From Cytidiella melzeri (taxonomy: Eukaryota; Basidiomycota; Agaricomycetes; Polyporales; Irpicaceae): a stretch of 64,000 nucleotides of DNA. The stretch is taken from contig JABYQR010000136.1 in NCBI GenBank assembly GCA_022592445.1, positions 1 through 64,000 of the forward strand, written 5' to 3'. This document shows positions 1 to 64,000 of the stretch, piece after piece (the stretch's first letter is position 1; every line of letters starts with the position of its first letter). The notes below the pieces were generated by a model. It was not told the DNA's origin, searched no databases, and saw only the letters and a list, made by a program, of their open reading frames with translations. Made by a program: the position numbers and the translations under genes.

Positions 1-25
1 CGCTCCTTAACGTCTGGTGTAATCA

Positions 26-1028
26 GTCAGTGGCGGGTACCGCTCAGTCGCATGTGCTCACAATCAAAGACTTTTTGGAGTCCATCTGCAGGCACCTGGC
101 CAAATTTCAAGTCTTAATATTATTTTTTGCCCACCACCTTGTGTTCCATCTTGTGCCATTGGCGCTGTCGTGCCCTCTTGTCTACCTCTTGTCCCTTGCC
201 TCTTGAGTTGTTTTCCCATCTTTTGAAGACCTTGCCATCATCAACAATGAACACCACAAGGTCCCTTCAACATCAGACGTCAAGAGCAAGTCCATCAACA
301 CAGCGTGCACAATCATTGCGTAACGGTGCCTCGCACAGCTCGACTACACCACAACGACTCGATGACGGATACAGGACAACAACTAAATATTGTTTGGTTC
401 TGGTACCACCTCAGCCGGCACATGGAGATGGGCACTCACTGGTTGGTGAGTTCCAATTGTATACATATTCATTTTGTCTAATAAATTCTGGATATGCTCA
501 CATTGTGCTCAAGCACTGCAAGCGACATGCTGGGATACTCAAGAACTGCCACAAACCACCTCACTGACACTAACACAGTGTCACGGCACGAGGCGCCCTC
601 AATGCCAACAAAAGGATCCTCGACAACATCGAATCAAGACATTACTGTGACTTGTGTTGCACCTCGAATTGCCTCCTGAGAAGTTGCCGGAGGAATATCT
701 TCTCGCGTACTGGCTATCTGCTTTCCATGCATTGTCAAATGAGGGGACGAGTGGGGCAAGCCTGAATCGAGGTCGAGGCCTGAGCACTGGTTATCGTTAT
801 CTGGCTGTCTGGTGCGGTCGAGAGGGAATTATCCACGACTGAGGGTTTAATCATATTCAAATGTATTTGTCTGATATTAGCAGAGAGCGAGAATAAGAAC
901 AACATATGTGAGAGACTGGAGGGGACTAGTAGTAGAGAATACGAAGTCCCGAACGTACGTAATGGGCGCTCAAGCACGACAATTGACTGGAGGGAGTCAC
1001 GTGCGACTGAGCGGTACCCGCCACTGAC
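26..1028. mobile_element. TIR-bounded element without a recognised gene
   Basis: The two ends are exact inverted copies: 27 bases at 26-52 match the reverse complement of 1002-1028. The TIR begins GTCAGTGGCGGG. The roughly 1-kb interior has only short open frames with no recognisable transposase, so it looks like a non-autonomous (MITE-like) DNA transposon. No convincing target-site duplication is visible beside the ends, so the superfamily is open. The CAGTGG start is loosely hAT-like, but the expected 8-bp duplication was not found. Confidence 0.7.
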
Positions 1029-1283
1029 ATACCTCATTTTATTTTGTCTTTTTCCAACTCCGCTTTCTAACACAGGTATCGCAAACGGCTGGTTCCGAGA
1101 CTAAGTCCGATGATCAGGCGCGATTTGCTCCCGCATTTATCCTCTGATTCCATCACCTGCTGGCCTTGAGCCGTGTCTCCCCTGAAACGTGAGTGGTGTG
1201 AGACTGGCGGTGTAGTGGCAGGAAAGTACGACACACTTCAAGTCCAAATCCGTCTTCTTGCTGTACACCCACGACGACCACCA

Positions 1284-2500
1284 ATGTCAGCAGCCAACTC
1301 TCTATGCCTCGCATGTTCGTCGTCTCTTCCTCCGAAACTGACATTACAAAGCCCTCAGAGCAAAGAGCCTTCGGAAAGTTGTAGTGGTATTTTCACCACA
1401 AATTGCTGCAATAGGCCCATCTGTCCAAATTGTCTCTCCTCGAACCCACGGTTGACGAGGTACAATCCTTGTCTGCAATGCCTTGCTGGTACGGCCGCCG
1501 TATGCAGCACACGCTCGAATATTTACCAGTGTCAGACTGTGCGCCCGCAAGCGAGGGTGAACATAGACGGTGGTATACAAGACGAGGACGTGTTCACTTT
1601 AGGCGACGATGACGACGTAGAGGGATCCGAGTACGACTCCCATAACACCCAAACAAATATTACAGGTCGTTCTATCACAGCCTCGAGAAATGACCAGCAA
1701 CCACTCCCCTCCTCCACTCCACCTCCGGCGTACGATACCCTAGAAAACAGTAAACAGGAAGATGCATCTCACACCTTACACGATGTCTCTGCATCCTCTG
1801 AAAGTTCATTGCCATGCCCGTTAAAATACTACATCCAGCCCACAGATACCCTCCTCGGAATTGCTTTCAAGTACAAAGTAGACGTACGTCCTCATCCCAT
1901 CTCACCCATTAATCTCCTATCACTGAAACCCCTAACACTGGAACATAGCCCCGTCTCCTCTGCCGCCTCAACAACCTCCCTCCAACCACCCTCCAAACCA
2001 CCCCTCACATTCTCCACACACGCACCGTCCTCACCCTCCCACCCTCAGTCAACCCACCCCCGTCATCCCAAACAACCATCGCAGACTCAGACTACGAAGC
2101 GCGCCGTGCCCGAGAACGTTCCGAACGCCGCTTTCAAATAGTGACGAAAGAGGTCGACCCGCGCGTAGCCAAAGCATACGTCGCCCTCAGCGCGGACCTG
2201 GACTCTGAGACGACCGCGCGGATGGAGTTTGTCAAGCCGTTAACAGACAAGAATTGGAATACCATGTACGACCGAGACAAACGCCGCGCGGCGCTTGGTG
2301 AGGGATCGTCGAGCTTGGAGGCAACTGCCATTGACCGGTATCTTGACGATGAAGATTGGGAGAGGAGCGAGAGGGAGCAAGGGAGGGGTGTGAGCATCCC
2401 GCGGTTCCCGTTATTTGGGAGCGGGGCTGGGAAAGTGGCTGATGGGGATAAACCTGCCGTCAGTGGTTCGAAGATGTGGTCTGGGTGGAGATGGAAGTAG
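1284..2500 (+). CDS. LysM-domain protein with N-terminal cysteine-rich (zinc-type) region
   Basis: Model: exons 1284-1883 and 1949-2500, with a 65-nt intron that has GTACGT donor, CTAAC branch site and TAG acceptor. The product is 383 aa. Residues about 5-70 hold several CxxC-type pairs (CLAC, CPNC, CLQC), suggesting a zinc-binding module. Around residues 185-235 a LysM-like motif spans the intron (YYIQPTDTLLGIAF, then a leucine-rich half), so the intron splits the LysM fold. The C-terminal third is charged. No signal peptide or membrane segment is evident, so it is probably intracellular, unlike secreted chitin-binding LysM effectors. The start was chosen at the ATG before the cysteine-rich region; an in-frame upstream ATG-like start at 1173 is less likely. 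Similar LysM proteins occur across basidiomycetes; function unknown. Confidence 0.75.
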
Positions 2501-2722
2501 CATTAGCTGTTTCATTGATCTTTCTGTTGTTGTATATGTTGGTTTATCAGCCGTCGCTGTCGTATGCTGATTGTTTTGTAGCCCTAGTTCTTCGCCAGTC
2601 ATGAATCTTACTCTCCGGATGCGTAATCTGTAATAGTAACAAGGGAGGGTATTTTACAACAAGTTCCTGCAAAAGCTAGGACCGAGGTATGGCACAAAAT
2701 GTGCACCGCCCACCCACTCTAC

Positions 2723-5700
2723 TCAGCCTCTCAACTCCTTCAATTTCTTCGAAAAGGCTTCCCGACACTGATAATGTGTCACCTCCCCTCTGCTCTGCGT
2801 ATCAGCCAAACGTTATCCCTCACTCAGAAGCAAAGACATTACTCACCGAGGCGCGTGCACTGCAATAACACTATGTCCCAGCCGTTTATGACATTGCGGG
2901 CATCTACACACCACCCCCAAACTGACATCAGTAACCCTCGCTCAACGAGCCAAAGCGATAACAAAAGCAAACGCACATCCGACTATCAGTCACCTTCACC
3001 CTCTTCGCCTGCAAATACATCAGCCTCCTCGCCGCCTGTTCGTCCCGCGTCTTGCTAATCTCCCTCGTCACCCTCGTGTGAAAGATCGGCGCCCGCAACG
3101 CCTCGACCAAGAACGCCTGGACGTCTTTGGCCGTCACGAGCGGAGGAAGAATCTGCAGCGTCTCGATCTCGTCGAGACGCGGGCTGTGTCGGCTGATGAG
3201 CTCCAAGGCTGGGGTGAGGAGGTCGATGGAAGTCTTAGTTGTGGGGCGGAGATAGATGCGAAGGAGGGTGAGGAAAACGTGTTTGGTCTCGCCGTCGGGG
3301 TTGTAGACACGTTTGCAGTATCTGGGGAGGGCAGCGGTACAGTGAGTAAAAGCATTGGTAGTAGAGACAGGATGTACGTACTCTTCGGCCTTGATAAAGT
3401 CTTGCAAACGGTAGACGTATATCTCCAGCGCGTTATCGTGGCGGCCGCTCCTTCCTAGCAAAATAGCCTTGGCTTCGAATAAATCTGCAATTGGTGAGTC
3501 ATGGATATTGGCGTACGAAAAATGGGGTTGTACTGACCATCGGGCGGTAACTGTGCAAAGAGCCTCTCGATCTCGTAAAGCGACGTCGTGTCAATGAAAT
3601 TGAGAAGTTTCTCCTTCATTGCTAGTCGGGTTTCTTGACGAATCCCAATTTAGTACACCACGGTCAAGGCAGCAGCAAAAGATGAACAGACCGTTATCCC
3701 CGCGCTTCCTGGCATCCATGGTCATGCTCAGGTATAGCTCCGCTAGGCGATTGTGGAATGACGTCGTCTCTTCCGCCTTTGAGTCTATGAGGTACTCGAC
3801 ATAGCGAATGCACAGCACCGGGTCTATTTTCTCCAAAAAGTCAGCAACCGCTGGTCGGGGCAGCTCCACCTCCTCTGAAGTGAATATCTAACAGCAGGAA
3901 GTCGTGAGGTCCAAGAGCGTCATGTGCGGAAAATGCAACATACGTCGAAAGCGATGTCACGATCTTTTTCAAATACCCAGCGTGAATGCTCAAAAATCAG
4001 TTCTAGGTATTCCGGCCCAAGGCGTTGGAGGTAGTTGACGGAAGGCACCAGCTTATCCCGCATGTCGAATTCCTTCTCGCTCAGTCTTTGCTGAAAGTAA
4101 GACTCTAACTGCGTAGGTGATTTGACAAACCCACTCACTGTTGGAGGAGATCCAAAGCATTGCCATGCATCTTCTTGCCATTGTACAAGTAGATGAGCTC
4201 GGAAAATTTCTGGAAAAAGATGAGATCATTTGCTGTGTCGCCTGAGAGGAACAAAGGGTTGTCGGTCGTACCTCTCGGGCCCGCAGCACTTCCTCAACCT
4301 CGGCTACTTCACACCAATTCGCGACTCTACACAGCGGAGCAAGCAACCCAGGCCGCGCCAGAAGGTAGCACTTGAACAACGCAGTGTCCACGATCTGCGC
4401 AAACCGCACCAGTTCTTCCGGAGTCAGTGCAGTTAAAGGCGCATCTGGAAGCGCGAACAGATCCTCCTTTGAGGCCGCTGAGAGGAGCGGCATCTGATGT
4501 GCTTCTGCACTGGTAATGTTAAGTGTCTCCAGAGCACCCGCGACTTTAGGCCGCCGATCCGAGAGGTAGAGCATGAGCTCCTCTATTGATTTGCGGAACC
4601 CAACTACACTATTATCAGAGTCGTGAATGATACAAAATAGCTCACACTTACATTCCTTCCGCTTGATCTTTATAGAAGCCGTCTCAAGCTCATCCTCTCT
4701 CCTTGCGGTAGGCCTAACGGAGTCAAGGCCAGACCTTATCAGACCACGAATCGAGCCTTGAGGTGACGGGGGCCTTGTTGGCTGAGTGGGTTCTGTATGT
4801 TCAGAGTCACCCTCGGAAGCCTTCAAGTCGCCGGGCTCATCAGTGATGGTCGATATTTCGGACTTGACTTCTGGAGCAGGTCCCCCGAACAGACGTATCC
4901 AGTCGTCCTCAGGTACCGATAGTCTGCCAGACACGCTTTCAGGGTAAAGAGCAACCACCTTTGCAGGGTTGATGTTGAGCTCTAGGAACAAGCTCATCGC
5001 ATCGGCATATCGTGCTGATCGAAATTGTGACACAGCGAGGAGGCCACGGACGACACGTTGTCTCAATTCCTAATCAGAGTGAGTCAGATGCTAGCATCGC
5101 GTGACGCACAGGTCAGTATACCTTGTCTGGGAGTGTTGCAGTGCTCAGGCTATCCAGTAGAGCTAGGGCATCTGCATATGCACCGTTGCGCACCAGCTCA
5201 TCGACTTGTTCGCCCCATGCAATCATAGTGAAAGACCACAACGTGCTGCCTTCTGCTGTCGCAGCCGCACGATCTGTAGAGGTAGTCAAGAGATATAGCG
5301 GCGACTTGGAGCCAGGTGAGGATGTGAGCAAACGGGCTGAATGGTTGGCGTAAGTCGTTCCAGAAATGGGAGACTTGAACGGAACCGGAAGTGTCTGTGA
5401 GGGTATAAGGGATATGGAGGAGCGAACTTCCACCACTGTGGTAGGTATGAAGGATGCAGCTGCAGAAAGGTTTGTTCCTCCTTCGACAGCAGAACTCGGC
5501 ACAGAGCCTGCGGGCAATATTGAGAAAATGTACGGCTTTGCGTAGGCTGCGTGAATATCTATGAGCCATTTGCAAAGACACGGTCCCTTTAGACCTACCA
5601 ATTTCTTCTGGCGGGGCTGGCCAGTCTACACCAGATGTTCGGGAAGGCTTTCCGTCGAGGCCGATAAACACCCCGTTGTCTGAGAGCGAGCTGTTTGAGC

Positions 5701-6724
5701 TCTCACCCCATGATTCAAATGAAACAGCGACGCACTTTCTCTGGCTATAAACACCTCGTTGTCGTCCAGCCGGAAGCACGAAGGTTTGCTTTTGGCACCC
5801 AATCCAATGTACCCGCCAAGACCGCTGAGGGCTCCTTTGCTCATCCCGCCGACGCTTGTTGACGCTGCAGGCCCCACGCTTGGGGCAACAACGTCTAGAG
5901 TGGTACGAGTCTTCAACGAATACAGAACGTAGTCAGTGGGTGAGTATCCAAGACATATAGTCTGACCGTCGATAAACGACATAATCCTCGCCGAATGTGG
6001 TAAAGTGGTTTCCTAAGAACAAAAGTAAGACCAGTGTAGGCACCCAAGGCTGCGCGTCTGGGACATACCACTGTGTCCTGGTGCTCACCGTCTTTCCAAG
6101 AGTAAAGAACCAGTTTCCTGTAGCAGCCTACTGCTAGATATGTGATCATGACGGCGACCCCCTTGTTTTTTGCGGACTCCGCGCCTTCATATTCTACAGT
6201 TGTGAAGACCGCAAACGTCCGCGCTGATTTCGCTTGTGTAAGGGGTGTAACGGGGGTGAAGTTGGGCAATCCATGAAGCGTCACGACACTGTCTACCATT
6301 CCATTTGAACCAGACATCTTCAGAGTCAAACCCACGGCAATGTTCCATACCTGACAGCACAACCAACGACGAAATATCCGGTACTACACCCAGTTGATCA
6401 ATGGACTTCTTTGACACGCTCTTCCTTGTTTCTGCAAGCTGAGCAGCTTGTGTACTGCCCGAGCCTTTCAATGAGTATTCCAGTAAGCATCATGCAGCAA
6501 TTCAGGCGCGTAGCACACGTACCGCTCGCTCCATCCAAGACTTTGTAAACTAGGACGCTTCCAGTTGCAGCCCCAATATATAGTTTATCGCCTGCATCCA
6601 CCTGAGTGATGAGTTCGTCGCGTGCTGAAGATGCATAAGACTCAGACATGCCTTGCACAGCGAGCGACTCTACGCGTTCCTTGAGCCCAGTAATCACCGG
6701 GACTGGGGAAGAAAACGGAGCCAT
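2723..6724 (-). CDS. VPS39: Vps39/Vam6-like HOPS subunit
   Basis: Sixteen exons: 6523-6724, 6351-6464, 6069-6292, 5736-6012, 5599-5679, 5122-5546, 4652-5069, 4272-4603, 4139-4209, 3944-4085, 3692-3887, 3538-3633, 3382-3484, 2977-3321, 2847-2903, 2723-2789. They sum to 1050 codons (1049 aa). The N-terminal third is a CNH (citron-homology) beta-propeller region; the middle and C-terminal parts match Vps39 domains 1 and 2 (for example HDNALEIYVYRLQDF and the KAEEYCKRVY join across an intron). The last two introns rebuild a zinc-type tail with CPQCHKR and HYQC. The family is the HOPS complex subunit that binds Rab7/Ypt7 and tethers vacuole and late-endosome membranes. The paralogous CORVET subunit Vps3 shares the architecture, but the C-terminal motif favours Vps39. 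Start at the ATG just before the first CNH strand. Confidence 0.9.
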
Positions 6725-7198
6725 TTAGTGCATTGAATTTCTTCGAGTCGCAGAGCCCAGCAGGTTCAGGGAGTTGGTGGAGGCTTGGAATGTGCTGGTT
6801 GAGCAATGAGCAGTGCACCATTGCACGCCTGCAAGTAAGCTGCAATATCTAGCGTGACATGAGCGGGCCGCCAGCCGCAGTGGACGAGATCTCAACCTGA
6901 GAGATCTTCTGAGTTCTCCGAGTTTCTCACAGAAAAGCATGGTATAAAGCTACATGAGCTGCTGTACAGTTGGAGATGTCATGTATACGTATGAGTACAA
7001 TATGCACAGATATTTAAGTTCGACGTTAGCCCCAGTCAGCCACAATGCGAGATAATATACAATAAACTACAGGACGAGATCGAATGCGGAGAAAGATTGA
7101 GTGTTCAAGTGTTCATTGCAAGGCGTGAGGGTTCATGATGATGCAGGGAGAAACGATGAAGCATGGAAGAAAAGAAACAGAAAGCAAGGAAAGACATT
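6725..7198. other. intergenic
   Basis: Lies between the 5' end of VPS39 and the 3' end of the ankyrin gene, both on the minus strand. It should hold the VPS39 5'UTR/promoter and the ankyrin 3'UTR. Only short open frames and no repeat were seen. Confidence 0.5.
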
Positions 7199-10100
7199 TC
7201 AGTGGGCCGTGGCCATTGTCCGTCGCCTGAGTGGTCGTGTGACCTCTCTGACGATACGCAACCACGTCGTGGCCTTTTCAATCTCGGAAAGCGCGTCGTC
7301 CGTGCGCCGTTCAATTTTCCGTATGAGCAGGGAACGGAGGACCCGGGGCTCTTCTTCCTCGCCTTCAATGAGCGTCGATGAGAATGATATTACCGATGAT
7401 TTCGGGGAAAGGTTGTCGGGTGGTCGAGGGAAGATGAGCTGGCTATCCCGAGGTGAACACGGGATGGTGATTGGAGGAAACTCGATGAGTTGACTGTCGA
7501 CGGCCTCCTCGGCCTCATTGGGTGTCGTGTATCGTTGAATAAGGCGAGCGCGCTCCATGGTGTTTCTATGTTTCTTTTTCAAACCGTGTCAGCGATGAAT
7601 CTGCATGTCCTATTTAACTCACTCACTTGCAAGACCGCATCGAGCATGTTCCTCGCCTGCGATATATAACGCGTCGCCGACATCAAGTAACGATCTGCGG
7701 TATCGACCGACTCGCGTATGCGCCCAATGTCCGCACGCGCAATGAGAACAAGCCTCGTCTGCGCGGTCGTCAGTCCAGCATTCTTAGCTTTGACATGTTG
7801 GGTATCCGCACTGCTGAACTCGTCCAGCTCCTTGATCAGAGGCAATTTCGGCGACACTTCACCTGCAAACTTCTTTCTGAACCAGGCCTTCACCTTTGAC
7901 GCACCGACCCTAGTCCAGTCCTTCTCCACGTGCGTTGGTGGCGAAGATTTGCTAGCTGGAGGTAGCTCCGTATACGGTCTCAGCGACTTTGGAGGGTTGA
8001 TAGCCTCTGAAGACCGAGTTGCCGAAGAGTGATGTCCAAGATTGACCATTGACTTGACAGGTCGAAGGCCACCATGGAGGTGCACCTCGGGAGACAGACG
8101 GGCGAATGGGTCTGCATCGAGACCTAGCATGCTCCGAGAGCCGTCCGACTGCGACAGTTCGATTTGCAACTGAATAAACGATAACGCAGCCTTTGAATCA
8201 CGCTCAGACACTGCTGTTCTATCCGAGTCGTCCGAGTCGGTGGTACGACGACGAGATTGGTCGGGGGCGTCCCATGCGCGCTCGATAGCCACGAGGCGAG
8301 ATCCTTCGTCCCCTTGCGACTTGTCCGCAGTCAGGTCGTGTACAAAGGTGTCGAGGGCGGCAAGCCTGCTCCTGAGACTAGCAAGATCCTCCGCGGACTC
8401 TGCCACGCGTGTTTGCATGTGCATCAACAGATCCTCCGCCATGCTCTCCGTCTCCTGAATCAAATCTTGGAACGATGACACATTCCCGAGTTCCTGATCG
8501 GCGGCGGTTTGGCGGAGAAGACATCGTAGATTATCCACGATGCTCTGAGGGAGGGTCGCGCGCTCGAGCTCAGTGAGAGCAAGCCCGTGATGCGCTCTGC
8601 TCTGCGCGCCGGGACATGGTGGAGAATCCGGACCGGCCAATGACACTGCTGACGTAGTTGACGGCTTGACGGTTCTCACGGATGCCGACGATACACTGCG
8701 TGTCGGTTCCGCGCTCGGCCCAAAGACAGATCGAAACTGAAGCTTTGCAACTTCAAAGGCTGTCAGACTGCAAGCGAGATGACGTCAGTCACTGCCCCCA
8801 ACCCATAGTGAACCACTGCGGACAAACCCTCTCGAGTTGCGTAAATCACGAACAGCGCCAGTGGTATCGCAGGCCAACAAAGCAGCGAGCACGTGAAGAC
8901 TCTGCCCGTGCTCGGCGGCGACATGAATGCATGTCTCCATGTTTTGGTCTCTTGCGGACAGTGGCGCACGCAAGTCGATGACGAGATGTCGGATGAAGGC
9001 ACGGACAGAGAACGGCGTAGAAGCCCGTCCGTTGCGAGCAAGGTAGTGCAGGGGAGTCCCGATTCCGGAAGGAGAGTACAGGCTCATGTCGGCACCTGCT
9101 CGGTAAAGGATGTCCAGCACCGTCGTCGATGGTTTCTCCACGGATACGCAGTGGTGAATAGGACTGCAACCATCGGCATCGGGATAGTTGACAAGATATG
9201 GATGTGGATGAGTTAAGGAAGAAGCGGAAGCGGAAGAGAAAAGAAGGGAATGCAGCTGCTGTATATCGGTAGCCCGTATGCATGCAATAAGGTTGCCGGC
9301 CATGTCATCGAGTTCCTGTTTCGGTGGTTTCAGAGCTAGCTTGGGATGGCAGCAGATACGAGGCGCGGCGGCCAGTAACTCGTCCAGCTCGGGGTGCAGC
9401 TGAGAGAGGTTCCGCCTGTTGTCATCGACCTATGCGGAGGACTATCAGCACCACCCATACAAGATGAAAAGTCAGAGGACTGACTAGAGTCTCGCGCGCG
9501 CGATGCCGCCGCAGGAAGTTTTCACACAGCCAGAGTACTTGTGGGTGACGCAGCGCGTGTTGAATCGACGTACGATGGTTGACGTCGCGAAAGTCAGGTC
9601 GAGCACCATGCGTCAACTGCTTGAACATTTAGACACAAGAAAAGCCGGACCGTAGCTCTCATGAGACGCACCAGACACTGTACGACTGCAACGCTTCCGT
9701 CACGAGCAGCATCTAGAACGAAATGTCCTCAGCTCGGAAGCCTCGTACTGAAGAACACCCAATAGCACTCACACATCAAAGGTGTAGCCCCAAGCGCATC
9801 CATACCATCGACGGACACCAGCCCGGAGCAGTCCTCGAGTAGCAGCTGCACCACTTCCGGTATATTCAGCCAGGCAGCCAGGCCCAGCGGTGTCACGCCA
9901 TGCATAGCGGTCTGCGGCGCGTTCAACGCGTACAGCGATATTTTTTCGTGTGCGATACAGGTCTTGAGGATTCGGAGACGCGTCTGCAGCGAGTAGGACG
10001 CGTCGGAAACGTCAACTTCGGGCCACCTGGGGCTCTTCACATCAACAGCGTTCGATTGTAGGGCATGAGTGCTGAGTACATTACCTGTCGCCTGCAAGCG

Positions 10101-10266
10101 TGCAACCCACGATAGACCGCCCCGACGCATCGAGAGTATTGACGTCGGCACCAGAGAGCAATGCGTGGCGAACAGCTGCTTCATCTGCCACGGTGGCAGC
10201 GTGGAGCAGCGATAGTGATACAGAGTCCCCAGCGCGTGCTAGGCGACAGTGTCTGGTGGAAGACAT
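7199..10266 (-). CDS. ankyrin-repeat protein with coiled C-terminal half
   Basis: Seven exons: 10085-10266, 9773-10026, 9672-9712, 9485-9616, 8828-9429, 7627-8767, 7199-7573; 909 codons (908 aa). The N-terminal half carries about five to seven ankyrin repeats, with signatures such as SLLHAATVADEAAVRHAL, GVTPLGLAAWLNIPEVVQLL, GATPLMYAARDGSVAVVQ (joined over an intron) and ETCIHVAAEHGQSLHVLAAL. The C-terminal half (from about residue 430) is non-repetitive, serine-rich and acidic, with helical stretches such as SRLAALDTFVHDLTADK and a basic VKAWFRKKF patch. No enzyme, DNA-binding or membrane domain was recognised. It is probably a scaffold protein; similar ankyrin proteins are common in agaricomycetes but I cannot name an orthologue. 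Confidence 0.85.
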
Positions 10267-11122
10267 AGCCAGTCAAAGTACAGAGCCCCTAAGTCCCGAG
10301 GTAGATGTCGTCCGTGTGTAAGTGTCAGTATACCGTGAAGAAGCAAAACCCAGCGCGGAAGAAGAAGAAGAAGATAAAATCCTGAGAATGTTGTGTGTGA
10401 GACAGCACTGGATTGTGCATACTTTATATTCCTGAGAACACTTGGGACAGGGTGGGATTTGTTGGGCACACGAGGCAGAGGCTCATTCGTGGCGATCAGA
10501 AAAAGGTGGTAAGTAAGACGCCTCCTCGAGCCTCGAGGCGGAACGTAACGCGAGGCAGTGCTTCCCTGGGTTTGACAATAATCCAGACAATTCACCGGGC
10601 ACACTTAGGATTCGGAGAATAAAAAGAGATTTTGCGAGGACGAGAGGGTCGTCGACCATGAGTTTTGCCCGCCATTATTGTCGTCGCGGACAGTGAAGGA
10701 AATTTTATTTGGCGCTAATCCCTTCGGCCTATACGGTCCTCATTCTAAGTACAAAATCAATACTGCGTTGTAGCTACATTTTCTAGTATTGAGATCGAGG
10801 CAGACAGCAAGACTACAGGTCTGATGGTGAAACACCTAGGCGAAAGGGGGGGCAAAACAACACAGACTTGTAAGCACAGGAGCCAACCTAAGCAATTTGC
10901 AACCCCTAAGTTATTCCAAGATACATAAAGCCCCTTGCCACCATCCTTGTACCTCAGCACACCCCCATCACTCCAGGTCTCTTTATTACTTCAGTGCTGG
11001 TCGGTAAGTACATTGTTGTCTGCATTGCACTTGTCTTGGTTCTCTGTACTGAAAATTGTTCTCACAGCTGGCTGTCTTACTGTCTTGACTCTTTCCAGCC
11101 ATTTTGTGACCCATTGACTGTC
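10267..11122. other. divergent intergenic region with SSP1 promoter and 5'UTR
   Basis: Separates the minus-strand ankyrin gene from plus-strand SSP1. The right part has the SSP1 promoter motif (10925-10941) and a 5'UTR intron (11004-11068, GTAAGT to CACAG), both matched at the SSP2 locus. Nothing else was recognised in 10267-10900. Confidence 0.6.
10925..10941 (+). promoter_or_regulatory. conserved SSP core-promoter block
   Basis: ATAAAGCCCCTTGCCAC, 198 bp before the SSP1 start, is repeated exactly at 30516-30532, 204 bp before the SSP2 start. The A/T-rich head could act as a TATA variant. Position and conservation are seen; promoter role is inferred. Confidence 0.5.
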
Positions 11123-11569
11123 ATGCGGTTCTCAACCTCTATATTTGTGTTTGCTGCCATCACCAGCGGCACATTCCATATGGTGACTGTGTCTGCCACC
11201 CCACTCAGCAGGACAGCATTCCGTGGCTATCCACCTTCTTCTGTCAACATCAACATCTTCAAGGGACAGGGTGGGGCATTCAGCAAGCCCTTCAAACCCA
11301 TTGCACCCTCTGAATCCAAGCACTTTAGTCCCAACACACCACTGTCTGTCGTTCCTGCACCTTACAAGAAACAGGTCATCAAACCACCTCCGCCCTTTGA
11401 CAAAAAATCATGGGTTGAGTTTTTGACCCTGCAGACGCAGGTTGTGGAGGAAATGCTAGGTGGGAAACGGCACGCGGATCCCAACGATTCCCAGGATGTA
11501 AAGGACTATTATAAATATTATGAAAGCAAAGCTTCAATGAGGGAACTAAAGGTCCCCCAAGCATCGTAG
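11123..11569 (+). CDS. small secreted protein SSP1
   Basis: A single-exon frame of 148 aa. It begins with a clear secretion signal (MRFSTSIFVFAAITSGTF, small residues VSATP near a likely cleavage site), followed by a proline/serine-rich mature part and a charged C-terminus ending KVPQAS. There are no cysteines in the mature part and no recognised domain. The 5'UTR carries an intron at 11004-11068. Promoter block, UTR intron and signal peptide are paralleled at 30516-30800, so this is one member of a lineage-specific family. Small size and secretion fit an effector-like or cell-wall-associated protein, but this is inference. Confidence 0.65.
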   Translation: MRFSTSIFVFAAITSGTFHMVTVSATPLSRTAFRGYPPSSVNINIFKGQGGAFSKPFKPIAPSESKHFSPNTPLSVVPAPYKKQVIKPPPPFDKKSWVEFLTLQTQVVEEMLGGKRHADPNDSQDVKDYYKYYESKASMRELKVPQAS

Positions 11570-11904
11570 AAAGTATTCCAGATCTCGTCAGTCCCGCAGT
11601 TTGTACTGTTCTCTCTCATTTCGGCGCTCAAGCCAGGGCGTGGCTGTGATGCCATCACCACAGCCCACACTGGGCCACACAGCGAACGGAAATTATGTCA
11701 GTCTGATTCTCGTGCTTTGCATGTATTATATAGAATGTGTTATAATGGCCAGCGATGACTCGTGGATTGCAATAAGTATGCTAATGAGATATGGGACGAC
11801 GTGCGGGGAGTATGCGATTGCGATCGTTACATTGGGCTATGGACTACACCGAAACATAGAGATGAAACAAGGGAGGCGATGCTCGAACGTCCTCGACCGG
11901 GCTT
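11570..11904. other. intergenic, convergent 3' ends
   Basis: Between the 3' ends of SSP1 (plus) and MEX67 (minus). No gene or repeat was recognised; it should hold the two 3'UTRs. Confidence 0.5.
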
Positions 11905-14522
11905 CTAGCGTATTGCTGTTGAAATCATGACGTACAAGGGGAAAGCGCTGCCGGTACGTGTCGTGCGTCGGGACTGCTGGACACGTTGCAGGGTGAGACG
12001 GTCAGAAAATGAGCGGAGGTAGAACGCTGATGTGAGATATCGTTTGAGTGATAGCAGCGTGTCCCACTCATAAGAAGGCTTCTCGTGATAAAGTGGCCTA
12101 CGGCGGAAATTAGAGAAAAGCGTTCGCGCAGCTAGATTCAGGAAGCGTACCTTCACTTGCTCAAAGTTAACTACAGCACGCTCGATATCCCACCCGTTGC
12201 CTTCAAGACATTCTACCGCAAATCGGACATTCAGGCCCGTACGCTGACAGACTTGCTGCACAATCGAGCGCTGAGGTTCAGGCTGAAGAAGAAAAATTGG
12301 AGGAAAATGTACGTCAGTAACCGATAAAACAACCAAGACACGATGAGCCGCCGAAATCTGCAATACTCACTATTGATGCAAGAGATTGCTGCAACTGAGC
12401 TTGCGCCACCGGGGATAGTAGGGCCGAAGACGGTGTTGGGACAGATGATGGCAAAACCTCTCCCGCTTGCACTCTCATCGGCCCTGGCTGCCAAGCTGTA
12501 TGGCTCGAATACGCTCGGACGTTGAGCTGGTCGGATAGTATCATCACGTCCCATCCGGCAAGCTTCGCTCTGTGGGCCGAGAAGCATCAGAAGTCTGCAG
12601 TAGTGTCTTCAATTAGCTCAGAACTGACCGAGAGCCTTCTGGCGCAGGAGCTAGTATGAACGAACGATCGAAAGATCTGATTCCTTCGGTAGGCACTGAT
12701 GAAAGATATCACATGAATCATCAGCCAGATACTCGGAGATACGGTTTACGCGTAAGATTAACGTACATTCGGCGAACTGGCCATGAAGGGAAATGAAGAG
12801 AGCAGTTCCATCGCCATGACTCACCGGCCAGGCATCAACACAGAACTTCTCTGGCGATGTGGCGACGTCGTGCCTTGTACTCGGCAGGTGGGCCATTGCC
12901 TTCACAGCTTCTTCGCCACCTACATGGAGAGACTTTTCCATCTTCTCGGCGTTTCCTCCCATTCGGCTTAGATTTCGTGAACCACCATTTCCTCCCGTCA
13001 ACCACTGTGGCCATTCAAGTTTTTTCTGGTTCGGCATATCCTTTGACGTATGATATCCTTCTATCCGAGCGCGTGCAGGAATAGCGGTGTTTGCAGAAAA
13101 CGAAAACGTTGCAGAAGGGTGATATGCGTCCACAAGTGCAGCACGTTGATTATCGTATAGAGGGAAGAATCTATATATGCGAGTTAGTGGGAATGAGGCG
13201 AAGTACAAAACCGAACGAACCGCATGAGGAAATTGCTAATCAAGTTACCGTCGACTCCCGTCACAAAAGACGGCATCATCTCCAAGGGGAAAGAGCTCGG
13301 CGCTGGCTGCTTTGTACTTGCTGTTGAAGAACTCGCTTGAGGTGTGTCGAATGCAATCTTCACGATGGCTTCCTGGTCAAGAATCTCCAAGGAAGGGAAG
13401 CGTCGCGCCATTTCGCTAGCAATGGACGGAAATCAATACTATGAGAACGGCATCACTCATCCTAACAGACCTTTTATACTTCTCAACATGGTTGTTCTGA
13501 TACTCATGCTCACGAATGGGGTTTCCTTTCAAAATCAATTCCCTCAGGTGTTCTAGCTTCCCTTTTTTCCCAGAGATGTAGTCCAAGTCTCTCCAAAGTC
13601 GAAGGTTATTGCCCTCCAAGGATAGGTTGGCAAGTTTTGGTAGATAGTGTGACAATGTGCTAAGAATCGCGCCATTGCTGATGGCGTTGTGCGCGAGGGA
13701 TAGTGTTTGGATCTTATAATCGGTTCACATCATGGCACAAGAAAGGGTAATGCGGCTGACGTACCTCTGGTTTGAGCTGTCCAGCTAGTTTAAATATGAC
13801 GGCGGTCTCCTTTGCTGATGATCCTGGTGCACCGGGAGGTATCATTTTGTTCTTGACGATGAAGTCGTCCTCAATCATGCGCTGCAAGCCAATGGGTGTG
13901 TTGTCGAACAACAATCTAGAAACGCGTACCTCCAAATTCAAGAAACGATTTTCAGGCTGCCACCGTCTATTGACAAATTCCCTCCACTGGTCAATGACTT
14001 TCATCAACCCACTAGTCGCTTTATCACCATTGAGTGATATGGCATTCCTGCGAACCCTACCCGTCGACGCTCCCCGAATGGCCAAACCTTGCGTGCCCGA
14101 GCCGGCAGCGAGGCGAGCAGCAATCTGAAGGACAAAGGAAGAAGAAGGGACGACGACGAGGGGGTAGATAGTTAAATGAAGAATGTAAGCGAGGTGCACT
14201 TTGTGAACAAAACAAGAAGAGAACCCGAGAGGTGCAAGGGGCTCTTCCTGAAGAAGTAAAGGGAGAGTGAGAATAGCAATATCTGATTTACCATAGGACT
14301 GCGATTCGATGAACCGGGTTGATCTTTGCCCAGGACCGCGTCGAGGGCGCGCGGACGATGCGATGTGCGGGTCTTGTGAGTAGTCATCTTGAGGTGGCCT
14401 TTGCGGCCTCCGGCTTTGTCAGACACATCTCGCATGCGCTCGTCCTGGTCTATGAGTCCGGCTTTACGAAAAGCCTTTGTTACGAGAGTGCGACCTCCCG
14501 CCGGGGCCTCTGAGCTGAGCAT
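11905..14522 (-). CDS. MEX67: mRNA export factor Mex67/NXF
   Basis: Exons 14292-14522, 13765-14124, 13471-13712, 13221-13415, 12767-13170, 12629-12695, 12371-12569 and 12151-12282 give 610 codons in phase. A short last exon (about 11905-11976) adds roughly 20 residues. Domain order: basic N-terminus; leucine-rich repeats ([26 protein letters not shown]); NTF2-like domain rebuilt across an intron ([19 protein letters not shown]); and a C-terminal TAP-C/UBA-like domain ([19 protein letters not shown]). The family carries mRNPs through the nuclear pore with Mtr2 and binds FG-nucleoporins through the NTF2-like and TAP-C domains. The acceptor of the last intron is uncertain, so the final residues are tentative. 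The first intron (167 nt) is long for this region. Confidence 0.9.
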
Positions 14523-15071
14523 CGGTCAGACGGTGTTTGGATGGAAGAGCCTGGTGAACGAGAGTCTAGTGGATGATGTGGCGAGAGCAGTTGGTGATCA
14601 GACGGTGCAAGACAAGTATGATAAGCCTGTTGAGTGCGTTGGTCGACGATGAACAAAAAGGCCAGTTGAGGATGATGAGAGTGCAGCGCAGAGTCCTTCC
14701 CCGGCCGCGGAGCCGGGGTGTCGTGACACAAGTAGGGTCACATCCTCACGCGGTACGTTACAGCCACTGTCACAGCATGTCACAAATAACAATCGCACTC
14801 AGGCTGTTGTTACTTGAGAGCTGTTGTCCCCTGGCCTTTGTAGTGAGTGGTCATCTGTAATTGACTACCGCGTCGCCTCTCGCCGTTGTGGCTGTTGTGT
14901 GGATCGCAAGCTGTGCGCTGTGGTTGTCACGGGACTGGGGTTGTTGAGCAGAGCCCGCGTTTCCCACGGTGGTCTTTTACATTCTTGGATCGCGAACTCG
15001 CCTCTTGCGTGGATTTTATTCCAGCATTAAATCTGCGCTTGCCGCCTTGCATCTCAGTCTCACCGAAAATT
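14523..15071. other. divergent intergenic/promoter region
   Basis: Lies between the start of MEX67 (minus) and the start of the AT-hook/SANT gene (plus), so it must contain both promoters. Only short open frames; no repeat or RNA gene seen. Confidence 0.5.
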
Positions 15072-17232
15072 ATGATGCCTCAACAGAAATATCAACCATT
15101 GTCTGCCGCGTTGGCTGCTCCGCCTCTCGTGCATCCAAATCACTCTCCTCAACCCCACTACGCGTCCTATGTTAACCAAATACAGCCTTCAACATCCAAC
15201 GGCGCACGCCATTCCCAGCGAGAGGAGGAAGAGGAAGAGGAGGACGACGAAGAGGTTGTCGAAGAGGAGCTCGACAGCAGAGACCAGCACTCACCAAGCG
15301 TACAGTCCCCACATCCACACAAGTCCACACCGTGAGTCGCGGTCACCGCAGGACTGTGCTTTCTGATCATTGTCCTCACATGTTCGTCTTGTACAGTGCC
15401 TCTGCCGATGCTGGGAGCTACGGCAACCAAGCACAAGCAGCTCGTGACGAACAGGATCAAGCAACAGAAGACAGCAAGCGCAAACCTGGACGACCTCGAG
15501 GCTCCCGCAATCGCAAACCGAGGACTTCCACAAGTGCTGCAAGCAAGGCTCCAGCCAACTCTCAACATCCAGGCTTCTATCAATATCCCCCAGCCCCAGG
15601 CGCTGCCACCCAAAATCAGCAGTTTTATGAATTTCAATGGCGCGCGTTGAACCTCTGCTCAGAATTCTACAACGCCGCAGAAGAACTCATCGTGCGCATC
15701 TCTTTTTTGATGCATGAGACATTGCTAAGAAACGTGATTGCTAGAAAGCGGCTCCTCCAATGGTCATTGCGCAATGCTACCACTCTGGTCCGGCTACAAA
15801 AGTCGATCCTCTTGCAATGATTGCAGATGCGAAACGCGTATGTGACACTCTGGTACGTTTACATGTTATCCGGGACGTCACAGCCAACTCAATCTTTTCC
15901 AGCTCGCAAATCCTAGCCAACTCGCAGGCCAACCACCGCCAGCACCTCCAGCATATCCTACCGTTGCCGGGTATGGTGCCATGCAGCCGCCGCCGCCTCC
16001 CACAACGGCAGCAGCAGCAGGCACAGTGATCAACAACCCGCAATCGTTCGTAATGCCGCTTGGGCCGGGGCCCATTCCACCACCTGGTTACGCCCAGCCA
16101 TACTACCCCGCTCCCTACCCACCAGGACCGGCTGCTCGCTACCCTACCGCTCCGTACTACACCGCTCCATACTACTCTGCTCCAGCGCAAGCAGCCCCGA
16201 CAAATCCTCCGGCCCATACACCAACACCGGTACCTGCTCCAGCTCCAGCTACTAGCACGAGTACTAGCGTGCCTCCGCCACCGGCATCGACATCAGTACC
16301 TCCCCCTGGCGTTGCTGCTGCCCCAGCCCCAGCACCTGCGCCGACACCTGCTACTCCGGCACCACCGACGCCTGCAATCCCTCCAATACCTGCACCGGCG
16401 TCCGGTCTATCGGCATTCAATGCCGCCACTGGAAATGCAGCTCCTGGCGGTACACAAGGTGCTTGGTCAGAAGAGGAAACTGAAAGGTTGAAGAGGCTTG
16501 CAGAGCAGAGTCGCGACAACAACATGCAAAACAAGGGTGACATAGACTGGGATTGGGTGGTGAATGCATGGGGCCAAAGCAGAACAAGGCAAGTTGACCT
16601 GACACATTGTTTTAGTCGTCGGTGACACAGTAAGCTGATGCACCCAACCCAGACACCAAATTCTCTTGAAGGCAACATCACTAGGTCTGAAGGAGAGTAC
16701 CACGCGAGGTCAAAAACGACGACGCGAGAATGATACAGGCACAGAACACGCATCTCGCAACCCGCCGTTGCCGTCACCAGCAACCTCCCACCCAGCACCA
16801 CCTTCAGGGATAACGTACATGCCCAGTGCTTCTCCTGCGCAGAGTTCCACGCCATCAAATCCCCCGTCCGCCAACGCCTCTCCCGTAGCTCAGCCGATGC
16901 GTCCGCCTACCTCGGTGACCCCGTCCTCCATAATGAATCCACCTCAAAGGACAACGCCAGCGACGAAGCCGGCAATTCCATGGCCTATGCCCACCCTGGC
17001 TGCCAACACCCCCTCGCCCGTCATGGCTCACAATCAAATCGATTCGTCACAGACAAACTATTACAACCGGCATCAGACTCAAACGACTCAGTACGGGGCT
17101 AGCATGCCTCCTTCGAATGCAGCTGCCGCTGCCTTCAGACCCCAGTCGTCACATGGAAACCCCACTACCACCCATCATCAGCATCCGTACATGTACAGAC
17201 CTAACGGGACAGACTCATCCGGGCGAAGGTGA
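15072..17232 (+). CDS. AT-hook and SANT/Myb-like nuclear protein
   Basis: Exons 15072-15331, 15397-15691, 15745-15852, 15903-16588 and 16653-17232; 643 codons (642 aa). Near residue 115 is an AT-hook (KRKPGRPRGSRNRKPR). Residues about 225-395 are a proline/alanine/tyrosine-rich low-complexity stretch (PPPP, APAPAP). It is followed by a SANT/Myb-like domain (GAWSEEETERLKRLAEQS, GDIDWDWVVNAWG, TRHQILLKATSLGL) that is split by the fourth intron. An acidic run (EEEEEEEDDEE) lies near residue 60. These features fit a chromatin-associated or transcription factor. The fourth intron uses a GC donor (AG|GCAAGT at 16589). A second SANT-type gene follows on the same strand. Confidence 0.8.
16589..16652 (+). 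other. GC-AG intron
   Basis: The donor reads AG|GCAAGT and the acceptor CCCAG. Using it joins TRTR and HQILLKA in frame inside the SANT domain. No GT donor nearby restores that reading. Confidence 0.75.
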
Positions 17233-17638
17233 AAAGCTTCTTAAGAGGGCGTATGCTGTATCTTATGCTTCACATATCCTACCGCTGCACGGGAATATGG
17301 ACGTTTAATCAGGAAGAGTGACCGAGGTTGATTTCCAAGTTCTTTATAGGGATCTACGATCTTTCTTCATAATTGTGTCATTCTATAGCGCAACATCCAC
17401 TCTGTAACCGTAGCCTTCCAAGTCGTCTCGATAACGACGACCGCGACCTCTCTAGAACCTGCACCATATCATTATGCTCTGTACAGCCTGCCCCACGGCA
17501 TCATACAGCTGAGATTGTGCAGGCCACAAGCGCTGGGTCAGACGAACCAGTTTGACTCACACGGGCGTCTCCTGCTCGCTTCATCTGCAACGGCGATCCA
17601 ATCCGCCAGTCCAAGTCGCAAAGGGATTGCCCTCGCAG
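17233..17638. other. intergenic between the two SANT genes
   Basis: No confident coding exon was found. The end (CCCTCGCAG directly before the next ATG) resembles a splice acceptor, so a 5'UTR intron of the following gene is possible. Read-through fusion of the two genes was considered but not supported. Confidence 0.4.
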
Positions 17639-19755
17639 ATGTCTATCCAGAGGTATGTGGTCTTTTCTTAACCAGAATTACACCCAGTGGAATCTTTTTC
17701 AACAGCGAACCGGTCGCAACCGCGACGACGAGCGGGCCAGGGTTGTCTGTCGCGAACGGATTACCTCTGCCAGGCTCCAGTGTGAACCAATCTGCAGGAA
17801 CCGCTCAAGTCCAGGTGAGTACAATCACTGTCGACTTTGCCGAATTTTTGCGCTCTCTCTCTCTAAAACAACTTGCTCTGCTTCGCTCTTTGTGGTTTCG
17901 CTGCTGTTTGCTCGTACGCTCGTGCAGCATCACCCTGCCCACCACTCTTCAGATCCCTACGCGAGTTACGCCCCGTACACGAGCGTGGTAGCCTACAACA
18001 CGCCATACGCCCACACCGCGAACTCGTCTGCGTCTACGCAATATTACATCCATACTACCTCCCATGCTCATCCCACACAAAGCGAGCCTCACCATGCTCA
18101 GCATCACGAATCGCCACACCAATCCACTGGACATCCTGACACCGCTGCCCAACAACAGAACCACCACCCCCTTCCCGAGGTGAATCACCAAGACCACGTT
18201 CAGCGCTCCCAACCTACCTACCAGACCCCGCAGAAATCGCCTATCGAGCCCCCGTCTCCTTCTGGTATAAACGTGACACCGAACGGCGCAAAGCGTGGAC
18301 CTCCGGTCAGCACGGGGTCTGTGGAGGAACAGACTCCTGCGGCGAAAAAGCGCAAACACCGAGCCGACAACGGCAACGGTGAGATCCCCAAAGATGAATC
18401 TGATATTGGGCCTTCTGGTGGTGCGAAGCATTGGACAGACGAGGAGAAGACGAGGCTCTTTCAGTGGATGCTCACTGACGACAGTAGGTGGGAGGCATTT
18501 GGTAGCAAGATGAACACCATCTTCCGCGAGGTGAGTTGGTCTCAGATTATGGGACTTGGCTTCAACGTGACGAATGTCCACCCTTGCGCGTGCAGGGCTC
18601 TGCGGCTCTGTTCAACTCGCGAAAGACGTTTACAGCTCTCAAGTCGTGCTACCACCGAAATCTCGATGTTTTCAGACAGATATACGCATTTGAGGCGTTC
18701 CTGGCCAAGTCACCCACGCTCCCCCTTGAACCTCCCAACGCATCCTCGCCATCGTCGAATTCTGAAGGGATGAGCCAGCAAGAGATGCAAGAAATTGCAG
18801 ACGAACTCCTGCCGTCTGCGTTCGCGAGTCCGGCTCAAAGGCAAAGCTTCCTAGAGCGCAAGCTAGAGGCAGCGCGAAACTTCAACATCCCAGTTGGTAA
18901 CCTCACCATCCGAGTACTTGATCATTGGCAAACTACTGGTTGGTACATTTTGTTCAAGAGACGGTTCCGGGAAGATCCACAGACAGGAATGCCGATTCCT
19001 CGCCATGGCGCGTTGCGCCACTTGGATGAGCACAATGCCTCACCTGGTTAGATTGATGCTGTTTTTTAATTTTTACTTCTGAGACTGAAATCAGCCCTCG
19101 TGCAGATAGTCGCATGGACGACGAGGAGGAGGCAGGTATTTCGTCTGCTCTGCACGCATCTCAGACGACAGAGTCGCTCTCCGATGCGCAACGACGGCAT
19201 CTCGACTCGGGGGACTGCTTGATACCCCCGCCGTTCCCAAACCAGCCAATAGCGTCTCGCGCATCTGGCTCGGTACATCGTTCACAGCGAAACTCACCTC
19301 CGCCTCCATCTACTGCTCCATCCGCACCGCCTTTTGCTTCAGGCTCGCCCGTGGAAACCTCCTCTCCACATTCCACCGCTTTTCCTTACCCTCCTCCCCC
19401 AAGTCATGTGTCCTTCTATCCACCGCCCCCTGCCCCACCGGGCGATTTCCCAACACAACAACTTTACCAACAACAGCAGATCCATTGGAAAGCCCAGATT
19501 GCTGAGGCACTCACCCATCTGACAAATACAACGCAAACCTTGACAGAGCTTGTCCGCGCTCAAATGGAGGATACCAAGGTGCAGACGGAGCTGATGAGGA
19601 AACGGGAGGAGAGGGACGAAGCTCGAGCTTCCACCTCTGGCTCGGGCAACGAGAGCCAACGTGCGGCACTCGCCACTGACATGCTTTCAAATCCTCGCGC
19701 TCCGGATGAGATCAAGAAGCTCGCTGCTGATTATCTGAAACGGCTGTTCCAGTGA
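17639..19755 (+). CDS. SANT/Myb-like protein with proline-rich C-terminus
   Basis: Exons 17639-17652, 17706-17814, 17928-18530, 18596-19046, 19106-19755; 609 codons (608 aa). The first exon is only 14 nt. A tyrosine/histidine/serine-rich N-terminal part precedes a SANT-like domain around residues 205-275 (KHWTDEEKTRLFQWMLTDD, RWEAFGSKMNTIF, then SRKTFTALKSCYHRN across an intron). Then come a helical region (MQEIADELLPSAFASPAQRQ), a long proline-rich stretch and a C-terminal helix (ELVRAQMEDTKVQTELMRK) ending in a short conserved-looking tail (DEIKKLAADYLKRLF). It is likely nuclear. Its placement directly after another SANT protein suggests an old duplication, although the domains differ strongly. 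Confidence 0.75.
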
Positions 19756-20355
19756 ACTTTTCTTTTCGCATCGCGGGAGGCTTTTTTCCGCGCGTCTTTC
19801 AGTCTGTTAACTATTCGCATTTCCCTCTTATCGGTACTTTTATTATCGGAGTCTAATGCTGCAAAACAGTACCCGCATTATAGTGAGTCCAGTCTCGGTT
19901 CTACGTGTACCATTTTAAATACAAAGCGGGGTACTGTGTCATTTTTGTCTGTACAGACCTGTGATGCTGATCGTCACGGTCGTTTTTCTCTTCATCTTTT
20001 GTGCAGGTGTAACATTTGGTCATTAAATCCCACCGCATTTAGCATTGTTGTCATTGCAGCTCGACATGTGGCCATGTTATCGTCAAGGCGCTGGAATGGT
20101 TGGGAACTTGTTCGGAAGTCACAAGGAAATTCACAGAGACACGTAATGACAAAAGGGTGGGTATGTTTCGAGTGCTTGACATGCGAGATTAAGGATCATG
20201 AGTAAGTTGGAATGTTACCCGGGTCTGTCATGATCCACAAGACTTGCGTCTAATCGGCAGTCACATGAGTAGGAAGCCTATATACATAACAAGTACAGGT
20301 GAGCTCGTCTCGCCTCCCACTCAGCCGTTGTTCGTCTTCCAGGTTATCCCAGCAA
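19756..20355. other. intergenic
   Basis: Holds the 3'UTR of the SANT gene and the promoter of the monooxygenase. A TATATA box lies near 20280, about 75 bp before the start codon. One 89-codon open frame (19936-20205) has no recognisable similarity. Confidence 0.45.
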
Positions 20356-23042
20356 ATGTCAGTCATCGGTAGCACCCGCGACTTTTTGCGAACCCTCGCA
20401 GGCCAGGCACCTCAGCAACCTGAACCCGCCGCTGCCAAAGACGTCGACGACCTTTCGAAGATGGCTGAATTCTCCATCGACGAGTACAGACCGATGAAGG
20501 TCATTGTCATCGGTGCTGGCATGAGTGGTGTTGTTGCCGGTGTCAGGTGAGGTAGTGTTTGATTGGTGCGCGTGACTAGATGTCTCAACTCCGCACTGCA
20601 GGTTCAGGCAGTACGTGCCGAATGTAGACATCAGTATCTACGACAAGAGCGACGCGGTGGGAGGGACGTGGTACCACAACCGATACCCGTAGGTCACTCT
20701 AATACTCGCGCATGACCTTGAACTTGAAGAGCATGATAACCAAATCCACTTTAGCGGCGTCGGCTGCGACGTGCCTTCGCACTGTGTAAGCATCCTAACC
20801 CACTTCATATAACCACCTCGCTCAAAACGCGATATCACTGCCAGTATGCGTACACATTCGAGCACAAGGTAAGCTTATTTCGCTCATCTTACATAAGCAC
20901 GTCTCAATGATGCTTGCCTCACCTTGCAGAGCGACTGGTCACAATGCTACTCCCCCGGCCCAGAAATCCTTCAGTACATTAACCACGTCGTCGACAAATG
21001 GCAAATCCGACCCCTGATCAAGCTCCAGCACGAGGTTGTGCACATGCAGTGGGACAATCCCTCTGGCCAATGGATCGTCCGTATCCGGCGTCCCTCCCCT
21101 TCCGGTGACCCCTCGAGGTTTGACGAGTTTGAGGAGCGCGCAGATGTCGTGCTGAACGCCACGGGGGGACTCAGTCGGTGGAACTGGCCGGAGATTGAGG
21201 GGCTGCATGATTTCAAGGGGACGCTGGTGCATAGTGCGGATTGGAATTTGGGTGGCAAAACTTGGGAAGAGGACGTGAAAGACTGGGGAGACAAGAACGT
21301 TGCTGTGATCGGGCTGGTAACGCGGTGTACAACTGTACCAGAACATCATACGGGCGCTAACTGCTGTGCTGTAGGGCTCGTCTGCGTTGCAAATCGTGGG
21401 TGCGTTGCAGCCAAAGGTGAAGAAGCTGTACAATATCGCTCGGGGACAGACCTGGGTGGCTCCGCCGTTCTCTGTCGCCAAGATCAGCGAATTGTTTGGA
21501 CGGGACATTGATCCTTCGCGTTCATCGAACTGTACGTCTTCTTTCATAGAGTTACCTTTCAGTCATGACAGCACGTCCTGAGTTCGTCCAAGTAATTATC
21601 ACAGAGGAAGAGAAAAAGTCAATCGAGTCTCCCGACAAGTTGTGGGCGTTCAGGAAACAAATGGAGGAGCAAATGAATGTCAGTATCACTCTCTCTTGCC
21701 CCTGTGTGTCCCGTTACATGAAATGCTCACTTGTCATCGCGACAGTCGAGTCACACCATCACCATTCGCAACTCAGAACTTCAAAACGGAGCCCGAGCGC
21801 TGTTTGCAGAGCATATGCGCAATTCACTGGCAAAAAAGCCTGAGATTGCCGACAAGAGTAAGGACGCTTCCGTACTACGACCTTTGACTGTTGTTTTGAC
21901 GAACTCACCTTTCTCGGCAGTTATACCTGAATTTAGCGTCGGAGTCAAGCGCATCACTCCCGCCCCAGGGTACCTCGAGGCCCTTTGTGCCGACAACGTC
22001 AGCCTTTGCGTTCACTTGACCTACGCGGGACAGCTGACATCTCTCTCCAATAGTGTGACTTTATACACGAACCCATCAAACGACTCACCTCCTCCACCAT
22101 TGAACTCGCCAACGGCACAAGCGTCCCCGCCGACATCGTCATCTGCGCCACAGGCTTTGACACCTCGTACGTCCTCCCCTTTCCCATTATTGGCCGCCAC
22201 CCCGGTACGACCCTGAACGAACGATGGACACCGCACCCCCGCACCTACCTCGCCGCGTGCACCGACGGCTTCCCCAACCTCTTCTTCTCGTTTGGCCCAA
22301 ACTCGGCCGTAGGGACGACAAGCATACTGGGCATGATGGAGCATCACGTGCAGTATGCGGTGATGGCGACGATGAAACTGCAGAGGGAGAGACTGAAGAG
22401 TATCGAGGTCAAGAAGGAGGCTGTCGATGATTTTGATGCGGTGCTTGAGGTGAGCCCCCCTCTCCCCCCCCCTCTTTTCTGAGGGGGCACGTCTGTGTGT
22501 TCTCCTTCAATAAGCTTCGACGCTGATTCGAACCATGTTGCAGGAGCATTTCAAAAAGGTGATTATTTTTGGTTTATGCTGGCTCTTGTTCCATCTCATC
22601 TCGTTTACTCTCCAGAGTGTCTTCTCCGAACCGGTTCCTACATGGTACAAGCTCGGGAAGGCAGATGGCCGGATAGTCGCATTGTGGCCTGGTACATACG
22701 ACAGTTTCGCGCGCTACACATGTGGTATTCTACTGACTGACGGGGGTTTTTTCTTTCTCGTATGTTTAGGCTCTAGTTTGCATTGCATGCGTGCTCTGAG
22801 ATATCCTCGCTGGGAAGACTTCGACTACGAGCGATTGGACAAGATCAACAATCGTTTGTTTTGGCTTGGCGACGGGATGTCTTACACTGAGAAGACATTC
22901 ACAGGTGATAGTGCGTTGAACCTGCTGCTTTGTTATGAGAACAAATTGCTGATATACGAAATATGCTTTGACAGGATCATGGTACATCAACCCTAGCTAT
23001 GTCGATGCGCCGCCGGTGCCTGGAAGCGACAGTGTCTCATAA
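20356..23042 (+). CDS. flavin-dependent monooxygenase, Baeyer-Villiger/FMO type
   Basis: Fourteen exons: 20356-20546, 20602-20688, 20755-20785, 20845-20868, 20930-21316, 21375-21531, 21593-21678, 21746-21857, 21921-21997, 22054-22449, 22544-22558, 22616-22691, 22770-22910, 22975-23042; 616 codons (615 aa). Residues about 47-65 hold the FAD Rossmann motif (VIVIGAGMSGVVAG), followed by GGTWYHNRYPGVGCD. The FMO/BVMO fingerprint FKGTLVHSADW is near residue 220, and the NADPH Rossmann motif (VIGLGSSALQIV) follows. ATGFD sits in the second half. Family members add one oxygen atom to ketones or other carbonyls using NADPH and O2; the substrate cannot be told. No signal peptide. The intron at 21532-21592 has an alternative very short form that was not preferred. 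Confidence 0.9.
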
Positions 23043-23226
23043 GGTTGCAACCATGTGCAGGCAACTAGACATGGCCTCATGGCTGAACATGATTGTTCCA
23101 CATTTTGGGCACTTTGTAAATATGGATGCACACATTATAGGCAGTTCAATCACAAGAGGTGGCATTTGTTTCGATTGACATCATAGTACAGACATGTCAA
23201 CACATTGTTTGCTGTCGGGCACGCGA

Positions 23227-23660
23227 TCAAGCTTTGCCAACAAGGTTCTTCTCCTGTGAGCGCAAAACACTGTGAGCTAGAGGGCTGCAGGAAGGGTTCT
23301 GCTACTTGAGCGTACCTGGTACTCGGTGGACTTGCCGGTGTTGTCGTTCTTGATGGTATAGCGGTTTTGCTGGAGATGTGTACGGAAGCTCAGAGCGTAA
23401 GACAGTCATCTCAGTGAACGCGAAACGCACCCCATCCTCTCCTTCAGTAATCTTCTCAATTACACCGGTAGAGTGGGAGACGTTGTCGCTTTGACCTATA
23501 AAACACGTGGGTCGCGTCATAGGGGCCAGGTAACGAGGCTCATAGGATACTGACCACCAATGGGGCGGTACTCGACCTTGTCACCTTCCTTTGTACAGGA
23601 AATGATTACCAAGAGCTGGATATAGCCAATGGAGTCTATGCTCACCTTATAAGACGGCAT
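23227..23660 (-). CDS. HVA1/Tudor-like small protein
   Basis: Exons 23646-23660, 23555-23588, 23431-23495, 23316-23369, 23227-23253; 65 codons (64 aa) with four introns of 57-62 nt. The product reads as a single small beta-rich domain: MPSYKEGDKVEYRPIGG, then STGVIEKITE, RYTIKNDNTGKSTEYQ and the terminal KNLVGKA. This matches the hypervirulence-associated protein TUDOR domain family (DUF2945-like), short cytosolic proteins of unclear role in fungi and bacteria. A TATATA box on the minus strand lies near 23750. It is convergent with the monooxygenase gene (185 bp between stop codons). Confidence 0.8.
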
Positions 23661-24202
23661 GTTGAAGTATTGGTAAAGTGGACGGTCGAGTTTGGGTTGT
23701 GGGAGGTATTTGAAGTCAGGACGGGGGGTGTGTATTGGAGGGGGAGGGGGGTTATATACCGTGCCGAGTGGGAGGAGAGGTTGATGTCATGTACGTCGTC
23801 GTCACTGGGCGACGTTGGATACTATTTCTCCAGAAATGCGTCATAATTATGCATCTGCGTGACTGTAAAGAAAGGATCAGATCGTTTCCGAATGCCAACT
23901 GGCTTCTTCAAGTTCCTTCGGGTAGCCAAGAATTAGTATTAATTAGTACTTACACAACAATAGTACCGCTAGCCGACCTCGCCATGACTCTTGTTGCATG
24001 ATACTACATAGACATAGCAGCTGCACAAGAGACAGACCGCATTGATGCGCGTGACACCGCGTTTGTAGAGGGACAGAGATGAAGGAGGAGTCAGTACACC
24101 GAATTGTCCATGAGCTACACTCTTTCCTTTCCTGGAAAACAAGTGACAGGTTGGCAGGCGCCGGCGAGGCTATCCACGGTTGACTGTGGATCACTGGCTG
24201 AT
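23661..24202. other. intergenic up to the Gypsy element
   Basis: Contains the HVA1-like promoter at the left and ends with the target duplication CTGAT (24198-24202) of the Gypsy element. No gene recognised. Confidence 0.5.
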
Positions 24203-24491
24203 TGTCATGGTTCAGGACCACGAGACTATCATCGCGCCCTCTTTTCCCTTTATATACATTCACCGACGGTTGTCCATATTAGCTACAAGACTATCTACGA
24301 TACTTCCGCCGTGTCCATAGGTATATAAGGCTGCATTCCACAGCTCGAACCCTAAGTTCGAGCTGGTCTTTACCCCGGCTACAGTCTCGTTCTGTATCTA
24401 CCCTCGTCTCTCTCTATCTATCTGTGTTTCCAGACCTCCTCACTGGGCAATCTCGTGCGGCCTAGACTTAGCGCTGCGGCCAACGCTGACA
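24203..24491 (+). repeat. Gypsy 5' LTR
   Basis: Begins TGTCATGG, ends TGACA; preceded by CTGAT. Contains a TATA-like TATATAAGG near 24322. Confidence 0.92.
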
Positions 24492-24836
24492 TAGCTCGAA
24501 CTTTCACCAACCCTACCCTGTGCATATCGCCCCGACAACAGCCAAACTCGACACTCTCACCTCTCTGCACACTCCTATCACATCCTCCGGGCACCGCGTG
24601 TCGGTTGCTCACCCCTAACAAATCCAATCTCCGCAGATCACCACTCAACTCCTTTTCTTGATATTCATTTTCACTTTCAGTACCCTTTCGTCGGTACCGG
24701 CCTTACGCCGCTGCTAACGAGAGAAGGGATTGCGCGTCTTTACGACCAATCCATTCGGGACAACCGTTCGGACCCCGAATTAGCCACACCTTATAGTTTA
24801 CTTTGACTCAAATAGTGTAGTACGTACTTTCCGGAC

Positions 24837-26006
24837 ATGGTGCAGGAACCGGAGGTACCAGACTTGGTGCCAAACATGATGGACATGGGACTTGGACTCG
24901 GAACAGAGGAGGAGGGGGGTGGCGCAGGGGCTCTCAGGCAGTGCGTCTCTGATCTGGAGGAACTAATCAATGATCTTCAAACTCAACTCTCACACGATAC
25001 TCCTGTGAAGGAGCTTACCAGAGCACTTTGTTCTGTGCGTGATCGAGAGATCTCTCAGTCAGTTGACATTGCCAAGCCCAAAGCCTTTGATGGGAAGAAA
25101 GAGCATGCCGAAGTGTTCCTTCATCACCTTGCGCTGTGCTGGGCAGCGAATCCCCTAAAATTCAATAGTAGCGCCAATAGTCACCTTAATCGCATCACCT
25201 ACGCACTATTGTTCATGAGTGAAGGGAAAGCCGCAAAATGGGCGCGGGTTCATGTTAAACAAGTGACCACATCGACCACTTGGGATGAGTTTGAAGGGGC
25301 GTTTTGGAAGAAGTTTGCAGACGCTCGTCCAAAGGCTACTGCACAGGTCAAAATTCAAACTCTTCGTCAGACTGGAATGTTTGATGAGTTCCTCAACAAG
25401 TTCGAACTGTATGAAGATGAAAGCGCTTTTGGAGAAGAGGCGCTCACCTTGTTCTTCAAAGATGGCCTCGATACATCCCTTCGCCAGGCAGTCTTTGACT
25501 TGCGTCCAATGCCAAGGACTCTCCAAGAATGGAAGGACGGGGCACGAGAGATAGACCTCCAACAACAGGAGCGCGACGCCGAGGAAGCGGCGCGCCGATT
25601 CAGCGCTAAACCAAGCTGTTTCTTCTTTCAAACTCCTGCCGCTCCGCCACGCAGTACCACGACCACCTCTCAATCTCACCAGACCAACACCACGTGTCCC
25701 CTTCCCTTTCCTACCTCCACAACTCCTGCCCCATGCAAGGACGCTACGGGCCTTGTCTTTGGTGGCCAAGGACAGCCAATGGACATTGATGTCGCTCGTC
25801 GCCGTGGTCTCTGCTTCAAATGTCACAAGCCGGGTCACCTCGGACGCAATTGTCCAAATCAAGGTCCAGTAAACGTTTGCGCACTCGCGGCAGAGCTCAC
25901 AATGGAGGAGTTGCAGGGCCTGATGAAGGAGGCGGAAGAGCAGATGACAGAGGAGGCACAGATACTGTTGGATAAGGCTTCAAAGGACACTGAAGAGGAT
26001 TTTTGA
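24837..26006 (+). CDS. gag: Gypsy gag
   Basis: An uninterrupted frame of 389 aa. A retrotransposon capsid-like region lies at about residues 80-240 (FLHHLALCWAANP, WARVHVKQVTT, FWKKFADARPKATAQ). A zinc knuckle of the CCHC form follows near residue 325 (CFKCHKPGHLGRNC). This is the only intact gene of the element; gag forms the particle that packages element RNA. The preceding LTR and leader supply the transcript start. Confidence 0.88.
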   Translation: MVQEPEVPDLVPNMMDMGLGLGTEEEGGGAGALRQCVSDLEELINDLQTQLSHDTPVKELTRALCSVRDREISQSVDIAKPKAFDGKKEHAEVFLHHLALCWAANPLKFNSSANSHLNRITYALLFMSEGKAAKWARVHVKQVTTSTTWDEFEGAFWKKFADARPKATAQVKIQTLRQTGMFDEFLNKFELYEDESAFGEEALTLFFKDGLDTSLRQAVFDLRPMPRTLQEWKDGAREIDLQQQERDAEEAARRFSAKPSCFFFQTPAAPPRSTTTTSQSHQTNTTCPLPFPTSTTPAPCKDATGLVFGGQGQPMDIDVARRRGLCFKCHKPGHLGRNCPNQGPVNVCALAAELTMEELQGLMKEAEEQMTEEAQILLDKASKDTEEDF

Positions 26007-29000
26007 ATAGCTCGGGAGTTCGCGCGCCCTCACCGAGTTGCAAAGTTGCAGATACATGTACTACTAGCAAGGGACTTACAAATACGAAGGAACCCTTACC
26101 AACTGCTTCTACAGTCGCGCCCAATACCTCCCCCATTAATCCTTTGTACTCTCCGCCATTGTCACCCTCTCGTCCTAGTGCCGGTACACTTGAGTGGATC
26201 GTGCAACGCATCCACAATCGAGATGATCACACTCTTGCTCATCTACAACTGTGGGTGAACTCTCGTAGGTGGCGTGAAGCCATGATGTCGACCTTGCATG
26301 AACTACGAGCACTTGCTCCTGATGATATGTCTATCGCGTTGAAGGAGCTCAGTGGACCACAACGGTTTGTAAAGGGTTGACGAGGTCATCAGTTAGACGT
26401 ACCAGTCACATTATTTATTATCAAAACTCAGCAAACGTTATTGCTTGTTGCTCTTCTCGATAGTGGCTGTACCAGGTCTTGTATCGACAAGACCTTTGTA
26501 CGCACTCACAATTTGCCCACAAAGAAACTTGTACGCCCTATTCCGGTCTATAATGCCAATGGTTCCTTCAACGGTAGTGGCCCAATACAAGAGTATGTTG
26601 AATGTTGCCTCACCATACGTGGACATTGCGAACACATCCTCCTCGCGGTCACCAACCTTGGTCGAAGTCAAATGTTTTTAGGCCATGAATGGCTTTGACT
26701 GCACAACCCGTCTGTAGACTGGCAGAACGGCACCCTCAAACTCGATTGCTGCCCTGCAGAATGTAACTACTATGTGCGGGTACTGGAACCTGATGAGGTT
26801 GATGACAAAAACGATACATTCACTGATGGATTGTATGAGATGGCTGAGGGTGATCGGCTTTTCCTGATGGATTGGAGGACGTATCTTCATCTTAACCGAG
26901 TAGATATCCGAGCAAAGGGTACTCCAGCTCAACGTCTTGCAGAGCAACAAGCTAACACCAAGGTCCACAAATCTTTTGAAGACATCGTCTCGCGTCACTA
27001 TCACGATTATCGGGATGTTTTTGACAAGGCATCGTTTGACAAGTTACCTCAACGTCGACCTTGGGACCACGCCATTGAACTTATACCCAGGTCCCGTCCG
27101 ATTGACTGCAAGGTTTATCCACTTACACCAGATGAACAAACACAACTCAACCTTTTTCTTGAAGAGAACCTTTGTACAGGACGCATACGGCCATCCAAGT
27201 CCCCAATGGCTTCACCCTTCTTCTTTGTAAAGAGCGTCCAGTGCAGGACTATTGAAAGCTCAACAAGATGACGGTAAAGAATCGATACCCTTTACCGTTG
27301 ACACAAGATCTCATTGGCAAACTCCGAGGAGCGAAGTACTTCACCAAGCTGGACATTCGTTGGGGATATAACAATGTTTGTCTGCAAGACGGAGATGAGT
27401 GGAAGGCGGCATTTCGTACAAATCGAGGACTTTTTGAACCTCTTGTTATGTTTTTTGGTCTGACAAATCCCCCTGCTACATTTCAAACCATGATGAACGA
27501 TCTCTTTTGTGACTTGATCAACCGAAACATCGTAGTAATTTATTTGGATGATATCATGATATACACGAAAACACTTGCCGAACATCGCAAAGTAGTACGT
27601 GAAGTCCTGCAGATATTACAAGAAAACAAGCTGTATTTGAAAGAGAGAAATGCAAATTTGAAGTATTAGAAACAGAGTACTTAGGGATTATTGTTTCAGA
27701 GGGTAGTGTATGCATGGACCCTACCAAGGTAGTGGGCATCATGGACTGGCCAGTACCCCTGTGCAAACGAGATGTTCAGGAATTTTTGGGATTTACAAAC
27801 TTTTATCATTGGTTTATCAAGGACTATGGAGATACTGCCCGACCACTCACCTCTTTGACTGGAAATATTCCCTTTGTGTGGACAGATCAACAACAGCAAG
27901 CCTTCGACGATCTCAAGGCAAAGATCACCCATGCACCTGTTCTTGGCATGCCCACTGACAACAATCCATTTTGATTGGAATGTGACGCATCTAACTTCGC
28001 GATTGGTGCTGTTCTCTCTCAGCACCAAAACGGCCAATGGAGACCAATTGCTTTCCTGTCGAAAGCCATGTCAGAGACACAGCGGAACTATGAGATCTAC
28101 GACAAGGAGATGTTAGCCATTATGGTAGCATTGGAGCAGTATAGACATTACCTTATGGGAGCAAGGCAGGTGTTCGAGATCTGGACAGACCATAAAAATC
28201 TGGAATACTTCTGGAAGCCACAGAAACTAAACCGTTGACAAGCTCGTTGGGTCACCAAATTGTCCAACTATCATTACTCCTTGCATCACAAACCTGGCCG
28301 CTTGAATGGGAAACCTGATCATCTCTCGAGACGAGCAGATCACAACTGGGGGGAGAACAACAACAAGAGCATCACCGTCTTGAAGCCAGAGCATTTTCGC
28401 GCCAACGAGTTTGAACTGCATCTCAAAGAGGACGCGATTATGATTAGGGTACGAGCAAATAGGCGAAATCAGGATCGTGCGGTAGAGCGTGCATTGGCAA
28501 ATAAGGAGAAAGGATGGACAGATGACGGAAAGGGTCTAGTCACTTGGAAGGGCCGCGTTTACGTTCCGCGCAACCGCGCATTGCAAGAGAAAATTATCCG
28601 CTTGAATCACGACACAGTGTCAGCAGGGCACCCGGGGCGTTACAAAACGCAGGAACTCATTACTCGAGACTACTGGTGGCCAGGAATACAGCGCAACGTC
28701 AGGAAATATGTTGATGGCTGTGAGACATGTCAACGTACCAAAATTCATCACGGACGACCAGCGGCTCCCTTACACCCGCACAAAGTTCCGTCTTGTAATT
28801 GGGAGGTCATTTCGGTCAACATGGTTGGACCGCTTCCTCTTTCGCACGTACATGACGCCATTCTGAATGTTATCGACACACGTAGTAAGGAGGCAATTTC
28901 CATTGCAACAAACATAAAACTTACCGCAGAAGGTTGGGCAAGACTCTTCTTGAAACACGTCTATAGCCTGAAAGGTCTGCTGCGTAAGGTCATCAGCGAT

Positions 29001-30193
29001 CGTGGACCACAGTTCGTCTCCAAGTTCCTGGATTTGTTGTACTCTCTCCTCGGCATTCACGGAAATCCATCCACAGCCTATCACCCCCAGACAGACAATC
29101 AGACCGAGCGCGTGAATCAAGAACTCAAGCAGTACTTACGAGTTTTTGTTAATCACCACCAGGACAACTGCGCAGAGTGGTTGCCGTTAGCGCAGTTCTT
29201 GTACAATGATCATATACATCAGTCCACAGGATACTCACCTTTTTTTCCTGAATCACGGCTATCACCCATGGACGGGAATAGCACCACGACAAGAAGTTCA
29301 CAACAAGTCTGCAAAGGAGTTTGTCGAGAGGATGTCCAAGGTTCAGGAGGAGGCTGATGCGGCATTGAGGTTTGCACAGGAAAGGATGAAGCACTTTTAC
29401 AATTGTAAACGTGCAGACGCTAGAAAGTATAAAAAGGGTGATCTTGTATGGCTGGAGGGGACAAACATTTGAACAGACAGACCTACCAAGAAGCTCGAGG
29501 ATAAGCGGTATGGACCCTTCAAAATTGTCGAGAAAGTTGGTGCGTCCGCATACAAGCTTCACATCCCTCGCAAATGGAGAGGAATCCATCCTGTTGTAAA
29601 TGAGTCTATCTTCTGTCGTAAATGAGTCTATCTTGACACCGTACCACACTCCCGATTACCCTTCCCAATGTCAAACACACCCTCCTGTCCCGGATTTAGC
29701 ACAATCGGACGAACTGTGGGAGGTTGAAAGTGTGTTAGATTCCAAGTTGAAGAGGGATAAACTGTGGTATTTGGTTGAGTATAAGGACCGTCCTCGTTCA
29801 GAACAACAGTGGGTTCCCCGTTTCGAACTTCTTTGCGACGCACCAAATGCTATCACTTCGTTCCACCAGAAACACCCTGCTGCTCCACAACCGTTGTTCA
29901 TTCGACTGCCGCCTGCGCATGCTCGGTCTTTCCAGTACCGTGCACCCTTCCGCCCTATCAAAAACTTGACACAACCGGTCAATATACCCCCCCAGTTGTA
30001 TAATTGGGAAAACGGTACTTACGAACGGGTCGAGGCACATCAGTTGCGTGGACGCGACTCTTGGGGAGGGGTCAATGTCATGGTTCAGGACCACAAGACT
30101 ATCATTGCGCCCTCTTTTCCCTTTATAGACATTCACCGACGGTTGTCCATATTAGCTACAAGACTATCTACGATACTTCCGCCGTGTCCATAG
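26003..30193 (+). pseudogene. pol: Gypsy pol, broken by stops and frameshifts
   Basis: Recognisable in pieces: aspartic protease (LLDSGCTRSCID, 26450s), reverse transcriptase ([21 protein letters not shown] at about 27540), RNase H (LECDASNFAIGAVLSQ), integrase zinc region and core (DYWWPG, CETCQRTK, ISDRGPQFVSKF, QTERVNQEL), and a C-terminal chromodomain (DELWEVESVLDSKLK, LWYLVEYKDR). In-frame TGA codons are at 26696, 27253, 27972, 28236 and 29470. Other lesions are a small deletion at about 27230, a one-base loss near 27640, a T insertion in a T7 run at 29240-29246, and a 22-bp duplication at 29592-29635. The first integrase catalytic Asp appears replaced by Asn at 28818-28820. Confidence 0.9.
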
Positions 30194-30364
30194 GTATATA
30201 AGGCTGCATTCCACAGCTCGAATACTAAGTTTGAGCTGGTCTTTACCCTGGCTACAGTCTCTTTCTGTATCTACCCTCGTCTCTCTCTATCTATCTGTGT
30301 TTCCCGACCTCCTCACTGGGCAATCTCGCGCGGCCTAGACTTAGCGCTGCGGCTGATGCTGACA
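30076..30364 (+). repeat. Gypsy 3' LTR
   Basis: Second copy of the 289-bp LTR, followed by CTGAT (30365-30369). About 4-5 percent different from the left copy by eye. Confidence 0.92.
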
Positions 30365-30515
30365 CTGATAAGCACGTATTGGAAGCAATCTACATTTGCT
30401 ATGCATCAAGGATCATCAAATCTCTCACAGAAGACAACAAAGGCATCAAAACCACAAGAGTTGCGGTGCATAACTCGTTTCAAGTTTCGGCATCAGTGTG
30501 GCACATGAGCCTCAA

Positions 30516-30532
30516 ATAAAGCCCCTTGCCAC
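30516..30532 (+). promoter_or_regulatory. conserved SSP core-promoter block at SSP2
   Basis: Same 17-base block as at 10925-10941, followed at a similar distance by a 5'UTR intron (30604-30670, GTAAGTA to GCTAG). Confidence 0.5.
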
Positions 30533-31056
30533 TATTGCGTGGTAAGTACCTCAACTCGCCTCCATTGCTCTACTAGATCTTCTCATTGCTTCAGCGCTGG
30601 TCAGTAAGTAGATCATTCTTTGTGTCGCACTCACCTTGGGTCACTGTACTAATAATACTCTTACTGCTAGCTGTCTTCTGTCTTTTTATTGCCCTCAACA
30701 TTCTATATTTTTGCTCAACATGCAATTCTTGACCTCTCTCATTTTGTTCACTGCTATCCTTGCTGGAGCATTCCACACTGCAGAGGTGTCTGCTATCTCG
30801 TAAGGCAATAGTCAATTCTACACTCATTGGACTTTCTCTGACACACCCAACAGCTTGAGGACACAACTTGGAAGCACAGGCAAACACACGGCACTCCAGC
30901 ATGACCTCCCTGTTCCCACTAAAGGAGAATTGAAACCCAGTCATGAGAAGTTGCAGTGGGTATTCACCCTTTGTATTGTATAGTGCCTGACAAACCAACA
31001 TTGTCTCTGATGATCTTTTTTCATGTAGTCTGTACCACCAACCAAAGGCTGCTAAC

Positions 31057-31496
31057 TAATGGCTTTTCCGCTCCGGCTCACGGACTCGTAGTTACCGGAC
31101 TCTCTTTTGTTTTCCGTATATGGTCGCTCTATTGTTCTTTCTTCACGCGGACACATCTGTATCACAGATCTTCCTTTTTGGGTCGCCTGAGGGCTCTGTC
31201 TTATATACCTTCACCCTCGCTCCTGACACTCCATCGTGCTCTTTCTCTTTTGCACCTGGAGTGAGTATTCTTCGTTGTCCCTCACATATGCAATATGCTC
31301 ACAGCCTGTACCTGTAGTTAACTCGCTCTGCTCGTGTGTCTTAGGTACAGTCATTATGCTAATCGTGCTCTTTCTCTTTCGCACCTGGATTAACTCGCTC
31401 TGCTCGTGTGTCTTAGGTCCTTACGACGGCAAGTGGGATTACGACTGCGCATCCATCCCTGCCTCTAGACGTGTTGAATACATTCGACCGGCTTTA
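31057..31496 (+). repeat. Copia 5' LTR
   Basis: 440 bp; contains two internal copies of a CTCGCTCTGCTCGTGTGTCT motif. The TATATAC near 31203 may be its TATA box. Confidence 0.93.
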
Positions 31497-31626
31497 GGTT
31501 ATGAGCCCCGCCTGACTCTAATCCACACTCGTCGTTCACCTTATCGCGCCCATCTGCGCTTCGCTCCGATCAACGTCGACACACGACTCCAGGTCTTCAC
31601 ATCCACATCCTTAACGTCCTACCAAC

Positions 31627-34600
31627 ATGTCGAGCACCACACCTCCCACAGGTGGTTCGGCATCGTCTGGCCCTGCTGGGTCCACTCCTGCCTCTGCAGG
31701 TCCCTCTGCTGCTGGTTCGTCGTTCGTCAAGAACACTTCCAGCAACTCCTCGTTCATCAAACTCGACTCGCTGCCTAAGCTGACTGGTGCCAACAACTGG
31801 AAGGAATGGAACATGCTGTTCATCCAGTTCCTCAAGACGCAAGCCGCGTCTGGCATGGTCGATCCTTCTCTGGTCAAGCCCGCGTCCACCGACACGGACT
31901 ACAACGACTGGTGCAAGGCCGACGCCAACGTCACTCTGGTTCTCCTCGCGACCGTCGACAGCTCTCTCCACCATCTCTTCGACCTCGAGACCAACTCTGC
32001 CGCCGAGATCTACGCCAAGCTTAAGGCCAACTACTCCGCCTCGACCACTCTCTCTGCGTTCCTCAAGTTCAAGCAGTACTTCCTTCACACGATCGACGGC
32101 TCACGCCCTCTCGTTGAACAGCTTGAAGAACGTGGTCGTCTCTGGCAAGAAGTTGACGCCTCCGGCATCCTTGGCGACAAGGAACTGCTCAAGATCTTCG
32201 GTCTCCTCTCGGTACTCCCTGACTCCTTCGCCAACATCGTCGAGCCCATCCTCGCTGTCACCGCGCCAAAGGACTTGAAATACGACGACATCCGATTGCG
32301 CCTCATCGACGAGGCTAAGCGAAAGGAATCGCCTTCAGTCTCTGCGGTCAAGTTCAACAAGTCTTCGGCTTCGTCCTCGTCGGGCAAGTCAAAGAAGCAG
32401 TGCGGGTTTTGCAAGTACAAGGGTCATACAGAGGACGAGTGTCGTAAGAAGAAGGCTGCCATTGAGGAGGCAAGGAAAGGGGGAAAAGGAGGAAAGGACA
32501 AGGGGAAGAAGGAATCTTCTGGGTCACCATCATCGTCTAACGGTTCTGCTGCTGTACATGTAGTCTCTGCTGAGGACTCCGCGTCCGAAGCCGCCAACGT
32601 CGCAAATATAGATGTTATGTTTTATGCTTCGGGTGAAACACCCTGGATGCTCGACTCAGGCTGTACAAGACACATTACCAACAACCTCAACGACTTCCAC
32701 GACTACAAGCCGTTCGCTACGCCGTCGTTTGCGACATTGGCTGATGCTTCGAAGACTTCAATGTCTACGCTTGGGTCTGGGAGCGTACGTGGAACTGTAC
32801 ACGTTAATGGAAAGCAGCTCACAGCGCAGTTTGACAACGTCTTATACTGCCCGGGCATCGCTTACCGACTCATTTCGATTTCCTGTCTTGACTCCAAAGA
32901 ATTCTCTACCGTTTTCACTGGCGGTAAAGCACGGATACACAAGAATGATACCACCTACGGCATAGGTACTCTCAGGGCGGTCAATACTGGTTGGGACTTC
33001 GTGTCTCTTCTTCGTCGGTCGCCTCCTCCACGCACACGCACCCGTCACCCATCGACCTTGTACACCAACGCTATGGTCACCTGAACTGGGAAGCACTACA
33101 GAAGCTACGCTCTGACGACTCCCCGGTGACAGGTCTGACTATCGACGAGAAGACTCCTCGCTCTGAACACGCATGCGAAGGTTGTCAACTCGGCAAGGCC
33201 ACACGACGCACATTCCATTCATCCTCGACACCTCGCGCGGACAAACCTTTCGATCTCATCCACACTGACTTGGCTGGACCTATGCAGAACTCTTCTGTAA
33301 ATGGCGGACACCTCTACATGCTCACGTACATCGACGACTGCTCTGACAACGTCTGGATTTATTTCCTGAAACACAAAGACGAACAGGAGCAGAAGTTTGA
33401 GGAGTTCCGTCAGCTGGTCAAAACTCAGTTCGAGAGGGATATCAAGATTCTTCGCTCTGACAGGGGCGGTGAATACCAGTCGAAGCGCTTCGTGCAACGA
33501 TTGAAGGATCTTGGCATTGTCCATCAGCGCACCACCCCGGATACACCACAACAAAACGGCAAGGCTGAGCGTTTCAACCGCACCATAATGGAGGCTGCGC
33601 TCTCTATGCTTTACGCCGCCGGGATGTCCAAAGGATTCTGGGAAGAAGCCGTGAAAACCGCTGTGCATGTGCGCAACCGAGCACCCAAACGGTCTCTGGA
33701 TTGGAGGACACCATTCGAGATTATAACTGGCTCCAAACCGGATGTTTCATACTTCCGTGTCTTTGGTTGCCTCGCCTATCGCCACATTCACAAGGATCAT
33801 CGCAGGAAGCTCGATGCTCACGCTCAGCCTCTTGTGCATGTTGGGTATGAAGCGGGTTCTAAAGGTTACTGCTTATGGGACAAACATACTCATAGGATCG
33901 TCTCGAGTACTGACGTTGTATTCGACGAACTGATCTTTCCTAACCGTCCTTCACCTCCTACTCAACTAACTTCGAGCATTCCAACCTCTCCGCCGACCAC
34001 GTACGATCTTGAACTCTCACTCCCTTTAACGCCCTCTTCACAGCCGGCTACTACCACGTCACAAGTGCCCTCAACTCAACAACCACCTCCTCTTGACGCA
34101 ACATCCACGTCGGCTCCTACGCCTTCACGGATACCGCGTCCCTCTACTCCTATTCCTAGTTCGTCCACATCTGCTGAACCAGAGCCTAGCTCTTCATCCA
34201 CGCCACTCTCGCCTTCCAAACGGAAAGGCCCTCCTGTCGTACCTTCTCCCAAACTCGAGCCAAATCCCAATCGTCTTCCGGCCGCTTCTCCACATGACTA
34301 CCTTCCATTCTCCAACCCGGCTCATGCTGGTGTTACACGTCGTTCACAACGCACTGTTGTACCTCGTGATGCGAAGCGTCTCCAGTCTATGTGGGCTGCT
34401 ACTGAACAAGAGATTGAGGAGACGACTCGGGCTCGCGGTAACAAGGTCCCCTACAAAGGCAAAGGCAAAGCGAAAGCTGACGCCGGCGCTGTCCTCTCTG
34501 ACGAGCAGGTCGTCATGCTGGCAGCGGCAGTTACGCCTCAGGGGGAGCCTCGTACCTATCGGCAGGCTATGGGTTCACCGGATCGAGATGACTGGCGTGC

Positions 34601-36121
34601 AGCTATGGAGGCCGAAATCAAAGGTCTCCAGGACACTGGAACATGGAAACTAGTCGATTTGCCCCCTGGTCGCAAGGCGATCAAGAGCAAATGGGTTTAC
34701 AAACTCAAACTCGACAAGGACGGAAATGTTGATCGTTATAAGGCACGTCTGGTAGCCAAGGGTTTTGAGCAAGTTCAAGGCATCGATTTCACAGACACCT
34801 TTGCTCCCGTCGCCCGTCTGGAGTCTTGGCGATACCTCGTCGCTTTGGCTGCTATTCTGGACTGGGAAATTCACCAGATTGACTTCCAACAAGCCTATCT
34901 GAACGGATCTTTGGACGAGGAGGTTTACATGGAGCAACCTGAAGGGTTTGTACTGGATGAAGGCAAAGTATGCCGCCTTCATAAGGCAATCTATGGCCTA
35001 AAGCAGCAGGACGCCAATGGTTCCTCACGCTCAAGGCATGCCTCGAAGAACTCGGCTTCGTCTGTTATGACACAGGTGATGTCGCCATTTTCACTTGTCG
35101 ACGAGGGGGAGCCCTCCAAATTATTGTTTGCTACGTCGACGATCTCACTATTATGGGAAACAGTCTCACCCTCATCAAGGAGACCAAGGACGCTCTTCGT
35201 CGCCATTTCGATCTCAAAGACTTAGGCGAGCTCAAGCACTATCTCGGTATCCGTATCACTCGGGATAGGGGGAGTCGTCTCATCTACCTCGACCAAGAGG
35301 TCTATATAAATTCCGTTCTCAAACGCTTCCAGCATGAGGACTCCAATCCTGCTTCCACACCGCTTCCAACCGGTATCCAGTTGGTACACAACGAAAATCC
35401 CAAAGAACAGTGCGACCCAGCACTTATCCACACCTACCGCAGCGTACTTGGCTCACTCATGTACGCCTCTCTTGGAACTCGACCTGACATCTCGTACGCC
35501 GTTGCGAAGCTCTGTCAATACCAGTCCAACCCCTCGCAGTTGCATCTCCGCGCTGCATATCATGTCCTTCGCTACCTTCGTGGTACATCCAGTCTCCGAC
35601 TTTGTCTAGGCCATAATGACGAAGGCGTTGACGACCTTGTCGGTTACACCGACGCCGACTTTGCCGGCGACTTAGATGACTCGCTCTCCACATCTGGCTG
35701 GGTTTATTTCCTTGGCTATGGCGCTGTCTGCTGGTCCTCGCGCAAACAACGTTCTGTGGCGAAGTCTACCTTCGACTCAGAATACTTTGCGGCTCACGAA
35801 GCTTGCGAGCAACTCAAGTGGTTGAAGATTCTCACTGATCAAATTGAGCAACCTCTTCCTCTACCTGTCGTCCTTCATTGCGACAACAAGAGTGCTGTAG
35901 ACGCTTCCAAGTCCACTCACGTGAAGCATCGCTCCAAACATACTCGCGTCACTGCGCACGCTGTTCACGAATGCGTCACCGAAGGCCTTGTCGAATTGGT
36001 TCGAATCCCTGGAGTTGACAACCCCGCTGACATCTTCACCAAGTCTTTACCGGCTGAAGCTCACGTTCGTCACTCTGAGTCTTTAGGGCTCGTCCAGTTT
36101 CACCTCGCTGAGGGGGAGTAA
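31627..36121 (+). pseudogene. Copia gag-pol polyprotein with two frameshifts
   Basis: Frame 1 (31627-about 32990) has gag with a CCHC knuckle (CGFCKYKGHTEDEC) and the protease motif WMLDSGCTRHIT. Frame 2 (about 32991-35008) has the integrase (HACEGCQLGK; HTDLAGPM; SDRGGEYQSKRF; PQQNGKAERFN) and the start of reverse transcriptase (YKARLVAKGF, QIDFQQAYLNG, IYGLKQ). Frame 3 (about 35009-36121) has the rest of RT (YVDDLTIMG) and RNase H (YTDADFAGD, HCDNKSAVD). Both joins look like a single missing base: one near 32985-33000, one near 35006-35009 in AAGCAGCAGGA. The final TAA coincides with the first three bases of the right LTR. Since the LTRs are near identical, either the breaks are very recent or they are sequencing errors. 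Confidence 0.88.
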
Positions 36122-36558
36122 TGGCTTTTCCGCTCCGGCTCACGGACTCGTAGTTACCGGACTCTCTTTTGTTTTCCGTATATGGTCGCTCTATTGTTCT
36201 TTCTTCACGCGGACACATCTGTATCACAGATCTTCCTTTTTGGGTCGCCTGAGGGCTCTGTCTTATATACCTTCACCCTCGCTCCTGACACTCCATCGTG
36301 CTCTTTCTCTTTTGCACCTGGAGTGAGTATTCTTCGTTGTCCCTCACATATGCAATATGCTCACAGCCTGTACCTGTAGTTAACTCGCTCTGCTCGTGTG
36401 TCTTAGGTACAGTCATTATGCTAATCGTGCTCTTTCTCTTTCGCACCTGGAATAACTCGCTCTGCTCGTGTGTCTTAGGTCCTTACGACGGCAAGTGGGA
36501 TTACGACTGCGCATCCATCCCTGCCTCTAGACGTGTTGAATACATTCGACCGGCTTTA
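36119..36558 (+). repeat. Copia 3' LTR
   Basis: 440 bp, one difference from the left LTR; followed by CTAAC. Confidence 0.93.
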
Positions 36559-37055
36559 CTAACCTGCATCCTCAACTTGCACCTCGTGTCCAACCTCCTG
36601 ACCATGCCCAACCTTCTCCTGCCCTCAGATATCTAAACAAACTACCCCCGAGCTACTATCACCATTTAAAAGCTCGAGTCACATCATTGAGAAATGGGCC
36701 AAACCCATTATCGTTTTATATTGCAATATGGCCCTGGGACCATGACCTAATCAACATGTGGCGCAAGATGGATGAGGAAGAGTCAGAGCATAAAAATGGA
36801 ATTGTGGTGAAGAATGAATAGCACCTGCCTCTGTAGTAAGCCATAAGGAGAGTTTCATTTAGTATATATACACCTGGACCTCCCACTCCTCTATGCATAG
36901 AAGCTTGCTGTACAGCCGGAGAGTGGCAAGCTTGCATGCTTACCTTGTCTATGTAGTACATACCGTGAAAATATAGCACACTGTTCACTTCAGCACCAAC
37001 ATCCATCAAACATGTTGATATGCCTAGAAACTGCTGGCATGCACAAACTTTAAAC

Positions 37056-37225
37056 ACAAGCATATTCTCATGAACAAGCAGCACTTCTTGTCACTTTCAA
37101 GCTGTGCATCCTTGTCTGTGTTGGCCCTTGTGCTTGAGTTTCTGTCTGTGTTTGTGTTTGTGTTTGTACATTTTGGTGTGCCAGCATTCCTCTTCCTCAG
37201 CTCTCTGAATCTCTTGAACACCACA
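37056..37225 (+). repeat. diverged repeat, copy 1
   Basis: Shares ordered blocks with 38388-38565: GAGCATATT-like head, AAGCAGCA, TTGTCACTT, TGTTGGC..TGGCCCTTG, GCCAGCATTCC. The copies are diverged and have indels. Confidence 0.5.
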
Positions 37226-37774
37226 ACCTTTCTCTGGGATAGGAGTTCAGCAAACAGCACCTCCTGTCTCCAGAGCATTACCTCGTTGCTTTCCATGTGG
37301 TCTCAAATCACCAAGCCCTTGTTTGGTTGGATGATGGGAATTCATCTGATCAGATGAACAATATTCTCTTTGTTTCACACTGTGTTCTTTTACCCCCTGT
37401 CTCACCTTGTGCTGCTTTTCCTCATTGCCTTGTTTCTACCTGCAATTTCCATTTAATATGGACTCCTGTAGCTTAGTAGTGATATACACTGGATTTGTAC
37501 CTTGAGTGGCTCAGAATACAACACTCCCAGTGTTCCCCCTCAGGTTTTCCACTGCTACCTTGCCCCTCCCACCTTGAGCAGTGCTGCCAAGCATATTCTT
37601 CCCCTTGTGTTCATGTCTTCTGCATTGTGTCCTCTTCTGCTTTCTCCTTGCGTTATTTTACTGTGTTTATTGCACTGTGTCACCTTTACAAGCCAAATTT
37701 CTCCTTTGCCAGGTAACTGCGCTTTACTGCGTCTTCTTTCACTGTGCCTCCCTTTTCAGCCACAATTCTCTTTC

Positions 37775-38044
37775 ATGTTTTCATTGTGTTTGTGCGCACA
37801 GACCATGTTGAGGGCAGGCTTTGCAAGAAGCCGTGTGAACGAAGAACAAAAGAACTACCTAAAGGAGAACAATAGCTATTGTCTGGACTTTGCCAAGAAC
37901 TCTACTTGTGAGAGAATCTATCTAAAAGGAGACCAACTATTGTATTCCATTCCCACACCTGTGAGAACATCCTTCCATAAAGAGAACAATAGGGAAAGAA
38001 CAAAAGGAGTCCAAGTGAACAGTATCTATGATGTCAAACCCTAG
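37775..38044 (+). CDS. hypothetical small protein
   Basis: An 89-codon frame starting MFSLCLCAQTM, hydrophobic at first and then polar and basic (EEQKNYLKENNSYCLD, KGDQLLYSIPTPVR). Upstream sequence looks like a pyrimidine-rich leader with a possible 5'UTR intron (GTAACT at about 37713 to TTTTCAG at about 37759), as in the SSP genes. No recognised domain; it may be a decayed SSP-like gene or chance. Confidence 0.25.
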   Translation: MFSLCLCAQTMLRAGFARSRVNEEQKNYLKENNSYCLDFAKNSTCERIYLKGDQLLYSIPTPVRTSFHKENNRERTKGVQVNSIYDVKP

Positions 38045-38387
38045 CTATGGGCTAAGCCATGTGTTTGTAGCCATGTGGTCTTACTTGAGCTAAGTCACAT
38101 GCCAGTGTGATGTAGTAGCTACTAGCAAGTAACGTGACCATGTAGAGCAGCTAAGCCATGTGATACGGGCACTTAGTAGACATGCAAGGGGTTTGTGCAA
38201 AGAATATTGCAACTGGGTTGTAGCCCGGAGTTTTAACAATAAAAACCAGAGGTAAATTGCAAAAAATAAGGGCTAGTCGGGCCATCCACAACACCTTACA
38301 CATCTATTGCTAATTTGTGGCTAGTTGTGGGGTCTTTAGAGTTGTTGTTTGTTTCAAAGCATGACTCATTGTCTCAATGTGTACAGA

Positions 38388-38565
38388 GCTCAAAAATGAG
38401 CATATTTTCATGGAAAAGCAGCATTCTTTGTCACTTGCACACTTTATGTTCCTGTTGGCACTGGCCCTTGCACTCGAGCTCCTGTCCTGGTGTTGGTATC
38501 TTGTGCTTGAGTGCACTTGGCCTTGCCTGCCAGCATTCCAGGGCCCCCTTTCTCATTTGTATACT
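38388..38565 (+). repeat. diverged repeat, copy 2
   Basis: Partner of 37056-37225; same block order with substitutions and small indels. Confidence 0.5.
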
Positions 38566-41339
38566 TGGATTCCACAGCTTTCCCTTGGATAGAGCACATT
38601 GAATGCCTTCTCTCTCTTCATCAAACTTTTCACTTGTGTCACTACTAGGGGTTTGCGTCTCTTACACTACCTCTCTTCTCTGTGCATAGCCTTGCATCAT
38701 TGGGCCTTCACTTCTTTGGCTGACATCCAGCAGGGAGGTAGTTTACACTTGCCTGAGATGACCATCATGGCTTTGCACATTGTGTGCAGCCTATGGCCTA
38801 GGGACTATAGACTACAGCCCTTGTCTATACATACAGCTGAAAGAATATTCTCATGTGTGTAAAGCCTTACCAATTATAGATGTGTTCACCAAGGGGTTTA
38901 CTGGCTGTAGGAATGGTGACCTTTGATGCATACTTTCTGATCCAGTTTTGTTTTAATCCAGATTTATCACCTGCAAAGTTCTGCAATCTGTGCAAGATTT
39001 CAGATATATATAGTACATTGACTCTGAAACCACAAACACATGATTCAACTTGTGAGCTCTCATAAGAGCAGCATTCCATTGTTAATCTAACTTACAAAAT
39101 CTTGCCCCCTTGAGCAGCATTCATGCTGAATTTTGTTACCTTTGAAATCACTATAAATCTTTGGCCCTTGTAAAACCCTGATGACACTCATAATTCTGTT
39201 GGCTCACCAATTCTGCAGAAATATGATCACTAACCTGTATTCCTGACAAGGTTTAAATGCATCATTTTTGACACAGCTAAATACTGCAGGCAGAACATGA
39301 TTTTCACCAGTATTTGTTGGCTACTTAATATTGAATCTTGTTGTGCATTAGTTTATGCTTTTTCCAGCAGTTTTCCATGGCAGAATATCTGTTGTTTATT
39401 GTAGAGCAGGGCATGCATTAACAGAATGTTTCCAAGTACTGGAGGCTCAATACTAATTGGTGGGCTGAATATACATTTTTATTGGGTGTTATTTGTGGTA
39501 GTAATTCATTGGATTCATGGATTACCAAGGGGTAATGTTGCTAGATATTTTGAAACTTCTACGCAATTCTCCCAGGTATGCTATGCATACTGTCAATGAC
39601 CCAGAAGTGAACTGGGGGCAAGAAATGAACTATTGTGCAAATCAACCGTATATATTTAGATGTTGTGTACAAAATTTGGTACAGAAACATGGGTTCTGCA
39701 CAGATAAAAAAACCAAATACCTGAAATTGTGCATGTAGTTCATTCATGAACTGCAATTGATGGGCTTGTTGTGGTGGCAATAGAGTATATTTCTGCACAA
39801 AAATCATGATATGCATTGATGTACGTATCTAGTATCAGAGAAAAACACTTGTTTGTAATTCTGAGCAATGTGGCAAGAGTAGCAGAAAGTAAACTGTTGA
39901 CAGTGTGGCCAGGCATGACAATGCCTTGTTGATTGAAACTCCAACCAGCATTGATTTACCAGCAAGTAAATAAGCACTTGCTTGTGACATGCTGTGACAG
40001 TTCATAGATTCTGGCATGGAAAACAGTACCTTCGTGTGGAGCTTTGCAAGCACCTTTCCCCTTTGCAAATATTTGCAGAACTGTATGAGCTATGGCCAAG
40101 ATACCTGCTTACACTACAGCAAAAACTCCAAGCAGAAATAACCACAGAGAAATGGGGGAAACCAGAAGTGGTCATTGACAGTATGGCTCCCAAGATGTTT
40201 CTTCAGGACATGTTACTGTTGTAGTTTTCTAAGTTCATCGGGCATGAATGTAACGTTCTTTCTTACTTTCCTTTTACGGACTCACGTGCAAGCACTATAC
40301 AGTTGATAGATTACATAATCGTTTGCTTAACGCGCTCGCACATTGCATGGCTGTTCTCCAGTTTCCTCACTATACATTTGAGGCTAACTGAGTTCTCTCT
40401 GCACGCTTTGCGTACTTTAGATCGAGCCACTCGTAACCCTACAAAAGTTACAGTTTTTATTAGCAATCATTTGCTGGAATTCACCATAATAGAGCATCAC
40501 AGTCATAACTTTAGAGCAGAGCCTGCCCACGTCAGAACATTACATAAGTCTGATCATCCATGAAAGTCATCACCAGTATTAGCAAGTCAATTGCTCAAGT
40601 TTATTATTATTATCATGATGCTAATGAAGAATGTGATTAGCAGAGATAATGTTACCCACTGCAAGATGGTATAATAGCATGACCAAATTGCAATCCGTCA
40701 CTTGGCCGGTCTACTATGTTGCACTATGCAATATACAGTTCTATGTCAAACAACATACACCACAAATACATCTTTTTACAAGTACAGATTTGTTTGTGAA
40801 TATCATTGGCCAGGTACAGGACTATATATACAGGCATAATAGCAATATGTGAGACTACTGTACTGGCACAACCTAAGGTTTGGCTCACGGTCACAAGGCC
40901 TCCAAACATCGTCATTTTGAACATTGGTCACAGGTCACGGACCCTCGTGAACTTTCGGCTGGGTGTGTGACCTCAGGCGCTTATAACATTACCCCATATG
41001 TTTTTGTGCACACACAGGCGCCTATTGATACTTTCAGATGTTCGTTGGTCACAGGTCACTGCGTGTCCTGAACTTCCAAATCTTCTAGTCTCGGTCCCAG
41101 ACCCTCTGCATGCTGCCACGTGCGCTGCCTTCCTGTTTTGGGAGCGGAGAACAAAAAAAAAACCAGGAAGCCAGCTGAGAGTCTGGTGTTCCTGGCCTAT
41201 CCGGGTGTAGGTGAATCCCACGTGGTCGTGATTATCTGCAACCGTGACTGCAAAACACGGCACAATCAATTTACAAGTTTTGTACACTACACATCCCAAT
41301 AAACTTTGCTTTCCCCCGTCTCGTCTCGTTCGCCCTCAA

Positions 41340-41815
41340 ATGCCTCGCGCACGCGTTCCACGCCAGTACTTTGAAGGTGCCGACCTCGAGGACGAAGACG
41401 ACTCGGACTCTGGTGACAAGTCTGAGCCCAGCCCTGCCAGAGGACCGCTTGGTAGGACAACACAGTGTGCGAGTCGCCTTGAGACCACCTCGCATTGACG
41501 GATTGCCGCAAAGTTGAGATGCACCATTGACTTCATGGCACTACAGGGTCTGGATGTTGCCACGCTTCTTTATTATCTCACCTGGAACCTGGACAACGAG
41601 GAAGACGAGAAACTTGATGCAGATGACCGAGACAACCTATTCACGCATACATCAAACCTCAGCGTAATTAAGTACGCACGCACCGCCCTCACTCACTACG
41701 ACAAACTGCCCCAGATCCTAGATAATTTGCAGTGCCCCCCATGCAAACACGGTAGAGGAATTCGATCGCAGGGTGCTTACAGGGCCATGGACGCCTGGTC
41801 ACTCGACAATGTGAA
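41340..41815 (+). pseudogene. N-terminal fragment of a DUF6589-type protein
   Basis: Starts MPRARVPRQYFEG followed by an acidic/serine run. After a frame disturbance near 41500 it continues with CTIDFMALQGLDVATLLYYL, KYARTALTHYDKLPQILDNL, HGRGIRSQGAYRAMDAWS. This resembles the region preceding the DUF6589 domain in large agaricomycete proteins. It stops where the opposing helicase fragment begins. Identification rests on remembered family pattern, so moderate to low confidence; the truncation is clear. Confidence 0.5.
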
Positions 41816-42632
41816 GATGCTGCGTGACACAATGTGCCTCGTCCACAATAATTCCACCCACATTCTTCATCCAACTCGAGCTCCTCATGAGCTTTGAGAA
41901 CCGAGGATGCTTCAAGATCATTTCCGGAGAGGTGATGATGACACGGAAGCGATCAGCTTTGAGTTGCTGGAAACTAAGGTGAGTCTTTGTACTGAAATAT
42001 GAATTGCGTGAGATATCACCTGGTGCAGCTCATGCGAATAGTCCTTGCCATTGACAGCCACAGCGGTCAGCCCCATATCACAGAACCGCGCAGCCTATCA
42101 GAGTGAGTGAGTGCATGGCGCATATAGTCAGCTTTGAGTACATTGACAATTCTCATCAGAAACTCACCTGGTCACGTTCGAGAGCATTGAGAGGTGAGAC
42201 AATGATCACCTTTGAACCGGACTCCTCAACGAGCAGTGGCATGACAAAGGGGAGTGTTTTCCCAAAGCCTGTCCCCGCCACAATCGCGACATCCAACTCG
42301 AGATGGAAGGCTTCCGCGACATCTTCTTGATACCAATACGGTACATGTCCATGACATCTAGCTCCAATCTTGTGTCTGACTCTACTCCGCCATGTCTCGG
42401 AACAATACTGGTGATCTTTCTTTGCCTGTTCTCGGGCCTCTTCGAGTAGCTTGTACGACCGAGCATGGTGGACCGTCTTTGGAGCCAGGGGCTGTAGTTC
42501 ATCCAGAATAGACTCATATGTATTTGCTGCTGAAGGCTGTGATGGAAGGGACGAGGTCGTGCAAGACGCAGTTGTCAAAGATTGGCTACCAGACATGGCT
42601 GCAGTAGCTTCGGGGCGCGGGCGAGGTGCCAT
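41799..42632 (-). pseudogene. RecQ-like DEAD/DEAH helicase fragment
   Basis: Exons 42168-42632, 42020-42094 and 41799-41966, in phase. Walker A/motif I reads AGTGFGKT, preceded by YWYQEDVAEAFHLELD. Motif Ia region is VIIVSPLNALERDQ, and ITSPEM is followed by motif II IIVDEAHC. Translation then runs into the opposing gene and stops, so the second RecA-like domain and everything after motif II are missing. Complete relatives are large RecQ-like helicases that are repeated in basidiomycete genomes. The fragment cannot be an active helicase. Confidence 0.8.
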
Positions 42633-43258
42633 CAGGGCGTCGAGAGGGTCCCATCACTGCTTGTTGACTCGTGTAATTGTTACTGGCATATTGTTGAGCA
42701 ATAAGACATGGAGGGACAATGTGATAGCGAGACAGAGACGAAGTAAATACAGGATCGCGCGTTGTGCTAATAACATAAGCGCCCGAAGTGGACGCGTTGT
42801 GGACGCGACACGATTGCCACGTGGGAGTTCACCTACACCCGGATAGGCCAAAAACACCAGACGTTCGGGCGCCCCCCTCTCTTTTTTTTCGTTCTCCGAT
42901 CCCTAAACAGGAAGGTGCCCGAACGTCTGGGACCGAGACTAAAATCTTCGAACATCTGAGGGCCACGGTCACAAGCCGCGAACCTTAGGTCGTGCCAGTA
43001 CAGTACTTTTATGTGCATCATTTCGGTCAACTTTGGCACGGGCTAGCATGAGGGTCTGATGTGCGGTAATCGTGATTGCAAGCACCCCGGAACCTTAGTG
43101 CCGATCGCGCTAAATCCTTATTATGAACATGTTGGTGACTATAAAACAAAGTGAACCATCTATTTTCTCCACCTTTGCTCCCTTTGCGTCGCTTCGTCGT
43201 TCGGGTTTGCTGTCGGTCATACAGATGCTCGCTGGTTTCTGCTTCGCATTGACAAGGT

Positions 43259-45089
43259 ATGTCAGCGTCGCAACAGTACGACGAGGACCTAATTTGTCAT
43301 GCACGCTACTGGTAAGTCTGCGCACTTGCATTGGTTCGCTTTCAAGAAAGCAAGCTAACGGCTAGTGCAGGTACGCAGAGCAGTATGTTAACACCGCACT
43401 AATAGGCAAGGCTGCTTCGTCACTCAGCAGTATACCATCTCTCTGACGGCTGGCTCAAATGGTCACAGCGCTGCTCCTTTACGACTATTTAATCACCCTT
43501 CAACGCGAAATCACGACGGTCTGGAGTCGGAACTGTCGCCCCGCAACCATCCTGTTCTTGCTGAACCGTTATTTGTCCATTATCTATGGCCTTTTGCTCA
43601 CTGTGGCGGACCAGAGCGGGGGACAGACTGTAAGAATACTCGAATACAGCACGTACAACTGATAAACCATCTTTCCTCTACCACAGAGGTGTGCCTCAAG
43701 TCCCATGTTGTCCTGCGTCCCGTTCTAACTCTGTAGTCGATCTCAGTTGCGCTGTCATTACTCGCCTATTTCAAGTCGTGAGCCAGCTTTTAACCGTGAT
43801 GTTCGCACGTAAGCAACCCATTCTCGTCATCATCATCGTCTTACCCAACTATCCCCCCATCAAACTGCAGTCTTCTCTGCCTTGCGCGTGTACGCCATCT
43901 GGAATCGCTCAAACTGTCTTTTCACGGTCATATTGGCTCTCAACCTACTACCCGTCGGCGTAAACATTGTACGTTGTACCTACTCTGTTCATTATTCTTC
44001 GGATGTCACAGCCAAACTGCTCTTCGTTGACTTTCAGTACGTGCATGCCAAGGAAACACTCAAATTCGAGGCTTTACCTTTCGCCAACACCTGTGTATCA
44101 AGAAGTCAACTTAATCCCATGCTACTTGATGGGTGTGTATTGTTTCTCTTCACCGTATTGTATCGGCTCGTGAATCAGCGCAATTGACGATGCATGGTCC
44201 AGAATTATCAGAGGGAGCAGAGTCGCTGTCATCTTTGGAGACGCGCTCGTGCTAACTTTCACGTGGTGGAAGACTTTGAGCATCCGAAGGGAGGCGTCGT
44301 CAGCGCACATCAGAGTCACATTAACATTCCTGCTAATACGGGATGGTGCGTACGGCAACAAGCTTTATTCATGTTCTTAGCAGCACGCTCATCAGATGAT
44401 GGCTCTTTTGACACCAGGCACAATCTTTTTCTTGTAAGCACGTTCTCTCCGACATCTACTCTTTTCAAATCCGGTCTGTCGATGAGAATCTGACAGGAAG
44501 ATTCATTCTCACAGTTCGCTCCTTGCGTTAAACCTAGTTCAGGCGATTCTCGTCGAAAACATGGTAGGTGGCATTCAACCTTGACATTCTTTCCCGAGTT
44601 CTCACAACACCGTGATTCTGCCTCACAGGAAGTTCCTGGTTATATGATGGCACCCGTGAACGTGTAAGTGTCCTTCCTCCTTTGCTCTTTCCCCCCTCGA
44701 TAACCCAGCATTGCCCCCCTCTACCAACCTCGCATAGAATAACAGCTATACTAATCTCCCGCTTCATGCTCGACCTCCGCGACATCGGCTACGACGTGCC
44801 AGACGACGTCCCCGTCACGGGGGACTTTTCTTACTTTGCCGGACCTGCGTTTGCGTTGCGCCAGAACGACGTCCTCGGATGCAGCACAAGTCTTCGGAAG
44901 GGCAGTCACGAGGAAAACGCGGTGGACACTCAGACTCAACCAAGCCCCTTCGAATTTGAGGGCCACGACCACCGCCACCACACTAACGTGAAGCTGGAAC
45001 GGTCGAGGGTGGGTTTGCCTCCCGAGTCCGAGACGATGGATGTGGAGAGTGTGCGTGGTATCGTGGAGGTATGTCGAGAAGGCTCTTAA
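43259..45089 (+). CDS. DUF6533 multi-pass membrane protein, middle exons uncertain
   Basis: Confident exons: 43259-43311, 43371-43405, 43469-43629 (ALLLYDYLITLQREI, NRYLSIIYGLLLTV). Later segments are clear but their joins are not all in phase: AVITRLFQVVSQLLTVMFA, FSALRVYAIWNRSNCLF (about 43870-43970), VAVIFGDALVLTFTWWKTL (about 44230-44290), LLALNLVQAILVENM (about 44520-44563), ITAILISRFMLDLR (about 44740-44783), then a hydrophilic tail to the TAA at 45087-45089. The family is a fungal seven-helix-like membrane protein with N-terminal DUF6533, function unknown. The second intron (43406-43468) needs a GC donor (ATAG|GCAAGG). Phase conflicts around 43690 and 44345-44520 mean undetected introns or a recently broken gene. 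Confidence 0.65.
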
Positions 45090-45673
45090 ATGACGTGCCG
45101 GATATGACCCTCCGCATTCGCGCAAATGTATATTGTTCAACGTTTTTGCCATGGTAGATATAGGCAATGTACAGACAATCTGGTAGCGAGTACAAGGTGT
45201 TGACAGAGCAAGTGTACGAAACGTCGTCAGATTCTGATTGCTCTACGGAGTTCTTTCAATACGGAAGCAAGATGACAACGTGCTGGGGCCAGTGAGTAAA
45301 AACTTACAAGTTATGGAGATGAAGATGTAGCATGCCATTGGCTAGCATGATACATCGAAATCAATTGACTGGTAAGATGTTAGAGAGATGGTACAGTTGA
45401 GAAAAGATTGCTTACTGGACTTGCAATTGTGCAGCTTCACAGTGCATCTGTGCAGAAGCTCCACCGTATTCTCAACCTTGGATGATCAATTCACATTACT
45501 GCTATAGAGCTCGGAATCATACAATAGGTTTTGCTTCGATTCACGTAGAGCTGCAGCTTAAGTATTTGGCTCACAATCCTGAGCGGTCACTCTGCTCACT
45601 GCTCATCTTGCACGTTCCTAGGTCGATATGTATATGAATAATCCAGAAAGCTGCGCGCAGAAAATGATGAGAT
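45090..45673. other. intergenic, convergent 3' ends
   Basis: Between the DUF6533 gene (plus) and MIM1 (minus). No frame, repeat or RNA gene was recognised. Confidence 0.5.
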
Positions 45674-46861
45674 CTACGGCTTGACATTATACCTAGGCTG
45701 CGGGTTAGACCCTACCGCCTGCGTGCGCGCGCGCACGCCAACATTAGTAGCGACGGGTTTCCCAGGTACTTTCCAGCCCAACCATCCTACCAAGACGTTC
45801 TTCGCAAAGATCTCTCCGAACCCGAGCATGACGCCGTTCACAAACGGCAGTAAGAGGTTGATGGCGAGGCTGGACGCCACGGCAAGTACGCGCGTCTTTG
45901 TGGAGAGCTGCGTGTCGAACGCCGCAAGTGTCGCTGAAGCATGTTTGTCCGTGTGATGCTTATGGTGGTCGTGGTGGCCGTGTCGAAGCTGCTCTTCGTA
46001 ACGCTGACGCGTGGAACTATGGTGAAGGTTTTGAGACGAGGTAGGTGAATGCAAATCCGATGGGATCGTCATTGAAGGGAAGGAAGAGGTCATGTCCGAG
46101 GGTATCTCTTCCCACTTGTCGTGCTTAGAAGAGTCGGGCTCAGAGCTTGGATGGCTGTCTACACCTTCAGGATTGCTGGACGACGATGACGGCTCATCCT
46201 TGCCATAACGCAGTATATCAGAATCATTCGGCTGCGTCAATCAGCAGCAAAGTATAGCACGTACCTGACCAGCTCTAGGCGTCTCGCCAGCGACCAAATC
46301 TCTAGCGTCCGCTGGACTAGGACTCGCACCGCCCTCGTTCTCTGCCCTCACACTCTCCCAACCACTCACACTAGCAGTTCCACTCCCCGAGAACCCACCG
46401 ACACTCGCCGTACTCTCACTCAACTTTAGACTCCTCCTCCTCTCCTCCAACACGCTGTCCTTCCAATCCACCCCGGCCTTCTCCTTCTCCAATCTCACAG
46501 CCTCCCACTTGGCCCGCTCCGCCTCCGCTTTCTGTCGCTGCTCTGCAGACCTCGCGCGCCATCCAACGAGGTGCTCATCATACTCGGTCTTCCACTCGTC
46601 TTCAGACGAAGAAGCAGCCGCTACTTCGGCTGTAGTTTCCGACAGCGGCGTATGAGCGACTTCTGGCTCGGTGGCAGTGGCAGGAGGAGGTTGGGGGTGC
46701 GCAGACACCTTTGTGATAGGTGCAGGCGCAAACGCGTCCGATAGCGCAGACTAGCAAACAAAAAGGTCGACGTGGTATGTTAACACACTGTTCCGTCCTT
46801 CGTGCTCGCCGGTGCATACCTGCAACAAGTCTTCCTCGTCTGTGTTGAGGTTGTCAGCCAT
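45674..46861 (-). CDS. MIM1: mitochondrial import protein Mim1/TOM13
   Basis: Exons 46820-46861, 46265-46750, 45674-46231; 362 codons (361 aa). The signature is near the C-terminus: a single membrane segment in SLAINLLLPFVNGVMLGFGE followed by IFAKNVLVGWLGW, typical of TOM13/Mim1. The family sits in the mitochondrial outer membrane and, as the MIM complex, inserts alpha-helical outer-membrane proteins. Yeast Mim1 is about 110 aa, whereas this protein has a long hydrophilic N-terminal extension with a charged helical part (AEQRQKAEAERAKWEAVRLE) and serine-rich stretches. The second intron (46232-46264) would be only 33 nt. Without it the two frames do not join, so it is either a very short intron or a model error. 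Confidence 0.85.
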
Positions 46862-47090
46862 GCGCTGTGAGACTCAAAGAGTGTTTTGGAGTAGATTTCG
46901 GGCGTCGGTTGCTGGTTGTAGACCTGTACGCACCCAAGATATGACGGTGGTCTGAGCGTGACAGACTGGCATGATGGCGTTCAGCGCAACTCCGGGTTAG
47001 GCAATTATCTCATCACGTGTGTGCCGATTGTCGGGCGTACCGGTACCGAGCAAGTCGGGCAGAAAGTACCAGCCGGGCTGCAAAAAATGT
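46862..47090. other. MIM1 upstream region up to the transposon
   Basis: The MIM1 promoter must lie here; the DDE transposon begins 230 bp from the start codon. Confidence 0.5.
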
Positions 47091-47118
47091 AAGATAGGCC
47101 CAGTACACTCCCCGCTAC
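47091..47118 (+). repeat. DDE element left TIR
   Basis: 28 bp, exact complement of 56911-56938; ATGT precedes it. Confidence 0.9.
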
Positions 47119-47331
47119 GTATGTCACAGTGTGACAATCACGTGAAAGACTTTCGGCAGACGTCGGCAGCCCCAATTGGGTAATGTTAGGTAGTTATCGG
47201 AAAATTTCTACAGTACGAGTTGATGACCATTGTACTACGCGGATGGATGTGCAATGCAGCGTAGAGCTAGACTACATAAAACATAACAATATGGCACAAT
47301 GAACAAGATGGTGAATGAGCATAGAAGTGAA

Positions 47332-49101
47332 TCAGGGAGAAACACCGGCCTCGTCCATAATTGCAAAGATGTGGTGAGGGAGAACACGATGGCCACGGTA
47401 CTCTTTTGCGGCCCACGCAGCTTGCTTGCCTGACAAGCCGCGTCGATATCCGTCCATGAAACGGCTGGCACGAATATAAAACCTGTTGAGTCGAGGGATG
47501 TCGAAGCACATCAGTAGTAAACTTTGTAGCACAAGAATTTCCGTACGTACTTGCGAATGTCGGTCACCGATATACTGTCCAGCGCGGCGACAACGTTCCT
47601 CTCAAGGTCAGCTTCGAGTGAGGAGTCAGGGAACATCCGATACTCTCGCTTCGCCGCGCCCCAGCATTGCTCAATCGGGTTGAGTTTGCAGTGGAATTTC
47701 GGTAAGTAGAGTACCTTGAAGCCTCGCTCTCTACAATGCTTCTCCACTATGCTCTCGACATTCTTGAAATCCGGCTGATTGTAGAGGATCCTGCGGCAGC
47801 AGCACGAAAGCCTGGGCAGCGGGCACCTGAACTTCGGGCACTCCGCACGAAGACCTTCCACATCGATACCACGTTCTCCAAGAATGGTCGCCATCCCTTT
47901 GAAAACACCTGCGCGAGGATGTCCTGGTGGATAATACAAAGACTGGGGGCGACCGTCTGTAAGCTGTCCGTTGGCCATCCGAACTCGAACCTTTCTCTGA
48001 CCGGTAGGTGTGCTTTGCTTGATATCAACGCCAAACATCGGTTGGCCATCCTTTGTTGGATTCAAAGACATCCGACGAGCTGACAGAGCATCATCGGCGC
48101 GCTTGAGGTGAGTCGTTGCATTGTCGAGAATGAAGATGTGCCTCATTCCGGGATAGTGTCGCTGGAGGATGTCCATGGCAGCAGTGAGTTGAGCGACGAT
48201 GTCATTGTTAGTGAAGTAGCCATCGCGGGCCAGCCCGGCTTTGAACAAAACCCGTGCAGATTCCATGCCATCTGGTGAACGCAGCCAGCCAAAATCGGCC
48301 GAGACGAAGTCAGCAACCATCAATGAAGCCCCTTCACCTTTGGCACGAGGGACCGCCTTTTCGCCCCTATTCACCCATCGGATGATACGGCGATCATGGG
48401 CATAAAACGTTGACTCGTCATGGAACCAGTAGACGACTCGCGAATTGCGTGGCAGGGGAGTATTGCCAGGGATAGGAACTACTGTGCCATCCGGATTGAA
48501 GTGAAGAACGTCGGGATCAAGATCAGCGAGGGCAGGGAGGAAAACGTTGTTTCAGTACGCCACCACATCTTCTCGCTCATGTCCATCAACAAACTGTCCG
48601 TGGGGGCTCTTCATCCAGCGATAGTCAAGACGACGCATCCAGGTTTGCGCCGTTGACAGACAAACAGCTCTCGTGAGTCCATGATTTGCTTGAACGTCTG
48701 CTCTGGCAGTGAAGTTGACAATGTCTTGCGCACGGACAAATTTTCCGACACTTTGCAGGTGGTCCAGAACCTCAATTGCTAGGTCGGGTTTTTGATCGAG
48801 GAGGCACGCGTTCCAATAGCCGTTGACCAATCCGCTGTACGGGAGTGCCTGACGATTCTTCATGAACGCTCTCGTCCACTCGCGGAGTCGTCTTGCCATG
48901 TAAGTGCTTGCCTCTGTGTCGTGCATAGTGTTTACTGATGCAGAGATCCAGCTCATTGTCCCATGGACATACTTGTACAAGAACATCCGCATCTGTCCCA
49001 GCCGCCTCCGCAATCCCTCGTCACCTCGAAAAGTCAAATGCCCGCGTCCAGATTTCCGACGGGGCTGCAGGATGTTCTTGACATCCATCCATGCAGCTCG
49101 A
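47332..49101 (-). pseudogene. DDE transposase, C-terminal part
   Basis: Exons 47551-49101 and 47332-47481. The DDE catalytic core is visible: first Asp in VYWFHDESTFYAHDRR, second in IFILDNATTHLKR, and Glu in LPKFHCKLNPIEQCW. The C-terminal block is RRGLSGKQAAWAAKEYRGHR. The N-terminal side has helix-rich DNA-binding-like sequence (GRGHLTFRGDEGLRRRLGQMR; STAQTWMRRLDYRW). One in-frame TGA at 48552-48554 falls where TGG (Trp) would fit (VAY-stop-NNVFLPAL). The gene has no start here: at 49102 it runs into a splice acceptor (TTTTGCAG) and then foreign Plavaka sequence. Related fungal proteins are annotated as DDE superfamily endonucleases. Confidence 0.82.
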
Positions 49102-49140
49102 GCATCTGCAAAATGACCGTTACCTATTGAGGTTGTGAAA

Positions 49141-49491
49141 GGGCGGCAAAGGGCAATAGGGCGCCGTAGGCACCCCCCCCTCTATCGAGGATAGAGAGTG
49201 TGCAGATAGCGCCTTATAGGGTATTTAGGAAAATACCTATGTATGCCTATATGCCTATACGCCTAAGAGAGCACGCGAGCGAACTTGTTAACATACAGTT
49301 ATCAAATTTGCGCGCACATCCTTATTTGGATCCCAACGGCGGCTTTCGTGCTGATGCGCGATTATGCGCCTGTCAATAAAACTCATGCGACCAAATGATG
49401 AATTGTGAGGACATGGTGCTACGGGTATACAGGTGGTATGTGAGCGGCCAGTCACTTCTCAGCCTCATAATTGGCGGCCGTAACGCTCCAG
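49141..49491. other. Plavaka left terminal region
   Basis: Rich in short inverted and direct motifs (AGGGCAATAGGGCG; TATGCCTATATGCCTATACGCCTA; TCTATCGAGGATAGAGA hairpin at about 49182-49198). Likely transposase-binding subterminal repeats; no gene. Confidence 0.45.
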
Positions 49492-51880
49492 TTACTCGTC
49501 GGCCTCGTAGTCGGCGGCCGTGAGGCGGCGACGTTTGTGAGGGGCACCGTCATCTGTTGCATTCACATCCGAAATACCGGCATGCTCACTGTGTGGATAG
49601 AATGACAGATTAGTAAAGCACACTCCCGTAGCAAATTAACCCTGCACTTACAGGCATTCAGCGAGGAGCTCCTGTTGATATTTACGCGCAGCCTTACTCC
49701 CAGAGGCAGTATGCGCGTGCCATCCTTCGAGATTCTCAAGATGCTTGAGGTACTTCTGGTGGTACAGCGCTTCTGAGAAAGGATCAGCACTCTTCTCATG
49801 CTCCGAGTGCTTGATGCCTTTCCTCGACGGCACTCTCTCGTATCCGTCGGTCCACTGATCGAGAGAATAGTGTATCTATAATGGTTCAATATGTGAGACG
49901 TCAACGTACGAGCATGCACAATAAAGCATACCGATGTTATCGCCATCGCTAGCACAGGCAACGCGAGAGCTCCGTCGTCGTCGAAGAATTCGCGGTGAGT
50001 TATTCCGAGCGGGTGCTTCTTCTTGTCCCATAACCAAAGCTTGATGATGCTTAGGATCAACGATGACCGAAGAAGATTGCGCGGAGTTGATCGATGCGCA
50101 AAAGGTTCCTGTTAGGCATGTATGTCAGTTCAAATCTAGTAGCCGAGAACTCGCTGGCAACGTACGCGGTTTGCAAAACAAGGGCTCTCATCCGGCTGGA
50201 GCAGGTCATTCACGAGCTGCTTATTCATGTTCATGACATCAACATTTGTGGTGCTGCAAGGTTTCAGACCGTAAAATTTGGGCGTAAGGTCGGTGGCGAT
50301 TGCGCGAAGCACGGTGCGCTCAGCCGACAGGAGCTGGCGTAGCTGTGAGCAGAATACAGAGCGTAAAATACAGATGTGATTAGCGAAGAAGTAAAGTTAC
50401 TCGAGTAAGACTTACCAGTTCTGCCTCACCGCTACTCAGGCCGTCAGACACACTGGCAGCGCTGTCAACTCCTCGTGCTATGAGATCACTGCGGGAAGCG
50501 GCAAAGGCGTCGTGCATGACCGTGTAGAGCTTGGTGGCACTATCCGGGCGGCGTCTGTCTGGGTCGAAATGTGAGGTATCATTGACAGGAAAACCATAGA
50601 CGGCGGCGCAATGGGCTCGCATGAGGGGAAAGGCATTCGAGATCACACTGCGACGAGCATCATCTTGAATGATAGCTGTAGAGCGTGACTTGCGAGCCCG
50701 CGGCTGCTTCACTTCTGCGGTGTTGTCGTGGGTTTGTGGAGTTGCCGGAGTTCCACAAGGGCTGTTCTCGTTGCTTCGAGCACTTGCGCTGTTGCCAGAA
50801 GCAGCTATAACCTTCAAGGGCGCAGTTACTCAGCGCATAGCACACATGAGTAGGGAAACCAGGTACATACCTGGTTCTCGTTCGAAGGGTACATTGAGTT
50901 GCTTGTACCGAGAGCTTGTGGTGTTGGTGCGCTTTCTGTTCCGGCTACGCCCGATACGGTTACTGTGGAGCTGAGCAATGCCGAATCGACTGTGGCGACA
51001 CGGCTTGTTGCAGCGGTCCTGGGAAAGGCCGCCAAATTTGGTGGTACAAAATCGGTGGATCCTTGGGGTAGATAGTTGGCGCGTCGCGGCTCAAGTGTGA
51101 TGCTAGTGACCTACACATCGATGTCAATGAAAGCGCAAGTATCATTAACATAGACACCACTTACAACAGGAGGTTGTAATGGGGCCATGTCGTTGTTAGC
51201 AATGTCATTCTGTAGACTTCCCCAAACGTCCATGTCGCTGTGGGCGTCATGCTCGTGAGAAAATGGCTGCATACTGTGACTACTGAAAGTGGAAAAATCA
51301 GTAGTTTCCCAGGCTGTAAACTGACCGCTCTCGGGTTCAAGCTTGAGATCCAAAGTCCCTGGTCTTTGCATGCCTTGCGTAGCCCATGAATAATTGAATG
51401 ATGCTGGTTGTGTGCCAAAGGCTGAGGAGGTATCGGCAAGGCTTGGATGCCAAGGTGCACAAACATGAGCCAACAGTGCAACACCTGAGCTCGACAATAC
51501 TTACGGTAGGTGAGGACTGGGCGACGTCCGAGCTACATCACTACCCGATGAAGGTGTTGTATCTGCAATAGAGTTGCCCTGAGAGACCAATGCCTGAGAT
51601 CGCGGCGAGGAAGGAGTTGCGGTGGGAGGAACAGCAGACTCAAGTCGTCGACTCGCTATCGTCTTCTGCCGCTTCGCTGCTATCTGGCGCTGTCGTTCAC
51701 GTTGAGCATCTGCGTAGCAGCAGTCAGACTCATATTCATACGGCTTCGATATCCGGTAAGACCACACTTACTCATCTCCAGTATTGCTGGCGCAAATCGC
51801 GGCTGACGGCGGCCAAGTCCAAGTGGTCGGTCAGCCTCGTCGTCAGTAGCAAAGATGGCAGGCGGGATGTTGTTGGGCAT
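49492..51880 (-). CDS. DUF6532-like protein carried by the Plavaka element
   Basis: Starts MPNNIPPAIFATDDEAD at 51880. First exons 51772-51880, 51505-51709, 51165-51441 are in phase, followed by further exons to a TAA at 49492-49494. The N-terminal half is low complexity with a basic helical patch (AQRERQRQIAAKRQK). The C-terminal half has a DUF6532-like region: VISNAFPLMRAHCAAVYGF, LWDKKKHPLGITHREFF, LALPVLAMAITSIHYSLDQW. It ends in a basic nuclear-signal-like KRRRLTAADYEADE. Function unknown. It is transcribed divergently from the transposase (215 bp apart), suggesting co-mobilised cargo or an accessory transposition factor. Family assignment is from pattern memory. Confidence 0.6.
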
Positions 51881-52095
51881 GACTATTGTAAATTATTGGA
51901 AAGAGGAATGAGAGTGAACTTGAATGAGTGAATAGGAGGGGGGATACGCAACAGCCAGACTAAACGAACGTCGTGGTAGCTTGAAGAAAAAAAAATTCCG
52001 GCCTCTTCCGTGCTGTAGTCGGCAAGATACTCTTGGGGCAGCCGCACCGATACTGCCCAAAATCACAAGATCGATCACCTTGCTACTTCACCTGG

Positions 52096-55085
52096 ATGCT
52101 GTCAGCCATGCCGCTGTCACCTTACTTTTTGTGCTCTTTCTGCGCTCGATCCTTTCCGACAAGAGCATCTGTTGGTCAGCACGTCGCAAACAACAAGTCC
52201 TGTCGAGAACGCCGGGATACAGAGCTTGCGGCACTCAGCAGAGAGCACTCATATCACGCTTTCGGTGCAAGTCCTGGGAACTCAGCAACGCAACGTCAGT
52301 ATACTCCTACCACAGATGTACAATGCGAACTCCTACTCACCGATATCAATGAACCGCATACGGCACGAGCGCAAGACTTGGATGCTGATCCGGATGCGCA
52401 ACCTCCTGCTCCTATCAGCCATGTGTCTACAGATGAGACTGTACTTCATGACAGCGCACCTCGTTATGCACAGCCGTCTCCTCCTCATCTTGCCGCTGGC
52501 GCTTCGTTTGGAACAGGCCGCACTGGATTCGAGAAGATCCGCGACAAACAGATCTGGCGAGGAGAGAAGGTTTGGGGCTCATTTGATAGCGAAGAGGATT
52601 GGGAGTTGGCGAAATGGCTAGTGACGAATGTCGGTCATGCGCAAGCCGAGTCTTTCCTAAAGCTAGGAATTGTGAGTGCAGTGTGACGTCTCTATGAGCT
52701 TCACTTACTCTAGTACGCCAGATTCAGCGCGCCGGCCCTGCATATACAAACAAATCCAAACTCTACCAAGCCGTTGATGCGCTACCGAGTGGTCCAGGAT
52801 GGAAATGTCAAGAGCTGGTTCAGACGGGAGATCTAGTGGATGCGGAAGGGCGACCACTTACCGAGAGTCTCGAACTCTGGTTTCGAGATCCAATCGACTG
52901 CGTTCGTGAGCTGCTTGGCAATCCTATGTTCAAAAACCTCCTTGCGTATGCACCTGAGCGAGTCTACCGGGACTCTCAAGGAAGAGTGCGCCATATAGAT
53001 GAGACCTGGACTGCAAATTGGTGGTGGGAAGTGCAGGTACGCTAACTGCCATTGATCCACGAGAGAGATATCTGCTCATGATTGATTGCGTTAGCAAAGG
53101 ATGCACGGCGGTCACCGTCCATGCATGGCACTATCCTCATAGGCTACATACCGGTCGGGGAATTTGACTGCTTTAGCGAGCAGAAGCGTTCGCTTGCTCG
53201 TTACCAGGCCTTTCATGCTGCGATGAAAGTCATTCTTGACTCTATGGTCCACGCTGGCAAGGAGGGGATCTTTGCAACTTGTGCCGATCAGCAGGTCCGA
53301 CGTGTACATCCGATTCTGGCTGCGTATGTCGCAGACTATCCGGAGCAGTGTTTGGTCGTGGGTTGCATGGAAAATTGTTGTCCTATAGGCCAGATAGCAC
53401 CACAAAATCGGGGATCTCATCAGTTCTGCGCTGCGCGAGACCAGAAAGAGATCCTTGACTTACTGAGCTCTCATCGAAACGGCACTCTCACTTCGGAGCT
53501 TCGACAACGATTTGACAACTTGGGACTGCGCGCGATTCACGACCCGTTCTGGCGCGATCTTCCGTATGCCGACGTTTTCCGTGCCTTCACTCCAGACCTG
53601 CTGCACCAGCTGCACAAAGGTGTCTTCAAAGACCACCTCGTCAAGTGGTGTACTGAGCTGATCAGTGAAATCGAGTTAGACAAGCGGTACATGTCGCTAC
53701 CCACCTTGCATGGTCTTCGCCACTTCAAGAGTGGTATTTCTGGGGTGTCGCAGTGGACGGGACATGAGCACAAAGAGATGGAAAAGATGTTTCTCGCGCT
53801 TATTGCTGGCGGAGTTGATGATGAAGTTGTTCTTGCGGTTCGCGCGCTTCTGGACTTTGTTTATTTCTCATCGTTTCAGTCGCACACCACCACCACTACA
53901 CTTGCTGCACTCAAGGCCTCGCTCGACAACTTTCACTCGTATAAGGACATCTTTATCCATCTTGGTGCTCGAAACCCCCCGCATTTCAATATTCCAAAAT
54001 ACCATATGCTCGAACATTACGTTCAGCTCATTCTCGACTTCGGCAGCGCAGATGGTTTCAACACGGAGTGGTCTGAGCGACTGCACATCGACTATGCCAA
54101 AGACGCGTACCGTGCCTCCAACAAACACGACTACACCGTTCAAATGACACGATGGCTATCGCGTCAGGAAGCTGTGGACCGCTTTACCGTATATCTTGAT
54201 TGGTGTAAACGGGGCGAGTATTCTCCTCTATCTGCGACGTATATGACTACAATTTCTGAGTTGCCCCTTGATGACGACGAGCCGAACAGCACGGAATCAC
54301 ACCACAAACAAGCTACGACACAGCCATACAAGGTCGCAGCTGCATCCCCTCGTCATCTGCAAGGCATTTCAGTTGCCGACATCTCAAGCCGCCTGGGAGT
54401 CTCGCAGTTCCTGCCCGCACTTCGCGTGTACCTACAGTCACGCAATTGTCTTGTCAACATCTACGAGCGTGACGGTTTCGACCTGTACAAGGAGCTTGTT
54501 GTACACCTTCCGCCAGTTTCGGAAGTTAGCAGGACGAAGCTGAAAAATGTGGTGCGCGCATCACCTGCCATGGCAGCATCAGGACGGCGACAAGCAGAGC
54601 CAGCGCAGTGCGACTTTGCATTAGTTCGGACGGGTGAGGCAAATCCACACACAGACGGCACCGCTTTAGCAGGTAAGCTAGTATTTATCCCTCTCATTGT
54701 GTCAGGTGCTGACGTGCGCTCAGGCTTGCGGATTGCTCACGTTCGAGCGATCTTCAACGTGCCGAAGCACTTCAATGTTGGTAATGCTCATCCGCTGGTA
54801 TACCTAGAGTGGTTCACCCCGTTCCATACACCTGACACTGTTACTGGTCTTCATATCATCACGCGCTCGACACGAAGACACTTACCTTACGGAGAGATTG
54901 TAGAGGCTGACCGCATCGTCCGAAACTGCTACCTACAACCTAAGTGCGGCAGGGTGCAGGATGTGGGATGGACGAGTGAAGCGGTGAAGGATAAATGTCG
55001 AGTATTTTATGTCAATTCATACATAGACTACCATATGTTCTTGCTACTCCGTCTTGGTGATGTGAATGCCATAAATTCGCAATGA
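52096..55085 (+). CDS. Plavaka transposase, probably internally deleted
   Basis: Exons 52096-52671 and 52722-about 53037, then 53082 onward to the TGA at 55083-55085. The N-terminus has a C2H2-like zinc finger (CSFCARSFPTRASVGQHVANNKSC). Conserved Plavaka blocks follow: HIDETWTANWWWE, GTILIGYIPVGEF, CADQQVRRVHPILAAYVADYPEQC, FTPDLLHQLHKGVFKDHLVKW, HFNIPKYHMLEHYV, ERLHIDYAKDAYRASNKHDY. Between the tryptophan block and the GTILIGY block, related proteins carry a further few dozen residues, including a catalytic-type Asp; here only about 45 nt of unmatched sequence is present (53038-53081). The gene therefore looks inactivated although the rest is open over 660 codons. Confidence 0.75.
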
Positions 55086-55247
55086 TATTTGTACTCTAAT
55101 GACATGGGTGTGATTCGAGAATATGGCGGTGTGCAATCTCAGAGACTGTCTTCTCTCGACTACTGCCTTTTGAGGCCTTCACGGCCCACTCAATCGTGTC
55201 TAGTAGACATGTCTGTGATGTTACAGACGAGTCAGGCATGTAGAGAC

Positions 55248-55944
55248 TCACAAAGCACCACGACTCACCTCATTTGCGGTACAGTTCTCAATGACAACTT
55301 GCACATATTTCTCCATGATGTCGCCTCGGTCTCGCCACAGCTCGTGCGTAGTGCCTACCAGCCACTGGACCCACTCCGGAGCACGTATATCATCCCTCCA
55401 TCCCTCGAACTGATCCAATATGACGCGCGGACCGACATGTTCTCCTTCTCGTAATGAGGGCAGTTTGCTGGATACAATTGCGTTCGTGTAGAGTGTGAAC
55501 ATATCTGGATCTATGAACGCGCCGTCTACTTGGCCCTGATAACTCCGACAGTCAGACACAACACAGAGAGCGTGAACGGGAGTGACATACCACAACCCGT
55601 TCAACAGTCAGAAGGCAGCGAGCCAGCCGCCCTGGGATGCACTTCGCATCTACTGCTATGTCTCTCCCACAAACCTCCACCGCTGACGCTATCCAGCGAT
55701 CTGTACGATCTGGTAATCCGAGCCGCTCACGACGAAACCTGGCGTAATCATTGGCATCCGAGAGTATGCAGTTGGGCGGCGGTCGTAATACCGGGACTGG
55801 TTGTCTGACCCGGAATTTCGTGGTGAGCTGCTTCATTGGAAGCTGCACAGAGCGGGATGGCTACGAGGTGACTGTAGTTGCAGTTCAGTAAAAGGAGGCA
55901 GGGTGGTATCACATACCTCGCTCGTTGAGTTCTTGGTAGCGCAT
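55248..55944 (-). CDS. third gene of the Plavaka element, hypothetical
   Basis: Begins MRYQELNER at 55944, then an intron. It continues with segments such as RPPPNCILSDANDYARFRRE, RWIASAVEVCGRDI, GAFIDPDMFTLYTNAIVSS and VGTTHELWRDRGDIMEKYVQ, ending at 55248. At least two introns are needed and the first join is uncertain. No known domain was recognised. It is convergent with the transposase and lies near the right end of the element. Confidence 0.45.
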
Positions 55945-56063
55945 TGTCGCACGTTGAGGGATGATGGCGGTAGGTAGCAAAAGGAACGTTAGGGATTTGC
56001 GCCCTATCGCGGCCTACCTAGCGCCCACTGATACCTACCACGCCCTATACGCCATCACCGCGC

Positions 56064-56581
56064 CTACAGAGTTTCGCCCTGCCCTACCGGGCAGAAACGA
56101 CTTTCCTGATGAGCTTCAGCAACAGATGGAGGCGGCTCGAACTGTGCATCAGAGTCGTTGCGCAAAGCCAAGCTCGACCGCGTCCCTGGTGTCACGGTTG
56201 GTTCGAGATCCAATGAAGCCTCAGGAACAGATGTGAGTGTCTCTTGCATGGGCTCATGGTGTGTCGTGCTGACGGTCTCTGGTGCCCAGGTCGGCTGGCA
56301 GATTTCATCAAACGTTGTTGACATCTGCGTTCTAAGACACGCAGCTTGCTCTAGGCTTGCTTCAACTGTCGTCGCGGAGATGTGCAGACCACTGTCATCG
56401 CGCGCAGTGCCCTGAGACACGCATGTTAGTCATACATGTCTCATCTACATCATAATATGAGACTCACTTTATTCTCTTTGTTATTCTCATTGAGGGCCGC
56501 TTGCCTCGGCTGCTTCGAAGGCTGAGCATGCTTGCCAAGGTTGCTAATGGCGGCATGTTTTCTCTTCGACATTCTTGCCAT
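56064..56581 (-). pseudogene. DDE transposase, N-terminal part
   Basis: Exons 56468-56581 and about 56095-56411. Starts MARMSKRKHAAISNLGKH, a basic head like that of full-length DDE relatives, then NNKENK, an intron of 56 nt, and a serine/threonine-rich part with a helical stretch (ISATTVEASLEQAACLRTQ). The frame ends inside the Plavaka right end. Together with 47332-49101 it makes up one gene split by the insertion; residues between the halves may be lost. Confidence 0.6.
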
Positions 56582-56910
56582 AGCAGTAGCCTCTCTGCCA
56601 GTCGTGAAGGTGCAGGTCCCTCTATATTATTCGCGCACTGTTTCGGTCAGCTCGCCATCGGAAAACATTCATCTATTCTGCAGTTCCGAATAACGTCTCT
56701 TAACGCTCGTTCTCTGCAGTGTTTTTGGATGTTGCTCCCTTACGACTACCGTCTCTGAAAATTTGTAACCTAAGAATTCTAGCAAACATCTTTGTGTATA
56801 GTTCTCCGGTTTTATATTGTTTCTATATGGCTCCATGAGCCAGTAATTAATTTTACAATTGTGGCCCCCCGCCAAAATGGACGCAAGCGCCGTCACACCT
56901 GTCATGTGAT

Positions 56911-56938
56911 GTAGCGGGGAGTGTACTGGGCCTATCTT
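56911..56938 (-). repeat. DDE element right TIR
   Basis: Complement of 47091-47118, followed by ATGT. Confidence 0.9.
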
Positions 56939-56982
56939 ATGTGTTGAGGAAAAGTACAAAAGCTATACTACAATGCGAGCAA

Positions 56983-59268
56983 TTATCCCGAGGACGCAGA
57001 GCCCGTGGGAGAAGGAGGCCTCACCGACTGTAAACGTGCACTCCTGGGCAGCAGAGCACTTGCGGGAGGCTCAGAGAGCACGCGATTGACTACTTCCTCC
57101 TGCGCCGCAAGCCATAGCCCAAACGCCCTTGTCCGCAGCCACCTCTCATAGAAGTCTTTACGCTTTGCAGAGCTTTTGAACGGTAACGGTGAACCGTTGG
57201 CTTTAAGAGAAGCAAAGAATGCGTTTTCGTTGAATGGTCTGAGCCGGGGCTGTGCAAAAGGTGCAGGCACTGCCAAAGACGTTTGTTTCGATGGAAGCGG
57301 GGTAGTTGGACCTTTTCGTCCTAGAGTTGACATGGCGAAAGTGGCTGTCGAGGATGTGGGAGAGGGTGTTGCTGATCGGTCGGCGTGGGTGGGTATCAAA
57401 GTGTTCAGGTATCGTTGAAGCGGAACGAGGAATGCTGTCGTTCGAGAAGCTAAATGTTCTCGTAATGCTTCTGACGCCTGGAGCTCTGAGTATAATTTCA
57501 GCAAGGAGTGACTGGAAACAATTACAAACACGTACGCCCTTGTTCATCTCCATTACATGCGTCTTGTAGTTTTTTCAGAAGTGTCGAATCTTTACTGACA
57601 TGACGCTTGTGCGTCTTTGTGCTCCATCCTGGTGGAGGGCCAACACTGATATCAACGGATCCTTGTGGAACTTTCTTCCTGCTACTATTTTGAGTATATT
57701 CAAAATATAGACACGAAGGTAGACGCACTTCGACGAGCCCAAACTCAGCACATGCGGCCAATGAGTGCACGCTCGGTCAAAAAACGGGTTTGTGACTCCA
57801 AGGAGGAGCCCAGATTGCGGTGCGTGGCTGTTGACGAGGGCATTATGGTCCGAGTCGTGGATTGTGAAAAAGGGACGAAAGTCACCGGCGAGAGGAATCT
57901 GATGGTAGGGTCAGAATCTTTCACAGCTCTCGCAACATGTGTTGGTTACCGGATGGAGTAGTCCTCGTAGCCACCAGATGACCTGACTCGTCATCGCTGC
58001 TGATGAACCAAAGACTAGTACAGGTTCGCACAATATCAAGCATTCCCAGATCGACCAGAGCTGCGACAAGGAAGCTTGCAAAGCGACAACAATAGGCGGC
58101 CGCAGTGGCGCTAAGGATGCGACGATCTGCCAAGACAAATGAGATCTGTGTTCATGTTGCAACTAAATTGCATGAACACTGACGTGCATGTGTGAATGCT
58201 GCATTTCTTGTCCTTTGTCAGAAACATTTGCAAGCTGCGCATCCGTTGCGCTTGGTAGATCGATGGTAAACGCATGACCGAGAAATCCCAACTCAAGCGT
58301 AGCGGAGGGGTAGGGATCGGGCCTTCTTTTTCTCGGTCAGTTTGCACTATGGTCACACATATGGCCTCTTTCTCACCAGTTTGATACGTTGAGGCAAGCA
58401 GCTTCTAGCATTGGTCCTCCATGGGAGAGGAATTCTTGTCCAAGGTATGATAACACGGTGTAAAATAACGAGGGGTACGCATGCTGAGATAAAACGACCA
58501 GCGATCGCTGCCGGAGCACATTAGTCATGGCTCGATCGAGAGGCAGCCGGACCTACTTGTTGGTAACCGCGCTTCGACTTTGAGTTCCTCCGCTGTGTAA
58601 AGTGCGCAAAGCCATAGACAAACACGTCTGTCTCCGCAGCAGGATTTATGTCGTTTATGGCGGTCTTAGCCAGGCTTAAGGGGCACCGAGTCCTAAAGGA
58701 ATGGATATACGAGCCCGACTCTGCTTGCGGCGAGTCAGGGAACGACGAAAATGCTCTATAAGATAGAGTTAAGTTCGTGGTTCGCCAGCTGAGTCAGACA
58801 GGACTGACATATTGGACTCTTCAGTGGCACTGAGTTCGAGTGGCGGATAAACAGCAGTGACCTTTGGACCATAGTCAATATCAAAGTCGACTAGCCGGCC
58901 ATGTTTAGTACGAGTGTTGAAAAGGACAATCGGTCCTCACCAACTATAAGAGAAATCATCCACCTCCTAAGTCGAGCTACCTTCCCAGCCTCCATAGAAA
59001 CCGTGCTGAAATCATCTGAAGCTGATGCTAGTCCAGTGTCTGAACGCGTAAGGCGAGGAAGGGTGTTGGATCTTGAAAGCTTGCGAGTGGTGATCTTGGG
59101 TGACGTGTCAAGCAAGTTGGGGTTGGAGGGGGATTTCAACGGTGTCCTCTCTTCTCCTCGTACAATGGCAATGACCGATGGTCGTCGTGGTGTCTTGTGC
59201 CCGCTAGTTCGTCCCGAGTCTGACTTTTTCGAAAGGCCAGACAGCCCGATATCTGCCTCCTCTGACAT
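56983..59268 (-). CDS. DENN-domain protein, DENND6 type
   Basis: Nine exons: 58941-59268, 58809-58890, 58557-58755, 58377-58507, 58184-58322, 57950-58126, 57729-57898, 57536-57678, 56983-57485; 624 codons (623 aa). The N-terminal serine-rich tail is followed by the uDENN part (VVDFDIDYGPKVTAVYPPLEL, FVYGFAHFTQRRNSKSKRGY), the central DENN (LWSIWECLILCEPVLVFGS, FRPFFTIHDSDH, LLLGVTNPFFDRACTHWPH) and a C-terminal part (RTTAFLVPLQRYLNTLIP, KDFYERWLRTRAFGLWLA). DENND6 proteins act as guanine-nucleotide exchange factors for Rab GTPases in endosomal trafficking. The start at 59268 (MSEEADIG) was preferred; an in-frame ATG at 59400 would add 44 residues. The DDE transposon begins 45 bp past the stop. 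Confidence 0.88.
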
Positions 59269-60104
59269 CGCCAGCGATTCAGGTAGAGCAGATCTTGAAT
59301 AAGGAGAGCGTGTATCCGTGTTGGCTGGTGGTGAGACGAGTGCTGTGAGAGAGCCGTGAAACTCCAACGTGCTCAGGCTGCAAAGGACTGCAATGGGCAA
59401 TCAGTGTTTCGCGGAGTTCAAAATTCCTCAAAGTTACCGCCGTGATCATGACAAACCACCTGTGTTCGAGTTCACTCTTCCCACATGTTACCATACATAC
59501 TTACGGCGATTTCTTCTAAAAAAAGGTGCAGTATTGAACTATGCTATGGGCACCTGCAGGTCCTCATAACTGCTCGCACACCCTTCAAGGCATTTCCATC
59601 GCTTGACAACAATGTCAAGCTGTGGCTGCTTGCATGGAATATCGTTGTCTGCCGTCGACGTTATCGTTGCTTAGATGATGCTTGCAAGTTCTAAGCTCGA
59701 GATCAGTCTGGTGAGTGGCACCATCTCCTAGTTGAACAGCGACATTTTTATGTAGGAATCAATCTAGAGGTCCTGGACCTCAATGCCCGCCTCTACGACC
59801 GTCTTGGTAAGCTCTTACTCGCCCAGGCTGACGCTGCATTTTCAGCAGGCGGCGAATCAAAGACAGGACAAAGCCAACGTTAACGTACCATCGATTGCGT
59901 TTGGCCCAACCCCTATCGCTTCTAGCAAGGTATTCCTTACTAAGCCTTGTTGCAGTCTTGGTAAGCACCCGCTGTGATTCATAGTGAGTACGTATGTCTC
60001 CGATAAATATAAGAAGGAGTGCTGTCTGAGTAACTAAAAGCCGTTCCTATCAACACCGAATATTGTGCCTATATCCCCTCGCTGCTTCCAATATCTTGCC
60101 CGTC
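59269..60104. other. intergenic; right half is the duplicated SDR leader
   Basis: 59700-60104 matches 62400-62853 in blocks (CACCATCTC, GTCTTGGTA, GCTGACGCTGCA, GGCGAATC, GATTCATAGTGAGTACGTATGTCT), so it is the upstream part of a tandem duplication. 59269-59700 shows nothing recognised. Confidence 0.5.
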
Positions 60105-61277
60105 ATGCCCTCCTACGTTGTCACCGGCGCGTCGCGTGGTCTTGGCGTAAGTGTCGTTTGCTATCTCTGTGGTGCCAAAGTTGATGTTGTCTCTGATACC
60201 AGTATGAACTAGTACGACAACTGGTTAGTCACTGTCATACAATGATGCCATTATGGAAAGGGGTTGATCATCTCTTGGCACTTAAAGCCTCGATTCAAAC
60301 AACCTTGTCGTTGGGCTCGTTCGTAGCCGCAGCACCTCCCTGCCCGGTCTGCTCGAGCTCGAGAACAAGAACAAGAGCTTGCATGTCCTGGAAGCCGACG
60401 TGACTGATAGCGCCGCACTTGAGGTCCGTCAGACATCTCTTACCGGTGGCTACGCCCTTATTCACCACAGAAGTGATTTTGCAGAAAGCGGCAGAGGCGG
60501 TCAAGAAACTTACCGGCGGTACTCTGGACAATCTGATTAACAACGCTGCTCTCTCGTCGCAACCGCGATCAGGCTACCAGTTGGACACCTAGTGAGTATT
60601 GAAACATTCTCAGCAGCAAATATAAGCTTATTCGTTTCTGTAGTCCTGATGAAGAGAAAGAGCTTCTTGAACAGGATTTACTAAACAACGTATGCCATCT
60701 CGAGACATGATCTTTGTAGAAGATTCATTAACTTACATACACTGTTAGTTCACGGTTAACGTTATTGGTGTCATCAAAACCATTAACGCATTCCTGCCTT
60801 TGATTCGCGCCACTGCCGCGGCCTCGGGCACTCCGAAAGTCATCACCCTCAACACCGGTGTGAGCGACGTTGATTGGATTTTTAGAGGCGAGATTCTCTT
60901 TGGCGGCCCTTACGCTATCTCCAAAACGGCACTTCTCATGGCCATTGCCAAGTATGCGGCCAAGTACACGAAGGAGAACATTATCTTCTTTTCCATTAGT
61001 CCCGGCTTGGTGAACACTACCACGAAAGCCCGTAAGTCTACAGTCCTTATTCTCATAAGAATTGCTTGTTTACACGATATGGAATGTAGCTACTCCGGAG
61101 GAGCTTGAGGGATTCGTAGCAATCATCAAGAATTTCCAGGCTAGCTACCCTAATTGGGACGGGAAGCCGCTCACTCCTGAAGAATCAGTGTCCTCGATGT
61201 TGAAAGTCTTCAAAGGCCTGACTATCAAGGATGCCAACGGATTCGTCTCCCATAAGGGAAACAAGGAGTGGTTGTGA
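60105..61277 (+). CDS. short-chain dehydrogenase/reductase, copy A, damaged intron 2 acceptor
   Basis: Exons 60105-60146, 60203-60223, 60286-60423, 60485-60591, 60644-60689, 60749-61031, 61090-61277; 275 codons (274 aa). The Rossmann cofactor motif TGASRGLG is at residues 7-14; NNAA and the catalytic YAISK pair lie further on, with ISPG after it. The family oxidises or reduces alcohols and ketones with NAD(P)H; the substrate is unknown. In copy B intron 2 ends CTCAG|AGC; here the same place reads CTTAA|AGC, so the acceptor AG is lost. The nearest AG (CTTAAAG) would shift the frame. Thus copy A may be mis-spliced despite intact exons. Confidence 0.75.
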
Positions 61278-61476
61278 TACGCTAGATACCTGCTTCAGAT
61301 GGCTGGCTTGCCCGGTTTCGAAAACTTTTTTCAACAATCTCTGCATAGCATGTATTACATTACCTACGTAGTATTTTCTTGGATAGGTGCTTGTATGAGT
61401 TCGTTGCTCTGGTGGTGTAAGTACTTCTCATTACGCTATGACTGGACGCGTCTGATTGTGACACATCACGTATATA

Positions 61477-62171
61477 CTATGCTTTAGGTACTGTTCGTAA
61501 AACTTCGGCGCTCAGCCCATTGCGCTGAAAATTCTCAGCGGAAATAGATAAAAAGTACATGGACGTATACCTGTGCATCTGTCTAACACGCTGTAATTGT
61601 TTCAGACAGTTTAGAGAGGAAGAAAGGGCTACGGCAGGATGCCGGTGAAGGGCATAAAAGACATGGGGCGTTCGTAAAAATGTCACGTTTAGTCACACCG
61701 GCTAGAGGCGGCAGATATCGATTATCAAGACTTACTATATGTAGTGCTGCCATGTTTACATACGACGAGGCTGCAATATGCGTCTCAGCGGAGTTTGAAC
61801 CGCGCTCTGTGCGAAGTCACGCATCGTTCTACATTGCTCGTAAAAGCCACTATGCACATGTACTTTGATTAATCGGGCTGCTGGAGCAGATTCTCATGTG
61901 AATTCGGTCACTTTGCTTCACCAAGTATGTTGAAAAATATCCAGTGCATCAGCCAGAATCTCTTCCCATCAGTCCAAGGAGAGCCCAGAAACTCACTGCA
62001 TCGTCTTCAGCAACTCCACGTCTTACAAATAAAATACTTCTTTTACGTCAAAAACCCTCGGTAGAAGTCCTTAATTACATGCAATATACTCAGAATTTTT
62101 GGAGGTGCACAAGAGTTGAAAGAAGCAGTGTTCGTAAAACCAGGCGTTTACGAACAGTACCTAAAGCATAG
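61477..62171. mobile_element. 695-bp MITE with 25-bp TIRs
   Basis: CTATGCTTTAGGTACTGTTC... at 61477-61501 is exactly inverted at 62147-62171. TA lies directly outside both ends (61475-61476, 62172-62173). The interior has no transposase and repeats the TIR-like GTTCGTAAAA at about 61672 and 62131. TA duplication and size fit a Tc1/mariner-type non-autonomous element inserted between the two SDR copies. Confidence 0.85.
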
Positions 62172-62173
62172 TA

Positions 62174-62853
62174 TGAGAATAATCTTTCTCAGCAACAATA
62201 TCACAGACTGTTTCACACCTAGTAGGGCAGCCAGCTGCAGTCATACCTGTTGACTGTACTTCAAGACATGTCTGCCGCCTGCATCTCAGTAATGTGCCAC
62301 TGGTCTCTAGCTAGCTAGCTGACTATGGCCCTTAAAACATCGGCGTGTCAGCCAGCCATCGACGTGTTCTTGCTTGGTTATCTCTGACTCTTAACTCGAT
62401 ACATACATATCAACTGGTGAGTCGCACCATCTCGCAGCTGAACGTTGAACGAGATATTTGAATGTAGCAATCCGAGTCCAATGCTCGTTTCAGTACATCC
62501 GCCTCTGCGATCGTCTTGGTACGCACTTACGTCGTAAGCTGACGCTGCAGTTCGAGCAGTCGGCGAATCCAAGAGAGGAAACTCTGGGCAATTTACCATC
62601 AATTGCGAACCGTTTACTAAGCTTTACTGCTACAGTCTTTGTAAGCTCTGGCTTAGCCCCGCCGTGATTCATAGTGAGTACGTATGTCTTCGATTATCGA
62701 TAGAATGGTATAAGTAGGGTCGGTGTCTGAGTATTTGACAGCCAGCCCACTCAGGACTACTTGATCTGTATGTCCAAGACTCCAAGTCACCGTATTTGTC
62801 AACACCCTTCACTTTACTAATATTTCCTCACAGCTCTAGGCAACTAGTTCGTT
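62174..62853. other. duplicated upstream region of SDR copy B
   Basis: Counterpart of 59700-60104 from about 62400 onward. No gene recognised; promoter of copy B expected here. Confidence 0.45.
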
Positions 62854-64000
62854 ATGCCCTCCTACGTTGTCACCGGCGCGTCGCGAGGCCTTGGCGTGAG
62901 TGTTGTACAGTGCCATCGTGTACCGATATTGACGTCGTCTATGATACTAGTACGAGCTCGTACGACAACTGGTGAGCCACCGTCAAACAACAATGCCTTT
63001 TTAAAGGGGCTGACCATCTCATGACACTCAGAGCCTTGATACAAACAACCTTGTTGTTGGGCTCGTCCGTAGCCGCAGCACCTCTGTGCCCGGTCTGCTC
63101 GAGCTTGAGAACAAGAACAAGAGTGTCCATATCCTGGAAGCCGACGTGACAGATACCGCCGCCCTTGAGGTGCGTCAGCCATCTCTTACCAGCAGCTACG
63201 CCCCTATTCACCACAGAAGTGATCTTACAGAAAGCGGCAGAGGCGGTTAAGAAGCTGACAGGTGGCACTCTCGATAATTTGATCAACAATGCTGCTCTCT
63301 CGTCGCAGCCGCGATCAGGCTATCACTTGGCCACGTAGTGGGTGTCGAATCCTGTCCATTAGCCATTGTAAGCTGACTCGTGTCTATAGTCCTGATGAAG
63401 AAAAGGAGCTTCTTGAACAGGATCTGCTGAGCAATGTATGCTGCTGTAAAAAATTCCCATTCCTCCTTCAAATAATTGACCGCTATACCCTAACAGTTCG
63501 AGGTCAACGTTATTGGTGTCATCAAAACCATTGACGTGTTCCTGCCTTTGATTCGCGCTACTGCCGCGGCCTCAGGCACTCCGAAAGTCATCACCCTCAA
63601 CAGCGGTGCGGCTGACGTAGATGCAGTTTTTGCAGGCGAGCTTACTTGGGGCGGTCCTTATGCAATCTCCAAAACGGCGCTGCTGATGGCGATTGCCAAG
63701 TATGCGGCCAAATACACGAAGGAGAACATCATCTTCTTCTCTATCAGTCCCGGTGTGGTGAACACTGCCGTAAAAGCTCGTGAGTCAACGTTTCAGTTCG
63801 TCATACAGGATTGCTTGTTCACGCAATATGGCATGCAGCAACTCCGGAGGAACTTGAGGCATTCAAGCCAATATTCAAGAGTTTCCAGGCTCGCTACCCA
63901 ACTGGGACGGCAAGCTGCTCAGCCCTGAAGAAACAGTGTCACTGATGTTGAACATCTTCAAGGGCCTGACTATCAAGGACGCCAATGGATTTGTCTCCCA
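62854..64000 (+). pseudogene. short-chain dehydrogenase/reductase, copy B, frameshifted and cut by window end
   Basis: Exons 62854-62895, 62951-62971, 63032-63169, 63231-63337, 63390-63435, 63497-63779 and 63839 to the window end. Exon sizes of the first six are identical to copy A (42, 21, 138, 107, 46, 283). TGASRGLG, NNAA and YAISK are present. In the last exon copy A reads TACCCTAATTGGGAC whereas here it is TACCCAACTGGGAC, one base shorter (about 63897-63904), which shifts the frame. After the shift the alternative frame again matches copy A (KGLTIKDANGFVS), so the loss is recent or a sequencing error. Stop codon lies beyond the window. Confidence 0.7.

What the first reader, a model, noticed from the sequence alone, without database searches (positions are those of the whole stretch)
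40858..43003. Deleted transposon pairing a DUF6589-type gene with a RecQ-like helicase between long TIRs
Two unrelated genes, each 5'-complete and 3'-truncated, face each other between inverted repeats of 200-380 bp and meet at a single junction near 41805-41820. That is the footprint of an internally deleted larger element, implying a full-length TIR transposon that encodes both a DUF6589-type protein (candidate transposase) and a helicase (candidate replication factor). I know of no named superfamily with this pair.
Basis: partly seen in the sequence, partly recalled or inferred. Interest (0 to 1): 0.82.

Follow-up and report, generated by a model that had tools for sequence, protein, structure and literature searches.

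The report
Deleted helicase-carrying transposon inside a MITE
In the genome of a polypore fungus, a broken copy of a common jumping gene that carries its own transposase and a RecQ-type DNA helicase sits inside a smaller jumping element; it looks like a member of a kind already described (AcademH), and it indicates that the uncharacterised domain DUF6589 is very probably its transposase.

Summary
The core observation holds, but the anatomy differs. Two nested elements are present. The outer one (40858-43003) is a Tc1-type MITE with a TA duplication. Inside it, with an 8-bp duplication (AAATCTTC), lies a 1,856-bp element (41086-42941) with 17-bp TIRs, TAGTCTCGGTCCCAGAC. Six other MITE copies show the empty site. 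The inner element is a deletion derivative of 6.5-6.7 kb elements (four fetched), which carry a DUF6589 gene and a RecQ-like helicase facing each other. About 4.67 kb is missing, joined at 41820/41821 through a 2-bp CT microhomology. Genome-wide, 57 of 82 DUF6589 loci have a convergent helicase within 8 kb (about 2 expected). TSDs are 8-9 bp, not TA. Predicted structures of two diverged DUF6589 clades match DDE transposases best (Hermes, P element, RAG1), with a conserved D/D/E triad, so DUF6589 is very probably the transposase. Direct homology to reference Academ transposases could not be tested. Verdict: new member of a known kind. The useful extra is the assignment of DUF6589.

The parts
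40858..43003 (.). outer Tc1-type MITE (interrupted; TIR CTGTACTGGCAC...), flanked by TA at 40856-40857 and 43004-43005
   Evidence: Six other copies L021-L026 are 295-296 bp, all six flanked by TA, and read straight through the insertion site.
41086..42941 (+). inner element: internally deleted DUF6589/RecQ-helicase transposon, 1,856 bp
   Evidence: 17-bp perfect TIRs, 8-bp TSD; 94-96% identical to the two ends of 6,523-bp copies L009 and L010.
41078..41085 (.). target site duplication, copy 1 (AAATCTTC)
   Evidence: present once in empty-site MITE copies, some with a substitution.
42942..42949 (.). target site duplication, copy 2 (AAATCTTC)
   Evidence: present once in empty-site MITE copies, some with a substitution.
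41086..41102 (+). left TIR TAGTCTCGGTCCCAGAC
42925..42941 (-). right TIR, exact inverted copy
41128..41215 (+). subterminal inverted repeat, left arm (88 nt, 82% complementary to the right arm)
42828..42915 (-). subterminal inverted repeat, right arm
41340..41821 (+). 5' fragment of the DUF6589 (putative transposase) gene; matches the N-terminal 161 residues, one in-frame stop
   Evidence: 91% identity to P0056 residues 1-161.
41820..42689 (-). 5' fragment of the RecQ-like helicase gene (exon 1 from the ATG near 42689, with Walker A GTGFGKT; exon 2 to the DEAH box), one in-frame stop in each exon
   Evidence: 95% and 86% identity to L010 helicase exons; start read from the translation; RecQ5/BLM/WRN are the best PDB hits of L010 exon 2.
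41820..41821 (.). deletion junction, 2-bp microhomology CT; about 4.67 kb missing relative to L009/L010
   Evidence: element lengths.

Best explanation
The inner element is a non-autonomous, internally deleted copy of a cut-and-paste DNA transposon, most likely of the AcademH lineage. The intact element (6.5-6.7 kb here) encodes two convergent genes: a DDE transposase recognised by Pfam only as DUF6589, and a RecQ-family helicase. The transposase is inferred to bind the TAGTCTCG... TIRs, excise the element and insert it through an 8-9-bp staggered cut. The helicase is inferred to help strand opening, replication or gap repair. Internal deletions are inferred to arise by end-joining during incomplete gap repair after excision. 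The deleted copies keep both termini and could be moved in trans. Here the target was a Tc1-type MITE. Shown: TIRs, TSD, empty sites, gene content, recurrent pairing, different deletion junctions. Inferred: catalysis, the helicase's role, the way the deletion arose, AcademH membership.
Confidence: 0.8

Rival explanations
1. The DUF6589/RecQ elements form a separate, unnamed superfamily of DDE transposons that acquired a RecQ helicase independently of Academ.
For: Pfam gives DUF6589 in 55 of 55 members and nothing else but one marginal Arm_3 hit in one of them; TSDs are 8-9 bp rather than 9-10 (against 12); RecQ capture by another DDE superfamily (KolobokH) is on record; the conserved GxxH (H517 55/55, G514 53/55) resembles the C/DxxH of the hAT/P/MuDR/Kolobok/Dada group.
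Against: Helicase class, fungal host and TSD length fit closely what papers say of AcademH and fungal Academ.
Confidence: 0.15
2. It is a divergent hAT-like or MULE-like element that picked up a helicase.
For: Hermes (hAT) is the closest fold; TIR starts TAG and some TSDs are 8 bp; 9-bp TSDs suit MULEs (recalled).
Against: No hAT or MULE Pfam domain at E <= 0.001 in any of 55 members; of 21 exact TSDs 15 are 9 bp and 6 are 8 bp; the fold is shared by P element, RAG1, ISCth4 and Transib too.
Confidence: 0.04
3. The two gene fragments were brought together by chance (a composite of two truncated elements or a rearrangement) and do not descend from one transposon.
For: Only fragments are present in the window.
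Against: The same two ends bound four fetched 6.5-6.7 kb copies at other loci and the pair recurs at 57 of 82 loci.
Confidence: 0.01

Closest known systems
AcademH (helicase-encoding Academ DNA transposons; Kojima 2020, known here through passages of PMC10045372 and PMC10799480; the paper itself is not held)
   Same: Transposon with a helicase gene, reported from Basidiomycota, TSD near 9 bp.
   Different: TSD 8-9 bp here against 9-10 bp stated; many copies here against 'low-copy'; transposase homology not tested.
Fungal Academ elements as annotated in PMC6416283 (one passage seen)
   Same: DEAD/DEAH helicase (PF00270) and recQ_fam are named as domains in their copies, as here.
   Different: DUF6589 is not mentioned in the passage seen.
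KolobokH (fungal Kolobok with RecQ helicase; PMC9587614, passages)
   Same: DDE transposase plus RecQ helicase in a fungal element.
   Different: Helicase lies downstream of the transposase domain, here it is a convergent gene; Kolobok TSD is TTAA (recalled) against 8-9 bp here.
Hermes (hAT) transposase
   Same: Closest solved fold of both DUF6589 models.
   Different: 5-9% sequence identity in those alignments; no hAT Pfam domain; TSD mostly 9 bp; hAT elements carry no helicase (recalled).
Tc1/mariner-type MITEs
   Same: Describes the outer element: TA TSD, short body.
   Different: Not the source of the two genes.

Membership tests
AcademH | Encodes a helicase besides the transposase | tested here: met
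   DEAD/Helicase_C and RecQ5 hits; convergent pair in 57 of 82 DUF6589 loci.
AcademH | TSD of 9 or 10 bp (PMC10045372) | tested here: inconclusive
   Of 21 exact TSDs 15 are 9 bp and 6 are 8 bp; none of 10 bp.
AcademH | Transposase homologous to Academ reference transposases | not testable with these tools
   No Academ protein or profile could be obtained; the AcademH paper is not held.
AcademH | DDE/D transposase (Academ is listed among DDD/E superfamilies in PMC9587614) | tested here: met
   Predicted models match Hermes, P element and RAG1; conserved D/D/E columns. Catalysis itself not tested.
AcademH | Terminal inverted repeats (recalled) | tested here: met
   17-bp TIR in 9 of 9 copies, exact at 17 of 18 ends, one mismatch at L010's right end.
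hAT | 8-bp TSD (recalled) | tested here: not met
   9 bp is the commoner length: 15 of 21 exact TSDs, 8 bp in 6.
hAT | hAT-family Pfam domains | tested here: not met
   DUF6589 is the only recurrent Pfam match in 55 members at E <= 0.001.
Kolobok / KolobokH | TTAA TSD (recalled) | tested here: not met
   8-9-bp TSDs of varied sequence.
KDZ / Plavaka | KDZ or Plavaka Pfam domain | tested here: not met
   No match at E <= 0.001 in 55 of 55 DUF6589 proteins.
Tc1/mariner MITE (outer element) | TA TSD and short body | tested here: met
   TA flanks on the window copy and on 6 of 6 other copies fetched, which are 295-296 bp. The transposase that moves it was not sought.

The most novel reading that the evidence does not exclude
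DUF6589 plus a convergent RecQ helicase defines its own superfamily of cut-and-paste transposons, abundant in this fungus and with DUF6589 relatives in many mushroom-forming fungi, that captured a RecQ helicase independently of Academ and Kolobok, with a Hermes/P/RAG1-like transposase so far hidden under a domain of unknown function.
Probability: 0.15. Interest if true: 0.6.

Novelty: new member of a known kind. Interest (0 to 1): 0.38.

Why it matters
Pfam still lists DUF6589 as a family of unknown function, and the named C. melzeri proteins are annotated 'hypothetical'. Tying DUF6589 to TIRs, 8-9-bp duplications, a DDE-type fold and a partner RecQ helicase lets many hypothetical genes in mushroom genomes be recognised as transposon genes. 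It also gives a system with near-identical full-length copies, deletion derivatives and empty sites in one genome, in which the role of a helicase in a cut-and-paste transposon can be tested.

Tried and rejected
Rejected: one element with 200-380-bp TIRs (it is two nested elements); TA as the target duplication of the inner element; chance meeting of fragments. Subtelomeric RecQ genes, a known fungal family (passages), were set aside as the source because these helicases pair with DUF6589 inside TIR-bounded elements; their position relative to chromosome ends was not examined.

Led nowhere: literature search for DUF6589 (0 papers), for papers holding Academ, superfamily, nuclease and XPG together (0), and for Cytidiella melzeri with genome (0). 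The protein searches gave no animal or XPG-fused DUF6589 relative that would link it to Academ: the named hits shown are agaricomycetes (classification of genera other than Cytidiella recalled), and all 120 rows shown carry only PF20231; 48 of its 168 hits were not listed. A sequence-profile search of the PDB with DUF6589 gave only chance-level hits (best E 0.19), and Foldseek alone gave none at E <= 0.001. Neither VIA list names an Academ or Kolobok structure; that absence is no evidence. L032 (C61 pair) gave no TIR/TSD by my scan.

Full report
What is there. The stretch 40856-43005 holds two nested mobile elements. The outer one is a MITE with TIR CTGTACTGGCAC..., flanked by TA. Six other copies fetched from the same genome (L021-L026) are 295-296 bp long, all six flanked by TA, and read without a break through the point where the window copy is interrupted. 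The window copy lacks 14 bp that these six copies have. The interruption is an element of 1,856 bp (41086-42941) with perfect 17-bp TIRs, TAGTCTCGGTCCCAGAC, flanked by the direct repeat AAATCTTC.

Source. The genome is 49.7 Mb in 731 contigs. Four of its contig lengths equal those listed for Cytidiella melzeri proteins: C93 88,911, C22 116,190, C722 133,482 and C201 234,756. C. melzeri is in the family Irpicaceae, order Polyporales.

Full-length copies. The two ends of the inner element bound 6,523-6,692-bp copies at C17, C725, C146 and C722 (L009-L012). All four contigs hold Pfam DUF6589 matches at these places on the + strand and helicase matches on the - strand. In the two copies scanned exon by exon, single exons reach E 8e-54 (L010) and 9e-64 (L011) for DUF6589; the frame breaks suggest introns. 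Exon 1 of the helicase has the Walker A motif in four of four copies; a DEAHC motif was found in exon 2 of L009 and L010 but not of L011 and L012. The best solved relatives of L010's helicase exon 2 are RECQ5, BLM and WRN. P0056, an annotated 828-aa hypothetical protein, matches L012 at 89-100% piece by piece. Some copies have disabled helicase frames: stops lie inside matched stretches of L009, L011 and L012. L009/L010 and L011/L012 are 97.5% and 98.6% identical within pairs; between pairs the left half is about 87% and the helicase half about 74% identical, so the two halves have different histories.

The deletion. Aligned to L009 and L010, the window copy matches the left end up to element position 736 and the right end from position 735, with about 4.67 kb missing and a 2-bp CT overlap. 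Four other derivatives (L013-L016) have four other junctions, so all five differ. That pattern suits repeated abortive gap repair better than spread of one deleted copy, but this is inference.

Target site. Of nine copies, eight have an exact TSD: four of 9 bp and four of 8 bp; L009 has none. Three of four more distant DUF6589/helicase elements (L029-L031) have 9-bp TSDs and TAGTCTCG termini, while L032 gave none; a sister element around the one in L031 has an 8-bp TSD. Of 12 further TIR-bounded elements, eight have an exact 9-bp TSD, one an exact 8-bp, two a 9-bp with one mismatch and one an 8-bp with one mismatch. Three of these 12 contain a DUF6589/helicase pair (C1, C127, C545), all with exact 9-bp TSDs. 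In all, 21 exact TSDs: 15 of 9 bp, 6 of 8 bp. The TIR motif with up to one mismatch occurs 127 times against 0 for the reversed control, and a sister motif TAGTCTCGGAACCAGCCGT with up to two mismatches 74 times against 0.

Pairing across the genome. 120 DUF6589 matches merge into 82 loci and 89 helicase matches into 85 (both searches score only the best candidates, so these are lower bounds). 57 of 82 DUF6589 loci have a convergent helicase within 8 kb, 1 has another arrangement and 24 have none; about 2.2 would have one by chance. 28 of 85 helicase loci have no DUF6589 partner within 8 kb; they include the window copy and two other deletion derivatives, and host RecQ genes were not separated out. 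Of the 57 pairs, 21 have a TIR match on the expected side and strand (19 on the helicase side, 8 on the DUF6589 side, 6 on both) against about 0.7 expected (only 100 of the 127 places were listed).

What it is called. Helicase-encoding Academ transposons, AcademH, were described by Kojima in 2020. I could not read that paper. A later paper states that AcademH makes 9-10-bp TSDs and AcademX 3-4-bp ones (PMC10045372, passages). PMC10799480 (passages) reports AcademH as low-copy in Basidiomycota, Ascomycota and Mucoromycota. PMC6416283 (one passage) says most fungal Academ copies contain recognisable domains and names DEAD/DEAH helicase and recQ_fam as examples. PMC8290104 (passages) mentions putative non-autonomous Academ elements in a mushroom. 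RecQ capture also occurs in KolobokH (PMC9587614, passages). The anatomy here fits AcademH best. The untested link is homology of DUF6589 to reference Academ transposases. No paper in the held library contains a word beginning DUF6589.

Mechanism. Shown: TIRs, TSDs, empty sites, gene pair, different deletions. Inferred: DDE catalysis by the DUF6589 protein with a staggered cut of 8-9 bp; helicase help in end opening, replication or gap repair; deletion by end-joining in interrupted repair; possible mobilisation of the deleted copy in trans. The window copy has neither gene complete, so it is not expected to move by itself.

Verdict. It is a new member of a known kind, with the assignment of DUF6589 as the more useful result.

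Noticed in passing
window 1085-1103 (-): An exact copy of the sister TIR TAGTCTCGGAACCAGCCGT, which lies on the helicase side of several other DUF6589/helicase pairs; its element would extend to the left, where the contig begins at the window's first base.
   Followed up: partly
L031 2111-9702 and 2135-8890: A DUF6589/helicase element with a 9-bp TSD sits just inside the terminus of a sister element with an 8-bp TSD: self-nesting within the family.
   Followed up: partly
L009/L010 versus L011/L012: Transposase half about 87% identical but helicase half about 74% between the two subfamilies, which suggests exchange of halves.
   Followed up: partly
C7, C65, C106, C158, C22, C118, C216 (L033-L036, L040-L042): Short elements of 156-344 bp with the same TIRs and 8-9-bp TSDs (exact in six of seven, one mismatch in L042): MITEs of this family.
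   Followed up: yes
C367:8373-27914: Left and right ends related to this family lie about 19.5 kb apart with a helicase and a DUF6589 match in between: either one copy enlarged by further insertions or two separate remnants.
   Followed up: no
window 24816-29354 (+): Ty3-like gag and integrase reading frames.
   Followed up: no
window 32949-36118 (+): Copia-type integrase and reverse transcriptase split over two frames.
   Followed up: no
window 47514-48551 (-): Partial DDE_3 domain (DDE superfamily endonuclease; Tc1-type by recall), possibly akin to whatever moves the outer MITE.
   Followed up: no
window 53082-55082 (+): Plavaka transposase domain (PF18759).
   Followed up: no
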